Part shown: in pieces, positions 1 through 49,282 of the stretch
Layout of the letters: every line of letters starts with the position of its first letter
Numbering within the stretch: position 1 is the first letter of the stretch
Origin: a virus
Virus record (IMG/VR): IMGVR_UViG_3300035034_000508
Location: 1 to 49,282 of that record
Strand: one strand, 5' to 3'
DNA: 49,282 nucleotides
Position numbers and translations under genes: made by a program
The notes under the pieces: model-generated
What the model was told of the DNA's origin: nothing
Seen by the model: the letters and a program-made list of their open reading frames with translations, nothing else
Databases searched by the model: none

Positions 1-586
1 TATGAACATACGCCGCGTCGATAACATAGTTCATGTTATACGCTTGAACAGTAACACCAATGTCACCATCAACAAGAACGTCAGCATGGCTAGTTTCATT
101 AGCCGCTGTGTTATCAGCATCAACCGGGGCATGTGTGGCTTGGCTATGTGTGTATGCTGTATTGAAGTTATTAAGTAATATGTTTGTTAAATTGTTATCA
201 GTGTGTACATACGCCGCGTCGATAACATAGTTCATGTTATACGCTTGAACAGTAACACCAATGTCAGAAATTGGTATATAATTTCCTAAATCATTAATTT
301 GTGCTTCAGTAATATTGATTTCAGCTTGAGTGAAATGGATAGTACCATCGGCAATGTGAGTATCAATAACGTCATGACTATTCGTACCGATATTGGTTAA
401 TAGAGTATGGTCAGCACCAACCCCATCACCAATTGGGCCTACTGGCCCCTGTGGGCCTACTGGCCCTTGCTCACCTCTAATACCTAATGAACGTGCATTG
501 TGATTGTTATCAACAGTATCGACTTTTACATCTAGGTTTGGGTTTTCTTCAAGAGTCACTTTAACTTTTGGGTCATCTAACGCCAT
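1..586 (-). CDS. Tail-fibre-like protein, N-terminal part (gene runs off the left edge)
   Basis: The reading frame opens at an ATG at 584-586 and stays open to base 1, so at least 195 residues are present and the C-terminus is missing. Residues ~34-52 are a short collagen-like Gly-X-X run (GEQGPVGPQGPVGPIGD), common in phage fibres as a trimerising stalk. Downstream, the segment IGVTVQAYNMNYVIDAAYVH occurs twice, 67 residues apart, so a repeated shaft module is likely. It lies at the distal end of the baseplate operon, 18 bp after the 117-aa gene, where fibre genes are usual. No receptor-binding domain can be seen in this part. The fibre assignment rests on repeats and position, not on recognised homology. 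Confidence 0.7.
   Translation of the reverse strand, partial: MALDDPKVKVTLEENPNLDVKVDTVDNNHNARSLGIRGEQGPVGPQGPVGPIGDGVGADHTLLTNIGTNSHDVIDTHIADGTIHFTQAEINITEAQINDLGNYIPISDIGVTVQAYNMNYVIDAAYVHTDNNLTNILLNNFNTAYTHSQATHAPVDADNTAANETSHADVLVDGDIGVTVQAYNMNYVIDAAYVH
6..266. repeat. Perfect 60-bp direct repeat pair (6-65 and 207-266)
   Basis: Bases 6-65 and 207-266 are identical. The offset is 201 bp, exactly 67 codons, so the repeat keeps the reading frame of the partial fibre gene and duplicates a shaft module. Identity at the DNA level suggests a recent duplication or gene conversion. Confidence 0.9.
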
Positions 587-604
587 CTATACATCCGATT
601 TTTA

Positions 605-958
605 TTATGGTATAACTGTTTGTGTAACTTGTGGTGAAATGGTAATGATACCTTGTAGAACTCGTTTAACATCTTCAACATCGTTATCATTGTGCAATTC
701 AACATCATAAACATATCGACCAGCTTTTATCGCACCACTTTCACTAGCGGTTAATGATAAACGAACTTTACCTAAAGTTGAGTCGCCCTCAACCGCTGCA
801 TTTATATTGTGGTATGAAGAAGTGTAATATGATTTACGCATCTGTGAGTATGGAGTTTTATTTGTTAAATCGTAAACACTTCCATCCTCATTTTGAATAG
901 TCACTACACCACTAAACTTTGAGCCTTGGTCAATATTGAAGTTGATAGAAATTGCCAT
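605..958 (-). CDS. Small tail structural protein, BppU/Ig-like, 117 aa
   Basis: A beta-rich 117-residue protein opening MAISINFNIDQGSKF and containing a GSVYDLTNKTPYSQMRK stretch followed by alternating hydrophobic strands. This resembles the N-terminal Ig-like domains of baseplate or fibre-attachment proteins that describe a material-law-like 'delta plus range' fold. Its stop lies 18 bp upstream of the partial fibre gene, and its start shares one base with the stop of the 641-aa fibre gene, so the three are translationally linked. I do not recognise a named family with certainty; fibre attachment or assembly is inferred. Confidence 0.65.
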   Translation of the reverse strand: MAISINFNIDQGSKFSGVVTIQNEDGSVYDLTNKTPYSQMRKSYYTSSYHNINAAVEGDSTLGKVRLSLTASESGAIKAGRYVYDVELHNDNDVEDVKRVLQGIITISPQVTQTVIP

Positions 959-2883
959 TATACGATACCTTCATGCATTCCAATATTTATATCACCATCC
1001 AACAGAACAGGTAAAGCAACAAGAATATTATCAAGATTGTTGGCATAAATAGCGGGGAAAATATTTTCATATTCTTTACCTAATGTAATTGTTTGACGAA
1101 CGTGCGTCCAACCATCAGCAAAAGTTAATATAAACGGTGACGCTTCAGCCGCACCACCATCAATATACGTAGTAACATTCGAATCACCAATTACAACACC
1201 AGTAAATGTAGGTGCATCATTAACAGATTGTGCTTTAACCCATCCAGACCATGTAACTGTATTACCTGCTCGTGATAAAAAGATTTCATTGTTTTGTACA
1301 ACAGGATAATAGTTTTCTGTATTTATCAGTTGACCATCACTTGTACCTGTGCTTGCTGTAATATCCAGTAAATAAAATTCATGACCATAACGTAAATCAC
1401 TTCGACCAGTAGCAGTTAATAACTGAGAAACAGGTAATGCAAGTGCATTACCAGCACCACCATTGCTTGAGTTATCATTATAAAACGCATCACCCTGAAG
1501 TAATGTTGCGCCATTATGTGTCTGTAGAGTTGTACCATCCAAACTGAATGTATCTACTGAAGCTATTGTTGCTGTAGCGGTTGCGCCATCACCATCACCT
1601 GTGATAGTTACTGTAGGTGCAGTTGTGTAATCTGAACCACCCATATCAACTGTAATAGAATCCAGTGCAAAACCAGCGGTTGTGTCGAAAGTTGCGCCAG
1701 TGCCTGTGCCACCTGTTACGGTAACATCTGTGCCATTTGCATAACCTGTGCCCGCAGCCGTTATTGAATATCCAGTGATTTCACCACTTCCACCTACACT
1801 ATCAATGGTAATTGTGGCATCTGAATTGCCTCCACCAAGGGTAATTACCTCACCGGCAACATATGCTGTACCAGCAGCAGTTAAAACAACATTCTTAACG
1901 CCCCCTGTAGCCGCTAGAACAGCCGTAGCCATTGCACCAGTACCATCACCTGTAATTTCTACGTTAGGGGCAACTGAGAAGCCTGAGCCAGCCGTATCAA
2001 CCGCAATTGAAGTCACAACACCGTCATTGACCACACTAATCATACTTTCATCATTTGATGACAAGCGACCTTTATTTGATTCAAGATTGTTAACTTGTAT
2101 ATTAGCAAGGGTCAATGAAGCAGTTGTATTAGAAAGAATCTCATTAATAGCCGCCACCAGTGAACTCTGAGCGGTTGTGTTTAGTGTCGATAAATCACCT
2201 TGACCACTATCAAGTTCGTTAATAGCATCGGTTAATGAACCAGTGGAAATATCTAGTGTTGCACCATTGCCTGTGCCACCAGTTGTAGCCACACCAGCTG
2301 CATTTGAATAGCCTGTGCCACCAGTTGTCACTGAAACGGTATCAATTACACCTGATGTTTCACCTGTAACAGTCACGGTTGCATCTGAGTTGCCAGCACT
2401 GATTGTTAACACATCACCAGATGTGTAACCTGTGCCACCTGTATTAACCGCAATAGAAGAAACCACATCACCTTTTATTGATGTTGTCAGTAATGATAAA
2501 TCGCCACTTAAAACTGCAATCTCATTAATCGCTCCAACAAGTGAACCTTTCTCAGTTGTTGCTAATGTTGATACTGAACCAATCTTAGTAACTAATTCAA
2601 TGATTGCGTTTACTGTAGAAGATTGGTCAGTTGTAGTAAGCGTTGCAATATCACCAACCGCTGATAACACTTCATTAATTGCGTTTACAATTGTATCTTG
2701 TGCCGTTGTTGATAATGAACTTAATGAACCAAGTTCACCACCAATTTCATTAAGCGCACCAACAAGTGAACCTTTCTCAGTTGTTGATAAGGATAAGTTG
2801 TCACCTAATACAGTGATAATTTCATTTGTAATCAAACGCCATTGTCTAAAAAGAGTTTGTGTTGTAACAGGAGTAATCGCCAT
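958..2883 (-). CDS. Tail-fibre-like protein with coiled-coil and glycine-rich beta repeats, 641 aa
   Basis: The N-terminal ~140 residues hold four or more copies of a TTxxGSLVxAINE-type heptad unit separated by G-x-L-S/T turns, typical of trimeric fibre stalks. From about residue 145 to 445 there are repeated modules of the form GGTGYTSGD..TISAGNSDATVTV and GSGFSVAPNVEITGDGTGA, alternating with further stalk units. The last ~170 residues (LPVSQLLTATGRSDLRYGHE onward) form a non-repetitive beta-rich head with aromatic residues, a plausible carbohydrate-binding tip. The same glycine-rich module is seen in the gp8-like and gp7-position proteins of this window. A virion adhesin role is inferred from architecture and position. 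Confidence 0.75.
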   Translation of the reverse strand: MAITPVTTQTLFRQWRLITNEIITVLGDNLSLSTTEKGSLVGALNEIGGELGSLSSLSTTAQDTIVNAINEVLSAVGDIATLTTTDQSSTVNAIIELVTKIGSVSTLATTEKGSLVGAINEIAVLSGDLSLLTTSIKGDVVSSIAVNTGGTGYTSGDVLTISAGNSDATVTVTGETSGVIDTVSVTTGGTGYSNAAGVATTGGTGNGATLDISTGSLTDAINELDSGQGDLSTLNTTAQSSLVAAINEILSNTTASLTLANIQVNNLESNKGRLSSNDESMISVVNDGVVTSIAVDTAGSGFSVAPNVEITGDGTGAMATAVLAATGGVKNVVLTAAGTAYVAGEVITLGGGNSDATITIDSVGGSGEITGYSITAAGTGYANGTDVTVTGGTGTGATFDTTAGFALDSITVDMGGSDYTTAPTVTITGDGDGATATATIASVDTFSLDGTTLQTHNGATLLQGDAFYNDNSSNGGAGNALALPVSQLLTATGRSDLRYGHEFYLLDITASTGTSDGQLINTENYYPVVQNNEIFLSRAGNTVTWSGWVKAQSVNDAPTFTGVVIGDSNVTTYIDGGAAEASPFILTFADGWTHVRQTITLGKEYENIFPAIYANNLDNILVALPVLLDGDINIGMHEGIV

Positions 2884-2890
2884 TTATAAC

Positions 2891-3091
2891 CTACTTGTTC
2901 ATTAATTGATTAACCATATCTTTCAATTCAGCTACTTCACTTTGAAGTGATACGATTTCTTCAGCTTTTTGTTTTTCTGCTAGAATCTTTTTACGTCTAG
3001 CGGTGTAATGACTATTATCAACATTAACTACATTCCCTGTAGCTTTATCTTTCAAATAGCCCTTTTCACCTTCTACTTTTTGTAATGCCAT
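2891..3091 (-). CDS. Small coiled-coil protein of T4-like tail operons, 66 aa
   Basis: A 66-residue protein. The N-terminal half (MALQKVEGEKGYLKDKATG) forms a short beta-hairpin-like motif of the 'K-D-x-x-T-G-x-V-x-N' kind, seen in tiny proteins beside baseplate genes of marine T4-like phages. The C-terminal half is a charged amphipathic helix (KKILAEKQKAEEIVSLQ) ending in NQLMNK. It lies tightly between the 1910-aa protein and the 641-aa fibre (spacings 8 and 7 bp). Function unknown; a chaperone or small virion component is possible. Confidence 0.65.
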   Translation of the reverse strand: MALQKVEGEKGYLKDKATGNVVNVDNSHYTARRKKILAEKQKAEEIVSLQSEVAELKDMVNQLMNK

Positions 3092-3099
3092 AATTCACC

Positions 3100-6000
3100 T
3101 TATGTAACAGCGATAGCTCTAAACTTCTTAACCTTTGGTGGTTTACAGCTATTTCGAGACTTCATAACTAACTTAATCTGAAATGCTTTGAATTCTGGAA
3201 GTAGACCACTAATCACATCAGGGATACTAACCTCAACTTCTTTGAAATCAGAATCCGCTTCAGAAATTACATCTTCATCAAACGCAACATACACCCAATC
3301 CTGATTAATAATTTCGTCATCAGTTTCAGATGGTAGTGTTCTGTAGTAAACTTCTATGTCACTATCCAGATACTTCAATACATCCATATAAACTTTTATA
3401 CCTGAAGCTGGATTTTTCAGAATAACCGGCTTCATGATGTATTTAGCACCTTCCACACCACCTGTTGATGCTGTTTCAGGAATATGGCGTGGATTGTAAC
3501 CACCTAGTAGCGGGTCACATACAAGCGCATTACCATCAGTTGTTGCATTTGGTGATACTGAATAGTTTTCACATGCATTCCAATCAACACGATTTGTAAT
3601 GGTCGTGAACGACTGACTATCAAGGTTAAACACAGGTGTTATATATTCAGAACCTGTTTTAAACTGACCAGTTAAGTTCAGTGACTGAACACCAGCACCT
3701 AAGAATGTTGCTTCATTGATTGTATTAGCAATCTTCATTGAAGTTTTTAGATTAACGTTCTCATTCGGTTCAAAACTAAATGAAGGCACTGATTGATAGT
3801 TTGTTGTTAATGAACCAATACCACCATGTGTAATACCAGATGCATACCAAGCCGCTTCACCACTCCAATCAATGTAAGTAGATTGTAGGTTGAATGAGTC
3901 AACTTGAATATTACCAACTGCATAATTTCCAGAACCGCCAGTTACACCAGTTTCAGTAGCAGCAGTGTCAATCACAATGATGTATGAATCAATACTATCC
4001 ACATCAGCCACAAGATGTGCATCACTTGATAAATCACCTACTGGAATACCATTGAACGTTGTATCCAATCCAGTTGGGAAATAACCCAGCGCCACCTGAT
4101 GTGTAGTTGTTGCTGCGGTAATATCTAATGTTGATAGAATATTATCATTAGTAAAGTTTTCATAGTAAACATTACCAATGAAGTTATTCATGTCATCCCA
4201 CCAACCAATCAGGTTATCCAGTTTGATTTCAAATATTTCAGCACCGTCACCAGAGTTGATACCAACATAACGTAAATCTTTGATGTTTGCTTTAGCAGTT
4301 ACACCACCATTAGTAGGCCCAACCAACTCTTGACCAACAATCAGATGACCAGATGTTAAGTGAATTGTAAACCATGTATCACCAAGTAAATCAAGTTTAA
4401 CTTTATCATTAACTACTAAACCATGATTTGCGTGATAAACACGAACATTCTGTGAACCAGTTTCTGTTTCAAATGGATTAACACGTAATGCCTGTTTCAG
4501 ATTTGTTTCAACGTTTTCGAATACAAGTGACATTGTTTGACTTGTATTGAATACAGCACGATTCAATTCAAATTTAATATCTTCGAATTGTTCAGCCGTC
4601 CATGTTTTATCATTTTGTGATTTAAACATTGAACCTAAGTGTGGCTGTGATGAAACCTGTACTGGATTATCACCAATAGTTGTACCACCTAATTTAGATA
4701 CATAAGCACGATATGCTTTATCAGATGAACCGATTACAAAGCAGTATTCAACATCAGGTGCTAAGAACACAGGTGCTTCAAACACAAATTCTGTTGCAAC
4801 GGTTGCATCGTCAGATGTTTTAACCTGCGCTGGCTTTAACCATACTTCTGAATATGGTGCTACAACAGGGCCGGGGTATCCATTCTCCATGTTACGAATC
4901 TGTAACCAGATAGGTGTATCAGTAGACTTCGCTTCGAAATAAATGTTCGCAGAAGTTAAGTAAACACCAGTTGGTTCAGTAACTTGGAATGATTGTGCAA
5001 GTGGGTCATCACCTGAAGAACAACCACAACACCAACATGCTCTACGGAAACTATTCTGAACAGTTGTACGTGAAGATTGTGTAACAGATGTTGAACGTAT
5101 TGTTCTATCCTGTGATACATCCTGATTAACAACTTTCGGTGTAGAAACAGATAGCATTGTTTCACGACGAGTTTCCGCTAGACCACCACTGAAGAATTCA
5201 GTTTCAGCAGATGTAGTTAATTGGTCAGGGTCTGTATTGTTATCAGATGTATTTGTTAAACGGAAAATACGTTGACCAGTAAAGAATCGCTTACTTTCAC
5301 TATTAGGGATGCGGAATACACCAAGTAGATTACCCTCTGTATCAGTAACCATATCACCACTGGACACACCGTTAAGCATACGGCAATCGTCATTAACATC
5401 AATACCATCGAAGAATGCATAGATTTTTGTGTTAGGTAATAAACCAGTTGCCGCAAACTGAACATCAATACTACGGATATACGGTACAAGGTTAACCGAA
5501 GTTACATTTTCACCAAGTGAGTAATTATTGATTTCTTCTTCAACTGAACGGTTTACACCTTCACGTGTTTGTTGTGAAGCAGTAGTTGTAGCAGTTGTTG
5601 TAGTAGCAGTTGTGCGTGTTTGTTGGTTATTCCACCACCAATTCCAGTTATTATTTGTAACTGTACGTGACACATCAGTGCGTGAACGGGATGTAGAAGT
5701 TGAAGATGTAGTTTCCCATGAATTCCATGTAGTACCTAATACACCCGCTTCATTTGCAATCTCACGAATATCTTCCCAACCTGTATCAACATCAACAACT
5801 AAATCAGGTTGTGTTGTTACATCTTTCCAAACATCACTATCTGGATTTAATTTAACAGCACCTTCTTTATTGAAAATGAAGTATGGGTTTACAGAAACTG
5901 ATTTAGTTGCAAATGGTTGTTCACTGTACACTTCTGTTGTGTATGGCATTGTAACAACGTTACCATGTTTCTTAAAGTTTGTTGAATCACCTTCAACAAG

Positions 6001-8832
6001 ATTAAGGCCAACAGATTTAGTGGTGAATGATGGACGTAACTCACCTTTCTTCGCATCAATCGCCGCCTGATATTCACTGTTACCAGTATCAGCCGCAATG
6101 AAATCTTTGAAGTTATCGACTAAGAAACCATTCTTAAATCTTTCGTTACCTGAGCTATCCAGTACAGATAAATCAGATGTTTCTTTTTCAAGCAAGTTGA
6201 ATGTAACGTAATACTCAAGATTCGCTAGACGTTTTTCTAAACGACCAATATCTTTCATTGTGTAACGTTTGTTATCAATGAATTTAGTTTTCACATCACG
6301 CTTCACATCAAATGTAAATGCATCAAATGTAACGTAGTAAATTGGCATTGAGTTTTCAGCCGCTGCTGGTTGTACTGGTGCTGTACCAGAAATACCATGA
6401 ACACTGAAAATCTCACCAGCATCTGATATACAGATTGTATCAATACGTGGTAAGTAATACTCAATATCAAAAATGATGTTTGATTGATTTGCAGGTAGGT
6501 CTAGTAATGATGCATTAGCACTTGTAAACGTACCATTCTGACCAGCCGTTGGTCTAAAGTCAATTGTATCCGCTAAACGGAATACTTCACCATCTGTGGT
6601 TGTGTGACTCGGAATATCTTCATAACCGAAATCAATACCGGGGTCATTTATAATAGCAGTATATGAATCCACAGAGAAGTAGAACCCTGTACCTGTATGT
6701 TGCAGGTAATCATATGTGATATTAATATCAACACCGGGGTCATATTCAGTTACACCCGCTTTTAACTGAAGGTAAGAAATATCATAGAAGTTATCTTTAA
6801 CATTCTTAACAAGTTCCCAATCGTCAGTTACATCAACTGCATCAGAAACACGAGTGATAGATGAGATTTTCCAAACATCAGCTTTCTGTAGTGAGATTGT
6901 TTGAACATTAGCAGCAATGTTTGTTAAGTAATTGGTTGTCATTACCTTAGTGCGGTCATTTGCACTTGATTTTAGAACTTCACAAACTAATACAAAGTTT
7001 CGAGAAGCATTGCCAGAACCTAAGTTAACAGTTATTGAAGTTGGAGTAGTGCTAATAACACCACTTGCACTTAAATCAAATGGGATAAATGCACCTGAGG
7101 AATCTTCAACACCACCAATCCATTTGTTTGAGTTATATGATAGGAAGGTTTCACCACCACCAGTAGAAAAGTTTACTATACCTGAAGCGTTAGCTGCACC
7201 AATATACTTTTTAACTAATACTGTAGAAGTATTTGAAGCCAGTGGGTTATCAGCATCGCGAATAGATTTAGTGAATTGGTAAGGTAGTTTATATAATAAG
7301 TTATTGTTAATTGGTTCATATACTTTATAACTAGAGTCGATTGCATCTGGTTCAATGTTTGCAGCGAATGGTGTTGCACCTGATTTAAACATGCCACGAA
7401 CATTACTGAAAGTATAACCTGTTTCCATTTTAATATCAAACACAAACAGTTTCCAGATAGCACCAGCCGTACCCGCTGTACCTGAAACAAGCTCTATTCC
7501 CTTAACACGTAAGCTACCAATAAAGTTACCAGTTACACTACCACCTGATGTTGCACCATCGTATAAAGAAACTGGTTCAAAGTCATTAAAGTATGTAGAA
7601 GTTGATGTGTTTGAGTTTGGAATAATATTAGAAACTGAATCTAATGTTGCAAGAATGTAGTTACCATACTCAGGGCGAATAACAGCAGAACGTTTATGTT
7701 CAGTATCACGTGCTTTATCTACTTCAATTACAGATTCAGCAATCTTTTCAACTAAACGTCCACGAACGTATGCGCGGCCCGGTGATACAATAACCGCCAT
7801 CTTGCTTTCATCACCACCATTAGCTGATGTTTTCCAGCCACCAGTTGGGTTATCGTCTGCTTTAAGGTGTTCCATGAACTTAACAGTAAATGGTTTAACT
7901 GTATAATCACCAGATTCATCATATGTTCTACGTGCCAGCGTATCCATTAAATCTGCATATTCTGGCTTATTATTAATTTCTTGTAAGAAGCCTTCTTCAA
8001 CTTTTGCAAGTAGAACAAAGTTTTCATCACTTGTATCAGTGAGTAACTTTTTAGTTAATTCAAGTTTAATCTGGTAACGGTCAGCACCGGGTGCTGTATA
8101 GTTGGTAGTACCTAACGCATTATCATTTAGTGTAGGGTCATCAGCAGATGTGATAACGCGCTGTACAATATCAAAACCGATTTTATATGAAGGGATAACA
8201 GTGTACTTATCTAGAGCAATAGTTTGCATTGGATTAGATACAAATTTACCATGAATGTAGAATACTGTGTCATCAACAGAGAACAGGCAACCTTGACCAG
8301 TTGGGTTATGTATATCACCAGATTCAGGTGAAGCCGCACAAGAAGGGCAGCGCACAACTACTTCATATGTTGCATACCCTTGTTCATCAAGAACTTCAAG
8401 AGTTTCACCATTAATGAATGCAGATGTAACACCATCAACCGCTGTGTTTTTATAGTTTACATATAATGTATCAGGGTCGAATTCATCTTTAGGTTCAATG
8501 TGAATAATTTCTGCAACTAGACCAGATGTTTTACCACGAATCTTACGGTCAATCATGCGTGTGTAATCTACAGCATTACCAGTTGGAGTTAAATCTTTTA
8601 GACGTACATAATTCTGGAAGTTTTTAAATTTAACACTTCCAGATTTAACCATTGAACCGAATTTGAAAATATGATTCGCAAACGTTTCAGTTTGGTTTGA
8701 TAATATGCTTTGTAGCTGATTTAATTCACGAATCTGTAATGAACGTTTTGGACGAAATAGAACTTGGAAATAATTCTTATCAATATCTATGTCGTCAAAA
8801 TATGGCTCACGATTAAATGTCATTCTACTCAT
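3100..8832 (-). CDS. Giant tail structural protein, DUF4815-type N-terminus, 1910 aa
   Basis: The largest gene in the window. The N-terminus (YFDDIDIDKNYFQVLFRPK, then SLQIRELNQLQSILSNQ) matches the DUF4815 pattern found in large baseplate-associated proteins of marine T4-like phages. Two cysteine clusters stand out: CPSCAASPESG...C near residue 160 and a dense ACWCCGC at about residue 1268. A DPLAQSF motif follows the second cluster and opens a beta-sandwich region (residues ~1280-1370) also typical of the family. A low-complexity Thr/Ser/Arg/Trp linker occupies residues ~1050-1110. The gene sits downstream of gp8, where T4 has gp9-gp12, so an outer-baseplate or fibre-network role is likely. 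Exact function is not known. Confidence 0.85.
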   Translation of the reverse strand: MSRMTFNREPYFDDIDIDKNYFQVLFRPKRSLQIRELNQLQSILSNQTETFANHIFKFGSMVKSGSVKFKNFQNYVRLKDLTPTGNAVDYTRMIDRKIRGKTSGLVAEIIHIEPKDEFDPDTLYVNYKNTAVDGVTSAFINGETLEVLDEQGYATYEVVVRCPSCAASPESGDIHNPTGQGCLFSVDDTVFYIHGKFVSNPMQTIALDKYTVIPSYKIGFDIVQRVITSADDPTLNDNALGTTNYTAPGADRYQIKLELTKKLLTDTSDENFVLLAKVEEGFLQEINNKPEYADLMDTLARRTYDESGDYTVKPFTVKFMEHLKADDNPTGGWKTSANGGDESKMAVIVSPGRAYVRGRLVEKIAESVIEVDKARDTEHKRSAVIRPEYGNYILATLDSVSNIIPNSNTSTSTYFNDFEPVSLYDGATSGGSVTGNFIGSLRVKGIELVSGTAGTAGAIWKLFVFDIKMETGYTFSNVRGMFKSGATPFAANIEPDAIDSSYKVYEPINNNLLYKLPYQFTKSIRDADNPLASNTSTVLVKKYIGAANASGIVNFSTGGGETFLSYNSNKWIGGVEDSSGAFIPFDLSASGVISTTPTSITVNLGSGNASRNFVLVCEVLKSSANDRTKVMTTNYLTNIAANVQTISLQKADVWKISSITRVSDAVDVTDDWELVKNVKDNFYDISYLQLKAGVTEYDPGVDINITYDYLQHTGTGFYFSVDSYTAIINDPGIDFGYEDIPSHTTTDGEVFRLADTIDFRPTAGQNGTFTSANASLLDLPANQSNIIFDIEYYLPRIDTICISDAGEIFSVHGISGTAPVQPAAAENSMPIYYVTFDAFTFDVKRDVKTKFIDNKRYTMKDIGRLEKRLANLEYYVTFNLLEKETSDLSVLDSSGNERFKNGFLVDNFKDFIAADTGNSEYQAAIDAKKGELRPSFTTKSVGLNLVEGDSTNFKKHGNVVTMPYTTEVYSEQPFATKSVSVNPYFIFNKEGAVKLNPDSDVWKDVTTQPDLVVDVDTGWEDIREIANEAGVLGTTWNSWETTSSTSTSRSRTDVSRTVTNNNWNWWWNNQQTRTTATTTTATTTASQQTREGVNRSVEEEINNYSLGENVTSVNLVPYIRSIDVQFAATGLLPNTKIYAFFDGIDVNDDCRMLNGVSSGDMVTDTEGNLLGVFRIPNSESKRFFTGQRIFRLTNTSDNNTDPDQLTTSAETEFFSGGLAETRRETMLSVSTPKVVNQDVSQDRTIRSTSVTQSSRTTVQNSFRRACWCCGCSSGDDPLAQSFQVTEPTGVYLTSANIYFEAKSTDTPIWLQIRNMENGYPGPVVAPYSEVWLKPAQVKTSDDATVATEFVFEAPVFLAPDVEYCFVIGSSDKAYRAYVSKLGGTTIGDNPVQVSSQPHLGSMFKSQNDKTWTAEQFEDIKFELNRAVFNTSQTMSLVFENVETNLKQALRVNPFETETGSQNVRVYHANHGLVVNDKVKLDLLGDTWFTIHLTSGHLIVGQELVGPTNGGVTAKANIKDLRYVGINSGDGAEIFEIKLDNLIGWWDDMNNFIGNVYYENFTNDNILSTLDITAATTTHQVALGYFPTGLDTTFNGIPVGDLSSDAHLVADVDSIDSYIIVIDTAATETGVTGGSGNYAVGNIQVDSFNLQSTYIDWSGEAAWYASGITHGGIGSLTTNYQSVPSFSFEPNENVNLKTSMKIANTINEATFLGAGVQSLNLTGQFKTGSEYITPVFNLDSQSFTTITNRVDWNACENYSVSPNATTDGNALVCDPLLGGYNPRHIPETASTGGVEGAKYIMKPVILKNPASGIKVYMDVLKYLDSDIEVYYRTLPSETDDEIINQDWVYVAFDEDVISEADSDFKEVEVSIPDVISGLLPEFKAFQIKLVMKSRNSCKPPKVKKFRAIAVT

Positions 8833-8856
8833 TATAGTTTCTCAATCCTAATTTTA

Positions 8857-8864
8857 TATTTATT
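8857..8864 (-). promoter_or_regulatory. Late-promoter-like box, variant AATAAATA
   Basis: On the minus strand this reads AATAAATA, one mismatch from the T4 late box TATAAATA. It lies 25 bp upstream of the 1910-aa gene start, the same spacing as the perfect late boxes in this window. Confidence 0.4.
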
Positions 8865-8894
8865 CGTAGTAAGATATACAATCATTTATTTATC

Positions 8895-10376
8895 CTAGAA
8901 TCTCAGTACGATTTTAATATCTTCGATTTGCCCTGTAGTACGAACAACAGGTGCAATGCTTTCTATATATATGACGTTACCAGAACCAGCTTCTAGTTCT
9001 TCAAGGCCAGATGTACCATCACCTGTGTAATCGTCATGTTGTGGGCCAATGTAACGTGCCGCAATTGCTTCACCACCATCCCACTCACGAGGGTCAACGA
9101 TTAATGATAATTGACGGAAATCATTTTCACCAGTAATTGGGAAGTAACCACCTTCAGTATCGTCAAAACGTGCATTCACAATTGAGTAACGAGCATCTAG
9201 TTCAGTTAGAATATTTGCACCATGACCATCTTTAGGCGCAAGTACAGAAACCGCTTCAGCACCAGTACCATCACCTGTGATTGTTGCTGTAGGTTCTGAA
9301 GTATAACCAGAGCCAACATTAGTCATCTGGATAGTTTCACATACACCTGCATTCAGAATAACAGAACCCGTTGCCTGAACACCACCCGCTAAATCAGGTG
9401 CGCTAAATGCAACTGTAGCAGTTGTATAACCTGAACCGCCAGCCGTTACAATAGCAGAGCTAATTGAGTTTGATTTTGCATTCTCTTGAACCAGCCATTG
9501 ATTGGAACCATCATCAGAAAGTTTTAATTTAACAGGAATGTAACCAGCAGTTAAGAATGCTAACGCATCACCAGCAGATACAGTACCCATGTACTTCCAG
9601 CCGTAACCATCTGTTGTGTATGTAATATCTACACTTGTACCTGTTGGTTCAGATGTAGAAGCTGCACCGTTATTGTTATCAACACATTTGTAAATGTTAT
9701 TTGCAGATGAAAGAACATAGAAATCATTCACATACGCAAAGCTGTCAATAGTTGGGTCAAACGCATCATACACAGTACCAGATGCCCAATTAACACGTTT
9801 AATTGCACAAGAAACATTTGTTGCGTTTAGACGTTTAGCACTCATGATGTTATTAATATATGAATACTGATTACTGAAATCGTCTTGTGGGTCAACGGGT
9901 GTTTCAGCAGTTACCACTTTCCAGTTGGTTGTATCTGTATCTGGACTGTTAGCACCAACACCATCACCTGTGTGTTCAACTAAACATTCATAGTATGAAC
10001 CAGAAAGTTCAACCAAATCACCAACTGTATATAGAGTAGAATCAGCCCATGCAATAACTCCTGTAAAATCATACCAAGGGGTTTGCTTACCAATTGCAAC
10101 GTAAATATTGTTTTCAAAGTATGATGTGTTTGTAAATGATTCAACAAATAACCAGTCAACTGCACCATCAGAAGCAACACCAGATGTATGTGAAGGTGGG
10201 ATTGCACCAGATGTACCAGAAGTTACAGCAATGTATTTGTAACTTGAGTTATAAACAACATTACCAATGCTATATGGTGTAGCAGTTTGCCATGCAGTGT
10301 AATTTTTAGTTTGGAAAGAGTTTAGGAATTGGTTAGAATTGAAAACTCTTGTTGTGTTTGTAATAATTGCAGTCAT
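8895..10376 (-). CDS. 8: Baseplate wedge protein gp8 homologue with inserted carbohydrate-binding-like modules, 493 aa
   Basis: The C-terminal ~95 residues (FRQLSLIVDPREWDGGEA ... GNVIYIESIAPVVRTTGQIE) align by eye with the end of T4 gp8, which finishes with a similar 'EMIYMENRPPI ... INILFTF' stretch. The central YVNDFYVLSSANNIYKCVD and GYGWKYMGTV motifs also match the gp8 core. It is longer than T4 gp8 (334 aa). Extra segments at residues ~26-78 and ~107-155 have the W-x(4,6)-Y-x-x-G-D/N-V-V pattern of CBM5/12-like chitin-binding modules. Residues ~305-385 hold GSGYT..GDGTGA repeats. gp8 joins gp7 and gp10 in the wedge. It follows the gp7-position gene, as in T4. Confidence 0.8.
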   Translation of the reverse strand: MTAIITNTTRVFNSNQFLNSFQTKNYTAWQTATPYSIGNVVYNSSYKYIAVTSGTSGAIPPSHTSGVASDGAVDWLFVESFTNTSYFENNIYVAIGKQTPWYDFTGVIAWADSTLYTVGDLVELSGSYYECLVEHTGDGVGANSPDTDTTNWKVVTAETPVDPQDDFSNQYSYINNIMSAKRLNATNVSCAIKRVNWASGTVYDAFDPTIDSFAYVNDFYVLSSANNIYKCVDNNNGAASTSEPTGTSVDITYTTDGYGWKYMGTVSAGDALAFLTAGYIPVKLKLSDDGSNQWLVQENAKSNSISSAIVTAGGSGYTTATVAFSAPDLAGGVQATGSVILNAGVCETIQMTNVGSGYTSEPTATITGDGTGAEAVSVLAPKDGHGANILTELDARYSIVNARFDDTEGGYFPITGENDFRQLSLIVDPREWDGGEAIAARYIGPQHDDYTGDGTSGLEELEAGSGNVIYIESIAPVVRTTGQIEDIKIVLRF

Positions 10377-10395
10377 GTTTTATCCTATGTTCTCT

Positions 10396-10403
10396 TATTT
10401 ATA
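10396..10403 (-). promoter_or_regulatory. T4-type late promoter box TATAAATA upstream of the gp8-like gene
   Basis: A perfect TATAAATA on the minus strand, 20 bp before the gp8-like start codon and overlapping the end of the upstream gene. T4 late promoters need only this -10-like box, read by gp55 with gp33 and the sliding clamp. Confidence 0.75.
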
Positions 10404-12030
10404 TGATTGTTAAGTCAGAATCTTCCATTCTATTAAATTTATCCACACAACCAGTGGTTTCAATGTTTGATAATGAAAGGTTGTCAAAATAACCAATAAC
10501 CCAATTGAAATTAGGGTCAAATTTAATTTCATCTAATTCATCAAGAGTTAATCCCATGACGCAAGTATTAGCAATACCTAGATGGAGTATTAATTCTCTA
10601 AATTCTGTTTGTAATATACTACTATTTATCTCACTGAATAAGTAGATAATCTTCGTTAATGATGCTTGTAAGCGTGGTGGTAAACTAATCAGTGTATCTA
10701 CAATATTTGAAGTTGTGTACATACCAAATAACTGTGTACCACTTGGGTGTGCAATTCGTTTAACTTGCTCTATCCATTTATGGGGTGAAACATCACTGCG
10801 AACAACATATGAATATTGCTGATAGTAATAACTATCCTGTAATTTAGAATAATCACTTAACCAGTCATCTTCATCTTGATATTTCTTTGGCTCATTAAAG
10901 ATACATTCGATATTTGCTGATAGTGACACACCTGAACCATTACTTGATGTTACTGTAATAGTTGGTTGTGAAGTGTAGCGTAACCCACTATCATAGACTT
11001 CAATCTCATTAATCTTACCAATCGCATCACCGTTTAATGAAATGATTGCACCAGAACCTGTTGAAGATACAATAGATGCTGTTGTTGGTAATGAATAATC
11101 ATAACCATTATTCAATATTCGAATGCCTGTTATTTCACCTGAACCACCAACTGTTTCAACCACACCGCTGTATGAGTAACCATTTGAACCAACTACAGGA
11201 ACCGCATGTACAATATCATTGACTTCATAACCTAACCCACCGTCAACGATTGTGTATGAATCTAATGGGCCTTTTGATAGGCTTTTAATACGGGCTTTAG
11301 CGCGGCTACCGTCATCAACTGAAGTGATAACAACTTCATCATTTAATGAGTAGTTTGTTCCACCGTCATCAACATTAATGCTATTAATCAAGCCATACAC
11401 ATTCTCTTTAACAGTAAAACCTTCTACAGTTAATAAGATTTCCTCATCAACCTCGAAGATGCCTTCATATGATGACAAATCACATCTTAATATTCTCTGA
11501 CTACCAATGTATATAGATGTAATGCCATCTATAACTGCATTTGCACCAGATGTTACGCCCTCAATAGACGCATTAAGGTTATCAGTGATTTTAAGTTTGA
11601 AAAAATTGTCACCTGTGATGTATGCATAATCTTCAGCAAAGAAATTACCACCTGAAGCCGTTTGTAAAAATTCTCTAGGGTATATAATATCAATTTCTGC
11701 ACCATATAGTACGTTAAAAATGAAACGAAATGATGACTCAGAACCCTTTGAGATATAGAATTCACGAATAGATTTCAATAGCGTAGATTTATCAACCTGA
11801 ATATTCTTTGGAAACGTATCCCCAAATTCAGTGATAAACATATCTAAGAAATCGTCATTAGCCGTATCAACATCTGAATTTTGCTGGAATGACTGGATGA
11901 AGTTTAGTGTGTTCCCTTCTAACTCCATCCATTCATAATACGCCTGTACAAACGCCACGAATAACTCATGGTCATTCCGAACAAATTCAGGTAACTGGTA
12001 TTGAAGAATAGCAGATAACTTATCTACCAT
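10399..12030 (-). CDS. Virion structural protein in the gp7 position of the baseplate operon, 543 aa
   Basis: The N-terminus (LPEFVRNDHELFVAFVQAYYEWMELEGN ... KGSESSFRFIFNVLYG, given in parts) is the pattern of a conserved family of baseplate-associated proteins in marine T4-like phages: 'LPEFVR', 'FVQAYYEWMELEG', 'SIREFYISKGSE'. Residues ~150-390 are repeated glycine-rich beta units (GGTNYSLNDEVVI, GGLGYEVNDIV, NNGYDYSLP, DSGLRYTSQPTITV). A helical C-terminus starts near residue 395. It overlaps the gp6 stop by 7 bp and precedes gp8, so by synteny it stands in for T4 gp7, although it is about half as long (T4 gp7 is ~1030 aa). Homology to gp7 is not shown by what I can read. Confidence 0.7.
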   Translation of the reverse strand: MVDKLSAILQYQLPEFVRNDHELFVAFVQAYYEWMELEGNTLNFIQSFQQNSDVDTANDDFLDMFITEFGDTFPKNIQVDKSTLLKSIREFYISKGSESSFRFIFNVLYGAEIDIIYPREFLQTASGGNFFAEDYAYITGDNFFKLKITDNLNASIEGVTSGANAVIDGITSIYIGSQRILRCDLSSYEGIFEVDEEILLTVEGFTVKENVYGLINSINVDDGGTNYSLNDEVVITSVDDGSRAKARIKSLSKGPLDSYTIVDGGLGYEVNDIVHAVPVVGSNGYSYSGVVETVGGSGEITGIRILNNGYDYSLPTTASIVSSTGSGAIISLNGDAIGKINEIEVYDSGLRYTSQPTITVTSSNGSGVSLSANIECIFNEPKKYQDEDDWLSDYSKLQDSYYYQQYSYVVRSDVSPHKWIEQVKRIAHPSGTQLFGMYTTSNIVDTLISLPPRLQASLTKIIYLFSEINSSILQTEFRELILHLGIANTCVMGLTLDELDEIKFDPNFNWVIGYFDNLSLSNIETTGCVDKFNRMEDSDLTII

Positions 12031-13841
12031 GCTTTATTACCTTCATTTTGGAAGTCTGCTACAATCTTCACTGTAAATTGATTAATCATAACAACATTAT
12101 TTCGTTTAGTGAAGAAGTCTGGAAGTTTTGGTGTAGCATTTATATTCAATTTAGATTGTCCATATAAATCATTTACCTCGAAATTAACTAATCGGATTAT
12201 TCCATTTTCATAATCAACTGTACCGAAAGTTTCATTAGGGAATGCAACCCATTCTTTCTTAAAGGTATCATAGTAATAAATTATGATATTGCCTTGTTTA
12301 TTAGCTGCAAAGTAACAACGCTTAAGGCGATACATAAACTCATCTGATTTAACTGTTTCTGGAAGTATTTCATTCACGAAATCAACAAAGTAAGTTGCCT
12401 TTGTGTTTAGATTAACATCTATTCGTTTCTCTAGTGTTGCATCCGCATATGATGTAAGAATACTAGGATTCCCAGATTTGATTAAACTGTTAATGTTTAC
12501 ATCTGAATAAAACGAACCAAAACGATTTAATGTGTTATCATTATAATCATTGATAATAGCTGTAACCTCTGTGCCGATTTCACCACTTGATTTATTGGTG
12601 TTTAATGGATTGAAACGAACATTCACATCCAAGTTTACATATAGGAACTCAGGGTCAACAATCTCAGGCTCAACCGTAGTCACGTTATATTTTTTCAGAA
12701 TATCATTAATAATACTATTCTTAGCCTTTGATGACAACACTTCACCAAATCTAGGTTTAATTGAAATGAATACTTTACCGTATGTTTTAGGGATATTATC
12801 TTCACCACCCCATACGTTAATAGAGTTTATATTACGATATTTAGAAAGGAGGATGTTTTTATAGTCATCCACAGTAACTAATCGGTTTTGTCTACGATAG
12901 TGATATGGGATATTGAATCGTAAATCCTCAAGAGTTTCTTCATCAACACCGCCATGTGAATCATTAACTGTAGTAATATCAACATCATAATCAGTACCTA
13001 AGTAATTAATACCACCTGAAAGGATAAATGTACGTGCATTATTACCTTCCTCACCAGATGTAGATACGAATGATGCAGATACAACATTCAGATTTGCAAG
13101 TGATTTACCGTAAATATCGTTACCGAAGAACACCTCATAATAATTTTCTTCATTAACTGCAACGAAGAAAACATTAGATTCACTGTTAATCTCATTGAAA
13201 TCCTCTGCTAACGTATAACTCACGAACTCACTAGATGCTTGAGTATCATACACACTGATACGCAATGATGTTATGTCAACGTTTCTATCACGAATAATAA
13301 AACGTTGATTCGTAAGTGTATCGTCAACCAAGAAACGTTGAGCGTTGAATGCTCCTTCGAAAATACCAATTTCATCACTTGTGTAATCATACACACCCGC
13401 TGTAGTAGCACGGTTATAGATATACACATCGTCAACAATCACGAAATTACGTGAATCATTTGTATTGTTATTTGAACGAATATTAGTGCCACGTGGAAGT
13501 ACAATTTTTTTATCAGTTGGTTCGTTAACCGCCGTGATTGGAATATTGAATGTAACCAAAGCCTCTGCTGATTGTTTTGAACTAGGAATATAGTTCATCA
13601 GTTTTGCTTTTGAAGTTAATGAAGCCTTTTGTGTTGCAGAATCTATGAATGATTCGTTCGCTAACATATGTGTGTAGAATCCCATATAATGAGTATTATA
13701 TGCCAGCAAATCTAAAAGGATGTTCATTGAAGAACCTTTATAGTCATAATCCTTAAATTGCTCTTGAGATTTCATGTAATCAATAAAGTTCTGTTTTATT
13801 GATTCAAAATCTAAATCCTGTACTTGTAAATTATTAGCCAT
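12024..13841 (-). CDS. 6: Baseplate wedge protein gp6
   Basis: 605 aa against 660 in T4. The N-terminus (DFESIKQNFIDYMKSQEQFKDY, split here as DFESIKQNFIDYM and SQEQFKDYDYKGSSMNILL) and the LLAYNTHYMGFYTHMLANES motif are the hallmark of the gp6 / baseplate-J-type wedge family. gp6 dimers form the continuous ring that links the wedges and that changes shape when the sheath contracts. It lies directly downstream of gp25, its partner in the (gp6)2-gp7-gp25 core bundle, with an 11-bp gap. Length and motifs indicate an intact protein. Confidence 0.93.
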   Translation of the reverse strand: MANNLQVQDLDFESIKQNFIDYMKSQEQFKDYDYKGSSMNILLDLLAYNTHYMGFYTHMLANESFIDSATQKASLTSKAKLMNYIPSSKQSAEALVTFNIPITAVNEPTDKKIVLPRGTNIRSNNNTNDSRNFVIVDDVYIYNRATTAGVYDYTSDEIGIFEGAFNAQRFLVDDTLTNQRFIIRDRNVDITSLRISVYDTQASSEFVSYTLAEDFNEINSESNVFFVAVNEENYYEVFFGNDIYGKSLANLNVVSASFVSTSGEEGNNARTFILSGGINYLGTDYDVDITTVNDSHGGVDEETLEDLRFNIPYHYRRQNRLVTVDDYKNILLSKYRNINSINVWGGEDNIPKTYGKVFISIKPRFGEVLSSKAKNSIINDILKKYNVTTVEPEIVDPEFLYVNLDVNVRFNPLNTNKSSGEIGTEVTAIINDYNDNTLNRFGSFYSDVNINSLIKSGNPSILTSYADATLEKRIDVNLNTKATYFVDFVNEILPETVKSDEFMYRLKRCYFAANKQGNIIIYYYDTFKKEWVAFPNETFGTVDYENGIIRLVNFEVNDLYGQSKLNINATPKLPDFFTKRNNVVMINQFTVKIVADFQNEGNKAW

Positions 13842-13852
13842 TTAATATTCTC

Positions 13853-14251
13853 TTATCTGACACGCTGTAGGAATATACGTGTTTGAATTGGTTCAATGTT
13901 ATTTATCGTGTTGAATGTAATGTTCACCCCATAAGATTGTTCTTCATTATCAGGTACAACTTCTAATTCAATCACGTTTACACGTGGTTCGTGTTGTTGT
14001 ATTAGGTGTTTTAAATGAGTTTCAATGCTCAATGCAGTAATTAAACTCATTGGTTCAAAAAGATAATCACGAACACCTGAATCAATCTCAGGGTGAAACT
14101 TTCTATCAAATCTACTTGTTTGGATAAGGTTTCTTAATGAACGCTTAATTGATTCATCATTATACTTCATCGGTAAATCACCCGTTAATGGGTGTGGTGT
14201 AAAATCCAAATCCAAATCAGAATATATTCGTGTTTGTTTCTTAATAGCCAT
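13853..14251 (-). CDS. 25: Baseplate wedge protein gp25
   Basis: 132 aa, the normal length for gp25 (T4: 132). It has the lysozyme-like GpW/gp25 family pattern: IYSDLDLDFTPHPLTGDLP, then NDESIKRSLRNLIQTSRFDR, then the family EPR-type turn (HEPRVNVIELEV). gp25 binds the gp6 dimer and nucleates sheath assembly through a sheath-like handshake strand. The start shares one base with the stop of the PAAR gene, so translation is probably coupled. Confidence 0.93.
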   Translation of the reverse strand: MAIKKQTRIYSDLDLDFTPHPLTGDLPMKYNDESIKRSLRNLIQTSRFDRKFHPEIDSGVRDYLFEPMSLITALSIETHLKHLIQQHEPRVNVIELEVVPDNEEQSYGVNITFNTINNIEPIQTRIFLQRVR

Positions 14252-14541
14252 TAACCACCCGCTGTAACAGTTGGGAACGGTTGCATTGCTTTAGCACCAC
14301 AAGCCACAGGGTCGCCTACACGGGCAACACCCAACCCATTCGCCTTAACGGTTGATGAACCTTTCGCTAACGGCGCAACATGAATGTCAGGCCCAGTACA
14401 TAGGTGTGGTGCATACATATGGGTTTCAGTTACCCACGGAATACCACCACAGAATACATTAGGCGAACCCTGTATTGCTGGTGTAGGTGGAAAACACCCA
14501 TGACCGGAATTCATCATTCCCATTAAATGTGCTTGTGGCAT
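14251..14541 (-). CDS. 5.4: PAAR-repeat spike-tip protein (T4 gp5.4 type)
   Basis: 96 aa, rich in Pro, Gly, His and Cys: AHLMGMMNSGHGCFPPTPA, then GSPNVFCGGIPW and a C-terminal GLGVARVGDPVACGAKAM. Repeated 'GSxxVxxxGxPxxR/TxxD' units are the PAAR signature. Such proteins cap the central spike as a sharp cone, usually binding a metal through His/Cys. It sits between gp25 and the 489-aa Ig-like protein with one-base overlaps on both sides. Its partner would be the gp5-like spike at 25160-26104. Confidence 0.88.
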   Translation of the reverse strand: MPQAHLMGMMNSGHGCFPPTPAIQGSPNVFCGGIPWVTETHMYAPHLCTGPDIHVAPLAKGSSTVKANGLGVARVGDPVACGAKAMQPFPTVTAGG

Positions 14542-16010
14542 TAATTATTCTCACATGTTTCTTCACACATAGATGAAGGTAGTGTTGGTAAATCTAGTTC
14601 TTTCGTAATCTCAGGCCACGTATCCGGTTTTTGTGGACACGTGATTTCGGTTGAACATACTTTAGTAGTATTCATTTTCTCAATAAATTCTTCTGTGCAA
14701 TATGTTATCTTCTTATTGTATTTAGTCACCTTCGGAATTGATATTTCTTCTGGCACACAAACATCACACAAGGTTGACGGTAATACCTGTAACCCTTCAA
14801 TAACCACTGGTTCAGGGCATGGTTCACAGAATTCGTCAACAATTTCTTCGATAACTGGCTGTGTTGATTCTTTTTCAGTTTCTTCACACACTTCTACACA
14901 TAACGTATCTTTATTTATATTAACCAATCCTTGGTATTCAGGTGCAATGTAACAAATTTTACATAATTCCTTCAATTCATCCTCAGATAGCTGTTGTATT
15001 TGTGGTATTTCAACAGGTGGTATTGTTTGTGATTCGTTAATTTCCTTCAATCCATTATTATCAGCTTCACCATATGTTTTGTTTGTTATTAATTTACCAT
15101 TAACATCATAAATGGGGTCAACATCAGTAAGTGATACCGAACCATCCTCATCATATAAAACGAAACCATTTATTGATTCCCCATTTCCATCAACGGGTAT
15201 ATCACCACCAACGGGTTCACCAGTATCTTCAACATATTCAACGTGTTCAAAGTTAACAAATTGTGAAATGAAGTTATCTCTATCCACTGACCAGTTATTA
15301 TGTACACATATTTTAAATGTTCTATCTGCATAGGTAGCAGGTGAATCTAATAAAGCCGCACGTACTGTAAACACATAATCTTTAGTGATTGGCGCGCGCG
15401 CGCCGGTTTCTTCATTTTCTTTATACCAAGTGAACGTAGGTTTTTCATCATCTGAAGTGTAACAATCTTGTTCTAATGGAATCCCCTCAACCACTCCATT
15501 AGCACGTAGATTCATACCAACAGGTAACTCACCGGATTCTAGTACATAGAAAACAGGTGAATCACAAGAAGATGTTGGACGTGCAAATTCGTATGGGTTT
15601 CCATAACCACCATGATGTGAATTGAATGTACCTAATACCAACCACGGATAATCAGTGAATTCAACACTCAAGGTATAGTCGATACTGAAATCAGTTGTTA
15701 AACAGAAATAATATTCACCCGGCACACCATCATAAATGAATTGGTTGATGTTCTGAGTAATGAAAGATGTGCCTAATAAAACATATGTCAATCCAACTTT
15801 ACGATATAAATTTAACTGCATATTAATACTACTAGATGTATTAGGTCTAGGGGTAATATTAAATGCCATCGTTTCATTTTCAAACATTTCAAATCTGTAG
15901 TAATCACCCTCGAAGGCATTATTAATCGTACCAACATAATCTGTGTTTGGTGTTAAATCAATAATTTCAGATGTTGGGTCATCAAATTTTAATACACAAT
16001 TAACTGCCAT
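14541..16010 (-). CDS. Virion protein with Ig-like (He_PIG) domain and cysteine-rich tail, 489 aa
   Basis: Three parts can be seen. Residues ~1-125 are a beta-rich PPC-like domain (NTDYVGTINNAFEGDYYRF, then EYYFCLTTDFSIDYTLSVEF). Residues ~140-235 contain the He_PIG hallmark SGELPVGMNLRANGVVEGIP, i.e. a putative Ig domain of the kind found in surface adhesins. The C-terminal ~160 residues are acidic and unusually cysteine-rich (C-x2-C pairs such as CKICY, CEPCPEP, CDVC). The start is coupled to the upstream 765-aa repeat gene by a one-base overlap. Codons for TGARAP create a 14-bp GC palindrome. Function unknown; a tail-surface role is inferred. Confidence 0.65.
   Translation of the reverse strand: MAVNCVLKFDDPTSEIIDLTPNTDYVGTINNAFEGDYYRFEMFENETMAFNITPRPNTSSSINMQLNLYRKVGLTYVLLGTSFITQNINQFIYDGVPGEYYFCLTTDFSIDYTLSVEFTDYPWLVLGTFNSHHGGYGNPYEFARPTSSCDSPVFYVLESGELPVGMNLRANGVVEGIPLEQDCYTSDDEKPTFTWYKENEETGARAPITKDYVFTVRAALLDSPATYADRTFKICVHNNWSVDRDNFISQFVNFEHVEYVEDTGEPVGGDIPVDGNGESINGFVLYDEDGSVSLTDVDPIYDVNGKLITNKTYGEADNNGLKEINESQTIPPVEIPQIQQLSEDELKELCKICYIAPEYQGLVNINKDTLCVEVCEETEKESTQPVIEEIVDEFCEPCPEPVVIEGLQVLPSTLCDVCVPEEISIPKVTKYNKKITYCTEEFIEKMNTTKVCSTEITCPQKPDTWPEITKELDLPTLPSSMCEETCENN
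15391..15404. other. 14-bp perfect GC palindrome inside the Ig-like protein gene
   Basis: The bases GGCGCGCGCGCGCC form a self-complementary run of pure G+C in a strongly AT-rich genome. A related 10-bp palindrome, CGGCGCGCCG, occurs at 21652-21661. Both fall within coding sequence. Confidence 0.6.
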
Positions 16011-18307
16011 TACTCAGCCTCATATGCAACACAATGTGCAAATAGTGGGAAATAGAATGAGTGTTCTTCAACAGCAACTTCAGGCAAATCTCTAATTCCA
16101 TCGTTATCAGGGTCAAGAGCATCGTAATCCAAATCACCATCCTCAGTTAAAGGTATATATTCATTTGGTAAGCAAATGTCAGCCTCAGTTACCCATGCAA
16201 CAGCCGCACCCGTAACAGTTAATGTATCAATTGCACAATGTGAACCACCATATCCATACCAAGGCTCATCGTAAAACTTAGTTTGTGCATACATGCCATC
16301 GTGGAAATCGAAAGTGAAATCAACATTACTAGCCATTGATAAATGTTCACCACCATGAGCATATAATAACCAGATGCCCTCAAACGTTAATGGAACTGGT
16401 TCTAGGCGCGAACTTGCATGAATTATTTCTGGATATAATGATTGTTCTACTGATAATTCAAATACAGCATTAGAACCATGTTCCATGTAATATTTACCAT
16501 CACACCCTGTGTTATCTATTGAATCGAAATCAAATATTACAGCCTCACCATTAGGGCGTATGTAACCATGACAGAACTTAGTCCAGAATATAGGCTCAAA
16601 GTTAATGAAGTTTAGTGTTGATGGATTTTCAAACTCAATCACACCAAAATCATAAATCTTCATTGGAAGGTATGTTTCCATACTCTCACCAGAGTATGCT
16701 TCAGCCTGTAGTCGTGGTTGTGTACGTAATTCAACATCACATACAGTTACAACAGAATCACATGGATTCCAATTTGTTTTTAAACGAGTATCCGCAAACT
16801 CAAAATCTAAACTATCTAACCCTAATCTAAAGTCATCCCAATCCCAACGAATCACGTTATCGCCATATAAATGGTCAACGAAACCAGCACGGTCACAATG
16901 ATTGTGATTATGGTCAGCATCATATAACGCTAAACCAGCAACAATTGGATGTGGTGTTAATATTGGGTAAATTGGAATAGCTGAATCAGATTCAGAATAT
17001 GAACCATGATATGCATTCGCTTCTAACCCTTCACCTTCAGGTACAGAAATATCATTAAGATATGCATGTGAACCATGATATGCATCAGCAGGTAAGTTTG
17101 CTGTATAGTTCAGGAATGGGATATTAGCAATTGCACCATGATATGCATCAGCAGGTAGATTTAATTCTAACGCTAAATCAAAAGTAGTAGTTGCACCGTG
17201 ATATGCAAGGGTGTTCCAGTTTAATTCATCAAGAACAGGGATATTAACACTTGCACCGTGATATACATCCAAGGTCATTTCAATCGCTGGATGAAGTTCA
17301 ATGTCTACGGTAGCAGTTTGACCAAAGTAATTACGCGAGAATAACGCCACTGTTACAGCAAGTGTATCACCTGAACCATACCCACCGTGATATGCATCAA
17401 GTGGTAGTTCTTCACCCAACACTTCAGTTAACTCAGTATCACTAAACCACCCATGATACGCATCAGCGTTAAATGTAGTTGATGTTGCTAGTTGTGTACC
17501 ATATGCATATTCACCGCTGTAAGCGTCAGCAGATAGCGCAAATGTAGGCGCAATATCGCCCTCACCTGTAGCACCGTGATATGCATCAGTGTTACCTAAA
17601 CCTTCACTTGGTGAATCAGTTAAATCAGCATCAGAATATGAACCATGATATGCACCTAATCCCCACGGAACTAAAATATCGTCCAATTCAGATGTAGCAC
17701 CATGATAACCATCAACAGGCAATGCAGCGGATGGGAATATCTCTAAATCTGAATCACTGTATGCACCATGATAACCATCAACAGGCAAAACAACGATTAC
17801 GGATAAATCGGCATCGGCTGTTTGACCAGAATAGTTGTCAGTTTCTAATTCAGCCGGTGGATATATCTCTAAATCTGAATCACTGTATGCACCATGATAT
17901 GCATCACAGTCACGGAAAAAAGAAACGGTAAGTAAATCGGCATCGGCTGTTTGACCACTGTATGCATCACCTTCCATTTCATCAACAGGATTGACAGTAA
18001 GCACACAATCAAGATATGCACCTTGATATTGTGAAACATCCATATTGAAAAATGATGCTAGAATAGCATTACATGTTTGGCCACTATATGCATCAATGCG
18101 AGGCATAATAGGTGAAACATAATCACATGATTTGAGATTGAAATTGGGTGAGGGTGTACCACAATCAAATAGATTGAAGTTAGCAACACCCGTTGCTTCT
18201 TCAACCGTTGACCACGCGAACGTATAATTGTCAACTATGATTATTTCATCAGTAGCTGAATCAAATACAAATGTGTATGATGTTGGATTGATAGGAGAAT
18301 CAGCCAT
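16010..18307 (-). CDS. Tandem-repeat virion protein (DAYHGAYSDSDL-type repeats), 765 aa
   Basis: Residues ~70-440 are about 18-19 units of 18-25 residues. The core is D-A/G-Y-H/S-G-A/Q, then Y/T-S/A-D-x-D-L and a short hydrophobic strand. Examples are DAYHGAYSDSDLEI, DNYSGQTADADLS and DAYHGATGEGDIAP. Two flavours, YHG and YSG, alternate loosely. The repeat core is strikingly acidic and aromatic, so a calcium- or sugar-binding beta solenoid is conceivable. The C-terminal ~320 residues are non-repetitive, with more Y-H-G motifs (KFCHGYIRP, LYAHGGEH). An AAGGA Shine-Dalgarno lies 8 bp before the start. I do not recognise the family. It sits among adhesin genes, so a virion surface role is likely. 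Confidence 0.7.
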   Translation of the reverse strand: MADSPINPTSYTFVFDSATDEIIIVDNYTFAWSTVEEATGVANFNLFDCGTPSPNFNLKSCDYVSPIMPRIDAYSGQTCNAILASFFNMDVSQYQGAYLDCVLTVNPVDEMEGDAYSGQTADADLLTVSFFRDCDAYHGAYSDSDLEIYPPAELETDNYSGQTADADLSVIVVLPVDGYHGAYSDSDLEIFPSAALPVDGYHGATSELDDILVPWGLGAYHGSYSDADLTDSPSEGLGNTDAYHGATGEGDIAPTFALSADAYSGEYAYGTQLATSTTFNADAYHGWFSDTELTEVLGEELPLDAYHGGYGSGDTLAVTVALFSRNYFGQTATVDIELHPAIEMTLDVYHGASVNIPVLDELNWNTLAYHGATTTFDLALELNLPADAYHGAIANIPFLNYTANLPADAYHGSHAYLNDISVPEGEGLEANAYHGSYSESDSAIPIYPILTPHPIVAGLALYDADHNHNHCDRAGFVDHLYGDNVIRWDWDDFRLGLDSLDFEFADTRLKTNWNPCDSVVTVCDVELRTQPRLQAEAYSGESMETYLPMKIYDFGVIEFENPSTLNFINFEPIFWTKFCHGYIRPNGEAVIFDFDSIDNTGCDGKYYMEHGSNAVFELSVEQSLYPEIIHASSRLEPVPLTFEGIWLLYAHGGEHLSMASNVDFTFDFHDGMYAQTKFYDEPWYGYGGSHCAIDTLTVTGAAVAWVTEADICLPNEYIPLTEDGDLDYDALDPDNDGIRDLPEVAVEEHSFYFPLFAHCVAYEAE

Positions 18308-18348
18308 TTAATTTTCCTTCAGAAGGAGAACCATTATTAATTCCCCTC

Positions 18349-20124
18349 TTAGATTAAATGGTTGTCATCGTATTCAGCAGGTTTAACCGGCCCATGTACC
18401 CTGTATCTTGTTGTATTGTTATCAGGAATAAATGATAATACATCTAAATATCTACTGGTTGGTGGATAATATTTATACTCACCCGTAGCTCCACTACTTA
18501 TGACTTCACCATCAAGTTCACCCGTAATGTGATTATAAAAACGAACAGTTGCCTCAACAGGAACACCTTGCAGTAGGGTAAACCCTTCTACTTTATAACG
18601 AGTTGTAAACATCCAACGACTTTGAATTTGTAGTGGTTCTAGTGCATATTCATACTGAACCAACTCACACATTTCACCTAATACTTGATATTCACCCGGC
18701 CCTGTGTTCATTAAATGAAGTTGAGAAGGTTTATCATTTGAAGGTGATAACGCATATGTACCTTGAGCGTTTAATTCACCATCAATGTATAGTTTTAAGT
18801 TAACTGAATCGCGCACAACGACTAAGTGATGCCACACACCATCATTCCAGTTCTCACGTTCAGATGTTGCAGGGTCAGTATCACGTGAAGAAATTCTAGT
18901 GGTTGTGTTTTCAGTGACTTCTATATTACCGGGAGCATTGATACCGCTCTTACTGTTCAACCAAATTATAAGGCCATTCCAATTAGGGTCATCCTCAACA
19001 CAATGTAGCAATGTACCACGATTATATGAATTACATTTAAACCAGAATTCAATTGTATATGGGTTAGAAATATCAATAACAGGGTAGTATCTACCTACCA
19101 GTTCACGATTGATAACCGCATTACCTGTGTTATTGAATTTAGTTGAATGTGATTCGACTAGTTTATCAGGGCCGGGGAAATAATTTGAAACGCTTCCATA
19201 ATAGATACCATCTAAACCACCAATCTCAGCGTACATTGTATTATCATCGGGTACGAATAATTCATTCATTCGCCAGTAACGAAAGGGTGCATCATTTTTA
19301 ATTAAAGTATCATAATGTTTTGTTCGTGTGTAATGGTAACTCACTTGACTTTCTTCTATGCCATAATTGTATACAGCAATTTGGTCAAGTTTAAGTGTTT
19401 CAGTTGCAAAGTCAGTCACTGCATTTGGGCCACCATTACCCGCAATAAACCATGAATCATTAGTTACTGTATTTGGATAATTATCAAAATAATTCTCACT
19501 ATCCTGACCAACTAAACGACCATTTATATACACATTAATAACAGATTGATATTCGTTTACATCAATCTGAGTTACATCATATGAAACGATTAAGTGGTTT
19601 GTACTTTCAAATATATTGATACCTAGATTGGTATCCTCATATACTCTGATATTTCTACCAACTACTGTAATATCTAAGTAGTCAGTGCCATACCATGAAT
19701 CTACAGTGCTTATATTTAATACAGAACCTTTAAGGATTAGTGGTGTAACGATACTACTGCGATAACCCGGTTCACCACTCAAGCGTATCATATCAGCCTT
19801 ATCTTTATAATAAAGCATTTCTACTGAGAATGAACCAAGTACAGGGAAGTTAAATGAAGATGAGTGAGCAGCCTCAAAGTGACACTCAGGCCAGCCACCA
19901 TCAACTAATTGTTGCCAACCAACTGTACAAGCGTATTGGTCTACAACTTCAATAGGATTTAAAGAAATCTGCTCAAGTAAATAATCATCACCATTAACGA
20001 CTAATGGGTTTTGGTTGCCTTGTTCATCGACAATAGCATTACCATTCAATCCTGTTCTATCCGAATCGAAAGTCCAGAAGGCTGAAGGTACTGCATTAAG
20101 TTGTGATTGTTTTAATCCCGGCAT
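18349..20124 (-). CDS. LamG/concanavalin-A-like lectin tail protein, 591 aa
   Basis: Two lectin-like halves can be traced: residues ~1-225 (AFWTFDSDRTGLNGNAIVD ... NVYINGRLVGQD) and ~240-500. The second contains the LamG hallmarks NPYTIEFWFKCNSYNRGT, GVWHHLVVVRDSVNLKLYID and GELNAQG. The last ~70 residues (GFTLLQGVPVEATVRFYN, then ATGEYKYYPP, ending KPAEYDDN) resemble a carboxypeptidase-regulatory-like beta sandwich. A similar C-terminal module ends the proteins at 26338 and 22158. Probably a glycan-binding adhesin on the tail. It follows the homing endonuclease gene without a gap. Confidence 0.8.
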   Translation of the reverse strand: MPGLKQSQLNAVPSAFWTFDSDRTGLNGNAIVDEQGNQNPLVVNGDDYLLEQISLNPIEVVDQYACTVGWQQLVDGGWPECHFEAAHSSSFNFPVLGSFSVEMLYYKDKADMIRLSGEPGYRSSIVTPLILKGSVLNISTVDSWYGTDYLDITVVGRNIRVYEDTNLGINIFESTNHLIVSYDVTQIDVNEYQSVINVYINGRLVGQDSENYFDNYPNTVTNDSWFIAGNGGPNAVTDFATETLKLDQIAVYNYGIEESQVSYHYTRTKHYDTLIKNDAPFRYWRMNELFVPDDNTMYAEIGGLDGIYYGSVSNYFPGPDKLVESHSTKFNNTGNAVINRELVGRYYPVIDISNPYTIEFWFKCNSYNRGTLLHCVEDDPNWNGLIIWLNSKSGINAPGNIEVTENTTTRISSRDTDPATSERENWNDGVWHHLVVVRDSVNLKLYIDGELNAQGTYALSPSNDKPSQLHLMNTGPGEYQVLGEMCELVQYEYALEPLQIQSRWMFTTRYKVEGFTLLQGVPVEATVRFYNHITGELDGEVISSGATGEYKYYPPTSRYLDVLSFIPDNNTTRYRVHGPVKPAEYDDNHLI

Positions 20125-21510
20125 TTATTTTAAAACCCATGTATATGTTTTACATGACCATATACGGTCATATTTAAGTTCTTGCATCATTTCCCATTCA
20201 GTTTTATTTATATCAAATAATTGTGGATGTTTTACGGCGATTCTCGATTTCTGATACTTCATTCTACTTTCAATAGATTTATAATCTTTCGTGTAGTAAT
20301 ATATCGGGTCATTGATTCGAGTTAACCTAAAACCATTCTGTTTATAAACATTACCATCAGAGTATCTACAATCAGAATAACTAACAAGTACACCTTCGGG
20401 GGTGTGTTTTAGTAATTTACTGAATCCACCAACAACTCTATACCCCTGTTTTACACAAAATCTATTCAGTTCATAATCATATTGGTGGTTACGTGATTTG
20501 ATAAATGTCATTACAGCAACCAATTCATCTTCATAAAACAATCCATACGCATATGAGTAATTACATGAACCTTGAACGTGATTCTCATTTAAGAATTCAT
20601 TACAATTGTCTACTTCTCTAACAACTGTTTTCCTACCATGTATAGCTGTAGAAACCCCACATTTAGCCTTAATCATATTAATGATAAGGTTGAATTTCTG
20701 GTTTACTTCCTCATCCCAAAATTGATATAAATGGATACCATGTTTCTTGCATACTTCATACTTAGATTGATGGTATTGACGACCTTTAGAGCCAGCCAAT
20801 TCACTATGAAACTTATATCCATTTATCTCAACTGCAACATTATGTTCAGGGAAGTAAATATCTAATTCAATACCATCTAATTTATAAGATTGTACTGGAT
20901 TGAATTCTGACAACACATCAATTAACCGCCTTTCATTTAAACTGGTATTACCCGATTTAACAATTGGTATGTTATGATAATGTAACGCGTTTTGTACAGT
21001 TGGATATGACACATTAATTAAACGTGAAATGATACCAATGTTCATGTATTCTTTATATAGGTTTAATAACCAATCACGGTTTTTTAGGTTAACATGAGTT
21101 GGAACGTGTTTATAATCCACTAAAGATTTATAATGGAATTCACTCTCATACATCACATCGTCAACTGAAATTAATTCTTTATTATCATTCCAATTAGTAT
21201 TGTCAACTGTAATATTGTGCTTCTTAATATATTTGCCAACACATTGTTTAGTGATACCTAATGAATCAGCTATCCCTTGATATGATTTGGTTTTACCATA
21301 TGCATCTACCATCCACTCTTTATTGTCTAGTTTTTCTTGAATGTGTGGAGCAATAAATCCATGTTTTTTGATTGGCACATTATGTTTCTTGAAGTGACTT
21401 GAAAGATATTTACGGTTAATACCATATTTACTCTCAAGATTTCTCATACCCAAACCTTCATTTAAGTAATCATTAACAATCTCATCATGAAACAAATCCA
21501 GCTTCGACAT
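20125..21510 (-). CDS. Free-standing homing endonuclease, EDxHD/Vsr-like nuclease with helix-turn-helix repeats
   Basis: 461 aa. The N-terminal ~185 residues contain three helix-turn-helix-like units (LESKYGINRKYLSSHFKKHN, IADSLGITKQCVGKYIKKHN, ISRLINVSYPTVQNALHYHN). Residues ~210-270 are the nuclease core: ELDIYF with E215 and D217, AVEINGYKFH with E228 and H235, and a conserved IHLYQFWDEE strand. The C-terminal part (HVQGSCNYSYAYGLFYEDE, VVGGFSKLL, SYSDCRYSDGN) matches the accessory domain of phage homing endonucleases of the Hef/I-Bth0305I type. It interrupts a run of tail genes and has its own sigma70-type promoter, as expected of a selfish gene. Intact by length. The target site is unknown. 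Confidence 0.88.
   Translation of the reverse strand: MSKLDLFHDEIVNDYLNEGLGMRNLESKYGINRKYLSSHFKKHNVPIKKHGFIAPHIQEKLDNKEWMVDAYGKTKSYQGIADSLGITKQCVGKYIKKHNITVDNTNWNDNKELISVDDVMYESEFHYKSLVDYKHVPTHVNLKNRDWLLNLYKEYMNIGIISRLINVSYPTVQNALHYHNIPIVKSGNTSLNERRLIDVLSEFNPVQSYKLDGIELDIYFPEHNVAVEINGYKFHSELAGSKGRQYHQSKYEVCKKHGIHLYQFWDEEVNQKFNLIINMIKAKCGVSTAIHGRKTVVREVDNCNEFLNENHVQGSCNYSYAYGLFYEDELVAVMTFIKSRNHQYDYELNRFCVKQGYRVVGGFSKLLKHTPEGVLVSYSDCRYSDGNVYKQNGFRLTRINDPIYYYTKDYKSIESRMKYQKSRIAVKHPQLFDINKTEWEMMQELKYDRIWSCKTYTWVLK
20205..20212 (-). promoter_or_regulatory. Candidate late box TATAAATA inside the 3' end of the homing endonuclease gene
   Basis: A perfect TATAAATA on the minus strand, about 81 bp upstream of the 591-aa lectin gene start. 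It could supply late transcription to genes downstream of the inserted endonuclease. It lies in coding sequence, so chance is possible. Confidence 0.4.
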
Positions 21511-21526
21511 AACACAACCTCATAGA

Positions 21527-21576
21527 GTAAACAATGGTGACAAATTTATATTATTATATATGTCACCATTGTTTAC
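21527..21576. repeat. 16-bp perfect inverted repeat over the homing endonuclease promoter
   Basis: The arms GTAAACAATGGTGACA (21527-21542) and its exact reverse complement (21561-21576) are separated by 18 bp. On the minus strand the first arm fills the -35/-10 spacer and the second covers the start of the transcript. The spacing of arm centres, 34 bp, is about three helical turns, as for a dimeric operator. As RNA the arms could also form a hairpin, but only if transcription began upstream. Confidence 0.85.
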
Positions 21577-21581
21577 GTCAA
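21553..21581 (-). promoter_or_regulatory. Sigma70-type promoter of the homing endonuclease gene
   Basis: On the minus strand: TTGACG (21576-21581), a 17-bp spacer, TATAAT (21553-21558). This is near consensus for a host vegetative promoter, in the middle of a late operon. The endonuclease ATG follows about 43 bp downstream with a GAGG Shine-Dalgarno. Confidence 0.85.
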
Positions 21582-21606
21582 GTGGATTATTAAAACTTGT
21601 TATAAA

Positions 21607-22044
21607 TTAACAAGTTGCACGAGTTATACGTAACTGACCAGCAAGAATCTTCGGCGCGCCGTCGCCGTTATTAACAACTTTAGAAGTTGTAAGTGATGCT
21701 ACGAATAACAGGTTATTTGTACCACCTGCATCTGAATCATATAAACCCGCACCAACAATAGTGCCCCAATTGGCAGTAGGTGTACCGAACTGAATATCCC
21801 CTGTATTGTTATATTCAAGGTTAACACCAGAAGGGCCACTCCAACCACCAGCACCAATTGATATGCGGCCATAACCAGTACCAGATGTATTTACTTCTTG
21901 ACCGGGTGTTGTTGTTCCATCCAGTGAAGGTAATGCGGTGAACAGTGCTACCCAAATAGCAGCAGGGGCAGTCCATGCAGTGTTAGATAGCAGGTAAGCC
22001 ATCTGTTGATTGTATAAGTAATCTGAAGTAGTTGCACTAGGCAT
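21607..22044 (-). CDS. Small phage tail protein, 145 aa
   Basis: The pattern SDYLYNQQMAYLLSNTAW, then PAAIWVALFTALPSLDG, then GQEVNTSGTGYGRISIGAG is the common 'Y-L...L-N-x-x-x-W-T-A-P..vyvaLfT..P...G.EVs..gYaR' signature of a family of small tail proteins found across many phages (mycobacteriophage Gp80-like). The C-terminal half is beta-rich and ends in Cys. A late box lies 84 bp upstream. It is the gene immediately upstream of the homing endonuclease. Its exact position in the virion is unknown. Confidence 0.75.
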   Translation of the reverse strand: MPSATTSDYLYNQQMAYLLSNTAWTAPAAIWVALFTALPSLDGTTTPGQEVNTSGTGYGRISIGAGGWSGPSGVNLEYNNTGDIQFGTPTANWGTIVGAGLYDSDAGGTNNLLFVASLTTSKVVNNGDGAPKILAGQLRITRATC

Positions 22045-22127
22045 ATATAAATCCTCTTGTTATTAAGTTATACCCAACTCTTATATTTGTTTGGTTGAGT
22101 AATTTATTATTCTTTATTCCATTCTCT

Positions 22128-22135
22128 TATTTATA
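22128..22135 (-). promoter_or_regulatory. Late promoter box TATAAATA upstream of the 145-aa tail gene
   Basis: A perfect TATAAATA on the minus strand in the 113-bp gap between the 311-aa and 145-aa genes, 84 bp before the start codon. Confidence 0.7.
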
Positions 22136-22157
22136 CTGTACTAAAAATCCATTTCAA

Positions 22158-23093
22158 TTACAGTGAATATGTTGCTGGTTGTGGGTCAATGAAATCATTA
22201 ACCTTCGCTTCCAGAGTGGGAGCATCCACATCGTCAAACGCTACTATAAAGTATTTATCACCCACCGTTAAACCGGATGGAAATGAATAATTTCCAGCAG
22301 CATCCGTATATGTATAATCCACCATCTCACCTGACACCCTATCATACAATCTTATTAGGTTTCCAACAGATGGATTTGAATCTTTTGTTACAGGGCTTGA
22401 TGGAATCTCACCTAAATCACTTGAGAAACTTCTACCATAATTATTCATTCGTAGCGGCTGTGATAGTTTACTAATACCTGTGTATAGTTTCTTTGGTCTA
22501 GGCCATGAACCAAATACCAACGAATCAATTAACACGGTATCTGAAATTACATAATCCTTCATTCCAAAGTTTAATTCATTCTGGATTATTCCATCACTAT
22601 TAATCTCATTTAATACAGGGTCAGCTATACCACTGATTGGATTATCGAATCCAATTAAACTAATAACCGCGTTTGTATCACGAATCCCTTTATCTAATTC
22701 GGTTTGTGTTTCTCTAAGGTCAATAAACAATACATAGTCAATAGGAATTGTGCCATTGAAACCAGATGTATATAATCTTATCCAGTAATCACCTACTGGT
22801 AAGTTTTCATAAACAATACTTTCAATTCGAGAAAATGTTGTATAACTTGCAACTTCCCCTGAAATAACAGTTTCGTTTATATCAATCAATTCAACATAGA
22901 TAGTTGCGTATGATGAATTACTGAAGTTGAAATATGCCTGTGACCATATATCCAGTCTATTAACCGCATCAGATATAGTAATCTTAAAATAATCCGAATC
23001 AGTTCCATCTGAAAAATTGCCCTCAACACTAAAGAATCCAGTGTTGGTAGATAAATCGGTTGCTGTTGCTGTTGATGAGCCGTGGTCACTCAT
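22158..23093 (-). CDS. Tail adhesin with PPC-like N-terminus and carboxypeptidase-regulatory-like C-terminus, 311 aa
   Basis: Residues ~1-130 follow the bacterial pre-peptidase C-terminal (PPC) pattern: DHGSSTATATDLSTNTGFF, then GTDSDYFKITISDAVNRLDI and a final GDYWIRLYTSGFNGT. A linker with serine and aspartate follows. Residues ~235-311 (GNLIRLYDRVSGEMVDYTY, TDAAGNYSFPSGL, KYFIVAFDD) are a carboxypeptidase-regulatory-like Ig fold, shared with the ends of two LamG proteins here. Both modules are common in secreted or surface proteins. A role in host surface binding is inferred. Spacing to the upstream paralogue is 5 bp. Confidence 0.7.
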   Translation of the reverse strand: MSDHGSSTATATDLSTNTGFFSVEGNFSDGTDSDYFKITISDAVNRLDIWSQAYFNFSNSSYATIYVELIDINETVISGEVASYTTFSRIESIVYENLPVGDYWIRLYTSGFNGTIPIDYVLFIDLRETQTELDKGIRDTNAVISLIGFDNPISGIADPVLNEINSDGIIQNELNFGMKDYVISDTVLIDSLVFGSWPRPKKLYTGISKLSQPLRMNNYGRSFSSDLGEIPSSPVTKDSNPSVGNLIRLYDRVSGEMVDYTYTDAAGNYSFPSGLTVGDKYFIVAFDDVDAPTLEAKVNDFIDPQPATYSL

Positions 23094-23098
23094 TTAAA

Positions 23099-24100
23099 TT
23101 ACTCAACCCCCCAATCACCATCCCGTAAGAACAGTTGACCGTCATAACCACTCAATGTGTATATAGTTTCACCGGCATAAACACCCGTTCCATCTATTTG
23201 ATAAATGATACCGTTCTTATTAAATGCCTGTGAGCCTAATGAATATAAAAGCCCCGGCAACTCACCCATGTATGCATTTGTTGATGTTAATCTCACTTTA
23301 TCAAGATATAACCCACCATCAATCTGATTTGGATACTTCGGTACACCATCAGTGTTTGTGCCAGAACCGGGATAAGGCAAAGAGTATCCAACTTTAACTA
23401 GATAATTTAAGTAGATTATATCAGGCCCAATTGAATTTAATCCAACGGAAGCACATCGTTTGCTTTCATAACCTGTGCTGCTATCACCTGTTAATGAATT
23501 ACAACCATTAGTAGGAATTTCAATTGAACCATTATGATATGTAATCATCTGGTTATATAAGAACCCACTGTAAGGCGTTACAATATCACCAAAGAATTCA
23601 TGGAAGGTATATTGAGTTGTTGCACTTGCAGTGTTGTCGAATAGTACAGGTGAGCCAGATGGCGTACTTGTATTATAACCAAACCAGAAATAAACGGCAC
23701 GACTGGTTGCAAAAATCATCCAAGGAACTTCATATGATGTTGATGATGCATATCCGGTTGAGAACCAATCATATGTTTCATTACCTGCCCACGGATTGAT
23801 TGAAGTATTAAGGTCAGTAAAATCTTCAGCCACCTCAAAACTACAATATGGTTGTGTTGGAGTTACCTGATAATCATATAACTTTATACACTGTTGTGGT
23901 GCGGTTGGATTAGCTACACTTGCGCCTTGTTTAAGAACAAAACTACTAGCATCACTGAAAGGTTTGCTCCATCCAGCCGCTGCTTTACCTGTATAACCGT
24001 CAACCAAACATGCAGTGAGCAGTGCCTGAAAAGATGCAGCAGTTTTTAAATATACAGGTGCATTTGCATCTTGCCATGAATATACTATTGGACTTGCCAT
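23099..24100 (-). CDS. Virion structural protein, paralogue A, 333 aa
   Basis: It is homologous along its whole length to the upstream 334-aa gene. Shared landmarks are VYSWQDANAPVYLKTAASF / VYTWLDDSAPVYSNTMSSF, ACLVDGY, AGWSKPFSDAS, TSRAVYFWFGYN, and the ends LPGLLYSLGSQAF...DGQLFLRDGDWGVE and the corresponding MPGLLYHIHGRYF...HDGEWGVE. Many Trp, Tyr and Gly residues suggest a beta-sandwich. The pair resembles structural proteins that sit between spike and adhesin genes, but I do not know a named family. A late box lies 31 bp upstream. Confidence 0.7.
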   Translation of the reverse strand: MASPIVYSWQDANAPVYLKTAASFQALLTACLVDGYTGKAAAGWSKPFSDASSFVLKQGASVANPTAPQQCIKLYDYQVTPTQPYCSFEVAEDFTDLNTSINPWAGNETYDWFSTGYASSTSYEVPWMIFATSRAVYFWFGYNTSTPSGSPVLFDNTASATTQYTFHEFFGDIVTPYSGFLYNQMITYHNGSIEIPTNGCNSLTGDSSTGYESKRCASVGLNSIGPDIIYLNYLVKVGYSLPYPGSGTNTDGVPKYPNQIDGGLYLDKVRLTSTNAYMGELPGLLYSLGSQAFNKNGIIYQIDGTGVYAGETIYTLSGYDGQLFLRDGDWGVE

Positions 24101-24130
24101 TTAATTATTCCTCTAATCTATAATTAACTA

Positions 24131-24138
24131 TATTTATA
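24131..24138 (-). promoter_or_regulatory. Late promoter box TATAAATA before paralogue A
   Basis: A perfect TATAAATA on the minus strand in the 42-bp gap between the two paralogous genes, 31 bp before the start codon of paralogue A. Confidence 0.7.
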
Positions 24139-24142
24139 TACA

Positions 24143-25147
24143 TTATTCAACCCCCCATTCACCATCATGGATGAATGCCTGACCATTATATGTATTTACA
24201 ATGTAGATATTCTTACCTTCATACCCACCAACCCCTTTAAATGATATGTCATCCGTTTTATCTTTATCAAAATATCTACCATGTATATGATATAGAAGGC
24301 CGGGCATTTCACCAACAAGAGCAAACTCATTTGTCAATCTAACCACATCTAATTTTAATGAATTATCAACTGGATTATCTTTTGAGTTATACCCTTGTAG
24401 TGTAAAATTAAATCCTAAGTAACCGTTATCACCCTTCGATTCGGGTACAAGTGTATTATAATACGCTCTACTATAAGCAACTCTATTATCCTTCAAGCTT
24501 CCACAAAACGATTTGTTGCTCGCTGATGTACCTAACTGAGTTATAAAATGCGTTAAATATGTTGATGATGTACTCGAAGTTGAACCCAACACATACATGG
24601 TGTTTCTAGTATTCCACTCATGATATGGTGTATAATCCCCAAAGAATCCATTGAAATTATACCCTCTCTCTAAACTATTATTACTTGAGAATTTATCAGG
24701 TATAGAACCAGATACAGTATTGTTATATCCAAACATAAAATAAACAGCGCGACTTGTGGCTAATATAATCCACGGAACCTGATATGCTGTGCTACTACTA
24801 TATCCTTTCGGGAATTTTAAATATGTGTCTGGTATACTAGAATCATGCCAACTATCTACTGGTGTGTTTAAATCAGTGTAATCTTGAGCGATTTGATAAT
24901 GTGCGTAAGCACGAGTCGTACTCGCCTCAAAATCATATATCTTCAAACAATGTTTTAATGGATTTGTGCCGCCTTGTTTTAGAATTAAACTAGTTGCATC
25001 TTCAAAGGGGATACTCCAACCTGCACCAGCCTTTGTGCCATATCCATCAACTAAACAGGCACGTAACAGTGCAATGAATGAACTCATCGTATTGCTATAA
25101 ACAGGTGCGCTATCGTCTAGCCATGTATAAACTGTAGGTTTTGTCAT
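24143..25147 (-). CDS. Virion structural protein, paralogue B, 334 aa
   Basis: Tandem paralogue of the 333-aa gene just downstream, aligned end to end with scattered identity. The conserved parts are the N-terminal VYTWLDDSAPVY and the C-terminal GEWGVE; the middle diverges. This pattern suggests an old duplication followed by divergence, with conserved ends perhaps mediating assembly. It lies 12 bp downstream of the gp5-like spike gene, so it may bind the hub or the outside of the baseplate. No enzymatic motif is visible. Confidence 0.7.
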   Translation of the reverse strand: MTKPTVYTWLDDSAPVYSNTMSSFIALLRACLVDGYGTKAGAGWSIPFEDATSLILKQGGTNPLKHCLKIYDFEASTTRAYAHYQIAQDYTDLNTPVDSWHDSSIPDTYLKFPKGYSSSTAYQVPWIILATSRAVYFMFGYNNTVSGSIPDKFSSNNSLERGYNFNGFFGDYTPYHEWNTRNTMYVLGSTSSTSSTYLTHFITQLGTSASNKSFCGSLKDNRVAYSRAYYNTLVPESKGDNGYLGFNFTLQGYNSKDNPVDNSLKLDVVRLTNEFALVGEMPGLLYHIHGRYFDKDKTDDISFKGVGGYEGKNIYIVNTYNGQAFIHDGEWGVE

Positions 25148-25159
25148 TATAAAAATTCC

Positions 25160-26104
25160 TTAAAATGCAGGTACAGGGCCGGGTAAATTAAAATGTACCT
25201 GTGCGCCATCAAGATATGAATTACCACCCGCATTCATTACTAAATCACCACCAACTTTCAATTGGTATTTACCATGTATATATTCATCCTTATTACCCGT
25301 CACTTCTGATTTACAATCCCCATCAACTAAAATATTAGCATCACCATTTATGGTAATATTCAAGTTTCCAGTAACGTGCATATTTTTCCCATCAAGCACA
25401 ATCTCATAATCAGCACCAACTACTTTAGTAACCTTCGTACCATCAGGATGAATTTCTTCAAATGTTCCTGATTTATGATATGTGTGAATACGTTCTGCAC
25501 CTTCTGTGTCATCAAACTCTTGAACATGACCACTTTCAGTTTCCTTTACATGATTGTATGGGTATTCAGCTGCATATGGTGTTTCTGGTTCATCCCAGTT
25601 CCCTGAACCTAATGCAAGCGAAACACCTACTTTAACCCCATCTTTTTTAGATTGGACTATTGTTTCTTCTATTTTTTCATTACGTGCTAACCGATTGGTA
25701 TCTGGTTCGCCTAGATAAGCATCTTTAGGATACACCCCATTAGGGTCATTGAATCCTTGATTTTTATCTTTAGATTCTGGTTTACCACCCAATGTACCCA
25801 TAATTACAGGGTCATGAGCGTTATGACCATCACGGAAGAACCCAACTACCCACGTACCCTCCACAACACCTACAGGGGCTTCACCTAAGCCGTTCATAGC
25901 CGCTGAAGTGATTGGTTGCATAGGGTAGGCCCACAATAGCTTATTTGTCGCTATATCACCCTTATCAGCCGTATGGTATCCACCAATGCGCACACGTACA
26001 CGCCCTAACATCTCAGGGTCTAATCTATCCTCAACTACGCCTATCCACCATACAAATGAACCCATTGAGAAGGCCATTGATTCATTTTGATTGTTTTGTA
26101 TCAT
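25160..26104 (-). CDS. 5: Baseplate central spike protein, gp5-like without lysozyme domain
   Basis: 314 aa against 575 in T4 gp5. The N-terminal ~110 residues are the OB fold: FVWWIGVVEDRLDPEMLGRV, RVRIGGYHTADKGDI, then EGTWVVGFFRDGHNAHDPVI. Residues ~110-190 form a linker without a recognisable lysozyme domain. From residue ~190 the TESGHVQEFDDTEGAERIH and GTFEEIHPDGTKVTKVVG motifs open the triple-stranded beta helix (NMHVTGNLNITINGDANIL and similar repeats) that forms the needle. It should be tipped by the PAAR protein at 14251-14541 and bind the gp27-like hub. Muralytic activity must come from another protein, for example the SleB-type hydrolase. Confidence 0.9.
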   Translation of the reverse strand: MIQNNQNESMAFSMGSFVWWIGVVEDRLDPEMLGRVRVRIGGYHTADKGDIATNKLLWAYPMQPITSAAMNGLGEAPVGVVEGTWVVGFFRDGHNAHDPVIMGTLGGKPESKDKNQGFNDPNGVYPKDAYLGEPDTNRLARNEKIEETIVQSKKDGVKVGVSLALGSGNWDEPETPYAAEYPYNHVKETESGHVQEFDDTEGAERIHTYHKSGTFEEIHPDGTKVTKVVGADYEIVLDGKNMHVTGNLNITINGDANILVDGDCKSEVTGNKDEYIHGKYQLKVGGDLVMNAGGNSYLDGAQVHFNLPGPVPAF

Positions 26105-26337
26105 ATTGATTCCAAAGGGTTTTAAAAATTAATTTAAAATAAGTTAAAATAATGCTTGACAAGCATTTGACAGCTTGATATGCTGCGCATGTGGCCGCAA
26201 TGATATTATATTACTAATTATTAATTACGTTATTAATTACGTTATTAACTAATACGTGGTGTGAAACACCACTCGCCTACGGCGATAACTAATATCTGTT
26301 ACTCCACATGTAAGTATAATATTAATATGTGGTGTTG
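26105..26337. other. Structured 233-bp intergenic region between a LamG gene and the gp5-like spike gene
   Basis: No credible ORF. It contains a perfect 7-bp hairpin (GTGGTGT, GAA, ACACCAC), CGCC-TAC-GGCG next to it, a CCACAT...ATGTGG arm pair, two copies of ATTAATTACGTT in tandem, and interlocking TTGACA-containing palindromes near 26155-26195 (GCTTGACAAGC). It is by far the longest untranslated gap in the structural operon. On the minus strand it would be the leader of the spike gene, which has only a weak TGGA Shine-Dalgarno. No TATAAATA box is present. Confidence 0.6.
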
Positions 26338-27267
26338 TTAAATAACCTCAGCTGGTTGTATTGGCCCAGATATTTGAGGACATATATTAGGTGTATTATT
26401 AATACATACTATATCATATTCTGTTGATTCTATTAATCCTGTAAAAGTATAGGTTCCGTCAACCGCAGAACTCACAACAGAATCAACCAATGTTCCATTA
26501 CTTCTTAAATACAATCTAATAATACATGCCGCTAATGCATCTTGAACCTGAGTTACACCTGATATTTCAAACTTGTATATTGCAGCATCATAATGTTCAG
26601 CAACTTGAGTTGGTGTTAATTCACTATCCCATAAAGCAACCTCATCAATAGAACCAATTAATGGTTCTGGTGTTGAAGCCCAACGTTGACCAATATTCAA
26701 ATCTGCTGTAGAAACTATACTGCCGCTTAAAGAATTAATTTCGTATGTAAGTGTTTTTTCTACACCGTCAACAAACATCTTAGCACCTGTAGAACTACCA
26801 GTGCCGCTATATGTGACCACTACATGATGCCATTCACCATCAGCAAAACCTTCTGTTGTGGTCATTCTTAATGTATCACTAGACCAATTACTAATTGATG
26901 TAAATCTTATATTTCCAGTGCTATCTAACAGGGATAATTCCCATCCAGTGTAAGATGAAGATTCAAGATACTTAGATAGTAGAAATTGACGACCTGTTGT
27001 GTTTGATGTTTTAAACCAACATTCAACTGAGAATGCACCAGTAAAATTTAATGATGTATCATGAGCAACAGATGCGTAGTTACCTGAAGATGTGGTAATT
27101 GCTGTGTCAGTATCACCATCTAATGCACCAGTGACACCTAGAGTTGGAGTACCAATATACGTTCCATCGTTTGTATCAACTTCATCAACAGCCACAGTAC
27201 CACTTGCTTCACCTAAACGCCAATATGCAATAGGTAAATCCGCTAAGATATCATCATTATATGCCAT
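26338..27267 (-). CDS. LamG/concanavalin-A-like lectin tail adhesin, 309 aa
   Basis: The sequence opens with LPIAYWRLGEASGTVAVDE, the usual start of phage LamG domains, and continues FTGAFSVECWFKTSNTTGRQ, DGEWHHVVVTYSGTGSS and LIGSIDEVALWDSELT. This is one complete ~220-residue lectin fold. Residues ~230-309 (QDALAACIIRLYLRSNGTLV, DGTYTFTGLIESTEYDIVC, ending QISGPIQPAEVI) are the same type of C-terminal module as in the 591-aa and 311-aa proteins. The start codon overlaps the stop of the gp27-like hub gene. It probably binds surface glycans. Confidence 0.85.
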   Translation of the reverse strand: MAYNDDILADLPIAYWRLGEASGTVAVDEVDTNDGTYIGTPTLGVTGALDGDTDTAITTSSGNYASVAHDTSLNFTGAFSVECWFKTSNTTGRQFLLSKYLESSSYTGWELSLLDSTGNIRFTSISNWSSDTLRMTTTEGFADGEWHHVVVTYSGTGSSTGAKMFVDGVEKTLTYEINSLSGSIVSTADLNIGQRWASTPEPLIGSIDEVALWDSELTPTQVAEHYDAAIYKFEISGVTQVQDALAACIIRLYLRSNGTLVDSVVSSAVDGTYTFTGLIESTEYDIVCINNTPNICPQISGPIQPAEVI

Positions 27268-28484
27268 TAATATTTCTCACTCATCCGCTTCTTACTCAGT
27301 TCCATAAAGATAGTATATTCTTTTCCAATTACATGACGTATCGCTGTAACCAGATAATCACCTTTCAAATATTTATCATGCCTATCTTTAGTTGAATCCT
27401 GATGTGATGGTAACAGAACTTGGATTGTTCTACCTAACTGGTCATATAGACAAACATGACCGGGTATATCTACTAACAGTCTATTTGTTTCCAGTTTCAT
27501 AATGCTGGATTTTCGTGAACCCTTCCATTGTTTATGTGTTTCATTAGGCACTAATCCCTTCTCCATAACACCACCATGTACAGGAACAAATGAAATATTA
27601 GCATTACCTGCATTCTCAAATATATCGCCTTTAAATGGTGCATAGGTTTTATCAGTCGCTAAATCATCTCCATAATTAAATGTTGATGTTGTGAATTTCT
27701 TATTAATTATGTCATGTGATAATGTTTTACTACCAAAGAACCCCATATCAAAATTAGGCAATGCATCAAATTGATTAATAAACTGATATTGTTGAATGCT
27801 TATGAATGCGTCATCAACATCCTGTGATTCTTTTTTAGCGTTAGGAATTATCTGTTTCAATGACAAATCGGTTCTATCATTAAACATATCCTCAATTGAA
27901 GAAAATGCAAATTGACCCTCATCTGTTTGAAAGAAACAGAAATCAGCACCAGCATTCTTTGTTTTAGAGAATATAGTCAACCACTCAATTGCAGCGAAGG
28001 GTGATAGGTTAGGTACAATAACGTTGTATCTATTTGAATCAGAACTTGATTTTGTAATATCACCAAACACATCAGAGTCATTTATAATACTTCTAGCGAT
28101 TTTATCTGTTGTGCCATCATAGGCTTTACTGATGCGTGATTTCTGGTCATCAAAATATTCAGGCGCGATACATCTAACAATATAGGTATAAGTTTCTTGT
28201 TTAACCATTTCACGGTTGTCAATCTTATACACTATGAAATTAAATGGTTTCTTACCTTTACATGGTTTAGGCGCACTTGTTTCAAGTAATATCTCAACTT
28301 CAGAACCCGGCATAATAGGCAAATTCATTAACTGGTTCTGTGTATCGTAGAACATTAATGTTGCGCTCCACACAGGTGAAAAAATATCCTGATAGATTTC
28401 TGTTTGACCAACAATCCCTGATACATCAACACCATCAATGGTTATAACAATTTGGTCATAATCTTTAGGAAATCTTGTAGTCAT
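27267..28484 (-). CDS. 27: Baseplate hub protein, gp27-like
   Basis: 405 aa, close to T4 gp27 (391). The N-terminal beta-barrel reads DQIVITIDGVDVSGIVGQTE ... PVWSATLMFYDTQNQLMNLP and GSEVEILLE. A second barrel follows (QETYTYIVRCIAPEYFDDQK, LSPFAAIEWLTIFSKTKNAG). These are typical of the tube-like hub domains that adapt three-fold spike to six-fold tube. It lies between gp53 and the adhesin/spike genes with one-base overlaps. It should trimerise under the gp5-like spike and carry the gp48/gp54-type tube cap. Confidence 0.85.
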   Translation of the reverse strand: MTTRFPKDYDQIVITIDGVDVSGIVGQTEIYQDIFSPVWSATLMFYDTQNQLMNLPIMPGSEVEILLETSAPKPCKGKKPFNFIVYKIDNREMVKQETYTYIVRCIAPEYFDDQKSRISKAYDGTTDKIARSIINDSDVFGDITKSSSDSNRYNVIVPNLSPFAAIEWLTIFSKTKNAGADFCFFQTDEGQFAFSSIEDMFNDRTDLSLKQIIPNAKKESQDVDDAFISIQQYQFINQFDALPNFDMGFFGSKTLSHDIINKKFTTSTFNYGDDLATDKTYAPFKGDIFENAGNANISFVPVHGGVMEKGLVPNETHKQWKGSRKSSIMKLETNRLLVDIPGHVCLYDQLGRTIQVLLPSHQDSTKDRHDKYLKGDYLVTAIRHVIGKEYTIFMELSKKRMSEKY

Positions 28485-29047
28485 TAAACATCTTCCACAT
28501 TAAGTATTTTTCGTTTCATTAATCTTTCAAACTGGATAACAAAGTCATTCAGATGTGTTCTATCCAATATTTTTATTTGACGTTTTTCTGTATTCTGCTC
28601 AAACTCATATTCCATATTAGTCACTATTCCGATATTTGCGGGTAGTGGAGAACTTGAGTCTATTAAATCTTGATATTCAATATGTGAAACCTCATCGACA
28701 TGATAACCTGTGTTTAAATCCACAAAATGGTGAATACCAGTTGGATTCTCATATTTAGATGCTGTATATGAGGATAATTCCTGTTGAGTCAATGGCCAAT
28801 CATAATATGGATTTACAATACTATTGATTAATAGAATAACCCAATTAAGGTCAGAATCACCGTAAAATCTATATGCAACATCTTCAGGGCGTTCACCATC
28901 TTTAATCATGTGGTAAAAATAGAGGGTTACATTATCAATTTGGTCATATCTTACAATGATTGAATTGAATATATTAACGGCTTGTCTACGAATACCATTA
29001 CCATCAGCATCATATAATAATGTGTTGAATTGTTTAAAGAATGCCAT
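28484..29047 (-). CDS. 53: Baseplate wedge protein gp53
   Basis: 187 aa (T4: 196). The conserved gp53 features are the opening FFKQFNTLLYD, the KDGERPEDVAYRFYGDSDLN segment and NWVILLINSIVNPYYDWPLT, followed by a C-terminal helical part. gp53 has a LysM-like fold and clamps adjacent wedges by binding gp6, gp25 and gp7. It overlaps the stop of gp48 and the start of the hub gene by one base each, so all three are translationally coupled. Confidence 0.92.
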   Translation of the reverse strand: MAFFKQFNTLLYDADGNGIRRQAVNIFNSIIVRYDQIDNVTLYFYHMIKDGERPEDVAYRFYGDSDLNWVILLINSIVNPYYDWPLTQQELSSYTASKYENPTGIHHFVDLNTGYHVDEVSHIEYQDLIDSSSPLPANIGIVTNMEYEFEQNTEKRQIKILDRTHLNDFVIQFERLMKRKILNVEDV

Positions 29048-29817
29048 TAGTAACCACCATCAATATCTTTACGTGTAAGAATTTCATTTTCACTGAATTG
29101 GATTCGCAGTTCAGTTTCACTAGGAAAACCATTACGCATTGTTGCGTAGAATCCAGCACCTGTGTAATTCACATGAACATCTGTGATTACACAGTTCTTA
29201 AATTTGTTTAACCATTTGTTTGTAACTTTAGTAGAATCACCCGGCTGGATTTGTAGATATTCAATTTTGACTTCGTTTGGATAACCTAAGAAATTATCAC
29301 CCTCGACGTATTCAGGTAATGCGGCTGTACGAAAGGCTTTAATAATGTCAGCGATAATCTGTGATTCTTGTTCGTTTCGTGGTGCGAATTTAAACACAAA
29401 CTCAAATGTTCGGAAGTTAACACCACGGAATAACATTTTTATGTAAGGGTTGCGGATTTTACCTTGCTGTAATGCAACCAAATCCTCACCAGAAACAGCA
29501 CGGCCAGTTGCAGCACCTTTAAGCATTTCCTCAAGGCGCAATCCAGCACGTGAACCTAATTCAGATAATGCTTGGCGGTATCCACCCTCACCATTATTCA
29601 TGAATTGTTGACCAATCCATCCAATGCCTTGTGAATCCCATGAAATGTTAGTTGGGTTTTCAAATGTTTCAGGCATATATAGGTAGATGTTTTTATCAAT
29701 AAGTGTTGATTTTGAGTCGTTACGGCGCACTATTGAAAACTTCACAGCAGAAACTAGCTGGTCATCATTAGTATCAAGTTTGTTAATTATGCCTTTGGGA
29801 TATTCCAAATCAGCCAT
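29047..29817 (-). CDS. 48: Baseplate tail-tube cap protein, gp48-like
   Basis: 256 aa; T4 gp48 is longer (364). The core motif LFRGVNFRTFEFVFKFAPRN, followed by EQESQIIADIIKAFR and EYLQIQPGDS...KNCVITDVHVNYT, is characteristic of the gp48/gp54 tube-cap fold, related to tail tube proteins. It would sit on the hub and start tube growth with gp54. It is the first gene of the minus-strand tail operon. A late box is 27 bp upstream and the next gene is divergent. Confidence 0.85.
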   Translation of the reverse strand: MADLEYPKGIINKLDTNDDQLVSAVKFSIVRRNDSKSTLIDKNIYLYMPETFENPTNISWDSQGIGWIGQQFMNNGEGGYRQALSELGSRAGLRLEEMLKGAATGRAVSGEDLVALQQGKIRNPYIKMLFRGVNFRTFEFVFKFAPRNEQESQIIADIIKAFRTAALPEYVEGDNFLGYPNEVKIEYLQIQPGDSTKVTNKWLNKFKNCVITDVHVNYTGAGFYATMRNGFPSETELRIQFSENEILTRKDIDGGY

Positions 29818-29843
29818 TTAAAATCCTCATTTGTATTTTCTAA

Positions 29844-29851
29844 TATTTATA
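29844..29851 (-). promoter_or_regulatory. Late promoter box TATAAATA for the minus-strand baseplate operon
   Basis: A perfect TATAAATA on the minus strand in the 51-bp gap between divergent gp48 and gp4, 27 bp before the gp48-like start. This is probably the main late promoter of the left operon. No equal box is seen for the plus-strand genes; only ACTAAATA at 29856-29863 comes close. Confidence 0.8.
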
Positions 29852-29868
29852 CGTGACTAAATATCTAT

Positions 29869-30336
29869 ATGGGTAGAAAATCTTACAAAGGCAAATACAC
29901 GCCGATTAATCCACATAAATACGTAGGTGATGCATCTAATATAGTATTTAGGTCGCTATGGGAAAGAAAACTCATGAAACACCTTGATAATAATCCCTCT
30001 GTGTTGAGATGGAACAGTGAAGAAGTAGTGATTCCGTATTGGTCATCGGTGGATAATAAACAACGTAGATATTTCACCGATTTCATGGTTAAATTAAGAA
30101 AGCGGGATGGAAGTATTGGAAATGTATTGATTGAAGTAAAACCTTATAAGGAAACAATACCACCCGTTACACCTAAGCGCATGACACATAAAACTAAAAT
30201 GCGTCATCTTGAAGAACAAATGACATTTCAGCGCAATCAAGATAAATGGGAAGCTGCACGTCAATGGTGTGGGGAGAGGGGTGTAGAATTTAAAGTTATG
30301 ACTGAATATGAACTCGGTATCAAAAAGAGAAAATAG
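29869..30336 (+). CDS. 4: Head completion protein gp4 (TnsA-like nuclease fold)
   Basis: 155 aa (T4 gp4: 150). The motifs NIVFRSLWERKLMKHLDNNP, YFTDFMVKLRKRDGSIGNVL and LIEVKPYKETIPP follow the TnsA/PD-(D/E)XK arrangement: E in SLWERK, D in the YFTDF strand, and E-x-K in LIEVKP. T4 gp4 is needed for final head maturation and head-tail joining. There is no clear Shine-Dalgarno before the ATG. The gene begins the plus-strand operon, divergent from gp48. Confidence 0.88.
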   Translation: MGRKSYKGKYTPINPHKYVGDASNIVFRSLWERKLMKHLDNNPSVLRWNSEEVVIPYWSSVDNKQRRYFTDFMVKLRKRDGSIGNVLIEVKPYKETIPPVTPKRMTHKTKMRHLEEQMTFQRNQDKWEAARQWCGERGVEFKVMTEYELGIKKRK

Positions 30337-30339
30337 ATT

Positions 30340-30999
30340 ATGCCACGAATTAAACGAATACCACAATCTAAGCAGATACAGAAGTTCCAAGAACGCCTGA
30401 AAGGGTTATCTGGTAGAGACCTCGCACAACAATCTAAAACATCCATGCAATGGTTTAGAAAATCTGTTATGCGTCGAATGGGTAAAGATAAAACATCTGA
30501 ACAGCGTACAGGTGGTAGAAATTGGGTAAACAGTAAATTAGGTGGTGGTGATGTACAAGGCATTCAAATCACCAAAGTACCTGAAATCGGTAGAATGATG
30601 TTCTTCATGTATAACCCGAAATGGGCTAAAGAATTGAAGTATTATGATAAATTCCCGTTAGTGATTCCAATTGGTTATTATCCAGATGGATTTTTGGGAT
30701 TAAACATACACTATTTACCCTTCATCCTAAGAGCGAAGTTACTAGATGCATTATTTACATTACATGAAAATTATAATGATGAAGATTACGTGAATGTTTC
30801 ATATCAAGTTTTAAAAGGTATTGGTAATACAGTATATAAACCAACTATCAAGCGATATTTGTATAGCCATGTGGCAAGTACATTCGCAGTTGTACCCTTC
30901 GATGAATGGGAAGTTGCAGCTATGTTACCAGTAGAAGATTTCCGTAAGGCTAACAAACGTGAAGTTTGGGCTGATTCAAAAGCATACGTGGGTAGATAA
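30340..30999 (+). CDS. Conserved T4-like structural protein next to gp4, possible DNA end protector gp2
   Basis: 219 aa. The N-terminus is very basic (PRIKRIPQSKQIQKFQERLK ... KSVMRRMGKD). The middle carries YYDKFPLVIPIGYYPDGFLG and LNIHYLPFILRAKLLDAL, a conserved block in T4-like phages. It directly follows gp4 (3 bp) as gp2 and gp4 are neighbours in T4, and a basic DNA-binding protein would suit the gp2 role of binding genome ends. The gp2 identity is a synteny-based guess. Confidence 0.75.
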   Translation: MPRIKRIPQSKQIQKFQERLKGLSGRDLAQQSKTSMQWFRKSVMRRMGKDKTSEQRTGGRNWVNSKLGGGDVQGIQITKVPEIGRMMFFMYNPKWAKELKYYDKFPLVIPIGYYPDGFLGLNIHYLPFILRAKLLDALFTLHENYNDEDYVNVSYQVLKGIGNTVYKPTIKRYLYSHVASTFAVVPFDEWEVAAMLPVEDFRKANKREVWADSKAYVGR

Positions 31000-31704
31000 A
31001 TGGCAGAACATAGAAAAAAGTCGATAGATGATTTTATTGCACAGATTAGTGAAGTTGGTTTGGCTTCACCTAATCGCTATTGGGTAGAGTTTCTTTTACC
31101 TCGTGGTGTAAGTGGTTCAGGTGGTGAAGTACGTGAGGAAAGCACATCAGGAAAGATTAAAAGTGTAGAAACCTCTTCTATCCAGAATGGTAAGTTGTCA
31201 ATCATGTGTAATGCAGCACAGATGCCGGGCCGTTCATTCATGACAGTAGAACATAGACATTACCAAACTCCAATTAAAATACCATATGCAACTCAATATG
31301 ACGATGTATCATTTACGTTTACAACTTCACAAGATTTCCGTGAACGTAAGTTTTTTGAGATATGGCAGGAAACTATTGTTAACATTAAAACCGGAACAAT
31401 GAATTTCTATGATGAGTATGTATCTGATATTAAGGTTCATCAATTGGATAGAGAAGGGCAGATTTCATATTCAATATTAATTAAAGATGCATATCCTATT
31501 AATATTGGTGCGGTAGATTATTCATATTCAACACAGAATGATATTCAAAATTCAACAGTTAGCTTCTCCTATAAATATTGGGAAGCAATACCTGTTGATT
31601 ATGATAAGTATAAATATCCAGTTGGAATTGCACCAAACCAAAGCAAACTAGAAGATATTATTGATGGTTTCGTAGATTACGCAACCGATTTATTTACATT
31701 TTAA
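31000..31704 (+). CDS. 54: Tail-tube-fold protein, probably baseplate tube initiator gp54 (gp19 family)
   Basis: 234 aa. SPNRYWVEFLLPRG at the start, then the tube core motifs IMCNAAQMPGRSFMTVEHRH, IPYATQYDDVSFTFTTSQDF, FFEIWQETIVNIKTGTMNFY and KDAYPINIGAVDYSYS. These belong to the gp19/gp54 tube fold. At 234 aa it is longer than T4 gp19 (163). It lies between gp4/gp2-like and gp26/gp51 genes, away from any sheath or portal gene, so the initiator gp54 is favoured over the main tube protein. The start overlaps the preceding stop region directly. Confidence 0.8.
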   Translation: MAEHRKKSIDDFIAQISEVGLASPNRYWVEFLLPRGVSGSGGEVREESTSGKIKSVETSSIQNGKLSIMCNAAQMPGRSFMTVEHRHYQTPIKIPYATQYDDVSFTFTTSQDFRERKFFEIWQETIVNIKTGTMNFYDEYVSDIKVHQLDREGQISYSILIKDAYPINIGAVDYSYSTQNDIQNSTVSFSYKYWEAIPVDYDKYKYPVGIAPNQSKLEDIIDGFVDYATDLFTF

Positions 31705-31718
31705 TATGGAGTTAAATT

Positions 31719-32480
31719 ATGGCATTACCTAAACTTGAAAGTAGTAAGTTTGATTTAACCTTACCTGTAAGTGGTAAGAAAATCAAATTTAGACCTTTCT
31801 TAGTTAAAGAACAAAAAGTCATCCTACAAGCAATTGAAATGGGTGATAAGAGTCAGTTAGTTAACGCATTACATGATGCATTAACCGCCTGTACATTTGG
31901 TGAAGAAGTTGATTCATTACCAATCGCTGATATTGAGTATCTAACCGTTAAACTACGTGCTAAATCAGCCGGTGAAATGTTAGACCTTCGTTATCGTTGT
32001 ACTAACACTATTCCAGCAGGGCTGGGTAAAAATCCAGAAGGTGAGGAAGTTGATTTACCTGAACATGAATGCAACACATCCATACCAATGAAGTTAAATC
32101 TATTTGACATTGAGTTATATTTTCCCGAACAGGATAATAAAATAATGTTCACGGATAACGTTGGTGTGATGATGAAAAACCTGTCATATGGTGATTGGAA
32201 ACTATTACAGGAAACTGAATCACCAACTGAACGTGGTTTATTAACAATGTTGTTTTCAATTGATTATGCTTTTGATGCAGATGAAATCTATAAACGCCCT
32301 GACTTTACTGATGAAGAATTATCCGAATGGTTGGGTGAGTTGGGTTCTGCTGATTTAGGGAAAATTGAGAAGTATATTAAAGCATCGCCTAAATTATATA
32401 AAGAACTAAAGATTAAATGCCCTTCATGTGGTCATGAAGAAACCGTTAAGTTGGAAGGGCTAGACGATTTTTTAGAATAA
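31719..32480 (+). CDS. 26: Baseplate hub assembly protein gp26
   Basis: 253 aa (T4 gp26: 208). The signature LPKLESSKFDLTLPVSGKKI, KFRPFLVKEQKVILQAIEMG is the T4 baseplate-protein (gp26) family start. Four cysteines suggest a zinc ribbon: two in the middle (around residues 95 and 120) and CPSCGHEE near the C-terminus. In T4 gp26 is needed for hub assembly together with gp51 and gp28. An AT-rich gap with GGAG precedes the ATG. The tiny gp51-like gene follows 20 bp later. Confidence 0.88.
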   Translation: MALPKLESSKFDLTLPVSGKKIKFRPFLVKEQKVILQAIEMGDKSQLVNALHDALTACTFGEEVDSLPIADIEYLTVKLRAKSAGEMLDLRYRCTNTIPAGLGKNPEGEEVDLPEHECNTSIPMKLNLFDIELYFPEQDNKIMFTDNVGVMMKNLSYGDWKLLQETESPTERGLLTMLFSIDYAFDADEIYKRPDFTDEELSEWLGELGSADLGKIEKYIKASPKLYKELKIKCPSCGHEETVKLEGLDDFLE

Positions 32481-32500
32481 TCTTTGGTCATGGTGAGTTA

Positions 32501-32656
32501 ATGGCATTGTATAGAACAAACTTTACAATGATGCATAATTTCCAATACTCGTTAAGTGAAATAGAAAACATGGTTCCATATGAAAGGGAAATATACACAC
32601 TCATGTTAATTGAACATCTTGAAAAAGAAAAAGAGAAACTTAAAAGTAGGAAATAG
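32501..32656 (+). CDS. 51: Very small baseplate hub assembly protein, gp51-like, 51 aa
   Basis: ATG at 32501, TAG at 32654-32656. The peptide MALYRTNFTMMHNFQYSLSE continues IENMVPYEREIYTLMLIEHL and ends in a Lys/Glu tail. The 'MMHxFxYSLxEIExMxPxEREIYxxML' pattern is the short gp51-type or tail-assembly-chaperone-like peptide found between gp26 and the tape measure in many T4-like phages. T4 gp51 itself is longer (249 aa), so the symbol is tentative. Position before the tape measure fits an assembly factor. It overlaps no other gene and ends 2 bp before the next ATG. Confidence 0.75.
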   Translation: MALYRTNFTMMHNFQYSLSEIENMVPYEREIYTLMLIEHLEKEKEKLKSRK

Positions 32657-32658
32657 CT

Positions 32659-34626
32659 ATGGCTGAAGAAACAACACCAGTAAATAAAACTACAATGGGT
32701 GCTATGATGATGGGTGCGTTTAGACGAGGCCCACGTCAGAACGCCATGCAAAAATCTGAGCAACTTTTAAGTTCATATAACGTAGAACGTACTGAGTTGG
32801 ATTCATCTGCGCGCGTTAAAGATTTAGAGACAAACATTGCGGAACGTGTTGCTAATAGAGTACAACAATTAACTAAGGCTGAACGTAGTGGTAAAACAGT
32901 AAGTGATGAGGATAGAGTAAACGCATTTGATGAAGATGAAGTTACTCAGTTCTATGTGAGTGAGTTAAAGGGATTGGTTGGTGATATAGGTGGTATGTCA
33001 CGTAGTATGCTGAAGAATCAGATGAAACGCATGGATGTGTTAATGGAAGGTTTAGCGGATTCATCTTCAGATGAAAAAGAGTTCTTAATGGATGAGTATT
33101 CAAATTCATTAAGATTCCTACAGGCTGAATATAAGAAACGCTCAAATATCGCAAGTAGAGCAACAGCGAAAATGGGTGACTTAGCAGAACAGTATATGGA
33201 CGTTCGTTCAATGTATTCTGGTTTCGTTGATGACAACCCTATTGCAATGGCATTGTTCCGTGTAGCAGGTGACGCTCTATCCAGTTATCGTGAAAATAAA
33301 AAAGCACAGAAAGAACTTATCTCAAATGATTTGCACCGTCAATTCATGGCTGAAAAAACAGAAGAAGATAAAGTTACAGCCCTTGAAAGAGAACAAGAGC
33401 GTAATAAAGAACTTGCAGAACTTGAAGAAAAAGCAATAAAACAAGATAGACAAGTTTCACCTGTAAGTATACCTGAAACTGGTGCCGATTCTATGTTTAG
33501 TCGTGAATCAAAAGTTGAAGGTGAAGCCGCAAATGAAATGATGAAGGTTGAGGGTGAAACTGACGATAGATTAGATACAGAATTTCGTCGTGAATCAATA
33601 GAACGTGATGAGCGCATGTTTGAAAAAGTTTCTGATATTCATGATTTACTTGAACTTGGTAATGAAAAGAAAGATGAAAACGAAGAAGATGTTGGTCTAT
33701 TAGCTGGAATTGGTAATAAGTTTAAAGGTATTCTAAAATCAGCAGCACCATTACTCGTTATGTTAGCACCATTGATGAAACTAGGTTTAGTTGGATTAGC
33801 TGGTGCGGCTGGGTATGCGGCTGGTACATGGATATATGAAAAGTTTATCGAAGGTACAGCATTCAGTGAATGGTTAGGTGAATCAATCCATAACATTATC
33901 GAGGGAACTAAACAACTATGGAGTGATGTTGCGAACATATTTAATAACTTTGGTGAACATATGTCAAACATTGGAGACTTTGTTAGTTCATTGGTAACAG
34001 ATACCTTTGATTCTGTTAAAGGTGTTTATAATGATTTGGCCAAAATTATTGGTGACAAAGTAGATGCGGTTAAAGATTTATTCAGTATAAGTGATGAAAC
34101 CAAAGAAAAGGTTGCTGGTTGGTTGGATTCTAGCCTAAATGTACTTGGGTTAGGTGATGGTGCTGCATCAGATGAACTGGCCAATAATGTGGCCAATAAT
34201 TCTATGCGCAATAATAACAGCATTGGGATTGCTGGAACAGTTGCACCATTTAATATGACCGCAGCAAATGATTCAGATGGTGAATTACAGAGAATGCGTC
34301 AACCACATGTGCTTAAAGATGGTAATTATGTAAGTGCCGCCGAGTTAGCCAATGCGTCATCTAAAAATAATCTGGATGTGCCTGTTCAAAAAGCACAGGA
34401 ACAGAAACTTAATTTGATTGAGAATCAGGTTAGTGAGATTGAATCAGAAAAGGAACGTGCTAATGTAGCGATTGTCGGTGGCCAGAACCTGACACCAAAA
34501 TCAACTAAGAAATCAGTCCAGTCAACTAGCGGAACTCAAGCGACTACCCCATTAGCCAGTGCTAGGAACCCTGACAGTAGCATACAGCGTAATACTGATA
34601 GAATGGTGGGCCGTGGTATGGGTTAA
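32659..34626 (+). CDS. 29: Tape measure / hub-associated protein, gp29-like, 655 aa
   Basis: 655 aa (T4 gp29: 590). It is mostly alpha-helical and highly charged: residues ~25-350 are long helices rich in Glu/Lys/Arg. A hydrophobic stretch at ~357-390 (SAAPLLVMLAPLMKLGLVGL and AGAAGYAAGTWIYEKF) is typical of tape measures that insert in the host membrane. Amphipathic helices follow, and a Ser/Thr-rich tail ends RMVGRGMG. It comes after gp26-gp51 as tape measures usually do. No sequence motif alone proves gp29. Confidence 0.75.
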   Translation: MAEETTPVNKTTMGAMMMGAFRRGPRQNAMQKSEQLLSSYNVERTELDSSARVKDLETNIAERVANRVQQLTKAERSGKTVSDEDRVNAFDEDEVTQFYVSELKGLVGDIGGMSRSMLKNQMKRMDVLMEGLADSSSDEKEFLMDEYSNSLRFLQAEYKKRSNIASRATAKMGDLAEQYMDVRSMYSGFVDDNPIAMALFRVAGDALSSYRENKKAQKELISNDLHRQFMAEKTEEDKVTALEREQERNKELAELEEKAIKQDRQVSPVSIPETGADSMFSRESKVEGEAANEMMKVEGETDDRLDTEFRRESIERDERMFEKVSDIHDLLELGNEKKDENEEDVGLLAGIGNKFKGILKSAAPLLVMLAPLMKLGLVGLAGAAGYAAGTWIYEKFIEGTAFSEWLGESIHNIIEGTKQLWSDVANIFNNFGEHMSNIGDFVSSLVTDTFDSVKGVYNDLAKIIGDKVDAVKDLFSISDETKEKVAGWLDSSLNVLGLGDGAASDELANNVANNSMRNNNSIGIAGTVAPFNMTAANDSDGELQRMRQPHVLKDGNYVSAAELANASSKNNLDVPVQKAQEQKLNLIENQVSEIESEKERANVAIVGGQNLTPKSTKKSVQSTSGTQATTPLASARNPDSSIQRNTDRMVGRGMG

Positions 34627-34630
34627 AAGA

Positions 34631-34660
34631 AAAAGGGGCTTAGAAGCCCCCTTTTCGTTC
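34631..34660. terminator. Bidirectional rho-independent terminator between the tape measure gene and gp32
   Basis: Stem GGGGCT (34635-34640) with AGCCCC (34645-34650) and a TAGA loop, flanked by AAAA and CTTTT. This gives U-runs in both directions. It stands between two convergent operons, so it stops late plus-strand tail transcripts and gp32 transcripts. Confidence 0.9.
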
Positions 34661-34679
34661 TAGGTTAAAAATTTAGACC

Positions 34680-35621
34680 TTAATCTTCATCTTCATCTAG
34701 CATTTTCTGAAACATATCAACGTCATCGTTGTCATCTTTGTCAAATGGCACGTCATCGTTGTCATCTGAAGATGCCATGTTATCAGATTTTTTCTTAGGT
34801 GATTGATATGAACCACTCGCATCAGAATCATTGTCATCGTCATCAGCAGTAGATTTATTTACCTTGCCGTTGATAGCACGATTAAATTCAGTTTCAAGTT
34901 TATCATATTCCTTAAATTGTTTAGGGTCGATAAATTCTTGAAGTGAATATGAAGAATTCCAAAGTTTTTCAATTGCATCATCGTCATCTGAGATTGCATC
35001 AGGTGTATCGAATTCAGATTTATCATAGTTAGTGTAATCATCAACTTGACGAATCTTTAATTTGAAATCAGCACCTTCCCAAAAATCAAATGGGTCAATA
35101 GCAACTTCATCTTCAAATTCAGGGAACATCATACCTTCAATTTTCTTGTAGATTTTCTGACCGAATTCAAACAGGAATACTTCACCTTCATTTTCAGGAT
35201 TCTTAGAATCTTTAACAACCATGATATTTGCAACATACTTTTGTTGACGTTTACGTTTACGAACAATATCTTGATTAGCAGGAATATCAGTATTCCATAA
35301 CGTTGAGTTTGCTGTACATACTGGACATTCATTACCAATTGATGTTGGGCAGCTATTTACAAACCATTTACCAGTAGGTGTTTTAAACATGTGGCGGTAG
35401 TATGTTACAAATGGGGGTGCATTTTCACCAACAGTTTCAATGTCAGAAGGGGATGGTTGTAGGAATCGAATTACTGCATAACCATTACCGGCTTTATCAG
35501 TTTCACATTTCCAATAGCGTTCATCAATTTTACGGCTACTAGATTTTTCGTTTTCGATTTTTGATTTAAGGGATTCAGAACGAGCCTTGCGGGATTTTTT
35601 TAATTGAGCAAATGTTGCCAT
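34680..35621 (-). CDS. 32: Single-stranded DNA-binding protein gp32
   Basis: 313 aa (T4: 301). It has the basic cooperativity N-terminus (FAQLKKSRKARSESLKSK), an OB-fold core, and the zinc subdomain with H77, C91, C99 and C102 (RHMFK ... SCPTS ... NECPVC), matching the His-Cys3 site of T4 gp32. The C-terminal ~60 residues are strongly acidic (DDDDNDSDASG ... MLDEDED), the protein-interaction tail. It coats ssDNA in replication and recombination and recruits gp59. A late box lies 67 bp upstream, as T4 gene 32 is also transcribed late. An AAGGT Shine-Dalgarno precedes the start. Confidence 0.95.
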   Translation of the reverse strand: MATFAQLKKSRKARSESLKSKIENEKSSSRKIDERYWKCETDKAGNGYAVIRFLQPSPSDIETVGENAPPFVTYYRHMFKTPTGKWFVNSCPTSIGNECPVCTANSTLWNTDIPANQDIVRKRKRQQKYVANIMVVKDSKNPENEGEVFLFEFGQKIYKKIEGMMFPEFEDEVAIDPFDFWEGADFKLKIRQVDDYTNYDKSEFDTPDAISDDDDAIEKLWNSSYSLQEFIDPKQFKEYDKLETEFNRAINGKVNKSTADDDDNDSDASGSYQSPKKKSDNMASSDDNDDVPFDKDDNDDVDMFQKMLDEDED

Positions 35622-35687
35622 AATTTTTTACCTTTTTATTGTTTTTATTATTTTGTATTTTTGTTTATTCTTCTATGAGAACATTAC

Positions 35688-35695
35688 TATTTATA
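35688..35695 (-). promoter_or_regulatory. Late promoter box TATAAATA upstream of gp32
   Basis: A perfect TATAAATA on the minus strand, 67 bp before the gp32 start, in the AT-rich 87-bp gap after gp59. Confidence 0.75.
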
Positions 35696-35708
35696 CAAGT
35701 TAGGTTGT

Positions 35709-36305
35709 CTAACTAAGTTTTCTTTTGAGTAATTGTGCAAATATTCCAGTTGCTGGGAGTTGCAAAAACGTGTCAAATTTCTCTATAGTTATTTTTATAT
35801 CACCCCATAAGGGATTGGTACATTTTATTTTTGTTGTGTACCCCAACAAGCGATTTAATATAACACAACTTTCCATTGTAATCAAATCTATTTTTCTAAG
35901 TTTTTCGACAGGTGGTAATTCACCGGATTTACATAGGAACATTTCTTTGAAAGATAATCCATTCTTCTCAGCAACATCTAATATTTGTTGAACATCTTTT
36001 TGAAACACTCGCCTGATTGATTGCATGTTCTTTAGATGTTCATCCCACATTAAATATGATTCTTCTGAATCTAAGTCACCAATCCAACCTACATTCCCCG
36101 AATATGCAAAGCAGGTTGCAACATATTCAGGGAAATCGGATTTGAACTTCTTACCTAATTTACCGTAGAAGAATTTACCTTTCGCTTTGGTGAATGCATT
36201 AAACTTTGCATTCACCTTCCCATTATATTTTTTATAATCATATGACGGTCTAGTGAAATGGGCCTTAACCGCTAGAAACTTTTGATAGGCTTCATACGGT
36301 TCCAT
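35709..36305 (-). CDS. 59: Replicative helicase loader gp59
   Basis: 198 aa (T4: 217). PYEAYQKFLAVKAHFTRPSY, DYKKYNGKVNAKFNAF and GKFFYGKLGKKFKSDFPEYV are the classic gp59 N-terminal motifs. The C-terminal half has the helical LRKIDLITMESCVILNRLLG segment. gp59 loads the gp41 helicase onto gp32-coated forks. Gene order (gp33-like, two small genes, 59, 32) parallels the T4 order 33-59-32. Confidence 0.9.
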   Translation of the reverse strand: MEPYEAYQKFLAVKAHFTRPSYDYKKYNGKVNAKFNAFTKAKGKFFYGKLGKKFKSDFPEYVATCFAYSGNVGWIGDLDSEESYLMWDEHLKNMQSIRRVFQKDVQQILDVAEKNGLSFKEMFLCKSGELPPVEKLRKIDLITMESCVILNRLLGYTTKIKCTNPLWGDIKITIEKFDTFLQLPATGIFAQLLKRKLS

Positions 36306-36307
36306 TG

Positions 36308-36691
36308 TTATTCTTTACCTTTATTCAATTTCGCCTTTATTTTATCATTAATAGATGTTGGTTGTTGCATATCTACAACAGGGAATGGTTCTTCTTTCAT
36401 GTTAAAGAATTCTGTTACGTTTACGTTTTCTTCACCCTGCATAGATTCACGGATTAAACCTTTCTGTTCACCCACACTATTATGAAATTCCTGTTCAGCT
36501 AATAAAACCATTGAGTCAATTTCATCGGCACTTGGTTCTGATTTCTTAACAGCTTCCACTAATTTACTACTTAAATTATCCAGTATAACTTGAAGTGTTG
36601 TAAATTGTTCTGGTGTGATAGTATCATTCAATGCAACCAGTGATGTTTCGAGTCTATGTTGTATACCTTGGAATGTTAAATCATCTACCAT
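36308..36691 (-). CDS. Hypothetical acidic protein between gp33-like and gp59 genes, 127 aa
   Basis: It reads as a helical N-terminal half (FQGIQHRLETSLVALND, TLQVILDNLSSKLVEAVKKS) and an unstructured acidic C-terminal half ending INDKIKAKLNKGKE. A GGAGG Shine-Dalgarno lies 6 bp upstream. It overlaps the previous gene by 11 bp and gp59 follows 2 bp later, so it belongs to the replication operon. No family recognised; an accessory replication role is only suggested by position. Confidence 0.7.
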   Translation of the reverse strand: MVDDLTFQGIQHRLETSLVALNDTITPEQFTTLQVILDNLSSKLVEAVKKSEPSADEIDSMVLLAEQEFHNSVGEQKGLIRESMQGEENVNVTEFFNMKEEPFPVVDMQQPTSINDKIKAKLNKGKE

Positions 36692-36959
36692 AACTTTCCT
36701 CCAACTCAGTAACTTTACTTTCAGTTAAAGCCATTAGTTCTTTTGTGTTATCCCATTTACTTTTAAGTTCGGGGGCGTTTGCAACCAATATCATGCAGAT
36801 AGTAACGAACCCAACTATTTTATCACTTAGCGCATTAACGTCTAACCCGTTTTCTTCACTGTTCTTCGTAATTTCAAGAATACCATCACCTTCCTTAATT
36901 AGAAAGGCTAGATTTTTATCGAAGTCGTTACACTTTTTTAGTTTTTCATCAAAATTCAT
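36681..36959 (-). CDS. Hypothetical helical protein in the replication operon, 92 aa
   Basis: 92 residues, predominantly helical, with the hydrophobic segment IVGFVTICMILVANA at ~48-62 and charged ends. The segment contains alternating polar residues, so it is more likely a buried helix than a membrane span. An AGGA Shine-Dalgarno precedes the start. It overlaps the next gene by 11 bp, which points to coupled translation. Not recognised. Confidence 0.65.
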   Translation of the reverse strand: MNFDEKLKKCNDFDKNLAFLIKEGDGILEITKNSEENGLDVNALSDKIVGFVTICMILVANAPELKSKWDNTKELMALTESKVTELEESYGR

Positions 36960-37003
36960 ATTAATTTCATCCTATAATTGTTAACTTGATTTTGTAATTC
37001 TAT

Positions 37004-37246
37004 TCACTCATATGTATCTAATGCCTTTGGTTGTTTGACACCTTTTAAACACCGCTTTTCTAAAGCAGCAACCTTAATTTTATCTTTCATTGATTTATCC
37101 AGTAAATGCAAAACATCTTCAATTTCAAGAAGATTATCTGCACAGAATGATGTTATGGATTCGATAATATCAAGGTTGTTGGTGCTACTAATTTCTGCTA
37201 TTCGTATTGCAAATTGTTCTTTTGTACTTTTCTCAATATCATGCAT
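37004..37246 (-). CDS. 33: Late-transcription co-activator, gp33-like, 80 aa
   Basis: An 80-residue helical protein. EQFAIRIAEISSTNNLDIIE, SITSFCADNLLEIEDVLHLL and SMKDKIKVAALEKRCL have the spacing of the short gp33 homologues of marine T4-like phages. T4 gp33 (112 aa) ends in a similar 'I-x-x-K-I-x-x-E-A-I-x-x-N-L-L' helix plus a clamp-binding tail; here the tail is short (KALDTYE). gp33 binds the RNA polymerase beta flap and the gp45 clamp to activate gp55-dependent TATAAATA promoters, which are present in this window. Position upstream of gp59 and gp32 agrees with T4. Confidence 0.65.
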   Translation of the reverse strand: MHDIEKSTKEQFAIRIAEISSTNNLDIIESITSFCADNLLEIEDVLHLLDKSMKDKIKVAALEKRCLKGVKQPKALDTYE

Positions 37247-37252
37247 ATAAAA

Positions 37253-37720
37253 TTATTCCCATTTCCAAAAAATATGATTACCAACTTCTGCGACCTTGCG
37301 CATGTTGCTATTCCATGATGGAGCAACATAGTTTGCGTGATAATGGTCAGCCCCTTTAATTGGATGTGTCATGAAATCGTAATTATAATAAATCACCTTC
37401 GATATAGCAACCGCTTTTTCATATGCATCTATTTCATAAGGTGTATCTGTTTTACCATCACAATACCAACTGAACTGACAATCCCTTCTACCAATATGAT
37501 ACCCTTGTTTAACAACTTCACAAACGGTATCTGGAAATCTTGTTTCGCGTACACGTTCCATTGTAACCATAGCAACTGCAAGTTGGCCGATAACAGGTTC
37601 ATTCCGCGCTTCATGGTATATGTTCAATGATAAACATTCTAATTCTTCAACTTCATTCGCATGAACATTGAAAGAAAAGAATATTAAAAATAGAATTATA
37701 ATGGTTTTGAATTTACTCAT
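37253..37720 (-). CDS. Secreted cell-wall hydrolase, SleB/Hydrolase_2 family (candidate endolysin)
   Basis: 155 aa. Residues 1-21 are a signal peptide or signal anchor (KFKTIIILFLIFFSFNVHA). The catalytic domain opens CLSLNIYHEARNEP, with E37 of the YHEARNE motif as the expected catalytic acid, followed by the family motifs QLAVAMVTMERV, FPDTVCEVVKQ, CQFSWYCDG and the end GADHYHANYVAPSW. SleB-like enzymes cleave peptidoglycan as lytic transglycosylases or amidases. Export by a signal peptide would give Sec-dependent, holin-independent or pinholin-type lysis. It lies just upstream of the gp33-like gene, 6 bp apart. Confidence 0.85.
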   Translation of the reverse strand: MSKFKTIIILFLIFFSFNVHANEVEELECLSLNIYHEARNEPVIGQLAVAMVTMERVRETRFPDTVCEVVKQGYHIGRRDCQFSWYCDGKTDTPYEIDAYEKAVAISKVIYYNYDFMTHPIKGADHYHANYVAPSWNSNMRKVAEVGNHIFWKWE

Positions 37721-37740
37721 TTAACTTTCTCATATTATAA

Positions 37741-37766
37741 AAAAGAAAAGGGGCATTGCGCCCCTT
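37741..37766 (-). terminator. Rho-independent terminator after the RNase H-fold gene
   Basis: On the minus strand: AAGGGGC, a 5-nt loop, GCCCCTT, then TTCTTTTTT. The stem is 37748-37754 with 37760-37766. It follows the stop at 37769 and separates that gene from the hydrolase operon. Confidence 0.85.
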
Positions 37767-37768
37767 AG

Positions 37769-38251
37769 CTATTTGGTCATTTCCCAACGACCACGTACAC
37801 CGGCATCAGCAGCGTATGAAGCCGCAAACGCATCCGGTTTAATTTTAGGTTGAATATTACACACACCTAAAATATAACCAATCGCTTGTTTAACCACTGC
37901 ACTTGAAGCATATTCTTTCTTCGGATTAACGTCAAGATGAATCTCAACTTCTCTATCTTCAAGTTCTTCAGCCAGTGTTAAGTACAGTTCAGATACTTTA
38001 TACACTTCATTCATTAAACGCATACGTGGTTTATCCACTTGGTCATAGTCACGCTCTACATCCGTGTAACCAAAGATTTTACATCCATGAAGGTTGTTGA
38101 TATGAACCACAAGAACAACAGTGTAACGAGCATACCATGTATTACCTTTGCGATATTTTTGACTATCACATCCAAGGTATACACGTGAATCCTCACCCAC
38201 TTCAATTAAATAATCTTTAATCTGTTCAATTTGTTCTTGTGTAAACATCAT
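37769..38251 (-). CDS. RNase H-fold protein of the DUF458/YkuK family, 160 aa
   Basis: The core strands are SRVYLGCDSQKYRKGNTWYA, RYTVVLVVHINN, then a helix (RMRLMNEVYKVSELYLTLAE), EVEIHLDVNPKKEYASSAVV and the end AASYAADAGVRG. Acidic residues in GCDSQ, LDVNP and YAADAG mimic the RNase H DDE arrangement; this is the pattern of the B. subtilis YkuK family. The biochemical function of the family is not established. It is the first gene downstream of the lipoprotein, with a terminator at its end. Confidence 0.8.
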   Translation of the reverse strand: MMFTQEQIEQIKDYLIEVGEDSRVYLGCDSQKYRKGNTWYARYTVVLVVHINNLHGCKIFGYTDVERDYDQVDKPRMRLMNEVYKVSELYLTLAEELEDREVEIHLDVNPKKEYASSAVVKQAIGYILGVCNIQPKIKPDAFAASYAADAGVRGRWEMTK

Positions 38252-38278
38252 AATTACCTACATTTATTTCACCTTATA

Positions 38279-38587
38279 TTAATTGTACAATGGCCTATTA
38301 TTCTCATCGACCTCAATGCGTGTTATTAATGTAGTGAGGCACGTAACTTGTGTTGAATCTGTATTTAAAACCGCTGAATTATCAGCAACCAGATACGTAA
38401 GTAAATCCGCTTCATTACATGTGTATTTTGGATATGGAATATCGGTTTCTACACCATCAATTATACCAATGAAAACATCCAGTGAAACAGCTTCATAGTT
38501 TGAGTTAGCAGGTAGCGTGGGTTCCACATCTAATTTACATCCACTTAACGCAAACAAAAACACTACAGTTGTTAAAAATTTAAACAT
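38279..38587 (-). CDS. Predicted lipoprotein, 102 aa
   Basis: The N-terminus MFKFLTTVVFLFALSGCKLD carries a lipobox (ALSGC) with C17 as the acylated residue, so the mature protein would be ~86 residues tethered to a membrane. The remainder is hydrophilic with two cysteines that could pair. A GGAG Shine-Dalgarno precedes it and a perfect late box lies 27 bp upstream, so it is expressed late. Candidate roles are outer-membrane spanin-like lysis factor or superinfection exclusion; sequence does not decide. Confidence 0.75.
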   Translation of the reverse strand: MFKFLTTVVFLFALSGCKLDVEPTLPANSNYEAVSLDVFIGIIDGVETDIPYPKYTCNEADLLTYLVADNSAVLNTDSTQVTCLTTLITRIEVDENNRPLYN

Positions 38588-38613
38588 AATATTTACTCCA
38601 TTTGTTGAATAGA

Positions 38614-38621
38614 TATTTATA
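38614..38621 (-). promoter_or_regulatory. Late promoter box TATAAATA before the lipoprotein gene
   Basis: A perfect TATAAATA on the minus strand, 27 bp before the lipoprotein start and just downstream of the first tRNA gene. Confidence 0.75.
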
Positions 38622-38648
38622 CATCACCTGTTTGTGTGATGCGAAATG

Positions 38649-38740
38649 TGGCGGTAGGTGAAGGATTCGAACCTTCGCACCCATATTTCAGAATGTACGG
38701 GTTAGCAACCCGCTGCTTTCGACCACTCAGCCAACCTACC
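38649..38740 (-). tRNA. tRNA-Ser (GCT)
   Basis: Cloverleaf on the minus strand with acceptor GGTAGGT/ACCTACC, discriminator G, encoded CCA, anticodon loop TTGCTAA and a long class II variable arm, as expected for serine. It reads AGC and AGU. Confidence 0.95.
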
Positions 38741-39045
38741 ATGTTTTTACATATTGGTTTCCGTATTCTAAATTTGCATATTCTTCTGGAACTTGTTTTC
38801 TCATTTCACGAATCTGTTTCAAAGTCATATTCTCTAAGAAATTTGTAACAGAATATGTTACATGTTTTCCATCATTCATTCTTAGTAAATCGAATAGTAT
38901 ATCAGGTTTACCCATTGCATGATTAAGTAAATCGTCAACGGTACGGGTTTTCTTAGCAGTGCCTACATAATAACCATCTTCAGCTAAGAATATTGGATAC
39001 CCTGATTGTTTTACCTGTTTGTCTAGGTGATATTTCTAAATACAT
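38736..39045 (-). pseudogene. Frame-disrupted small gene, ~100 aa
   Basis: An ATG at 39045 has a good AGAGG Shine-Dalgarno, but its frame stops after 21 codons. The other frame is open to 38736 and encodes a convincing protein: YHLDKQVKQSGYPIFLAEDG, then YYVGTAKKTRTVDDLLNHAM, MGKPDILFDLLRM and a final YGNQYVKTW. Removing one base near codon 3 would join the start to it (MYLKYHLD...). Either a real frameshift or a sequence error. The stop codon overlaps the 5' end of tRNA-Ser. The protein is not recognised. Confidence 0.6.
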
Positions 39046-39059
39046 AATCTATTCCTCTA

Positions 39060-39284
39060 TTAAAACCCAAAAATGTCACGAACACCTTGAGCGTTCATGT
39101 AAATCATAAAAACAGGTTCTTCAATTTCAAGTTTAGGTAGAACCTCTGTTTGAAACTCAATCAAAGCATCATATGTATCATTAATATCAGGCTTAACATT
39201 AAACCCAATTAGATGCTGTAAAGTGTTTTCAAGATTTACGGTTGTGTAAAACACAATGTAATGATTAAACGACTCTAAATCCAT
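39060..39284 (-). CDS. Hypothetical acidic protein, 74 aa
   Basis: Start chosen at the ATG at 39284 (MDLESFNHYIVFYTTVNLEN), with GAGAG upstream, rather than the GTG four codons earlier. The sequence is beta-alpha-like: VFYTTVNLENTLQHLIGF, then a helix and VFMIYMNAQGV. No family recognised. It lies between a disrupted gene and a tRNA cluster. Confidence 0.6.
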   Translation of the reverse strand: MDLESFNHYIVFYTTVNLENTLQHLIGFNVKPDINDTYDALIEFQTEVLPKLEIEEPVFMIYMNAQGVRDIFGF

Positions 39285-39303
39285 AATTACTCTCACTTTA
39301 ATT

Positions 39304-39377
39304 TGGCAGCCCGTACAAGATTTGAACTTATGATACGTGATTCAAAGTCACGTGTGTTACCGTTACACTAACGGGCA
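39304..39377 (-). tRNA. tRNA-Gln (TTG)
   Basis: Acceptor TGCCCGT opposite ACGGGCT (U1 unpaired with U72, typically weak in Gln tRNAs), G73, encoded CCA, anticodon stem CGTGA/TCACG and loop CTTTGAA. Confidence 0.92.
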
Positions 39378-39391
39378 ATAGAAATTTTATT

Positions 39392-39468
39392 TGGAGTACA
39401 TAGTGGGATTCGAACCCACGAATAACGAGTTTGCAATCCGCACCTTTAGACCACTCAGGCATATGTAC
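39392..39468 (-). tRNA. tRNA-Cys (GCA)
   Basis: Acceptor GTACATA/TATGTAC, U73 (characteristic of Cys tRNA), CCA encoded, loop TTGCAAA. The anticodon stem GCGGA/CTCGT has a mismatch and G-U pairs, weaker than usual. Confidence 0.9.
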
Positions 39469-39486
39469 TCGAAATAAAACTTAATT

Positions 39487-39561
39487 TGGCAGGGGATAAA
39501 GGATTCGAACCCATAGTTGCGGAGTTGGAAACCGCCGTGTTACCGTTAACACTAATCCCCC
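39487..39561 (-). tRNA. tRNA-Trp (CCA)
   Basis: Acceptor GGGGGAT/ATCCCCT, G73, CCA encoded. D-stem GTGT/ACAC fixes the anticodon stem as GCGGT/TCCGC (U31-U39 mismatch) and the loop as TTCCAAC, anticodon CCA. A shifted reading would give TCC, but then the stem does not pair. Confidence 0.82.
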
Positions 39562-39567
39562 ATTATT

Positions 39568-40014
39568 TTATTTACGTTTTCTTTTATTCACCATTCCATC
39601 ATTAATTTCAAACTCTTTTGACTTCACTTGATTGACATTGATGTTATCATAGTGTTTATATACACTTAAGGGGTAATAATAAATTTCCCCTGTTTCATGA
39701 TTAACACCAACCATCCAATCTATCTTTTCATCTGCGTAACTATAACTATAACGAATGTTCCCATTAATACTTGTACGCTCTTTACCTTTTGATGAACCTC
39801 TATTATTGGTTTTAAATGAATTATTTTTCAATGTTTTAATCTGAAAGGTTTTAAATACTCTGTTACCATTACTGGTTATTTTTTCTATAACCAAATCATA
39901 AACTGTATCCCTTGAAGATGGAAATAAAACCACCCAACCTTTTTTAATTAAATCCTGTACAACCAAATATTGAGATAAATCAGCAGTGTTATTGCTCTTT
40001 ATCTGATATGCCAA
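39568..40014 (-). CDS. Putative PD-(D/E)XK nuclease-like protein, 148 aa
   Basis: Begins with TTG preceded by TAAGG. The segment KKGWVVLFPSSRDTVYDLVI, then a turn and VFKTFQIKTLKNNS, has the PD-(D/E)XK order D...(Q)-I-K of small resolvase or intron-endonuclease-like enzymes. The rest (YSYADEKIDWMVGVNHETGE, IYYYPLSVY) matches the C-terminal part of that fold. It could act in recombination or as a mobile nuclease. It sits between tRNA genes. Confidence 0.65.
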   Translation of the reverse strand: MAYQIKSNNTADLSQYLVVQDLIKKGWVVLFPSSRDTVYDLVIEKITSNGNRVFKTFQIKTLKNNSFKTNNRGSSKGKERTSINGNIRYSYSYADEKIDWMVGVNHETGEIYYYPLSVYKHYDNINVNQVKSKEFEINDGMVNKRKRK

Positions 40015-40047
40015 ATTACTAACCTTATTGTTATTATTATATGGTTC

Positions 40048-40055
40048 TATTTATT
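40048..40055 (-). promoter_or_regulatory. Late-box variant AATAAATA before the PD-(D/E)XK-like gene
   Basis: AATAAATA on the minus strand, 34 bp upstream of the TTG start; one mismatch from the late consensus. Confidence 0.35.
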
Positions 40056-40089
40056 CATGCGACTTACAGGCATATCCCCGCCGCGCGAT

Positions 40090-40191
40090 TGGTGGTAGAA
40101 GTGGGATTCGAACCCACACACCACGCTACTAACGTGATTAACTGTTTTCAAGACAGCAGCCGTTACCCTGAATCTTTCGGCTTACTCTACC
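40090..40191 (-). tRNA. tRNA-Ser (TGA)
   Basis: Acceptor GGTAGAG/TTCTACC, A73, CCA encoded, anticodon loop CTTGAAA in stem CTGT/ACAG, and a long variable arm. At 102 nt it is long because the D-loop between AGCC and GGCT is about 17 nt, which is unusual. Confidence 0.88.
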
Positions 40192-40192
40192 T

Positions 40193-40322
40193 TTATTCTT
40201 TTAAAAATTCTTCACCTATTTCAACTAAGCGGTCTACTAAAACTTGGTGTTTACTACCTACCTTTGATTTATATTTACCACCAGAATTAAATCCAATGCC
40301 ATATATTTTTCTTTTTACTCAT
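40193..40322 (-). pseudogene. Frame-disrupted small basic gene, ~42 aa
   Basis: An ATG at 40322 overlaps the stop of the upstream gene (ATGAGTAA), but its frame ends after MSKKKNIWHWI. Another frame is open to a stop at 40193 and reads YGIGFNSGGKYKSKVGSK, HQVLVDRLVEIGEEFLKE. One A fewer in the A5-G-A5 run after the start would fuse them into a 42-aa protein. It ends 2 bp before tRNA-Ser(TGA). Protein not recognised. Confidence 0.55.
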
Positions 40323-40785
40323 TGACGTAACCTAAAAACATAAATTCTTCTTCAACTATTGGTAATCTGAACAGATAGTTTTTTGAATTACTACCAACAT
40401 CACCACCAATAACTTCTCTGTGCCAAAGTTTGTTTTTAATCATTTTCTTTAACTTGTCAGTTTCTATAATATACACACCGATTTTATTATCAGGGCTGTG
40501 TACTTTATATAGATAATAATCTGCTTTTGAAACCGCTATGCCTGAACGCCTACCCCATGATTCAGTTTCAACACCGATATTTCCGGTTTTCTTACATGTA
40601 AAATCTTCTTTAACTTCAACTGTACATTCAAAACGATTACGAACATTAAATTTCAAATCATAATCTGAGTTGTTGCAATGTTCAATAAACTGCATCCCAT
40701 CTAATTTACTACATAGGAACTCAGCCATTTGATTTTCAGTACGTTCAGCAATAGGTAAATCTTTATTAAAATTATAATGAGGCAT
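40315..40785 (-). CDS. Putative PD-(D/E)XK-fold protein, 156 aa
   Basis: The order NNSDYDLKFNV, CTVEVKEDFTCKKTGNIGV and GRRSGIAVSKADYYLYKV fits a conserved phage family: D in DYDL, E-x-K in VEVK, then a GN-I-x-V/I-E-T motif and an 'SGI..S.ADYY' strand, as in resolvase-like nucleases. The last third (YIIETDKLKKMIKN, LFRLPIVEEEFM) completes the fold. A sigma70-type promoter lies upstream in a 65-bp repeat. Function in DNA processing is inferred. Confidence 0.65.
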   Translation of the reverse strand: MPHYNFNKDLPIAERTENQMAEFLCSKLDGMQFIEHCNNSDYDLKFNVRNRFECTVEVKEDFTCKKTGNIGVETESWGRRSGIAVSKADYYLYKVHSPDNKIGVYIIETDKLKKMIKNKLWHREVIGGDVGSNSKNYLFRLPIVEEEFMFLGYVNE

Positions 40786-40812
40786 CGACTACTCTTTTTT
40801 ATTATTTTTATT

Positions 40813-40842
40813 ATTATAATAACAAGATGCAATTTAGGTCAA
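40813..40842 (-). promoter_or_regulatory. Sigma70-type promoter before the 156-aa gene
   Basis: On the minus strand: TTGACC (40837-40842), 18-bp spacer, TATAAT (40813-40818). The -35 half lies inside a 65-bp repeat whose second copy lacks the -10. Confidence 0.65.
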
Positions 40843-40887
40843 TTTAAAATATTGAGTTTTTGAGATTGCAGTTTACATCTTTAATTT
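40823..40887. repeat. 65-bp perfect direct repeat, copy 1
   Basis: Identical to 45837-45901, about 5 kb away. Copy 1 lies 46 bp downstream of tRNA-Phe (minus strand) and carries the -35 of the promoter at 40813-40842. The repeat contains no ORF. Confidence 0.9.
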
Positions 40888-40933
40888 ATTTCTAGTTATT
40901 GTACATGAATATTATCTCATGTCAATTAAATTT

Positions 40934-41009
40934 TGGTGCGGAATGTAGGTTTCGAACCTACCTCTTTCGGGCTTCAACCGAACGCTTTCACCAGATTAGC
41001 TTATTCCGC
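40934..41009 (-). tRNA. tRNA-Phe (GAA)
   Basis: Acceptor GCGGAAT/ATTCCGC, A73, CCA encoded, stem TTCGG/CCGAA, loop TTGAAGC. Its 5' nine bases overlap the stop end of the preceding small gene. Confidence 0.95.
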
Positions 41010-41210
41010 TTGTTTACGTAACATAGAAGGTAACGATTCATTGGGTACACGGTTAGTCAATCCTTCTGTATATCCTAATGCATACGCTTCAAATCTATAT
41101 GCGTTTCCCTTAAAGGGATTAATATATGATGATGAGATGAATCCATCTTCATATCCAAGATTATATGCATTGCATATTTTTTGGATATTTAATTCACTTT
41201 GGTTATCCAT
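41001..41210 (-). CDS. Hypothetical protein, 69 aa
   Basis: Start chosen at the ATG at 41210, which follows AGGTGAT at the right distance; an ATG nine codons upstream lacks a Shine-Dalgarno. The protein (NIQKICNAYNLGYEDGFISS, YRFEAYALGYTEGLTNRV) has two 'A-Y-x-L-G-Y-x-D/E-G' repeats, like small helical-repeat phage proteins. The stop lies inside the 5' end of tRNA-Phe. Unknown function. Confidence 0.65.
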   Translation of the reverse strand: MDNQSELNIQKICNAYNLGYEDGFISSSYINPFKGNAYRFEAYALGYTEGLTNRVPNESLPSMLRKQAE

Positions 41211-41230
41211 AATATCACCTATATAAAATA

Positions 41231-41305
41231 TGGTCACGGAGTGAGGAATTAAACCTCACAATTCTTCCCCCATATGGGAAGTGCTTTACATTTAAACTAT
41301 CCGTG
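41231..41305 (-). tRNA. Degenerate tRNA-like sequence with an 8-nt anticodon loop, isotype unclear
   Basis: Acceptor CACGGAT/CTCCGTG (last pair U-C mismatched), A73, encoded CCA, D-stem GTTT/AAGC, T-arm TGAGG/CCTCA with loop TTTAATT. The anticodon stem CTTCC/GGAAG encloses CATATGGG, one base too long and without U33 at the normal place. It could be a pseudo-tRNA or a specialised one. The spacing around position 8 is also abnormal. Confidence 0.5.
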
Positions 41306-41311
41306 ATAATT

Positions 41312-41386
41312 TGGCGACTCATAGGGGAATCGAACCCCTCTTTCCGGTTAGACAGACCAGCGTAATTGCCACTATACCAATGAGCC
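41312..41386 (-). tRNA. tRNA-Asp (GTC)
   Basis: Acceptor GGCTCAT/ATGAGTC, G73, CCA encoded, stem CTGGT/ACCGG, loop CTGTCTA. Position 37 is U where a purine is usual. Confidence 0.9.
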
Positions 41387-41391
41387 ATTTT

Positions 41392-41568
41392 TTATTTTTC
41401 GTATCTTCTTTTCCATTCAGCTTTACATTCTTCACGTGTATGTGAGTCATAAAAATTATCATCTTCCATTGAGTTACTTGTTTCATTATACCAACCTTTA
41501 GCCCGTGGGTCAGACGATGGATTAAAAGGTGCTGGCGGATTATCATGGTGATAGTCAAATATACTCAT
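41392..41568 (-). CDS. Hypothetical small protein, 58 aa
   Basis: ATG at 41568 with AGGA nine bases upstream; TAA at 41392-41394. The protein begins MSIFDYHHDNPPAPFNPSSD and ends CKAEWKRRYEK. It is polar with several Trp, Tyr and His residues and no transmembrane segment. It fills the gap between tRNA-Asp and tRNA-Tyr. Not recognised. Confidence 0.65.
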   Translation of the reverse strand: MSIFDYHHDNPPAPFNPSSDPRAKGWYNETSNSMEDDNFYDSHTREECKAEWKRRYEK

Positions 41569-41585
41569 AATGCAATTTCCTAATT

Positions 41586-41667
41586 TGGTGGATGTAGATG
41601 GATTTGAACCACCAGAGCCTAAGCCACGGGTTACAGCCGCTACGTTTCACCAATAACGTGTACATCC
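41586..41667 (-). tRNA. tRNA-Tyr (GTA)
   Basis: Acceptor GGATGTA/TACATCC, A73, CCA encoded, loop CTGTAAC, and an enlarged class II variable region (82 nt in all), normal for bacterial Tyr tRNA. Confidence 0.9.
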
Positions 41668-41721
41668 TAATTCTTTTATTCCTTGATTAATTCTTTAACA
41701 AGGCTAATGTTAGTTTAGCTA

Positions 41722-41985
41722 TTACTTCACCTTTACTGTTTTATATGAAAGTGTTTTAACACGAATCCATTCATTTATAGCATTGCTATATTGTGTAGCT
41801 TCGTGTCTAACTTGAACCTCATACCGGATTGATATTGCCTGAAATTTATAACGGTATTTTTTACCGTTACTTTTTTCTTTAGTGGCATGACCAAAGTTAT
41901 CAATCTTCCAACCTTTACTCTCTAACCACTCAAGTAATTCTTGGTTCTTTTCTTTATAACCATCATTCGCGTTCAGTTTATACAT
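41722..41985 (-). CDS. Hypothetical basic protein, 87 aa
   Basis: It starts 2 bp after the stop of the SprT-like gene, with GAGAG upstream, so the two are probably co-translated. Composition is basic. EKNQELLEWLESKGWKIDNF reads as a helix-turn, then YRYKFQAISIRYEVQVRHEA as strands. No family recognised. Co-expression with a protease-like protein is the only clue. Confidence 0.65.
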   Translation of the reverse strand: MYKLNANDGYKEKNQELLEWLESKGWKIDNFGHATKEKSNGKKYRYKFQAISIRYEVQVRHEATQYSNAINEWIRVKTLSYKTVKVK

Positions 41986-41987
41986 GA

Positions 41988-42497
41988 TTACGCTCTCACT
42001 ACATGAACAGAAGGGTTATAGGCAACAATTTCAAGTTTACCTTTCGTTTCAGTTTTACGACCTTTTACATAATATTGGTCAAGGTTGATTAAGGTATTAC
42101 TATTTGGTTTACGGTAATATGTATTAACAATCAAACCCTTCGGGCAAACCATAACATACTTAATTTTAGTGTTCAACACTTCACGTGTTTCTTTATTAAC
42201 TTCACCGCTACGCGATGGGTTACAACCTACTGTTCGTGCCCAACGTTTCCATTCAGGGCCATGATTCGCTGCGCTACCTGCAAGGGCATGTGCAATTTCG
42301 TGGCGAATGGTATCAAGTACCTTATCGTCATCTGCATGTTCAGTAATGACACGTGATAATTGAATTTCTTTAGTGGTGTATTTACATACACCCAAGGCAC
42401 GTTTACGACTGTTGTATTTAAAATTCCAACCATCATTAACTAATCCCCATTTGTTCATTTCAGTTAGGGCGACTACTCTTGCTCTTGTTAAATCCAT
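41988..42497 (-). CDS. SprT-like zinc metalloprotease domain protein, 169 aa
   Basis: Start at the ATG at 42497, eight bases after GAGGA; the preceding TTG codon is less likely. The active site reads DTIRHEIAHALAG (HExxH) with a downstream NHGPEWKRWARTVG supplying the third His, the SprT/Spartan arrangement. The C-terminal region (VMVCPKGLIVNTYYRK) lacks the usual four-Cys zinc ribbon. SprT-like proteases degrade DNA-protein crosslinks in other systems; the phage role is unknown. A sigma70-type promoter precedes it, so it is probably early. Confidence 0.85.
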   Translation of the reverse strand: MDLTRARVVALTEMNKWGLVNDGWNFKYNSRKRALGVCKYTTKEIQLSRVITEHADDDKVLDTIRHEIAHALAGSAANHGPEWKRWARTVGCNPSRSGEVNKETREVLNTKIKYVMVCPKGLIVNTYYRKPNSNTLINLDQYYVKGRKTETKGKLEIVAYNPSVHVVRA

Positions 42498-42530
42498 CAA
42501 TAAATCCTCATTAATTACTCTATATAAGTA

Positions 42531-42558
42531 ATTATACAGGACTTGTCCGTAAATGCAA
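42531..42558 (-). promoter_or_regulatory. Early-type promoter of the SprT-like gene (TTGCAT-16-TATAAT)
   Basis: TTGCAT (42553-42558), 16-bp spacer, TATAAT (42531-42536). The block CTTGCATTTACGG is shared with the promoter at 48726-48753 with the same spacing, which suggests a phage early promoter class. GGACTTGTCC in the spacer is a near palindrome. Confidence 0.75.
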
Positions 42559-42618
42559 GTTATTTACGATAATTATTCCCGCTTATAAGTTATTGATTTA
42601 TAAGCCAAAATATAAAAT

Positions 42619-42693
42619 TGGTACTCCCGACGAGAATCGAACTCGCTTCTACTGATTGAAAGTCAGGTGTTCTAACCGTTAAACTACGGGAGT
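42619..42693 (-). tRNA. tRNA-Glu (TTC)
   Basis: Acceptor ACTCCCG/CGGGAGT, A73, CCA encoded, stem CCTGA/TCAGT, loop CTTTCAA. Confidence 0.94.
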
Positions 42694-42695
42694 AT

Positions 42696-42770
42696 TGGTC
42701 TGGATAGAAGGATTTGAACCCTCACAACCGCGCCCCAAACGCGGTATGCTACCGTTAACATCACATCCAG
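42696..42770 (-). tRNA. tRNA-Pro (TGG)
   Basis: Acceptor CTGGATG/TATCCAG with the C1-G72 pair typical of Pro, A73, CCA encoded, stem CCGCG/CGCGG, loop TTTGGGG. Confidence 0.94.
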
Positions 42771-42774
42771 ATAT

Positions 42775-42848
42775 TGGTTGCCCTTGATAGAATCAAACTA
42801 TCGCTAAAGGTATGTAAAACCTTTGTGCTATCATTACACCAAAGGGCA
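42775..42848 (-). tRNA. tRNA-Val (TAC)
   Basis: Acceptor TGCCCTT/AAGGGCA, A73, CCA encoded, stem AAGGT/ACCTT, loop TTTACAT. Confidence 0.92.
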
Positions 42849-42903
42849 ACAGAAAACAAAAACCAAATTATTAATTAACACGGCTCATCGGCCTATTTAA
42901 AAT

Positions 42904-42980
42904 TGGGGTGAATAACGAGGATTGAACTCGCATCTAACTGATTCACAATCAGTGGCTTTACCAGTTAAGCTATACTCACC
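42904..42980 (-). tRNA. tRNA-His (GTG)
   Basis: Acceptor GTGAGTA/TATTCAC with the extra G-1 opposite C73 that marks His tRNA, CCA encoded, stem ACTGA/TCAGT, loop TTGTGAA. Confidence 0.95.
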
Positions 42981-42992
42981 ATTATTCTACTC

Positions 42993-43029
42993 ATAAAAAA
43001 ACCCGCTTCGATTTCTCTTAGCGGGTTTT
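42993..43029 (-). terminator. Rho-independent terminator upstream of tRNA-His
   Basis: Stem AAAACCCGCT with AGCGGGTTTT (43020-43029 and 42998-43007) and a 12-nt loop; on the minus strand it is followed by an unbroken T-run. It ends the transcript of the 35-aa gene. Confidence 0.85.
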
Positions 43030-43054
43030 GATGTTGCTTTTGTTTACTTGGGGG

Positions 43055-43162
43055 TTAGTTACTCGAACCTCCACCAATTGCAATATCAAAACCCATAGTA
43101 TCCCATTCATGAGATTCCACGCTAAATGACGGTTCTGGTTGATAGTTACAAAATGTAAACAT
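43055..43162 (-). CDS. Tiny hypothetical protein, 35 aa
   Basis: ATG at 43162 with AGGA eight bases upstream and TAA at 43055-43057. The peptide begins MFTFCNYQPEPSFSVES and ends in FDIAIGGGSSN. It has its own promoter (43215-43242) and terminator (42993-43029), which strongly suggests a real monocistronic gene despite its size. Unknown function. Confidence 0.6.
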   Translation of the reverse strand: MFTFCNYQPEPSFSVESHEWDTMGFDIAIGGGSSN

Positions 43163-43214
43163 TGTTTTAATCCTAATTAATTTATATGCGCCTGTTATTG
43201 ACGACTTCTTAATA

Positions 43215-43242
43215 CTATACAGTATATATACAACTTGTCAAA
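43215..43242 (-). promoter_or_regulatory. Sigma70-type promoter of the 35-aa gene
   Basis: TTGACA (43237-43242), 16-bp spacer, TATAGT (43215-43220). The spacer holds TTGTATATATAC, closely related to the palindrome in the promoter at 46102-46130, so both may share a regulator. Confidence 0.7.
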
Positions 43243-43301
43243 CGTTTTTTGTAAAAAAATAAAAATATTTGAAATTAATTGTTATATGTACTTCAATGGG
43301 T

Positions 43302-43490
43302 TTAAAAAAAGGCATCTAATGAATTTGGTTTCTTTTCATGATAAATCCTCATGTCACCAAGTTCATTGAGTTTAGTTGCTGCTACCTTAACGTTACCTTT
43401 TATAAAAGTCAATACATTTTGGTGCGCCCTGCCAATTTTTCTTGTAGCCAACATTGAGTTATTAGCTCTCATTGGTTGTGTTTTTGTCAA
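43302..43490 (-). pseudogene. Possible C-terminal remnant of a phage DNA methyltransferase, 62 aa or less
   Basis: The frame is open from a TTG at 43490, with ATG codons at 43472 and 43454, none with a Shine-Dalgarno. TRKIGRAHQNVLTFIKG, followed by KVAATKLNELG, resembles the 'GR.HQNVLVF.KG' end of phage DNA-modification methyltransferases. No methylase core is present upstream, where the tmRNA terminator and coding piece lie. A decayed gene fragment is more likely than a functional short protein. Confidence 0.4.
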
Positions 43491-43507
43491 TCGACCAACA
43501 CAAGCAT

Positions 43508-43549
43508 TAAAAAGAAATGGGGTTTATTCTGTTTGCAAGAAAACCCCAT
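43508..43549 (-). terminator. Rho-independent terminator after the tmRNA coding piece
   Basis: On the minus strand: ATGGGGTTT, a 15-nt loop, AAACCCCAT, then TTCTTTTT. Stem positions are 43541-43549 with 43517-43525. It lies 30 bp after the tag stop codon. Confidence 0.85.
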
Positions 43550-43880
43550 AAAGAAAAACTCAGTTAACTCGACTACATTTAAGCAGCTTGAGCAACAGGC
43601 GTATAACTCTCATCGTTTGCAGTTATATTTAATTTCTTCGATATTTTACGTGCAGTTGCTTTCACGTACCATCAGTGTGTTCTCAGTACCTTGTCGAAAC
43701 CGTATCACCCCCATCAGAAGCACACTATGTTCTCACCGTTACTAAGGCCATGAATTCCTGTTTACGCTTCTCAGAACCCCTCGTCAGGGTCAGTGTGCTT
43801 TTGGTGGAGATGGCGGGACTCGAACCCGCGTCCAAGGCTACCTACCTTCTACTTCATATGATAATATTCTTTATCAGAAA
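43550..43880 (-). ncRNA. ssrA: tmRNA, circularly permuted (two-piece type)
   Basis: Minus-strand order is: acceptor piece with GCCTTGGACGCGGG, T-loop TTCGAGT and CATCTCC-A-CCA ending at 43802; an 89-nt spacer (43713-43801) closed by AAGCACACT/AGTGTGCTT; then GGGGGTGATACGGTTTCGAC starting at 43712; then the tag frame at 43579-43620 encoding ANDESYTPVAQAA-stop with resume codon GCA. GGGGGTG pairs with CATCTCC over 7 bp, including G3-U70, the alanine identity pair. CAAGGTAC can pair with GTAGCCTTG as the long connecting helix. The 3' half precedes the 5' half, so the mature RNA must be two pieces. Outer ends are approximate: the upstream end follows the 66-aa ORF and the downstream end is before the terminator. 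Confidence 0.9.
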
Positions 43881-44071
43881 AGAGTATACACCCATAATCC
43901 GATTATAGCAATAACAATATATATAATTATTACATTTTTAAATCCTACTAATGCACCAAATTCATTATCAAGTTGGCACTTAGATTCACCAACAACACCG
44001 GCTTCTGTATACGCCTTCATTGGTTCAAGGTCAAGTATAGCACCTTCTTTCACTTTATTTTCATCATTCAT
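43874..44071 (-). CDS. Small single-span membrane protein, ~65 aa
   Basis: Start taken as the ATG at 44071 (MNDENKVKEGAILDLEPMK); a GTG at 44080 is possible. Residues ~45-65 (VIIIYIVIAIIGLWVYTLF) are a clear transmembrane helix at the very C-terminus, so the protein would be tail-anchored with a cytoplasmic acidic domain. Its stop is at the start of the tmRNA acceptor piece, and a weak GGTG is the only Shine-Dalgarno. Function unknown. Confidence 0.55.
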   Translation of the reverse strand: MNDENKVKEGAILDLEPMKAYTEAGVVGESKCQLDNEFGALVGFKNVIIIYIVIAIIGLWVYTLF

Positions 44072-44187
44072 ATTTTTCACCAATCAAACAAACAAGATAC
44101 ATTTTAGCTAGGTTGATTAAAAGTCAAGTGCTTGTAATTGCTGTTAGTATCTTTAAACTGAGTTAATACAACACTGGCAGTGTTTGT

Positions 44188-44607
44188 TTAAAATTCAGAA
44201 GTTGTTTGGATTTTATTAACCACAAAATCAATTTGTGAATCTTCGTATAATGCTGAAATCGTATTATGAATATCTGCTTCAGTAGGTGCGTCAAATCCGA
44301 TTTCAAATGTACCTGAGATTACAGCTGTGCTTCGTTTAGCTTGAATAGTTTCAGCCGCTTCAGGGAAGTTTTCTTCACCCATCTCTGTATATTTAGGGCA
44401 AACATCCTGCATAGAACATTCATCACACCCACCACACGCAAACATTTCTTCAGGGCTTACAACTTGACCACCCATCCCATTGATAACCGATTGTATCACA
44501 TCAAATAATTCCTGACTAGAAACTTCTTCAGTTGTATTTGTAGTTGGTACATCACCGATTATTTGATTAATCAGGTTTTTAAGTTCTTGGTCTTTCGGAT
44601 TGCTCAT
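44188..44607 (-). CDS. Hypothetical protein with a four-cysteine cluster, 139 aa
   Basis: The ATG at 44607 with GAAGG nine bases upstream is preferred over an ATG at 44715 in the same frame, whose first 36 codons coincide with a predicted RNA pseudoknot. Residues ~73-86 hold CGGCDECSMQDVCPKY, a compact C-x2-C-x2-C-x5-C cluster suited to a metal or Fe-S site. The C-terminal half (VISGTFEIGFDAPTEADIHN) looks like a small alpha-beta domain. A sigma70-type promoter with a palindrome lies upstream. Not recognised. Confidence 0.7.
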   Translation of the reverse strand: MSNPKDQELKNLINQIIGDVPTTNTTEEVSSQELFDVIQSVINGMGGQVVSPEEMFACGGCDECSMQDVCPKYTEMGEENFPEAAETIQAKRSTAVISGTFEIGFDAPTEADIHNTISALYEDSQIDFVVNKIQTTSEF

Positions 44608-44637
44608 AATATAACCTTCAGGTTTGATTGAATTTTG

Positions 44638-44680
44638 AGGGTGCAACCTTCTAGTGACAACTTTCAGCACCCTGTTGTCA
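44638..44680 (-). promoter_or_regulatory. Predicted H-type RNA pseudoknot in the leader of the cysteine-cluster gene
   Basis: On the minus strand: TGACAAC, AGGGTGC, TGAAA, GTTGTCA, CTAGAAGGTT, GCACCCT. The first and fourth blocks pair perfectly over 7 bp, the second and sixth also over 7 bp, and they interlock. This is a pseudoknot layout or two exclusive hairpins, about 20 nt upstream of the Shine-Dalgarno. It suggests translational control. Confidence 0.65.
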
Positions 44681-44751
44681 TCTAGGTTGTTAGGTTCACC
44701 AGTAGTAGGTGACATTACAGTTTACTTACCTATCTGTAACTAACAACGTTC

Positions 44752-44784
44752 TGGTATAGTATACCAACGACATAATTCTGTCAA
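44752..44784 (-). promoter_or_regulatory. Sigma70-type promoter with a palindrome over the -10
   Basis: TTGACA (44779-44784), 17-bp spacer, TACTAT (44756-44761). TGGTATAGTATACCA (44752-44766) is a perfect 15-nt palindrome covering the -10 box, a likely operator. It drives the cysteine-cluster gene. Confidence 0.7.
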
Positions 44785-44792
44785 CTTTAATT

Positions 44793-44869
44793 TGGCACGG
44801 CTGGTAGGATTTGAACCTACATATCGCTGGATTCGTAATCCAGTGCCTATCCAATTAGACTACAGCCGC
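44793..44869 (-). tRNA. tRNA-Arg (ACG)
   Basis: Acceptor GCGGCTG/CAGCCGT, G73, CCA encoded, stem CTGGA/TCCAG, loop TTACGAA. A34 would need deamination to inosine by host TadA to read CGU/CGC/CGA. Confidence 0.94.
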
Positions 44870-44883
44870 ATTATACTTTAATT

Positions 44884-44962
44884 TGGTACGCCCAGTGAGA
44901 CTCGAACTCACACTCACCACGTTTTAAGCATGGTTGCTTTACCAAGATTAGCATACAGGCGC
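44884..44962 (-). tRNA. tRNA-Leu (TAA) with a short, class I variable loop
   Basis: Acceptor GCGCCTG/TGGGCGT with several G-U pairs, A73, CCA encoded, D-stem TGCT/AGCA, stem CCATG/CGTGG, loop CTTAAAA. The variable region is only TGAGT (5 nt); bacterial Leu tRNAs normally have a long arm. Confidence 0.85.
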
Positions 44963-44968
44963 ATTGTT

Positions 44969-45277
44969 CTACCAGTATTTCCAATGATTTGCATCTTTAC
45001 AATTCCACTTGGAACACTGTTCAGGATAATCATGAAGGTTTATTGCCTTCCATATTTCCTGCTTATCTTTTGCTCTACGTTGACGGTTTATCATATTTCT
45101 GAATGACTTAGGTAAACCGAAATCGTAATGTTTCACGGTACGTGTATTGTACCGATATTTCTCTTTGGTAATATACTTTACTTGCCATTCTAAGGCAAGG
45201 CCGTTTTCAATGTCATCTATCCAATCACGATAATATTCATTGAATGTTTCTCCACGTTTTCTGTATGTGCGTGACAT
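44969..45277 (-). CDS. Hypothetical basic protein, 102 aa
   Basis: A strong AAGGAGA lies seven bases before the ATG. The protein is rich in Arg, Lys, Trp and Tyr (MSRTYRKRGETFNEYYRDW, then INRQRRAKDKQEIWKA) with two Cys near the end (CSKWNCKDANHW). The charge suggests nucleic-acid or ribosome binding. It lies between the two Leu tRNA genes, 6 bp from tRNA-Leu(TAA). Not recognised. Confidence 0.7.
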   Translation of the reverse strand: MSRTYRKRGETFNEYYRDWIDDIENGLALEWQVKYITKEKYRYNTRTVKHYDFGLPKSFRNMINRQRRAKDKQEIWKAINLHDYPEQCSKWNCKDANHWKYW

Positions 45278-45350
45278 ATAAGTTCTCCTTTTTAGAATAC
45301 TTACATATCGTCATACCACCATTTTAGAAACATATATCACCTTTATAATT

Positions 45351-45427
45351 TGGTACACCCGATGAGATTCGAACTCACACTGTCAAGTACCTAAAACTTG
45401 TGCCTCTACCAATTGCGCTACGGGTGC
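45351..45427 (-). tRNA. tRNA-Leu (TAG) with a short, class I variable loop
   Basis: Acceptor GCACCCG/CGGGTGT, A73, CCA encoded, stem CAAGT/ACTTG, loop TTTAGGT as in bacterial Leu(UAG). The variable region is only ACAGT. The second Leu tRNA here without the long arm. Confidence 0.9.
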
Positions 45428-45473
45428 ATTAAACTTGGCCCGTTTTTTAGGTGGTGGTCACTCCACTTCTATT

Positions 45474-45562
45474 TGGCTCCCTCGGCTGGATTCGAACCAA
45501 CATACCTTTTCAGGAATACAAAGCATTAACAGTGCTTCCTCTTACCATTAGAGTACAAGGGA
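45474..45562 (-). tRNA. tRNA-Asn (GTT) with an enlarged variable region
   Basis: Acceptor TCCCTTG/CGAGGGA, G73, CCA encoded, stem AAGCA/TGCTT, loop CTGTTAA, all Asn-like. The variable region is ~19 nt with AT-CC and GG-AT arms able to form a short stem, unlike normal class I Asn tRNA. Confidence 0.88.
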
Positions 45563-45580
45563 ATAATAATCACTAAAATT

Positions 45581-45655
45581 TGGTGCTGCCACAAGGAATC
45601 GAACCCTGAACTCTGGATTACAAAACCAGTGTGTTCCCAATTATACCATAGCAGC
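45581..45655 (-). tRNA. tRNA-Thr (TGT)
   Basis: Acceptor GCTGCTA/TGGCAGC, A73, CCA encoded, stem CTGGT/TCCAG with a U31-U39 mismatch, loop TTTGTAA. Confidence 0.9.
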
Positions 45656-45677
45656 AATATCATAACCATAAGGTTAT

Positions 45678-45744
45678 ATTTTCCTTTACGGGAATATTTA
45701 TGAATGTTTCTCAAGTTTCCACTTGGATTTTCCTTTACGGGAAT
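45678..45744. repeat. 18-bp direct repeat pair (45678-45695 and 45727-45744)
   Basis: ATTTTCCTTTACGGGAAT occurs twice, 49 bp apart, at the end of the small basic gene. Each copy encodes YSRKGK in one frame. It may reflect a local duplication of the gene's 3' end. Confidence 0.85.
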
Positions 45745-45818
45745 AATCTGTTTTTTTTGTTTCGCATAACAACCGCACGATTAAATTTACGTGAATGTTT
45801 AGCAACTGGATTCTTCAT
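45698..45818 (-). pseudogene. Small basic gene broken or slipped at an A8 run
   Basis: ATG at 45818 with AAGGGG nine bases upstream. In the start frame it encodes MKNPVAKHSRKFNRAVVMRN and stops after LFP at 45735. After eight A's (minus strand), another frame continues TDYSRKGKSKWKLEKHS to a stop at 45698, restoring the family pattern of small KNPVAKH-type phage proteins. Seven A's would join them. Transcriptional slippage, true loss or a homopolymer error are all possible. Confidence 0.6.
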
Positions 45819-45836
45819 TAGAGTATCCCCTTTAGT

Positions 45837-45901
45837 CAAGATGCAATTTAGGTCAATTTAAAATATTGAGTTTTTGAGATTGCAGTTTACATCTTTAATT
45901 T
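45837..45901. repeat. 65-bp perfect direct repeat, copy 2
   Basis: Identical to 40823-40887. Copy 2 abuts the 3' end of tRNA-Lys and precedes the small basic gene. It keeps the TTGACC hexamer but not the TATAAT that follows copy 1. Confidence 0.9.
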
Positions 45902-45976
45902 GGTGGGGGTAGAAGGATTCGAACCTTCGACGAATGAGTTAAAAGCTCACTACTCTGACCGCTGAGTTACACCCCC
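45901..45976 (-). tRNA. tRNA-Lys (TTT)
   Basis: Acceptor GGGGGTG/TACCCCC, A73, CCA encoded, stem GTGAG/CTCAT, loop CTTTTAA. Confidence 0.95.
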
Positions 45977-46010
45977 ATATTCTTTTTGGGTGCAACACAA
46001 CGAACTTAAA

Positions 46011-46061
46011 TTACAATCGTGTGGTTACACCCGCGAGTTTTGTATTTAAATTTCGTTTCAT
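46011..46061 (-). CDS. Possible leader or remnant peptide, 16 aa
   Basis: ATG at 46061 with AAGG ten bases upstream encodes MKRNLNTKLAGVTTRL. The promoter at 46102-46130 points to it. 'TKLAGVT' resembles the start of larger phage proteins, so this could be a truncated gene or a short leader ahead of tRNA-Lys. Weak evidence. Confidence 0.3.
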   Translation of the reverse strand: MKRNLNTKLAGVTTRL

Positions 46062-46101
46062 TGTAGTTACCTTATAATTCATTGTTAATTGATTTTTAGT
46101 A

Positions 46102-46130
46102 ATTCTACTTGTATATATACAAGTTGTCAA
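46102..46130 (-). promoter_or_regulatory. Sigma70-type promoter with an 18-bp palindrome in its spacer
   Basis: TTGACA (46125-46130), 17-bp spacer, TAGAAT (46102-46107). ACTTGTATATATACAAGT (46107-46124) is a perfect 18-bp palindrome filling the spacer, a strong operator candidate. It would drive tRNA-Lys and genes beyond. Confidence 0.75.
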
Positions 46131-46187
46131 GCTATTTTGCAATTTATTTTAAAATAAATAATATACGCATAAGCGTGTATCTGAATT

Positions 46188-46264
46188 TGGTGGACACATA
46201 TGGGATTCGAACCCATATCTCACGCCTTGCAAGGGCGGCATGTTCCCATTAACACCAATGGCCC
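46188..46264 (-). tRNA. tRNA-Ala (TGC) with a bulged acceptor stem
   Basis: Loop CTTGCAA in stem CCGCC/GGCGT, T-arm ATGGG/CCCAT, A73, CCA encoded. The 3' acceptor strand has eight bases (ATGTGTCC) against seven (GGGCCAT): a bulged U is needed. G3-U70, the Ala identity pair, is kept. Confidence 0.85.
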
Positions 46265-46265
46265 A

Positions 46266-46604
46266 TTAAACTATATATACTTTTCCATCTTTACCAAACA
46301 TACAATCTGCATGGTAAATTGGTTTTCTGCTTTCACACATAACAAATGAGTTATCGTTGAATGGATTATACGTGATTTCATCACCATTTACAACCCTTTC
46401 TGTTTCATGGTAGTAATCACAAACCAAGTATGCATGAACATTTCTGGTTTTAGATTCTACCGCACGTTTCTTTCCACCAACATTTACTTTCAACTCAACA
46501 TCATGCGCAATAAACGCTTGTACATGGTCAATAACTATACCATGATGTTTTATTGAAAATCCACCTGTGTGTAGATTTCGATATATGTAAAATTTTGCTT
46601 TCAT
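46266..46604 (-). CDS. Hypothetical protein, 112 aa
   Basis: KAKFYIYRNLHTGGFSIKHH, GIVIDHVQAFIAHDVELKVN and HAYLVCDYYHETER describe a beta-rich protein of the kind often seen in large myoviruses next to tRNA genes. The start codon is only 5 bp after the CCA of tRNA-Met and has no Shine-Dalgarno, so it may rely on processing of the tRNA transcript or on a leaderless-like mechanism. It ends just before tRNA-Ala. Not assigned. Confidence 0.65.
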   Translation of the reverse strand: MKAKFYIYRNLHTGGFSIKHHGIVIDHVQAFIAHDVELKVNVGGKKRAVESKTRNVHAYLVCDYYHETERVVNGDEITYNPFNDNSFVMCESRKPIYHADCMFGKDGKVYIV

Positions 46605-46609
46605 AACAT

Positions 46610-46683
46610 TGGTTGTGGAAACAGGAACCGAGCCTGTAATTCTACCTTATGAGGGTAGTGTGTTGCCGTTACACCATTCCACA
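46610..46683 (-). tRNA. tRNA-Met (CAT), elongator, or tRNA-Ile2
   Basis: Acceptor TGTGGAA/TTCCACA fully paired (so not an initiator), A73, CCA encoded, stem CTACC/GGTAG, loop CTCATAA. The T-loop CTCGGTT is atypical. Whether C34 becomes lysidine (Ile2) cannot be read from sequence. Confidence 0.88.
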
Positions 46684-46687
46684 TTAA

Positions 46688-47062
46688 TCATTTGTATATA
46701 ACACTACCTTCAGGTCTATGTTCATCACATACAGTTGTTATATATCTTTTATTGACAATAACAGGTTGACCAAGTTCACCACAAACTTCACATGCAGTTG
46801 CACATTTTTCTTCAGCTTCGGCTATAACTTCATTCATAGCTTTGCGAGTAAACTCATCACCTGTATTATAATCAATATAATATCGAAGGCCACCAAATTT
46901 TTCTTTAACTTGATGAATTTCATATTTAGGGCTTAACGCCTTTAACTTTTCATGACATTCCAGAATAGGTTTTAACCAACCTTCTTTGATATAGAATTGT
47001 GGTTCACCACAACACTTCCATTTTTCAGGAAAGTGTTTTGCAATATCTTCAGGACACTTCAT
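46688..47062 (-). CDS. Conserved phage protein with zinc-like cysteines, 124 aa
   Basis: GGAGGGG precedes the ATG. Motifs WKCCGEPQFYIKEGW, HQVKEKFGGLRYYIDY and CATACEVCGELGQPVIV occur in a widespread phage family: 'QVKEKFGGLRFY' followed by a helix and a C-x3-C-x2-C cluster, then TVCDEH. A small treble-clef metal site is likely. Function unknown. It lies between tRNA-fMet and tRNA-Met. Confidence 0.75.
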   Translation of the reverse strand: MKCPEDIAKHFPEKWKCCGEPQFYIKEGWLKPILECHEKLKALSPKYEIHQVKEKFGGLRYYIDYNTGDEFTRKAMNEVIAEAEEKCATACEVCGELGQPVIVNKRYITTVCDEHRPEGSVIYK

Positions 47063-47144
47063 CTGGATTCCCCTCCACTACACGTTCATCATTGAAATAA
47101 TAACCTATACCTTCAGCCGATTTTTTACCGATTTCATTGTAAAA

Positions 47145-47222
47145 TGGTAGCGGGTGTAGGATTTGAACCTACGTTCACTGGGTTATGAACCCTGTATGTT
47201 GACCTGACTACACCAACCCGCG
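47145..47222 (-). tRNA. Initiator tRNA-fMet (CAT)
   Basis: Acceptor CGCGGGT/ACCCGCT leaves C1-U72 unpaired, as initiators require, and the anticodon stem has the three G-C pairs (GGG/CCC) next to loop TTCATAA. A73, CCA encoded. Confidence 0.93.
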
Positions 47223-47231
47223 TTAAACCTA

Positions 47232-48137
47232 TTAATCATTATCCCATACTTCGGGATTTGGTACATACTTTTTAATCTTTCGCATCAATTCCTTATCTAG
47301 CTTCTTCATATCCACGAAGGCTTTACCCCTTTCCTTGACAATGTAATAATCCGCTTTTGCGAAATAGAAGCCACTGCTTGCTTTTTCACGTTTGAAGAAG
47401 TTGCCCTTTGGTAATTCAGACGCAACTGCTTTATTATCTACATCCTTCTGATTGGGTATAATAATAAATTTACCATCCATATATGAACGCAGTTTTGACA
47501 CACCACTTAGGGTATTTCTCATTGCATATGAAACGTGTTTGTGAGTATCCATTAGTATATCTTCTGGTACTCTACGTGGCCTGTCTTTGTTCTGTTTGAT
47601 AGCAACATCAATCTGGTTTAATATCCATACAACATGTATGTTTATCTTTTCATAACCCAAATCTTGAACATAGCCACTAATACTTGCCATCTTTTTCAAA
47701 TCTTTTAATGTTACATCAAATATCAGATTCGGTTTTCTATCCTTAGGTACAGCAATGATTGATTTGGCGGCAACATTCTTACGCCCTTTATCTAATCCAA
47801 CCGAACTGATAATAGCATGTAGTTTGCGCACATCTTCAGCTTGTTTCAAGTCAAGTTTATCCAACTCAACCCCAAATTCTTCTTTAACCTTTTTATTGAT
47901 TAACGGTGATTTCATGGCCATTGTTTTCAATGCATCAACGTCAAATACTTTACCGTCAATATCAAGTAATTTATCTTTAACGAATCCTTTACCTGAACCC
48001 GCACCACCGGCCATGATTACAACCTGACCAAATTGTGTTTCTCGTTTGCCGCCAAATTGGACGGCAACTTCATTCATCAATTCCAAATCAGATTCGGATA
48101 ACATACCCTCATTAAGATGTTTTGAAAAGTTATACAT
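47232..48137 (-). CDS. P-loop kinase-like NTPase (zeta-toxin-like), 301 aa
   Basis: A Walker A motif GGAGSGKG is at residues 44-51 (VVIMAGGAGSGKGFVKDKL). A DVDALK strand follows, then KPNLIFDVTLKD at the expected Walker B position and the helical VVWILNQIDVAIKQNKDRPR segment, matching zeta-toxin/AAA_33-type kinases found in many large T4-like phages. The C-terminal ~60 residues are basic. A late box is 25 bp upstream and GGAG precedes the start. The substrate is unknown; no antitoxin-like gene is adjacent. Confidence 0.8.
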   Translation of the reverse strand: MYNFSKHLNEGMLSESDLELMNEVAVQFGGKRETQFGQVVIMAGGAGSGKGFVKDKLLDIDGKVFDVDALKTMAMKSPLINKKVKEEFGVELDKLDLKQAEDVRKLHAIISSVGLDKGRKNVAAKSIIAVPKDRKPNLIFDVTLKDLKKMASISGYVQDLGYEKINIHVVWILNQIDVAIKQNKDRPRRVPEDILMDTHKHVSYAMRNTLSGVSKLRSYMDGKFIIIPNQKDVDNKAVASELPKGNFFKREKASSGFYFAKADYYIVKERGKAFVDMKKLDKELMRKIKKYVPNPEVWDND

Positions 48138-48161
48138 TACTTACTCCAAAGTTTATGTATA

Positions 48162-48169
48162 TATTTATA
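48162..48169 (-). promoter_or_regulatory. Late promoter box TATAAATA before the P-loop kinase gene
   Basis: A perfect TATAAATA on the minus strand, 25 bp before the start codon, overlapping the stop of the HD-hydrolase gene. The kinase would therefore be late while the HD gene upstream has an early-type promoter. Confidence 0.75.
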
Positions 48170-48695
48170 CTTCAGCTATATATGCTTCAATCTTAGCAAT
48201 CAATGCATATGTGTCAGAAACCAAGGCATTATCAACAACACTCTTGTTAACAATAACACCCATTAATCGTTTCTTACTATCAACGAATTTGTTTAGGAAT
48301 TTTTTAGGGGCTTTTTTATAATCACTCAGATTACCGAAAATATCAGCTACCTTGATTAACAGAACTCGTTCATCGTAGATTTCTTTAAACCTCAACAGTT
48401 CGGAAACGACCTTAGTTTCATAGTCATCTGAATCATTATATGTTTTAGTCATCCCAACTGTCAAATCTCTAACAGTTTCACCAAACTTATATTCAATGTC
48501 ATCAAAGGTATACTCAGTATCTTCTACAACATCATGTAAAACAGCAGCAATTATAGTATCCACATCACTTGTATAGGCTGATACGATTAGAGCGACTTTC
48601 AAGGGATGGGTGATATAGTCATCACCACTAAACTTCCGCTTATCGCCTTCGTGGGCCTTGGTTGCGAAATTCATTGCCTTTGCCAAACGGTTCAT
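48165..48695 (-). CDS. HD-domain (p)ppGpp hydrolase, MESH1/SpoT-like, 176 aa
   Basis: The motifs AHEGDKRKFSGDDYITHPLK, AAVLHDVVEDTEYT and LLIKVADIFGNL supply H30, H54-D55, E58-D59 and D118/N122, the metal and substrate residues of the RelA/SpoT HD hydrolase domain. There is no synthetase domain, and the length (176 aa) is that of MESH1-type small alarmone hydrolases. It could lower host ppGpp early in infection. An AAGAGGT Shine-Dalgarno and the TTGCAT-16-TATAAT promoter lie upstream. Confidence 0.88.
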   Translation of the reverse strand: MNRLAKAMNFATKAHEGDKRKFSGDDYITHPLKVALIVSAYTSDVDTIIAAVLHDVVEDTEYTFDDIEYKFGETVRDLTVGMTKTYNDSDDYETKVVSELLRFKEIYDERVLLIKVADIFGNLSDYKKAPKKFLNKFVDSKKRLMGVIVNKSVVDNALVSDTYALIAKIEAYIAEV

Positions 48696-48725
48696 TATCT
48701 ACCTCTTAATTCATAATATACATAT

Positions 48726-48753
48726 ATTATACCACACTGAGCCGTAAATGCAA
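48726..48753 (-). promoter_or_regulatory. Early-type promoter of the HD-hydrolase gene (TTGCAT-16-TATAAT)
   Basis: TTGCAT (48748-48753), 16-bp spacer, TATAAT (48726-48731). It shares CTTGCATTTACGG and the spacing with the SprT promoter at 42531-42558. Confidence 0.75.
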
Positions 48754-48770
48754 GGGATATAATACAAAAA

Positions 48771-48845
48771 TGGTGCTTCCAGTAGGAATTGAACCTACAT
48801 TACACGGTTATCAGCCGAGCGTTCTACCAATTGAACTATGGAAGC
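48771..48845 (-). tRNA. tRNA-Ile (GAT)
   Basis: Acceptor GCTTCCA/TGGAAGC, A73, CCA encoded, stem CTCGG/CCGTG, loop CTGATAA. Confidence 0.94.
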
Positions 48846-48851
48846 GGAATT

Positions 48852-48925
48852 TGGAGCAGGTAATGAGAATCGAACTCACATCGTCAGCTTGGAAGGCTGC
48901 AATAATACCATTATACTATACCTGC
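48852..48925 (-). tRNA. tRNA-Gly (TCC)
   Basis: Acceptor GCAGGTA/TACCTGC, U73 as usual for Gly, CCA encoded, stem GCAGC/GCTGA, loop CTTCCAA. Confidence 0.93.
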
Positions 48926-49161
48926 ATATTTCTATATAATTTTAATAAGAAATTGGAAGCATGGAACCGAGTTTTAAATCCATCCAAAGGGCATAGAGTG
49001 TAATGTTCAAATATTGAAACAGCACACCAGCCATTCCTATTTTTGAATATATATCCCAATTGAATATCACCAATAAGAAAAACATAACCATTCAACTCTG
49101 ATTGTGGATATTTCTTATAGTTCCAGTCTAAAACATAACCATCTATAATTTCTGAATACAT
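48916..49161 (-). CDS. Hypothetical protein, 81 aa
   Basis: A beta-rich sequence (GYVLDWNYKKYPQSELNGYV, FLIGDIQLGYIFKNRNGWCA, VSIFEHYTLCPLDGF). Its last ten bases overlap the 5' end of tRNA-Gly(TCC). The Shine-Dalgarno is weak (TAGAT). The ordered hydrophobic pattern and Trp/Tyr content favour a real gene. Not recognised. Confidence 0.6.
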   Translation of the reverse strand: MYSEIIDGYVLDWNYKKYPQSELNGYVFLIGDIQLGYIFKNRNGWCAVSIFEHYTLCPLDGFKTRFHASNFLLKLYRNMQV

Positions 49162-49177
49162 AATATAATCTAAAATT

Positions 49178-49252
49178 TGGTGCGGGGTAGGAGATTTGAA
49201 CTCCTAACTGCGAATTGGCAATCCACCATTTTACCATTGAAACTAACCCCGC
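49178..49252 (-). tRNA. tRNA-Gly (GCC)
   Basis: Acceptor GCGGGGT/ACCCCGC, A73, CCA encoded, stem GTGGA/TTCGC, loop TTGCCAA. The second Gly isoacceptor of the array. Confidence 0.92.
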
Positions 49253-49282
49253 ATATTACTATATATACACCAACGGCGCACA

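Follow-up and report, generated by a model that had tools for sequence, protein, structure and literature searches.

Why does a homing endonuclease gene that lies among the late genes of a phage have a strong sigma-70 promoter buried in a long inverted repeat? The window that we analyzed is the whole 49,282-nt stretch of a virus record with T4-like virion genes. A sequence-only reading of this locus proposed that the endonuclease might repress its own gene and that the arms of the repeat might mimic half of its target. Both ideas gain support from the results below, namely a likeness between the arm and codons of the adjacent gp80-like gene and a parallel with the endonuclease I-TevI; a role as an RNA hairpin is also possible. 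The features of the locus are listed in Table 1.

Table 1. Features of the endonuclease locus, with positions in the window.
Feature	Position	Strand	Remarks
Laminin-G/ConA-like (LamG) virion gene	18349..20124	-	directly after gp80 in L051-L055
Homing endonuclease gene, Hef type	20125..21510	-	EDxHD/Vsr-like nuclease, 461 aa
GNAT-fold domain	20131..20610	-	closest solved structure is phage Mu Mom
TATAAATA within the endonuclease ORF	20205..20212	-	88 nt before the LamG gene
EDxHD nuclease domain	20611..20943	-	about residues 190-300; matches I-Bth0305I (3r3p)
HTH module 3	20977..21078	-	residues 145-178; AlphaFold model
HTH module 2	21220..21321	-	residues 64-97; AlphaFold model
HTH module 1	21385..21489	-	residues 8-42; AlphaFold model
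Shine-Dalgarno GAGG of the endonuclease gene	21518..21521	-	5 nt beyond the repeat
Inverted repeat, arm 1	21527..21542		plus strand reads GTAAACAATGGTGACA; minus strand overlaps about +4 to +19 of the predicted transcript
Late-promoter-like TATAAATT	21543..21550	-	in the repeat loop; one mismatch from the T4-like late promoter TATAAATA
-10 element TATAAT	21553..21558	-	17-nt spacer
Inverted repeat, arm 2	21561..21576		minus strand reads GTAAACAATGGTGACA; fills the -35/-10 spacer
-35 element TTGACG	21576..21581	-	
Weak A+T-rich hairpin	21594..21616	-	9-bp arms; spans the gp80 stop codon
Gp80-like virion gene (PF23140)	21607..22044	-	predicted homing target
Predicted recognition half-site GTTAATAACGGCGACG	21660..21675	-	in the gp80-like gene; codons V N N G D
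T4-like late promoter TATAAATA of the gp80-like gene	22128..22135	-	source of read-through

A promoter within an inverted repeat

As the sequence-only reading described, a TTGACG-17-TATAAT promoter on the minus strand is embedded in a perfect inverted repeat with 16-bp arms. The two arms are complementary at 16/16 positions and are separated by an 18-nt gap (34 bp from start to start), and the entire repeat is 50 bp long (21527-21576). Read on the minus strand, the promoter and repeat are TTGACG-[TAAACAATGGTGACATA]-TATAATAATATAAATTTGTCACCATTGTTTACTCTATGAGGTTGTGTTATG. The transcription start of the endonuclease gene is predicted to be near 21546, inside the repeat, which places one arm between the promoter hexamers and the other over the early transcript, again as described.

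Among perfect inverted repeats in the window with gaps of up to 60 nt, this one is the longest, and it exceeds the runner-up (11 bp) by 5 bp. Dinucleotide shuffling of the whole window (12 times) gave no perfect inverted repeat of more than 13 bp, which is at least 3 bp shorter than the one observed. The promoter matches the sigma-70 consensus at 11/12 positions. Promoter-like pairs of hexamers are not rare here (18 sites in 4 kb versus 20.5 expected), and just two of them reach 11/12. What is unusual is the combination of the promoter with the repeat, not the quality of the hexamers alone.

The T4 late promoter, TATAAATA, is the most enriched 8-mer upstream of genes in this phage (7 genes versus 0.64 expected). 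The gp80-like gene has this late promoter, while the endonuclease gene has the sigma-70 promoter and TATAAATT in the repeat loop. This difference suggests that the endonuclease gene has its own promoter, probably an early one, within a late operon. TATAAATA also occurs inside the endonuclease ORF, where it is created by the codons ATA AAT; several relatives encode E-N there. A comparable embedded promoter is known from T4 gene 32/segG (PMC2988022).

The endonuclease

That the gene encodes a homing endonuclease among late genes had been proposed from the sequence, and this is confirmed: the protein matches phrog_3339 (homing endonuclease, E = 8e-83), and its neighbors are T4-like virion genes. 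The stop codon of the endonuclease gene abuts the ATG of the LamG gene. We built an AlphaFold model of the protein from a 20-sequence alignment (mean pLDDT 83). The modelled protein has three HTH modules, an EDxHD fold, and a GNAT fold, in that order. The HTH modules are trihelical units, in agreement with the three HTH-like units that had been noticed before.

A profile of the endonuclease's relatives matches the catalytic domain of I-Bth0305I (PDB 3r3p) with E = 2.7e-7, and the modelled nuclease fold aligns to 3r3p with an rmsd of 2.7 over 94 columns (TM to the target of 0.73). Also, E215, D217, E228, H235, and H247 are invariant across the 20 relatives, which are the conserved acidic residues and histidines of an EDxHD (Vsr-like) nuclease.

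The C-terminal GNAT fold is closest to Mom from phage Mu, which is a DNA-modification protein, and 2 of the 20 relatives match Mom in Pfam. In the modelled protein, a nuclease is fused to a possible DNA-modifying domain, which could bear on self-protection.

The insertion site

In five loci from relatives (L051-L055), the gp80-like gene is followed by the LamG gene within 16-21 nt or fewer, without the endonuclease and without the repeat. (The gp80 of L051 is 82% identical.) So, alleles that lack the endonuclease gene exist, and the gene is inserted beside its predicted target. In other relatives, different genes occupy the junction between gp80 and LamG. A sister contig that is 99% identical has the same insertion with the repeat unchanged. 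These two, both with the endonuclease, are the only phages in which we found the double-armed repeat. Because the repeat is known from one lineage, its conservation cannot be used as evidence.

The sequence-only reading had suggested a search for the arm in relatives that lack the gene. In these, the junction is without the inverted repeat, and the conserved 3' part of gp80 always contains one close match to the arm, in frame. We also found 42 exact matches to the arm in viral contigs, of which only the sister phage's has the endonuclease or its neighbors, so we rejected the idea that the arm is a widespread motif. When we searched viral and bacterial contigs with a degenerate two-armed pattern, the other matches were not beside such genes.

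At a locus from another phage (L158 5600-7103), a decayed and frameshifted relative of the endonuclease lies directly beside a gp80-like gene, on its other side. This suggests that the neighborhood of gp80 attracts such genes.

The arm resembles codons of gp80

Arm 2 can be read as the codons GTA AAC AAT GGT GAC, or V N N G D. In each of the first 11 gp80 genes that we compared, the arm matched best at one and the same in-frame site, which falls in the invariant VNNGDGAP motif. Within the five codons, all of the mismatches are at third positions; the sixteenth base differs in all 11 genes. The end of gp80, which borders the insertion, is 54-69 nt downstream of the site, and in L051-type gp80 the site reads GTGAACAATGGTGACG. 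Across nine loci of 7-10 kb from relatives, with both strands considered, the gp80 site is the unique best match to the arm in 6/9 and the joint best in 2/9. An invariant motif fits with the observation that endonucleases of this kind often target codons for functionally critical residues (PMC2988022).

We aligned the arm with 14 gp80 homologs whose phages lack this endonuclease, and 11-14 of the 16 positions are identical (mean 12.3/16). This mean was reached by 1/100,000 permuted arms and by 2/48,696 other 16-mers of this phage, which corresponds to p of about 1e-5 before allowing for multiple looks; the 14 homologs are related and hence not independent, and these statistics ignore their kinship. 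What first drew us to gp80 was a scan across six genomes in which, with up to 3 mismatches allowed, the arm had 5 hits. By our estimate, chance alone would give about that many, although two of the 5 were to the same gp80 codons, beside the insertion site. Our case depends on the tests that followed, and chance is an unlikely source of the match even after a generous correction for multiple looks.

The similarity between arm and target shows up only in relatives without this endonuclease. The resident gp80 site matches the arm at 11/16 positions, and the match of the arm to this phage's own flanking genes, including the resident gp80, is not significant. We looked for a second, inverted half-site around the gp80 target and did not find one, so binding by two arms at gp80 is not supported.

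The target region of the resident gp80 (21652-21675, minus strand) is rich in rare G/C-ending codons: GC3 is 7/8 codons, versus 0.24 overall, and is near the highest in the phage and among the highest in its late genes. We considered whether the site had been recoded for resistance. However, GC3 is likewise elevated there in some endonuclease-free relatives, and two loci that lack the endonuclease (L159 and L164) have the identical 24-mer, so this reading is ambiguous and we gave it no weight.

Probable autorepression at a copy of the target

We think that the inverted repeat is probably an autoregulatory operator, with two inverted copies of the endonuclease's half-site from the VNNGD codons of gp80. 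We are more tentative about a broader possibility: that an EDxHD homing endonuclease can bind as a dimer to a palindromic operator of two inverted half-sites and so repress itself, and that the promoter of a free-standing phage enzyme can thus reveal its target.

Early in infection, sigma-70 RNA polymerase would transcribe the endonuclease gene. As the protein builds up, its three-HTH region would dock on both arms, in the -35/-10 spacer and at the transcript start, and block the promoter. In phages without the gene, the same region would dock on the gp80 codons while the EDxHD domain cuts nearby, and repair would copy the endonuclease gene into the junction, about 50-70 nt away. The recognition half-site would then be present as one copy in the gp80 codons and as two inverted copies over the promoter, and the protein that cuts the first would occlude the second.

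Dimerization on the repeat is suggested by analogy to the representative of the EDxHD family (I-Bth0305I), which is described as dimerizing on its target, a site almost 60 bp long (PMC3943268). Alternatively, the operator may be a pair of independent monomer sites, as gp80 has no visible second half-site.

Alternative explanations

Another potential role for the repeat is as a timing device that acts in RNA. Late RNA that reads through from the gp80 promoter would fold the repeat and hinder ribosomes, while RNA that starts inside the repeat would lack one arm and be freely translated. Given the predicted start, the predicted hairpin does indeed form only in read-through RNA, and there is a TATAAATA late promoter upstream of gp80 to produce that RNA. 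In the read-through RNA, about 11 kcal/mol is needed to open the stretch that runs from the stem to the AUG, versus about 5 kcal/mol in the promoter-started RNA. There are also precedents in T4 I-TevI and segB and in mobE from Aeh1, and seg43(25) has a hairpin in a similar place, although its effect on translation was reported as undetermined (PMC2988022, PMC3014915). However, the Shine-Dalgarno sequence and AUG cost about 4 kcal/mol to open in both RNAs, so the ribosome-binding site is not clearly sequestered, as it would be in a T4-type system, and the predicted occlusion is weak. Nor does RNA timing explain why the arm carries the codon sequence of gp80. We consider this account unlikely, but an RNA hairpin and an operator may also act together, as two layers of control.

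The likeness to gp80 might instead be a scar. If a piece of gp80 had been captured beside the endonuclease gene during homing and then doubled by template switching, the repeat would be a neutral by-product with no regulatory role. Imprecise repair can leave such scars, the arm does resemble the adjacent gene, and the repeat is known in just one lineage. But the similarity does not extend beyond the repeat, each arm coincides exactly with promoter positions, and neither arm is disrupted in either of the known genomes, which makes a neutral origin improbable. A dyad over the -10 element and +1 is also a usual layout for an operator, so another repressor from the phage or its host could bind there, with the likeness to gp80 being a coincidence. 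Yet the window has no further copy of the arm at up to 3 mismatches, and the match to gp80 homologs is far above chance; we view this as very unlikely. Finally, a strong stem between two genes could terminate the gp80 transcript, and many relatives have terminators at the equivalent position. This repeat is almost certainly not a terminator: neither strand has a run of T after the stem, a gap of 18 nt is long, and the weak hairpin at the end of gp80 is a better candidate.

Comparison to known systems

The closest parallel to autorepression at a copied target is I-TevI, the endonuclease of the T4 td intron. The operator of I-TevI overlaps its own promoter, as the repeat does here; it is 15/20 identical to the homing site (versus 11-14/16 here), and I-TevI represses its own expression (PMC2988022). 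If gp80 is the homing site, as we infer, then the arm resembles the homing site in the same way. On the other hand, I-TevI is a GIY-YIG enzyme that is encoded within an intron and has a late promoter and one asymmetric operator, while this protein is a free-standing EDxHD enzyme with a sigma-70 promoter and two inverted half-sites. Autorepression by target mimicry is already known for I-TevI; the match between the arm and the gp80 codons is the new result.

Although the nuclease domain resembles that of I-Bth0305I by both profile and fold, the protein described here is free-standing, and its nuclease is flanked by three HTH modules on the N-terminal side and by a Mom-like GNAT domain on the C-terminal side. 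It shares phrog_3339 with the Hef-like homing endonucleases of T4-related and Campylobacter phages, with 35-45% identity across the nuclease and C-terminal domain, but the N-terminal DNA-binding part, the insertion site, and the upstream repeat differ. In mobE (Aeh1), segB (T4), and seg43(25), a hairpin precedes the endonuclease gene, as it does here, and for mobE and segB, the promoter is also placed so that its transcripts cannot form the hairpin. Unlike in those systems, the hairpin here does not clearly cover the Shine-Dalgarno sequence, and the strong promoter is of the sigma-70 type. The layout is closest to that of seg43(25).

Endonucleases of the Hef type are very common in phages, and their target sites are mostly unknown. 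If our interpretation is correct, an operator copied from the target would reveal the endonuclease's site from sequence alone. It would also extend autorepression by target mimicry from intron-encoded GIY-YIG enzymes to a free-standing EDxHD enzyme, and would show how a selfish gene brings its own off-switch into a cluster of late genes.

Other Hef-type genes and other features of the phage

We surveyed about 85 other Hef-type genes. Many of them do not have a long repeat upstream, and many of the long repeats (including those of L088, L098, L105, and L121) resemble ordinary terminators. The survey did not turn up the arrangement seen here, and it does not support such repeats as a general property of Hef genes. 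We also compared the arms from L124, L145, and L098 to their own flanks and found no significant copy.

Two Hef genes (L133, region 1350-1520; L138, region 1560-1712) have a sigma-70-like promoter and a structured leader upstream. The two leaders share GACAGnGnTTGGCC, and the leader has no match in Rfam.

Elsewhere in the window, this T4-like phage has a permuted (two-piece) tmRNA gene (43488-43896, minus strand; Rfam tmRNA_permuted, 105 bits), for which ARAGORN predicts the tag ANDESYTPVAQAA. The region around it (38.6-49.3 kb) also contains 23 tRNA genes.
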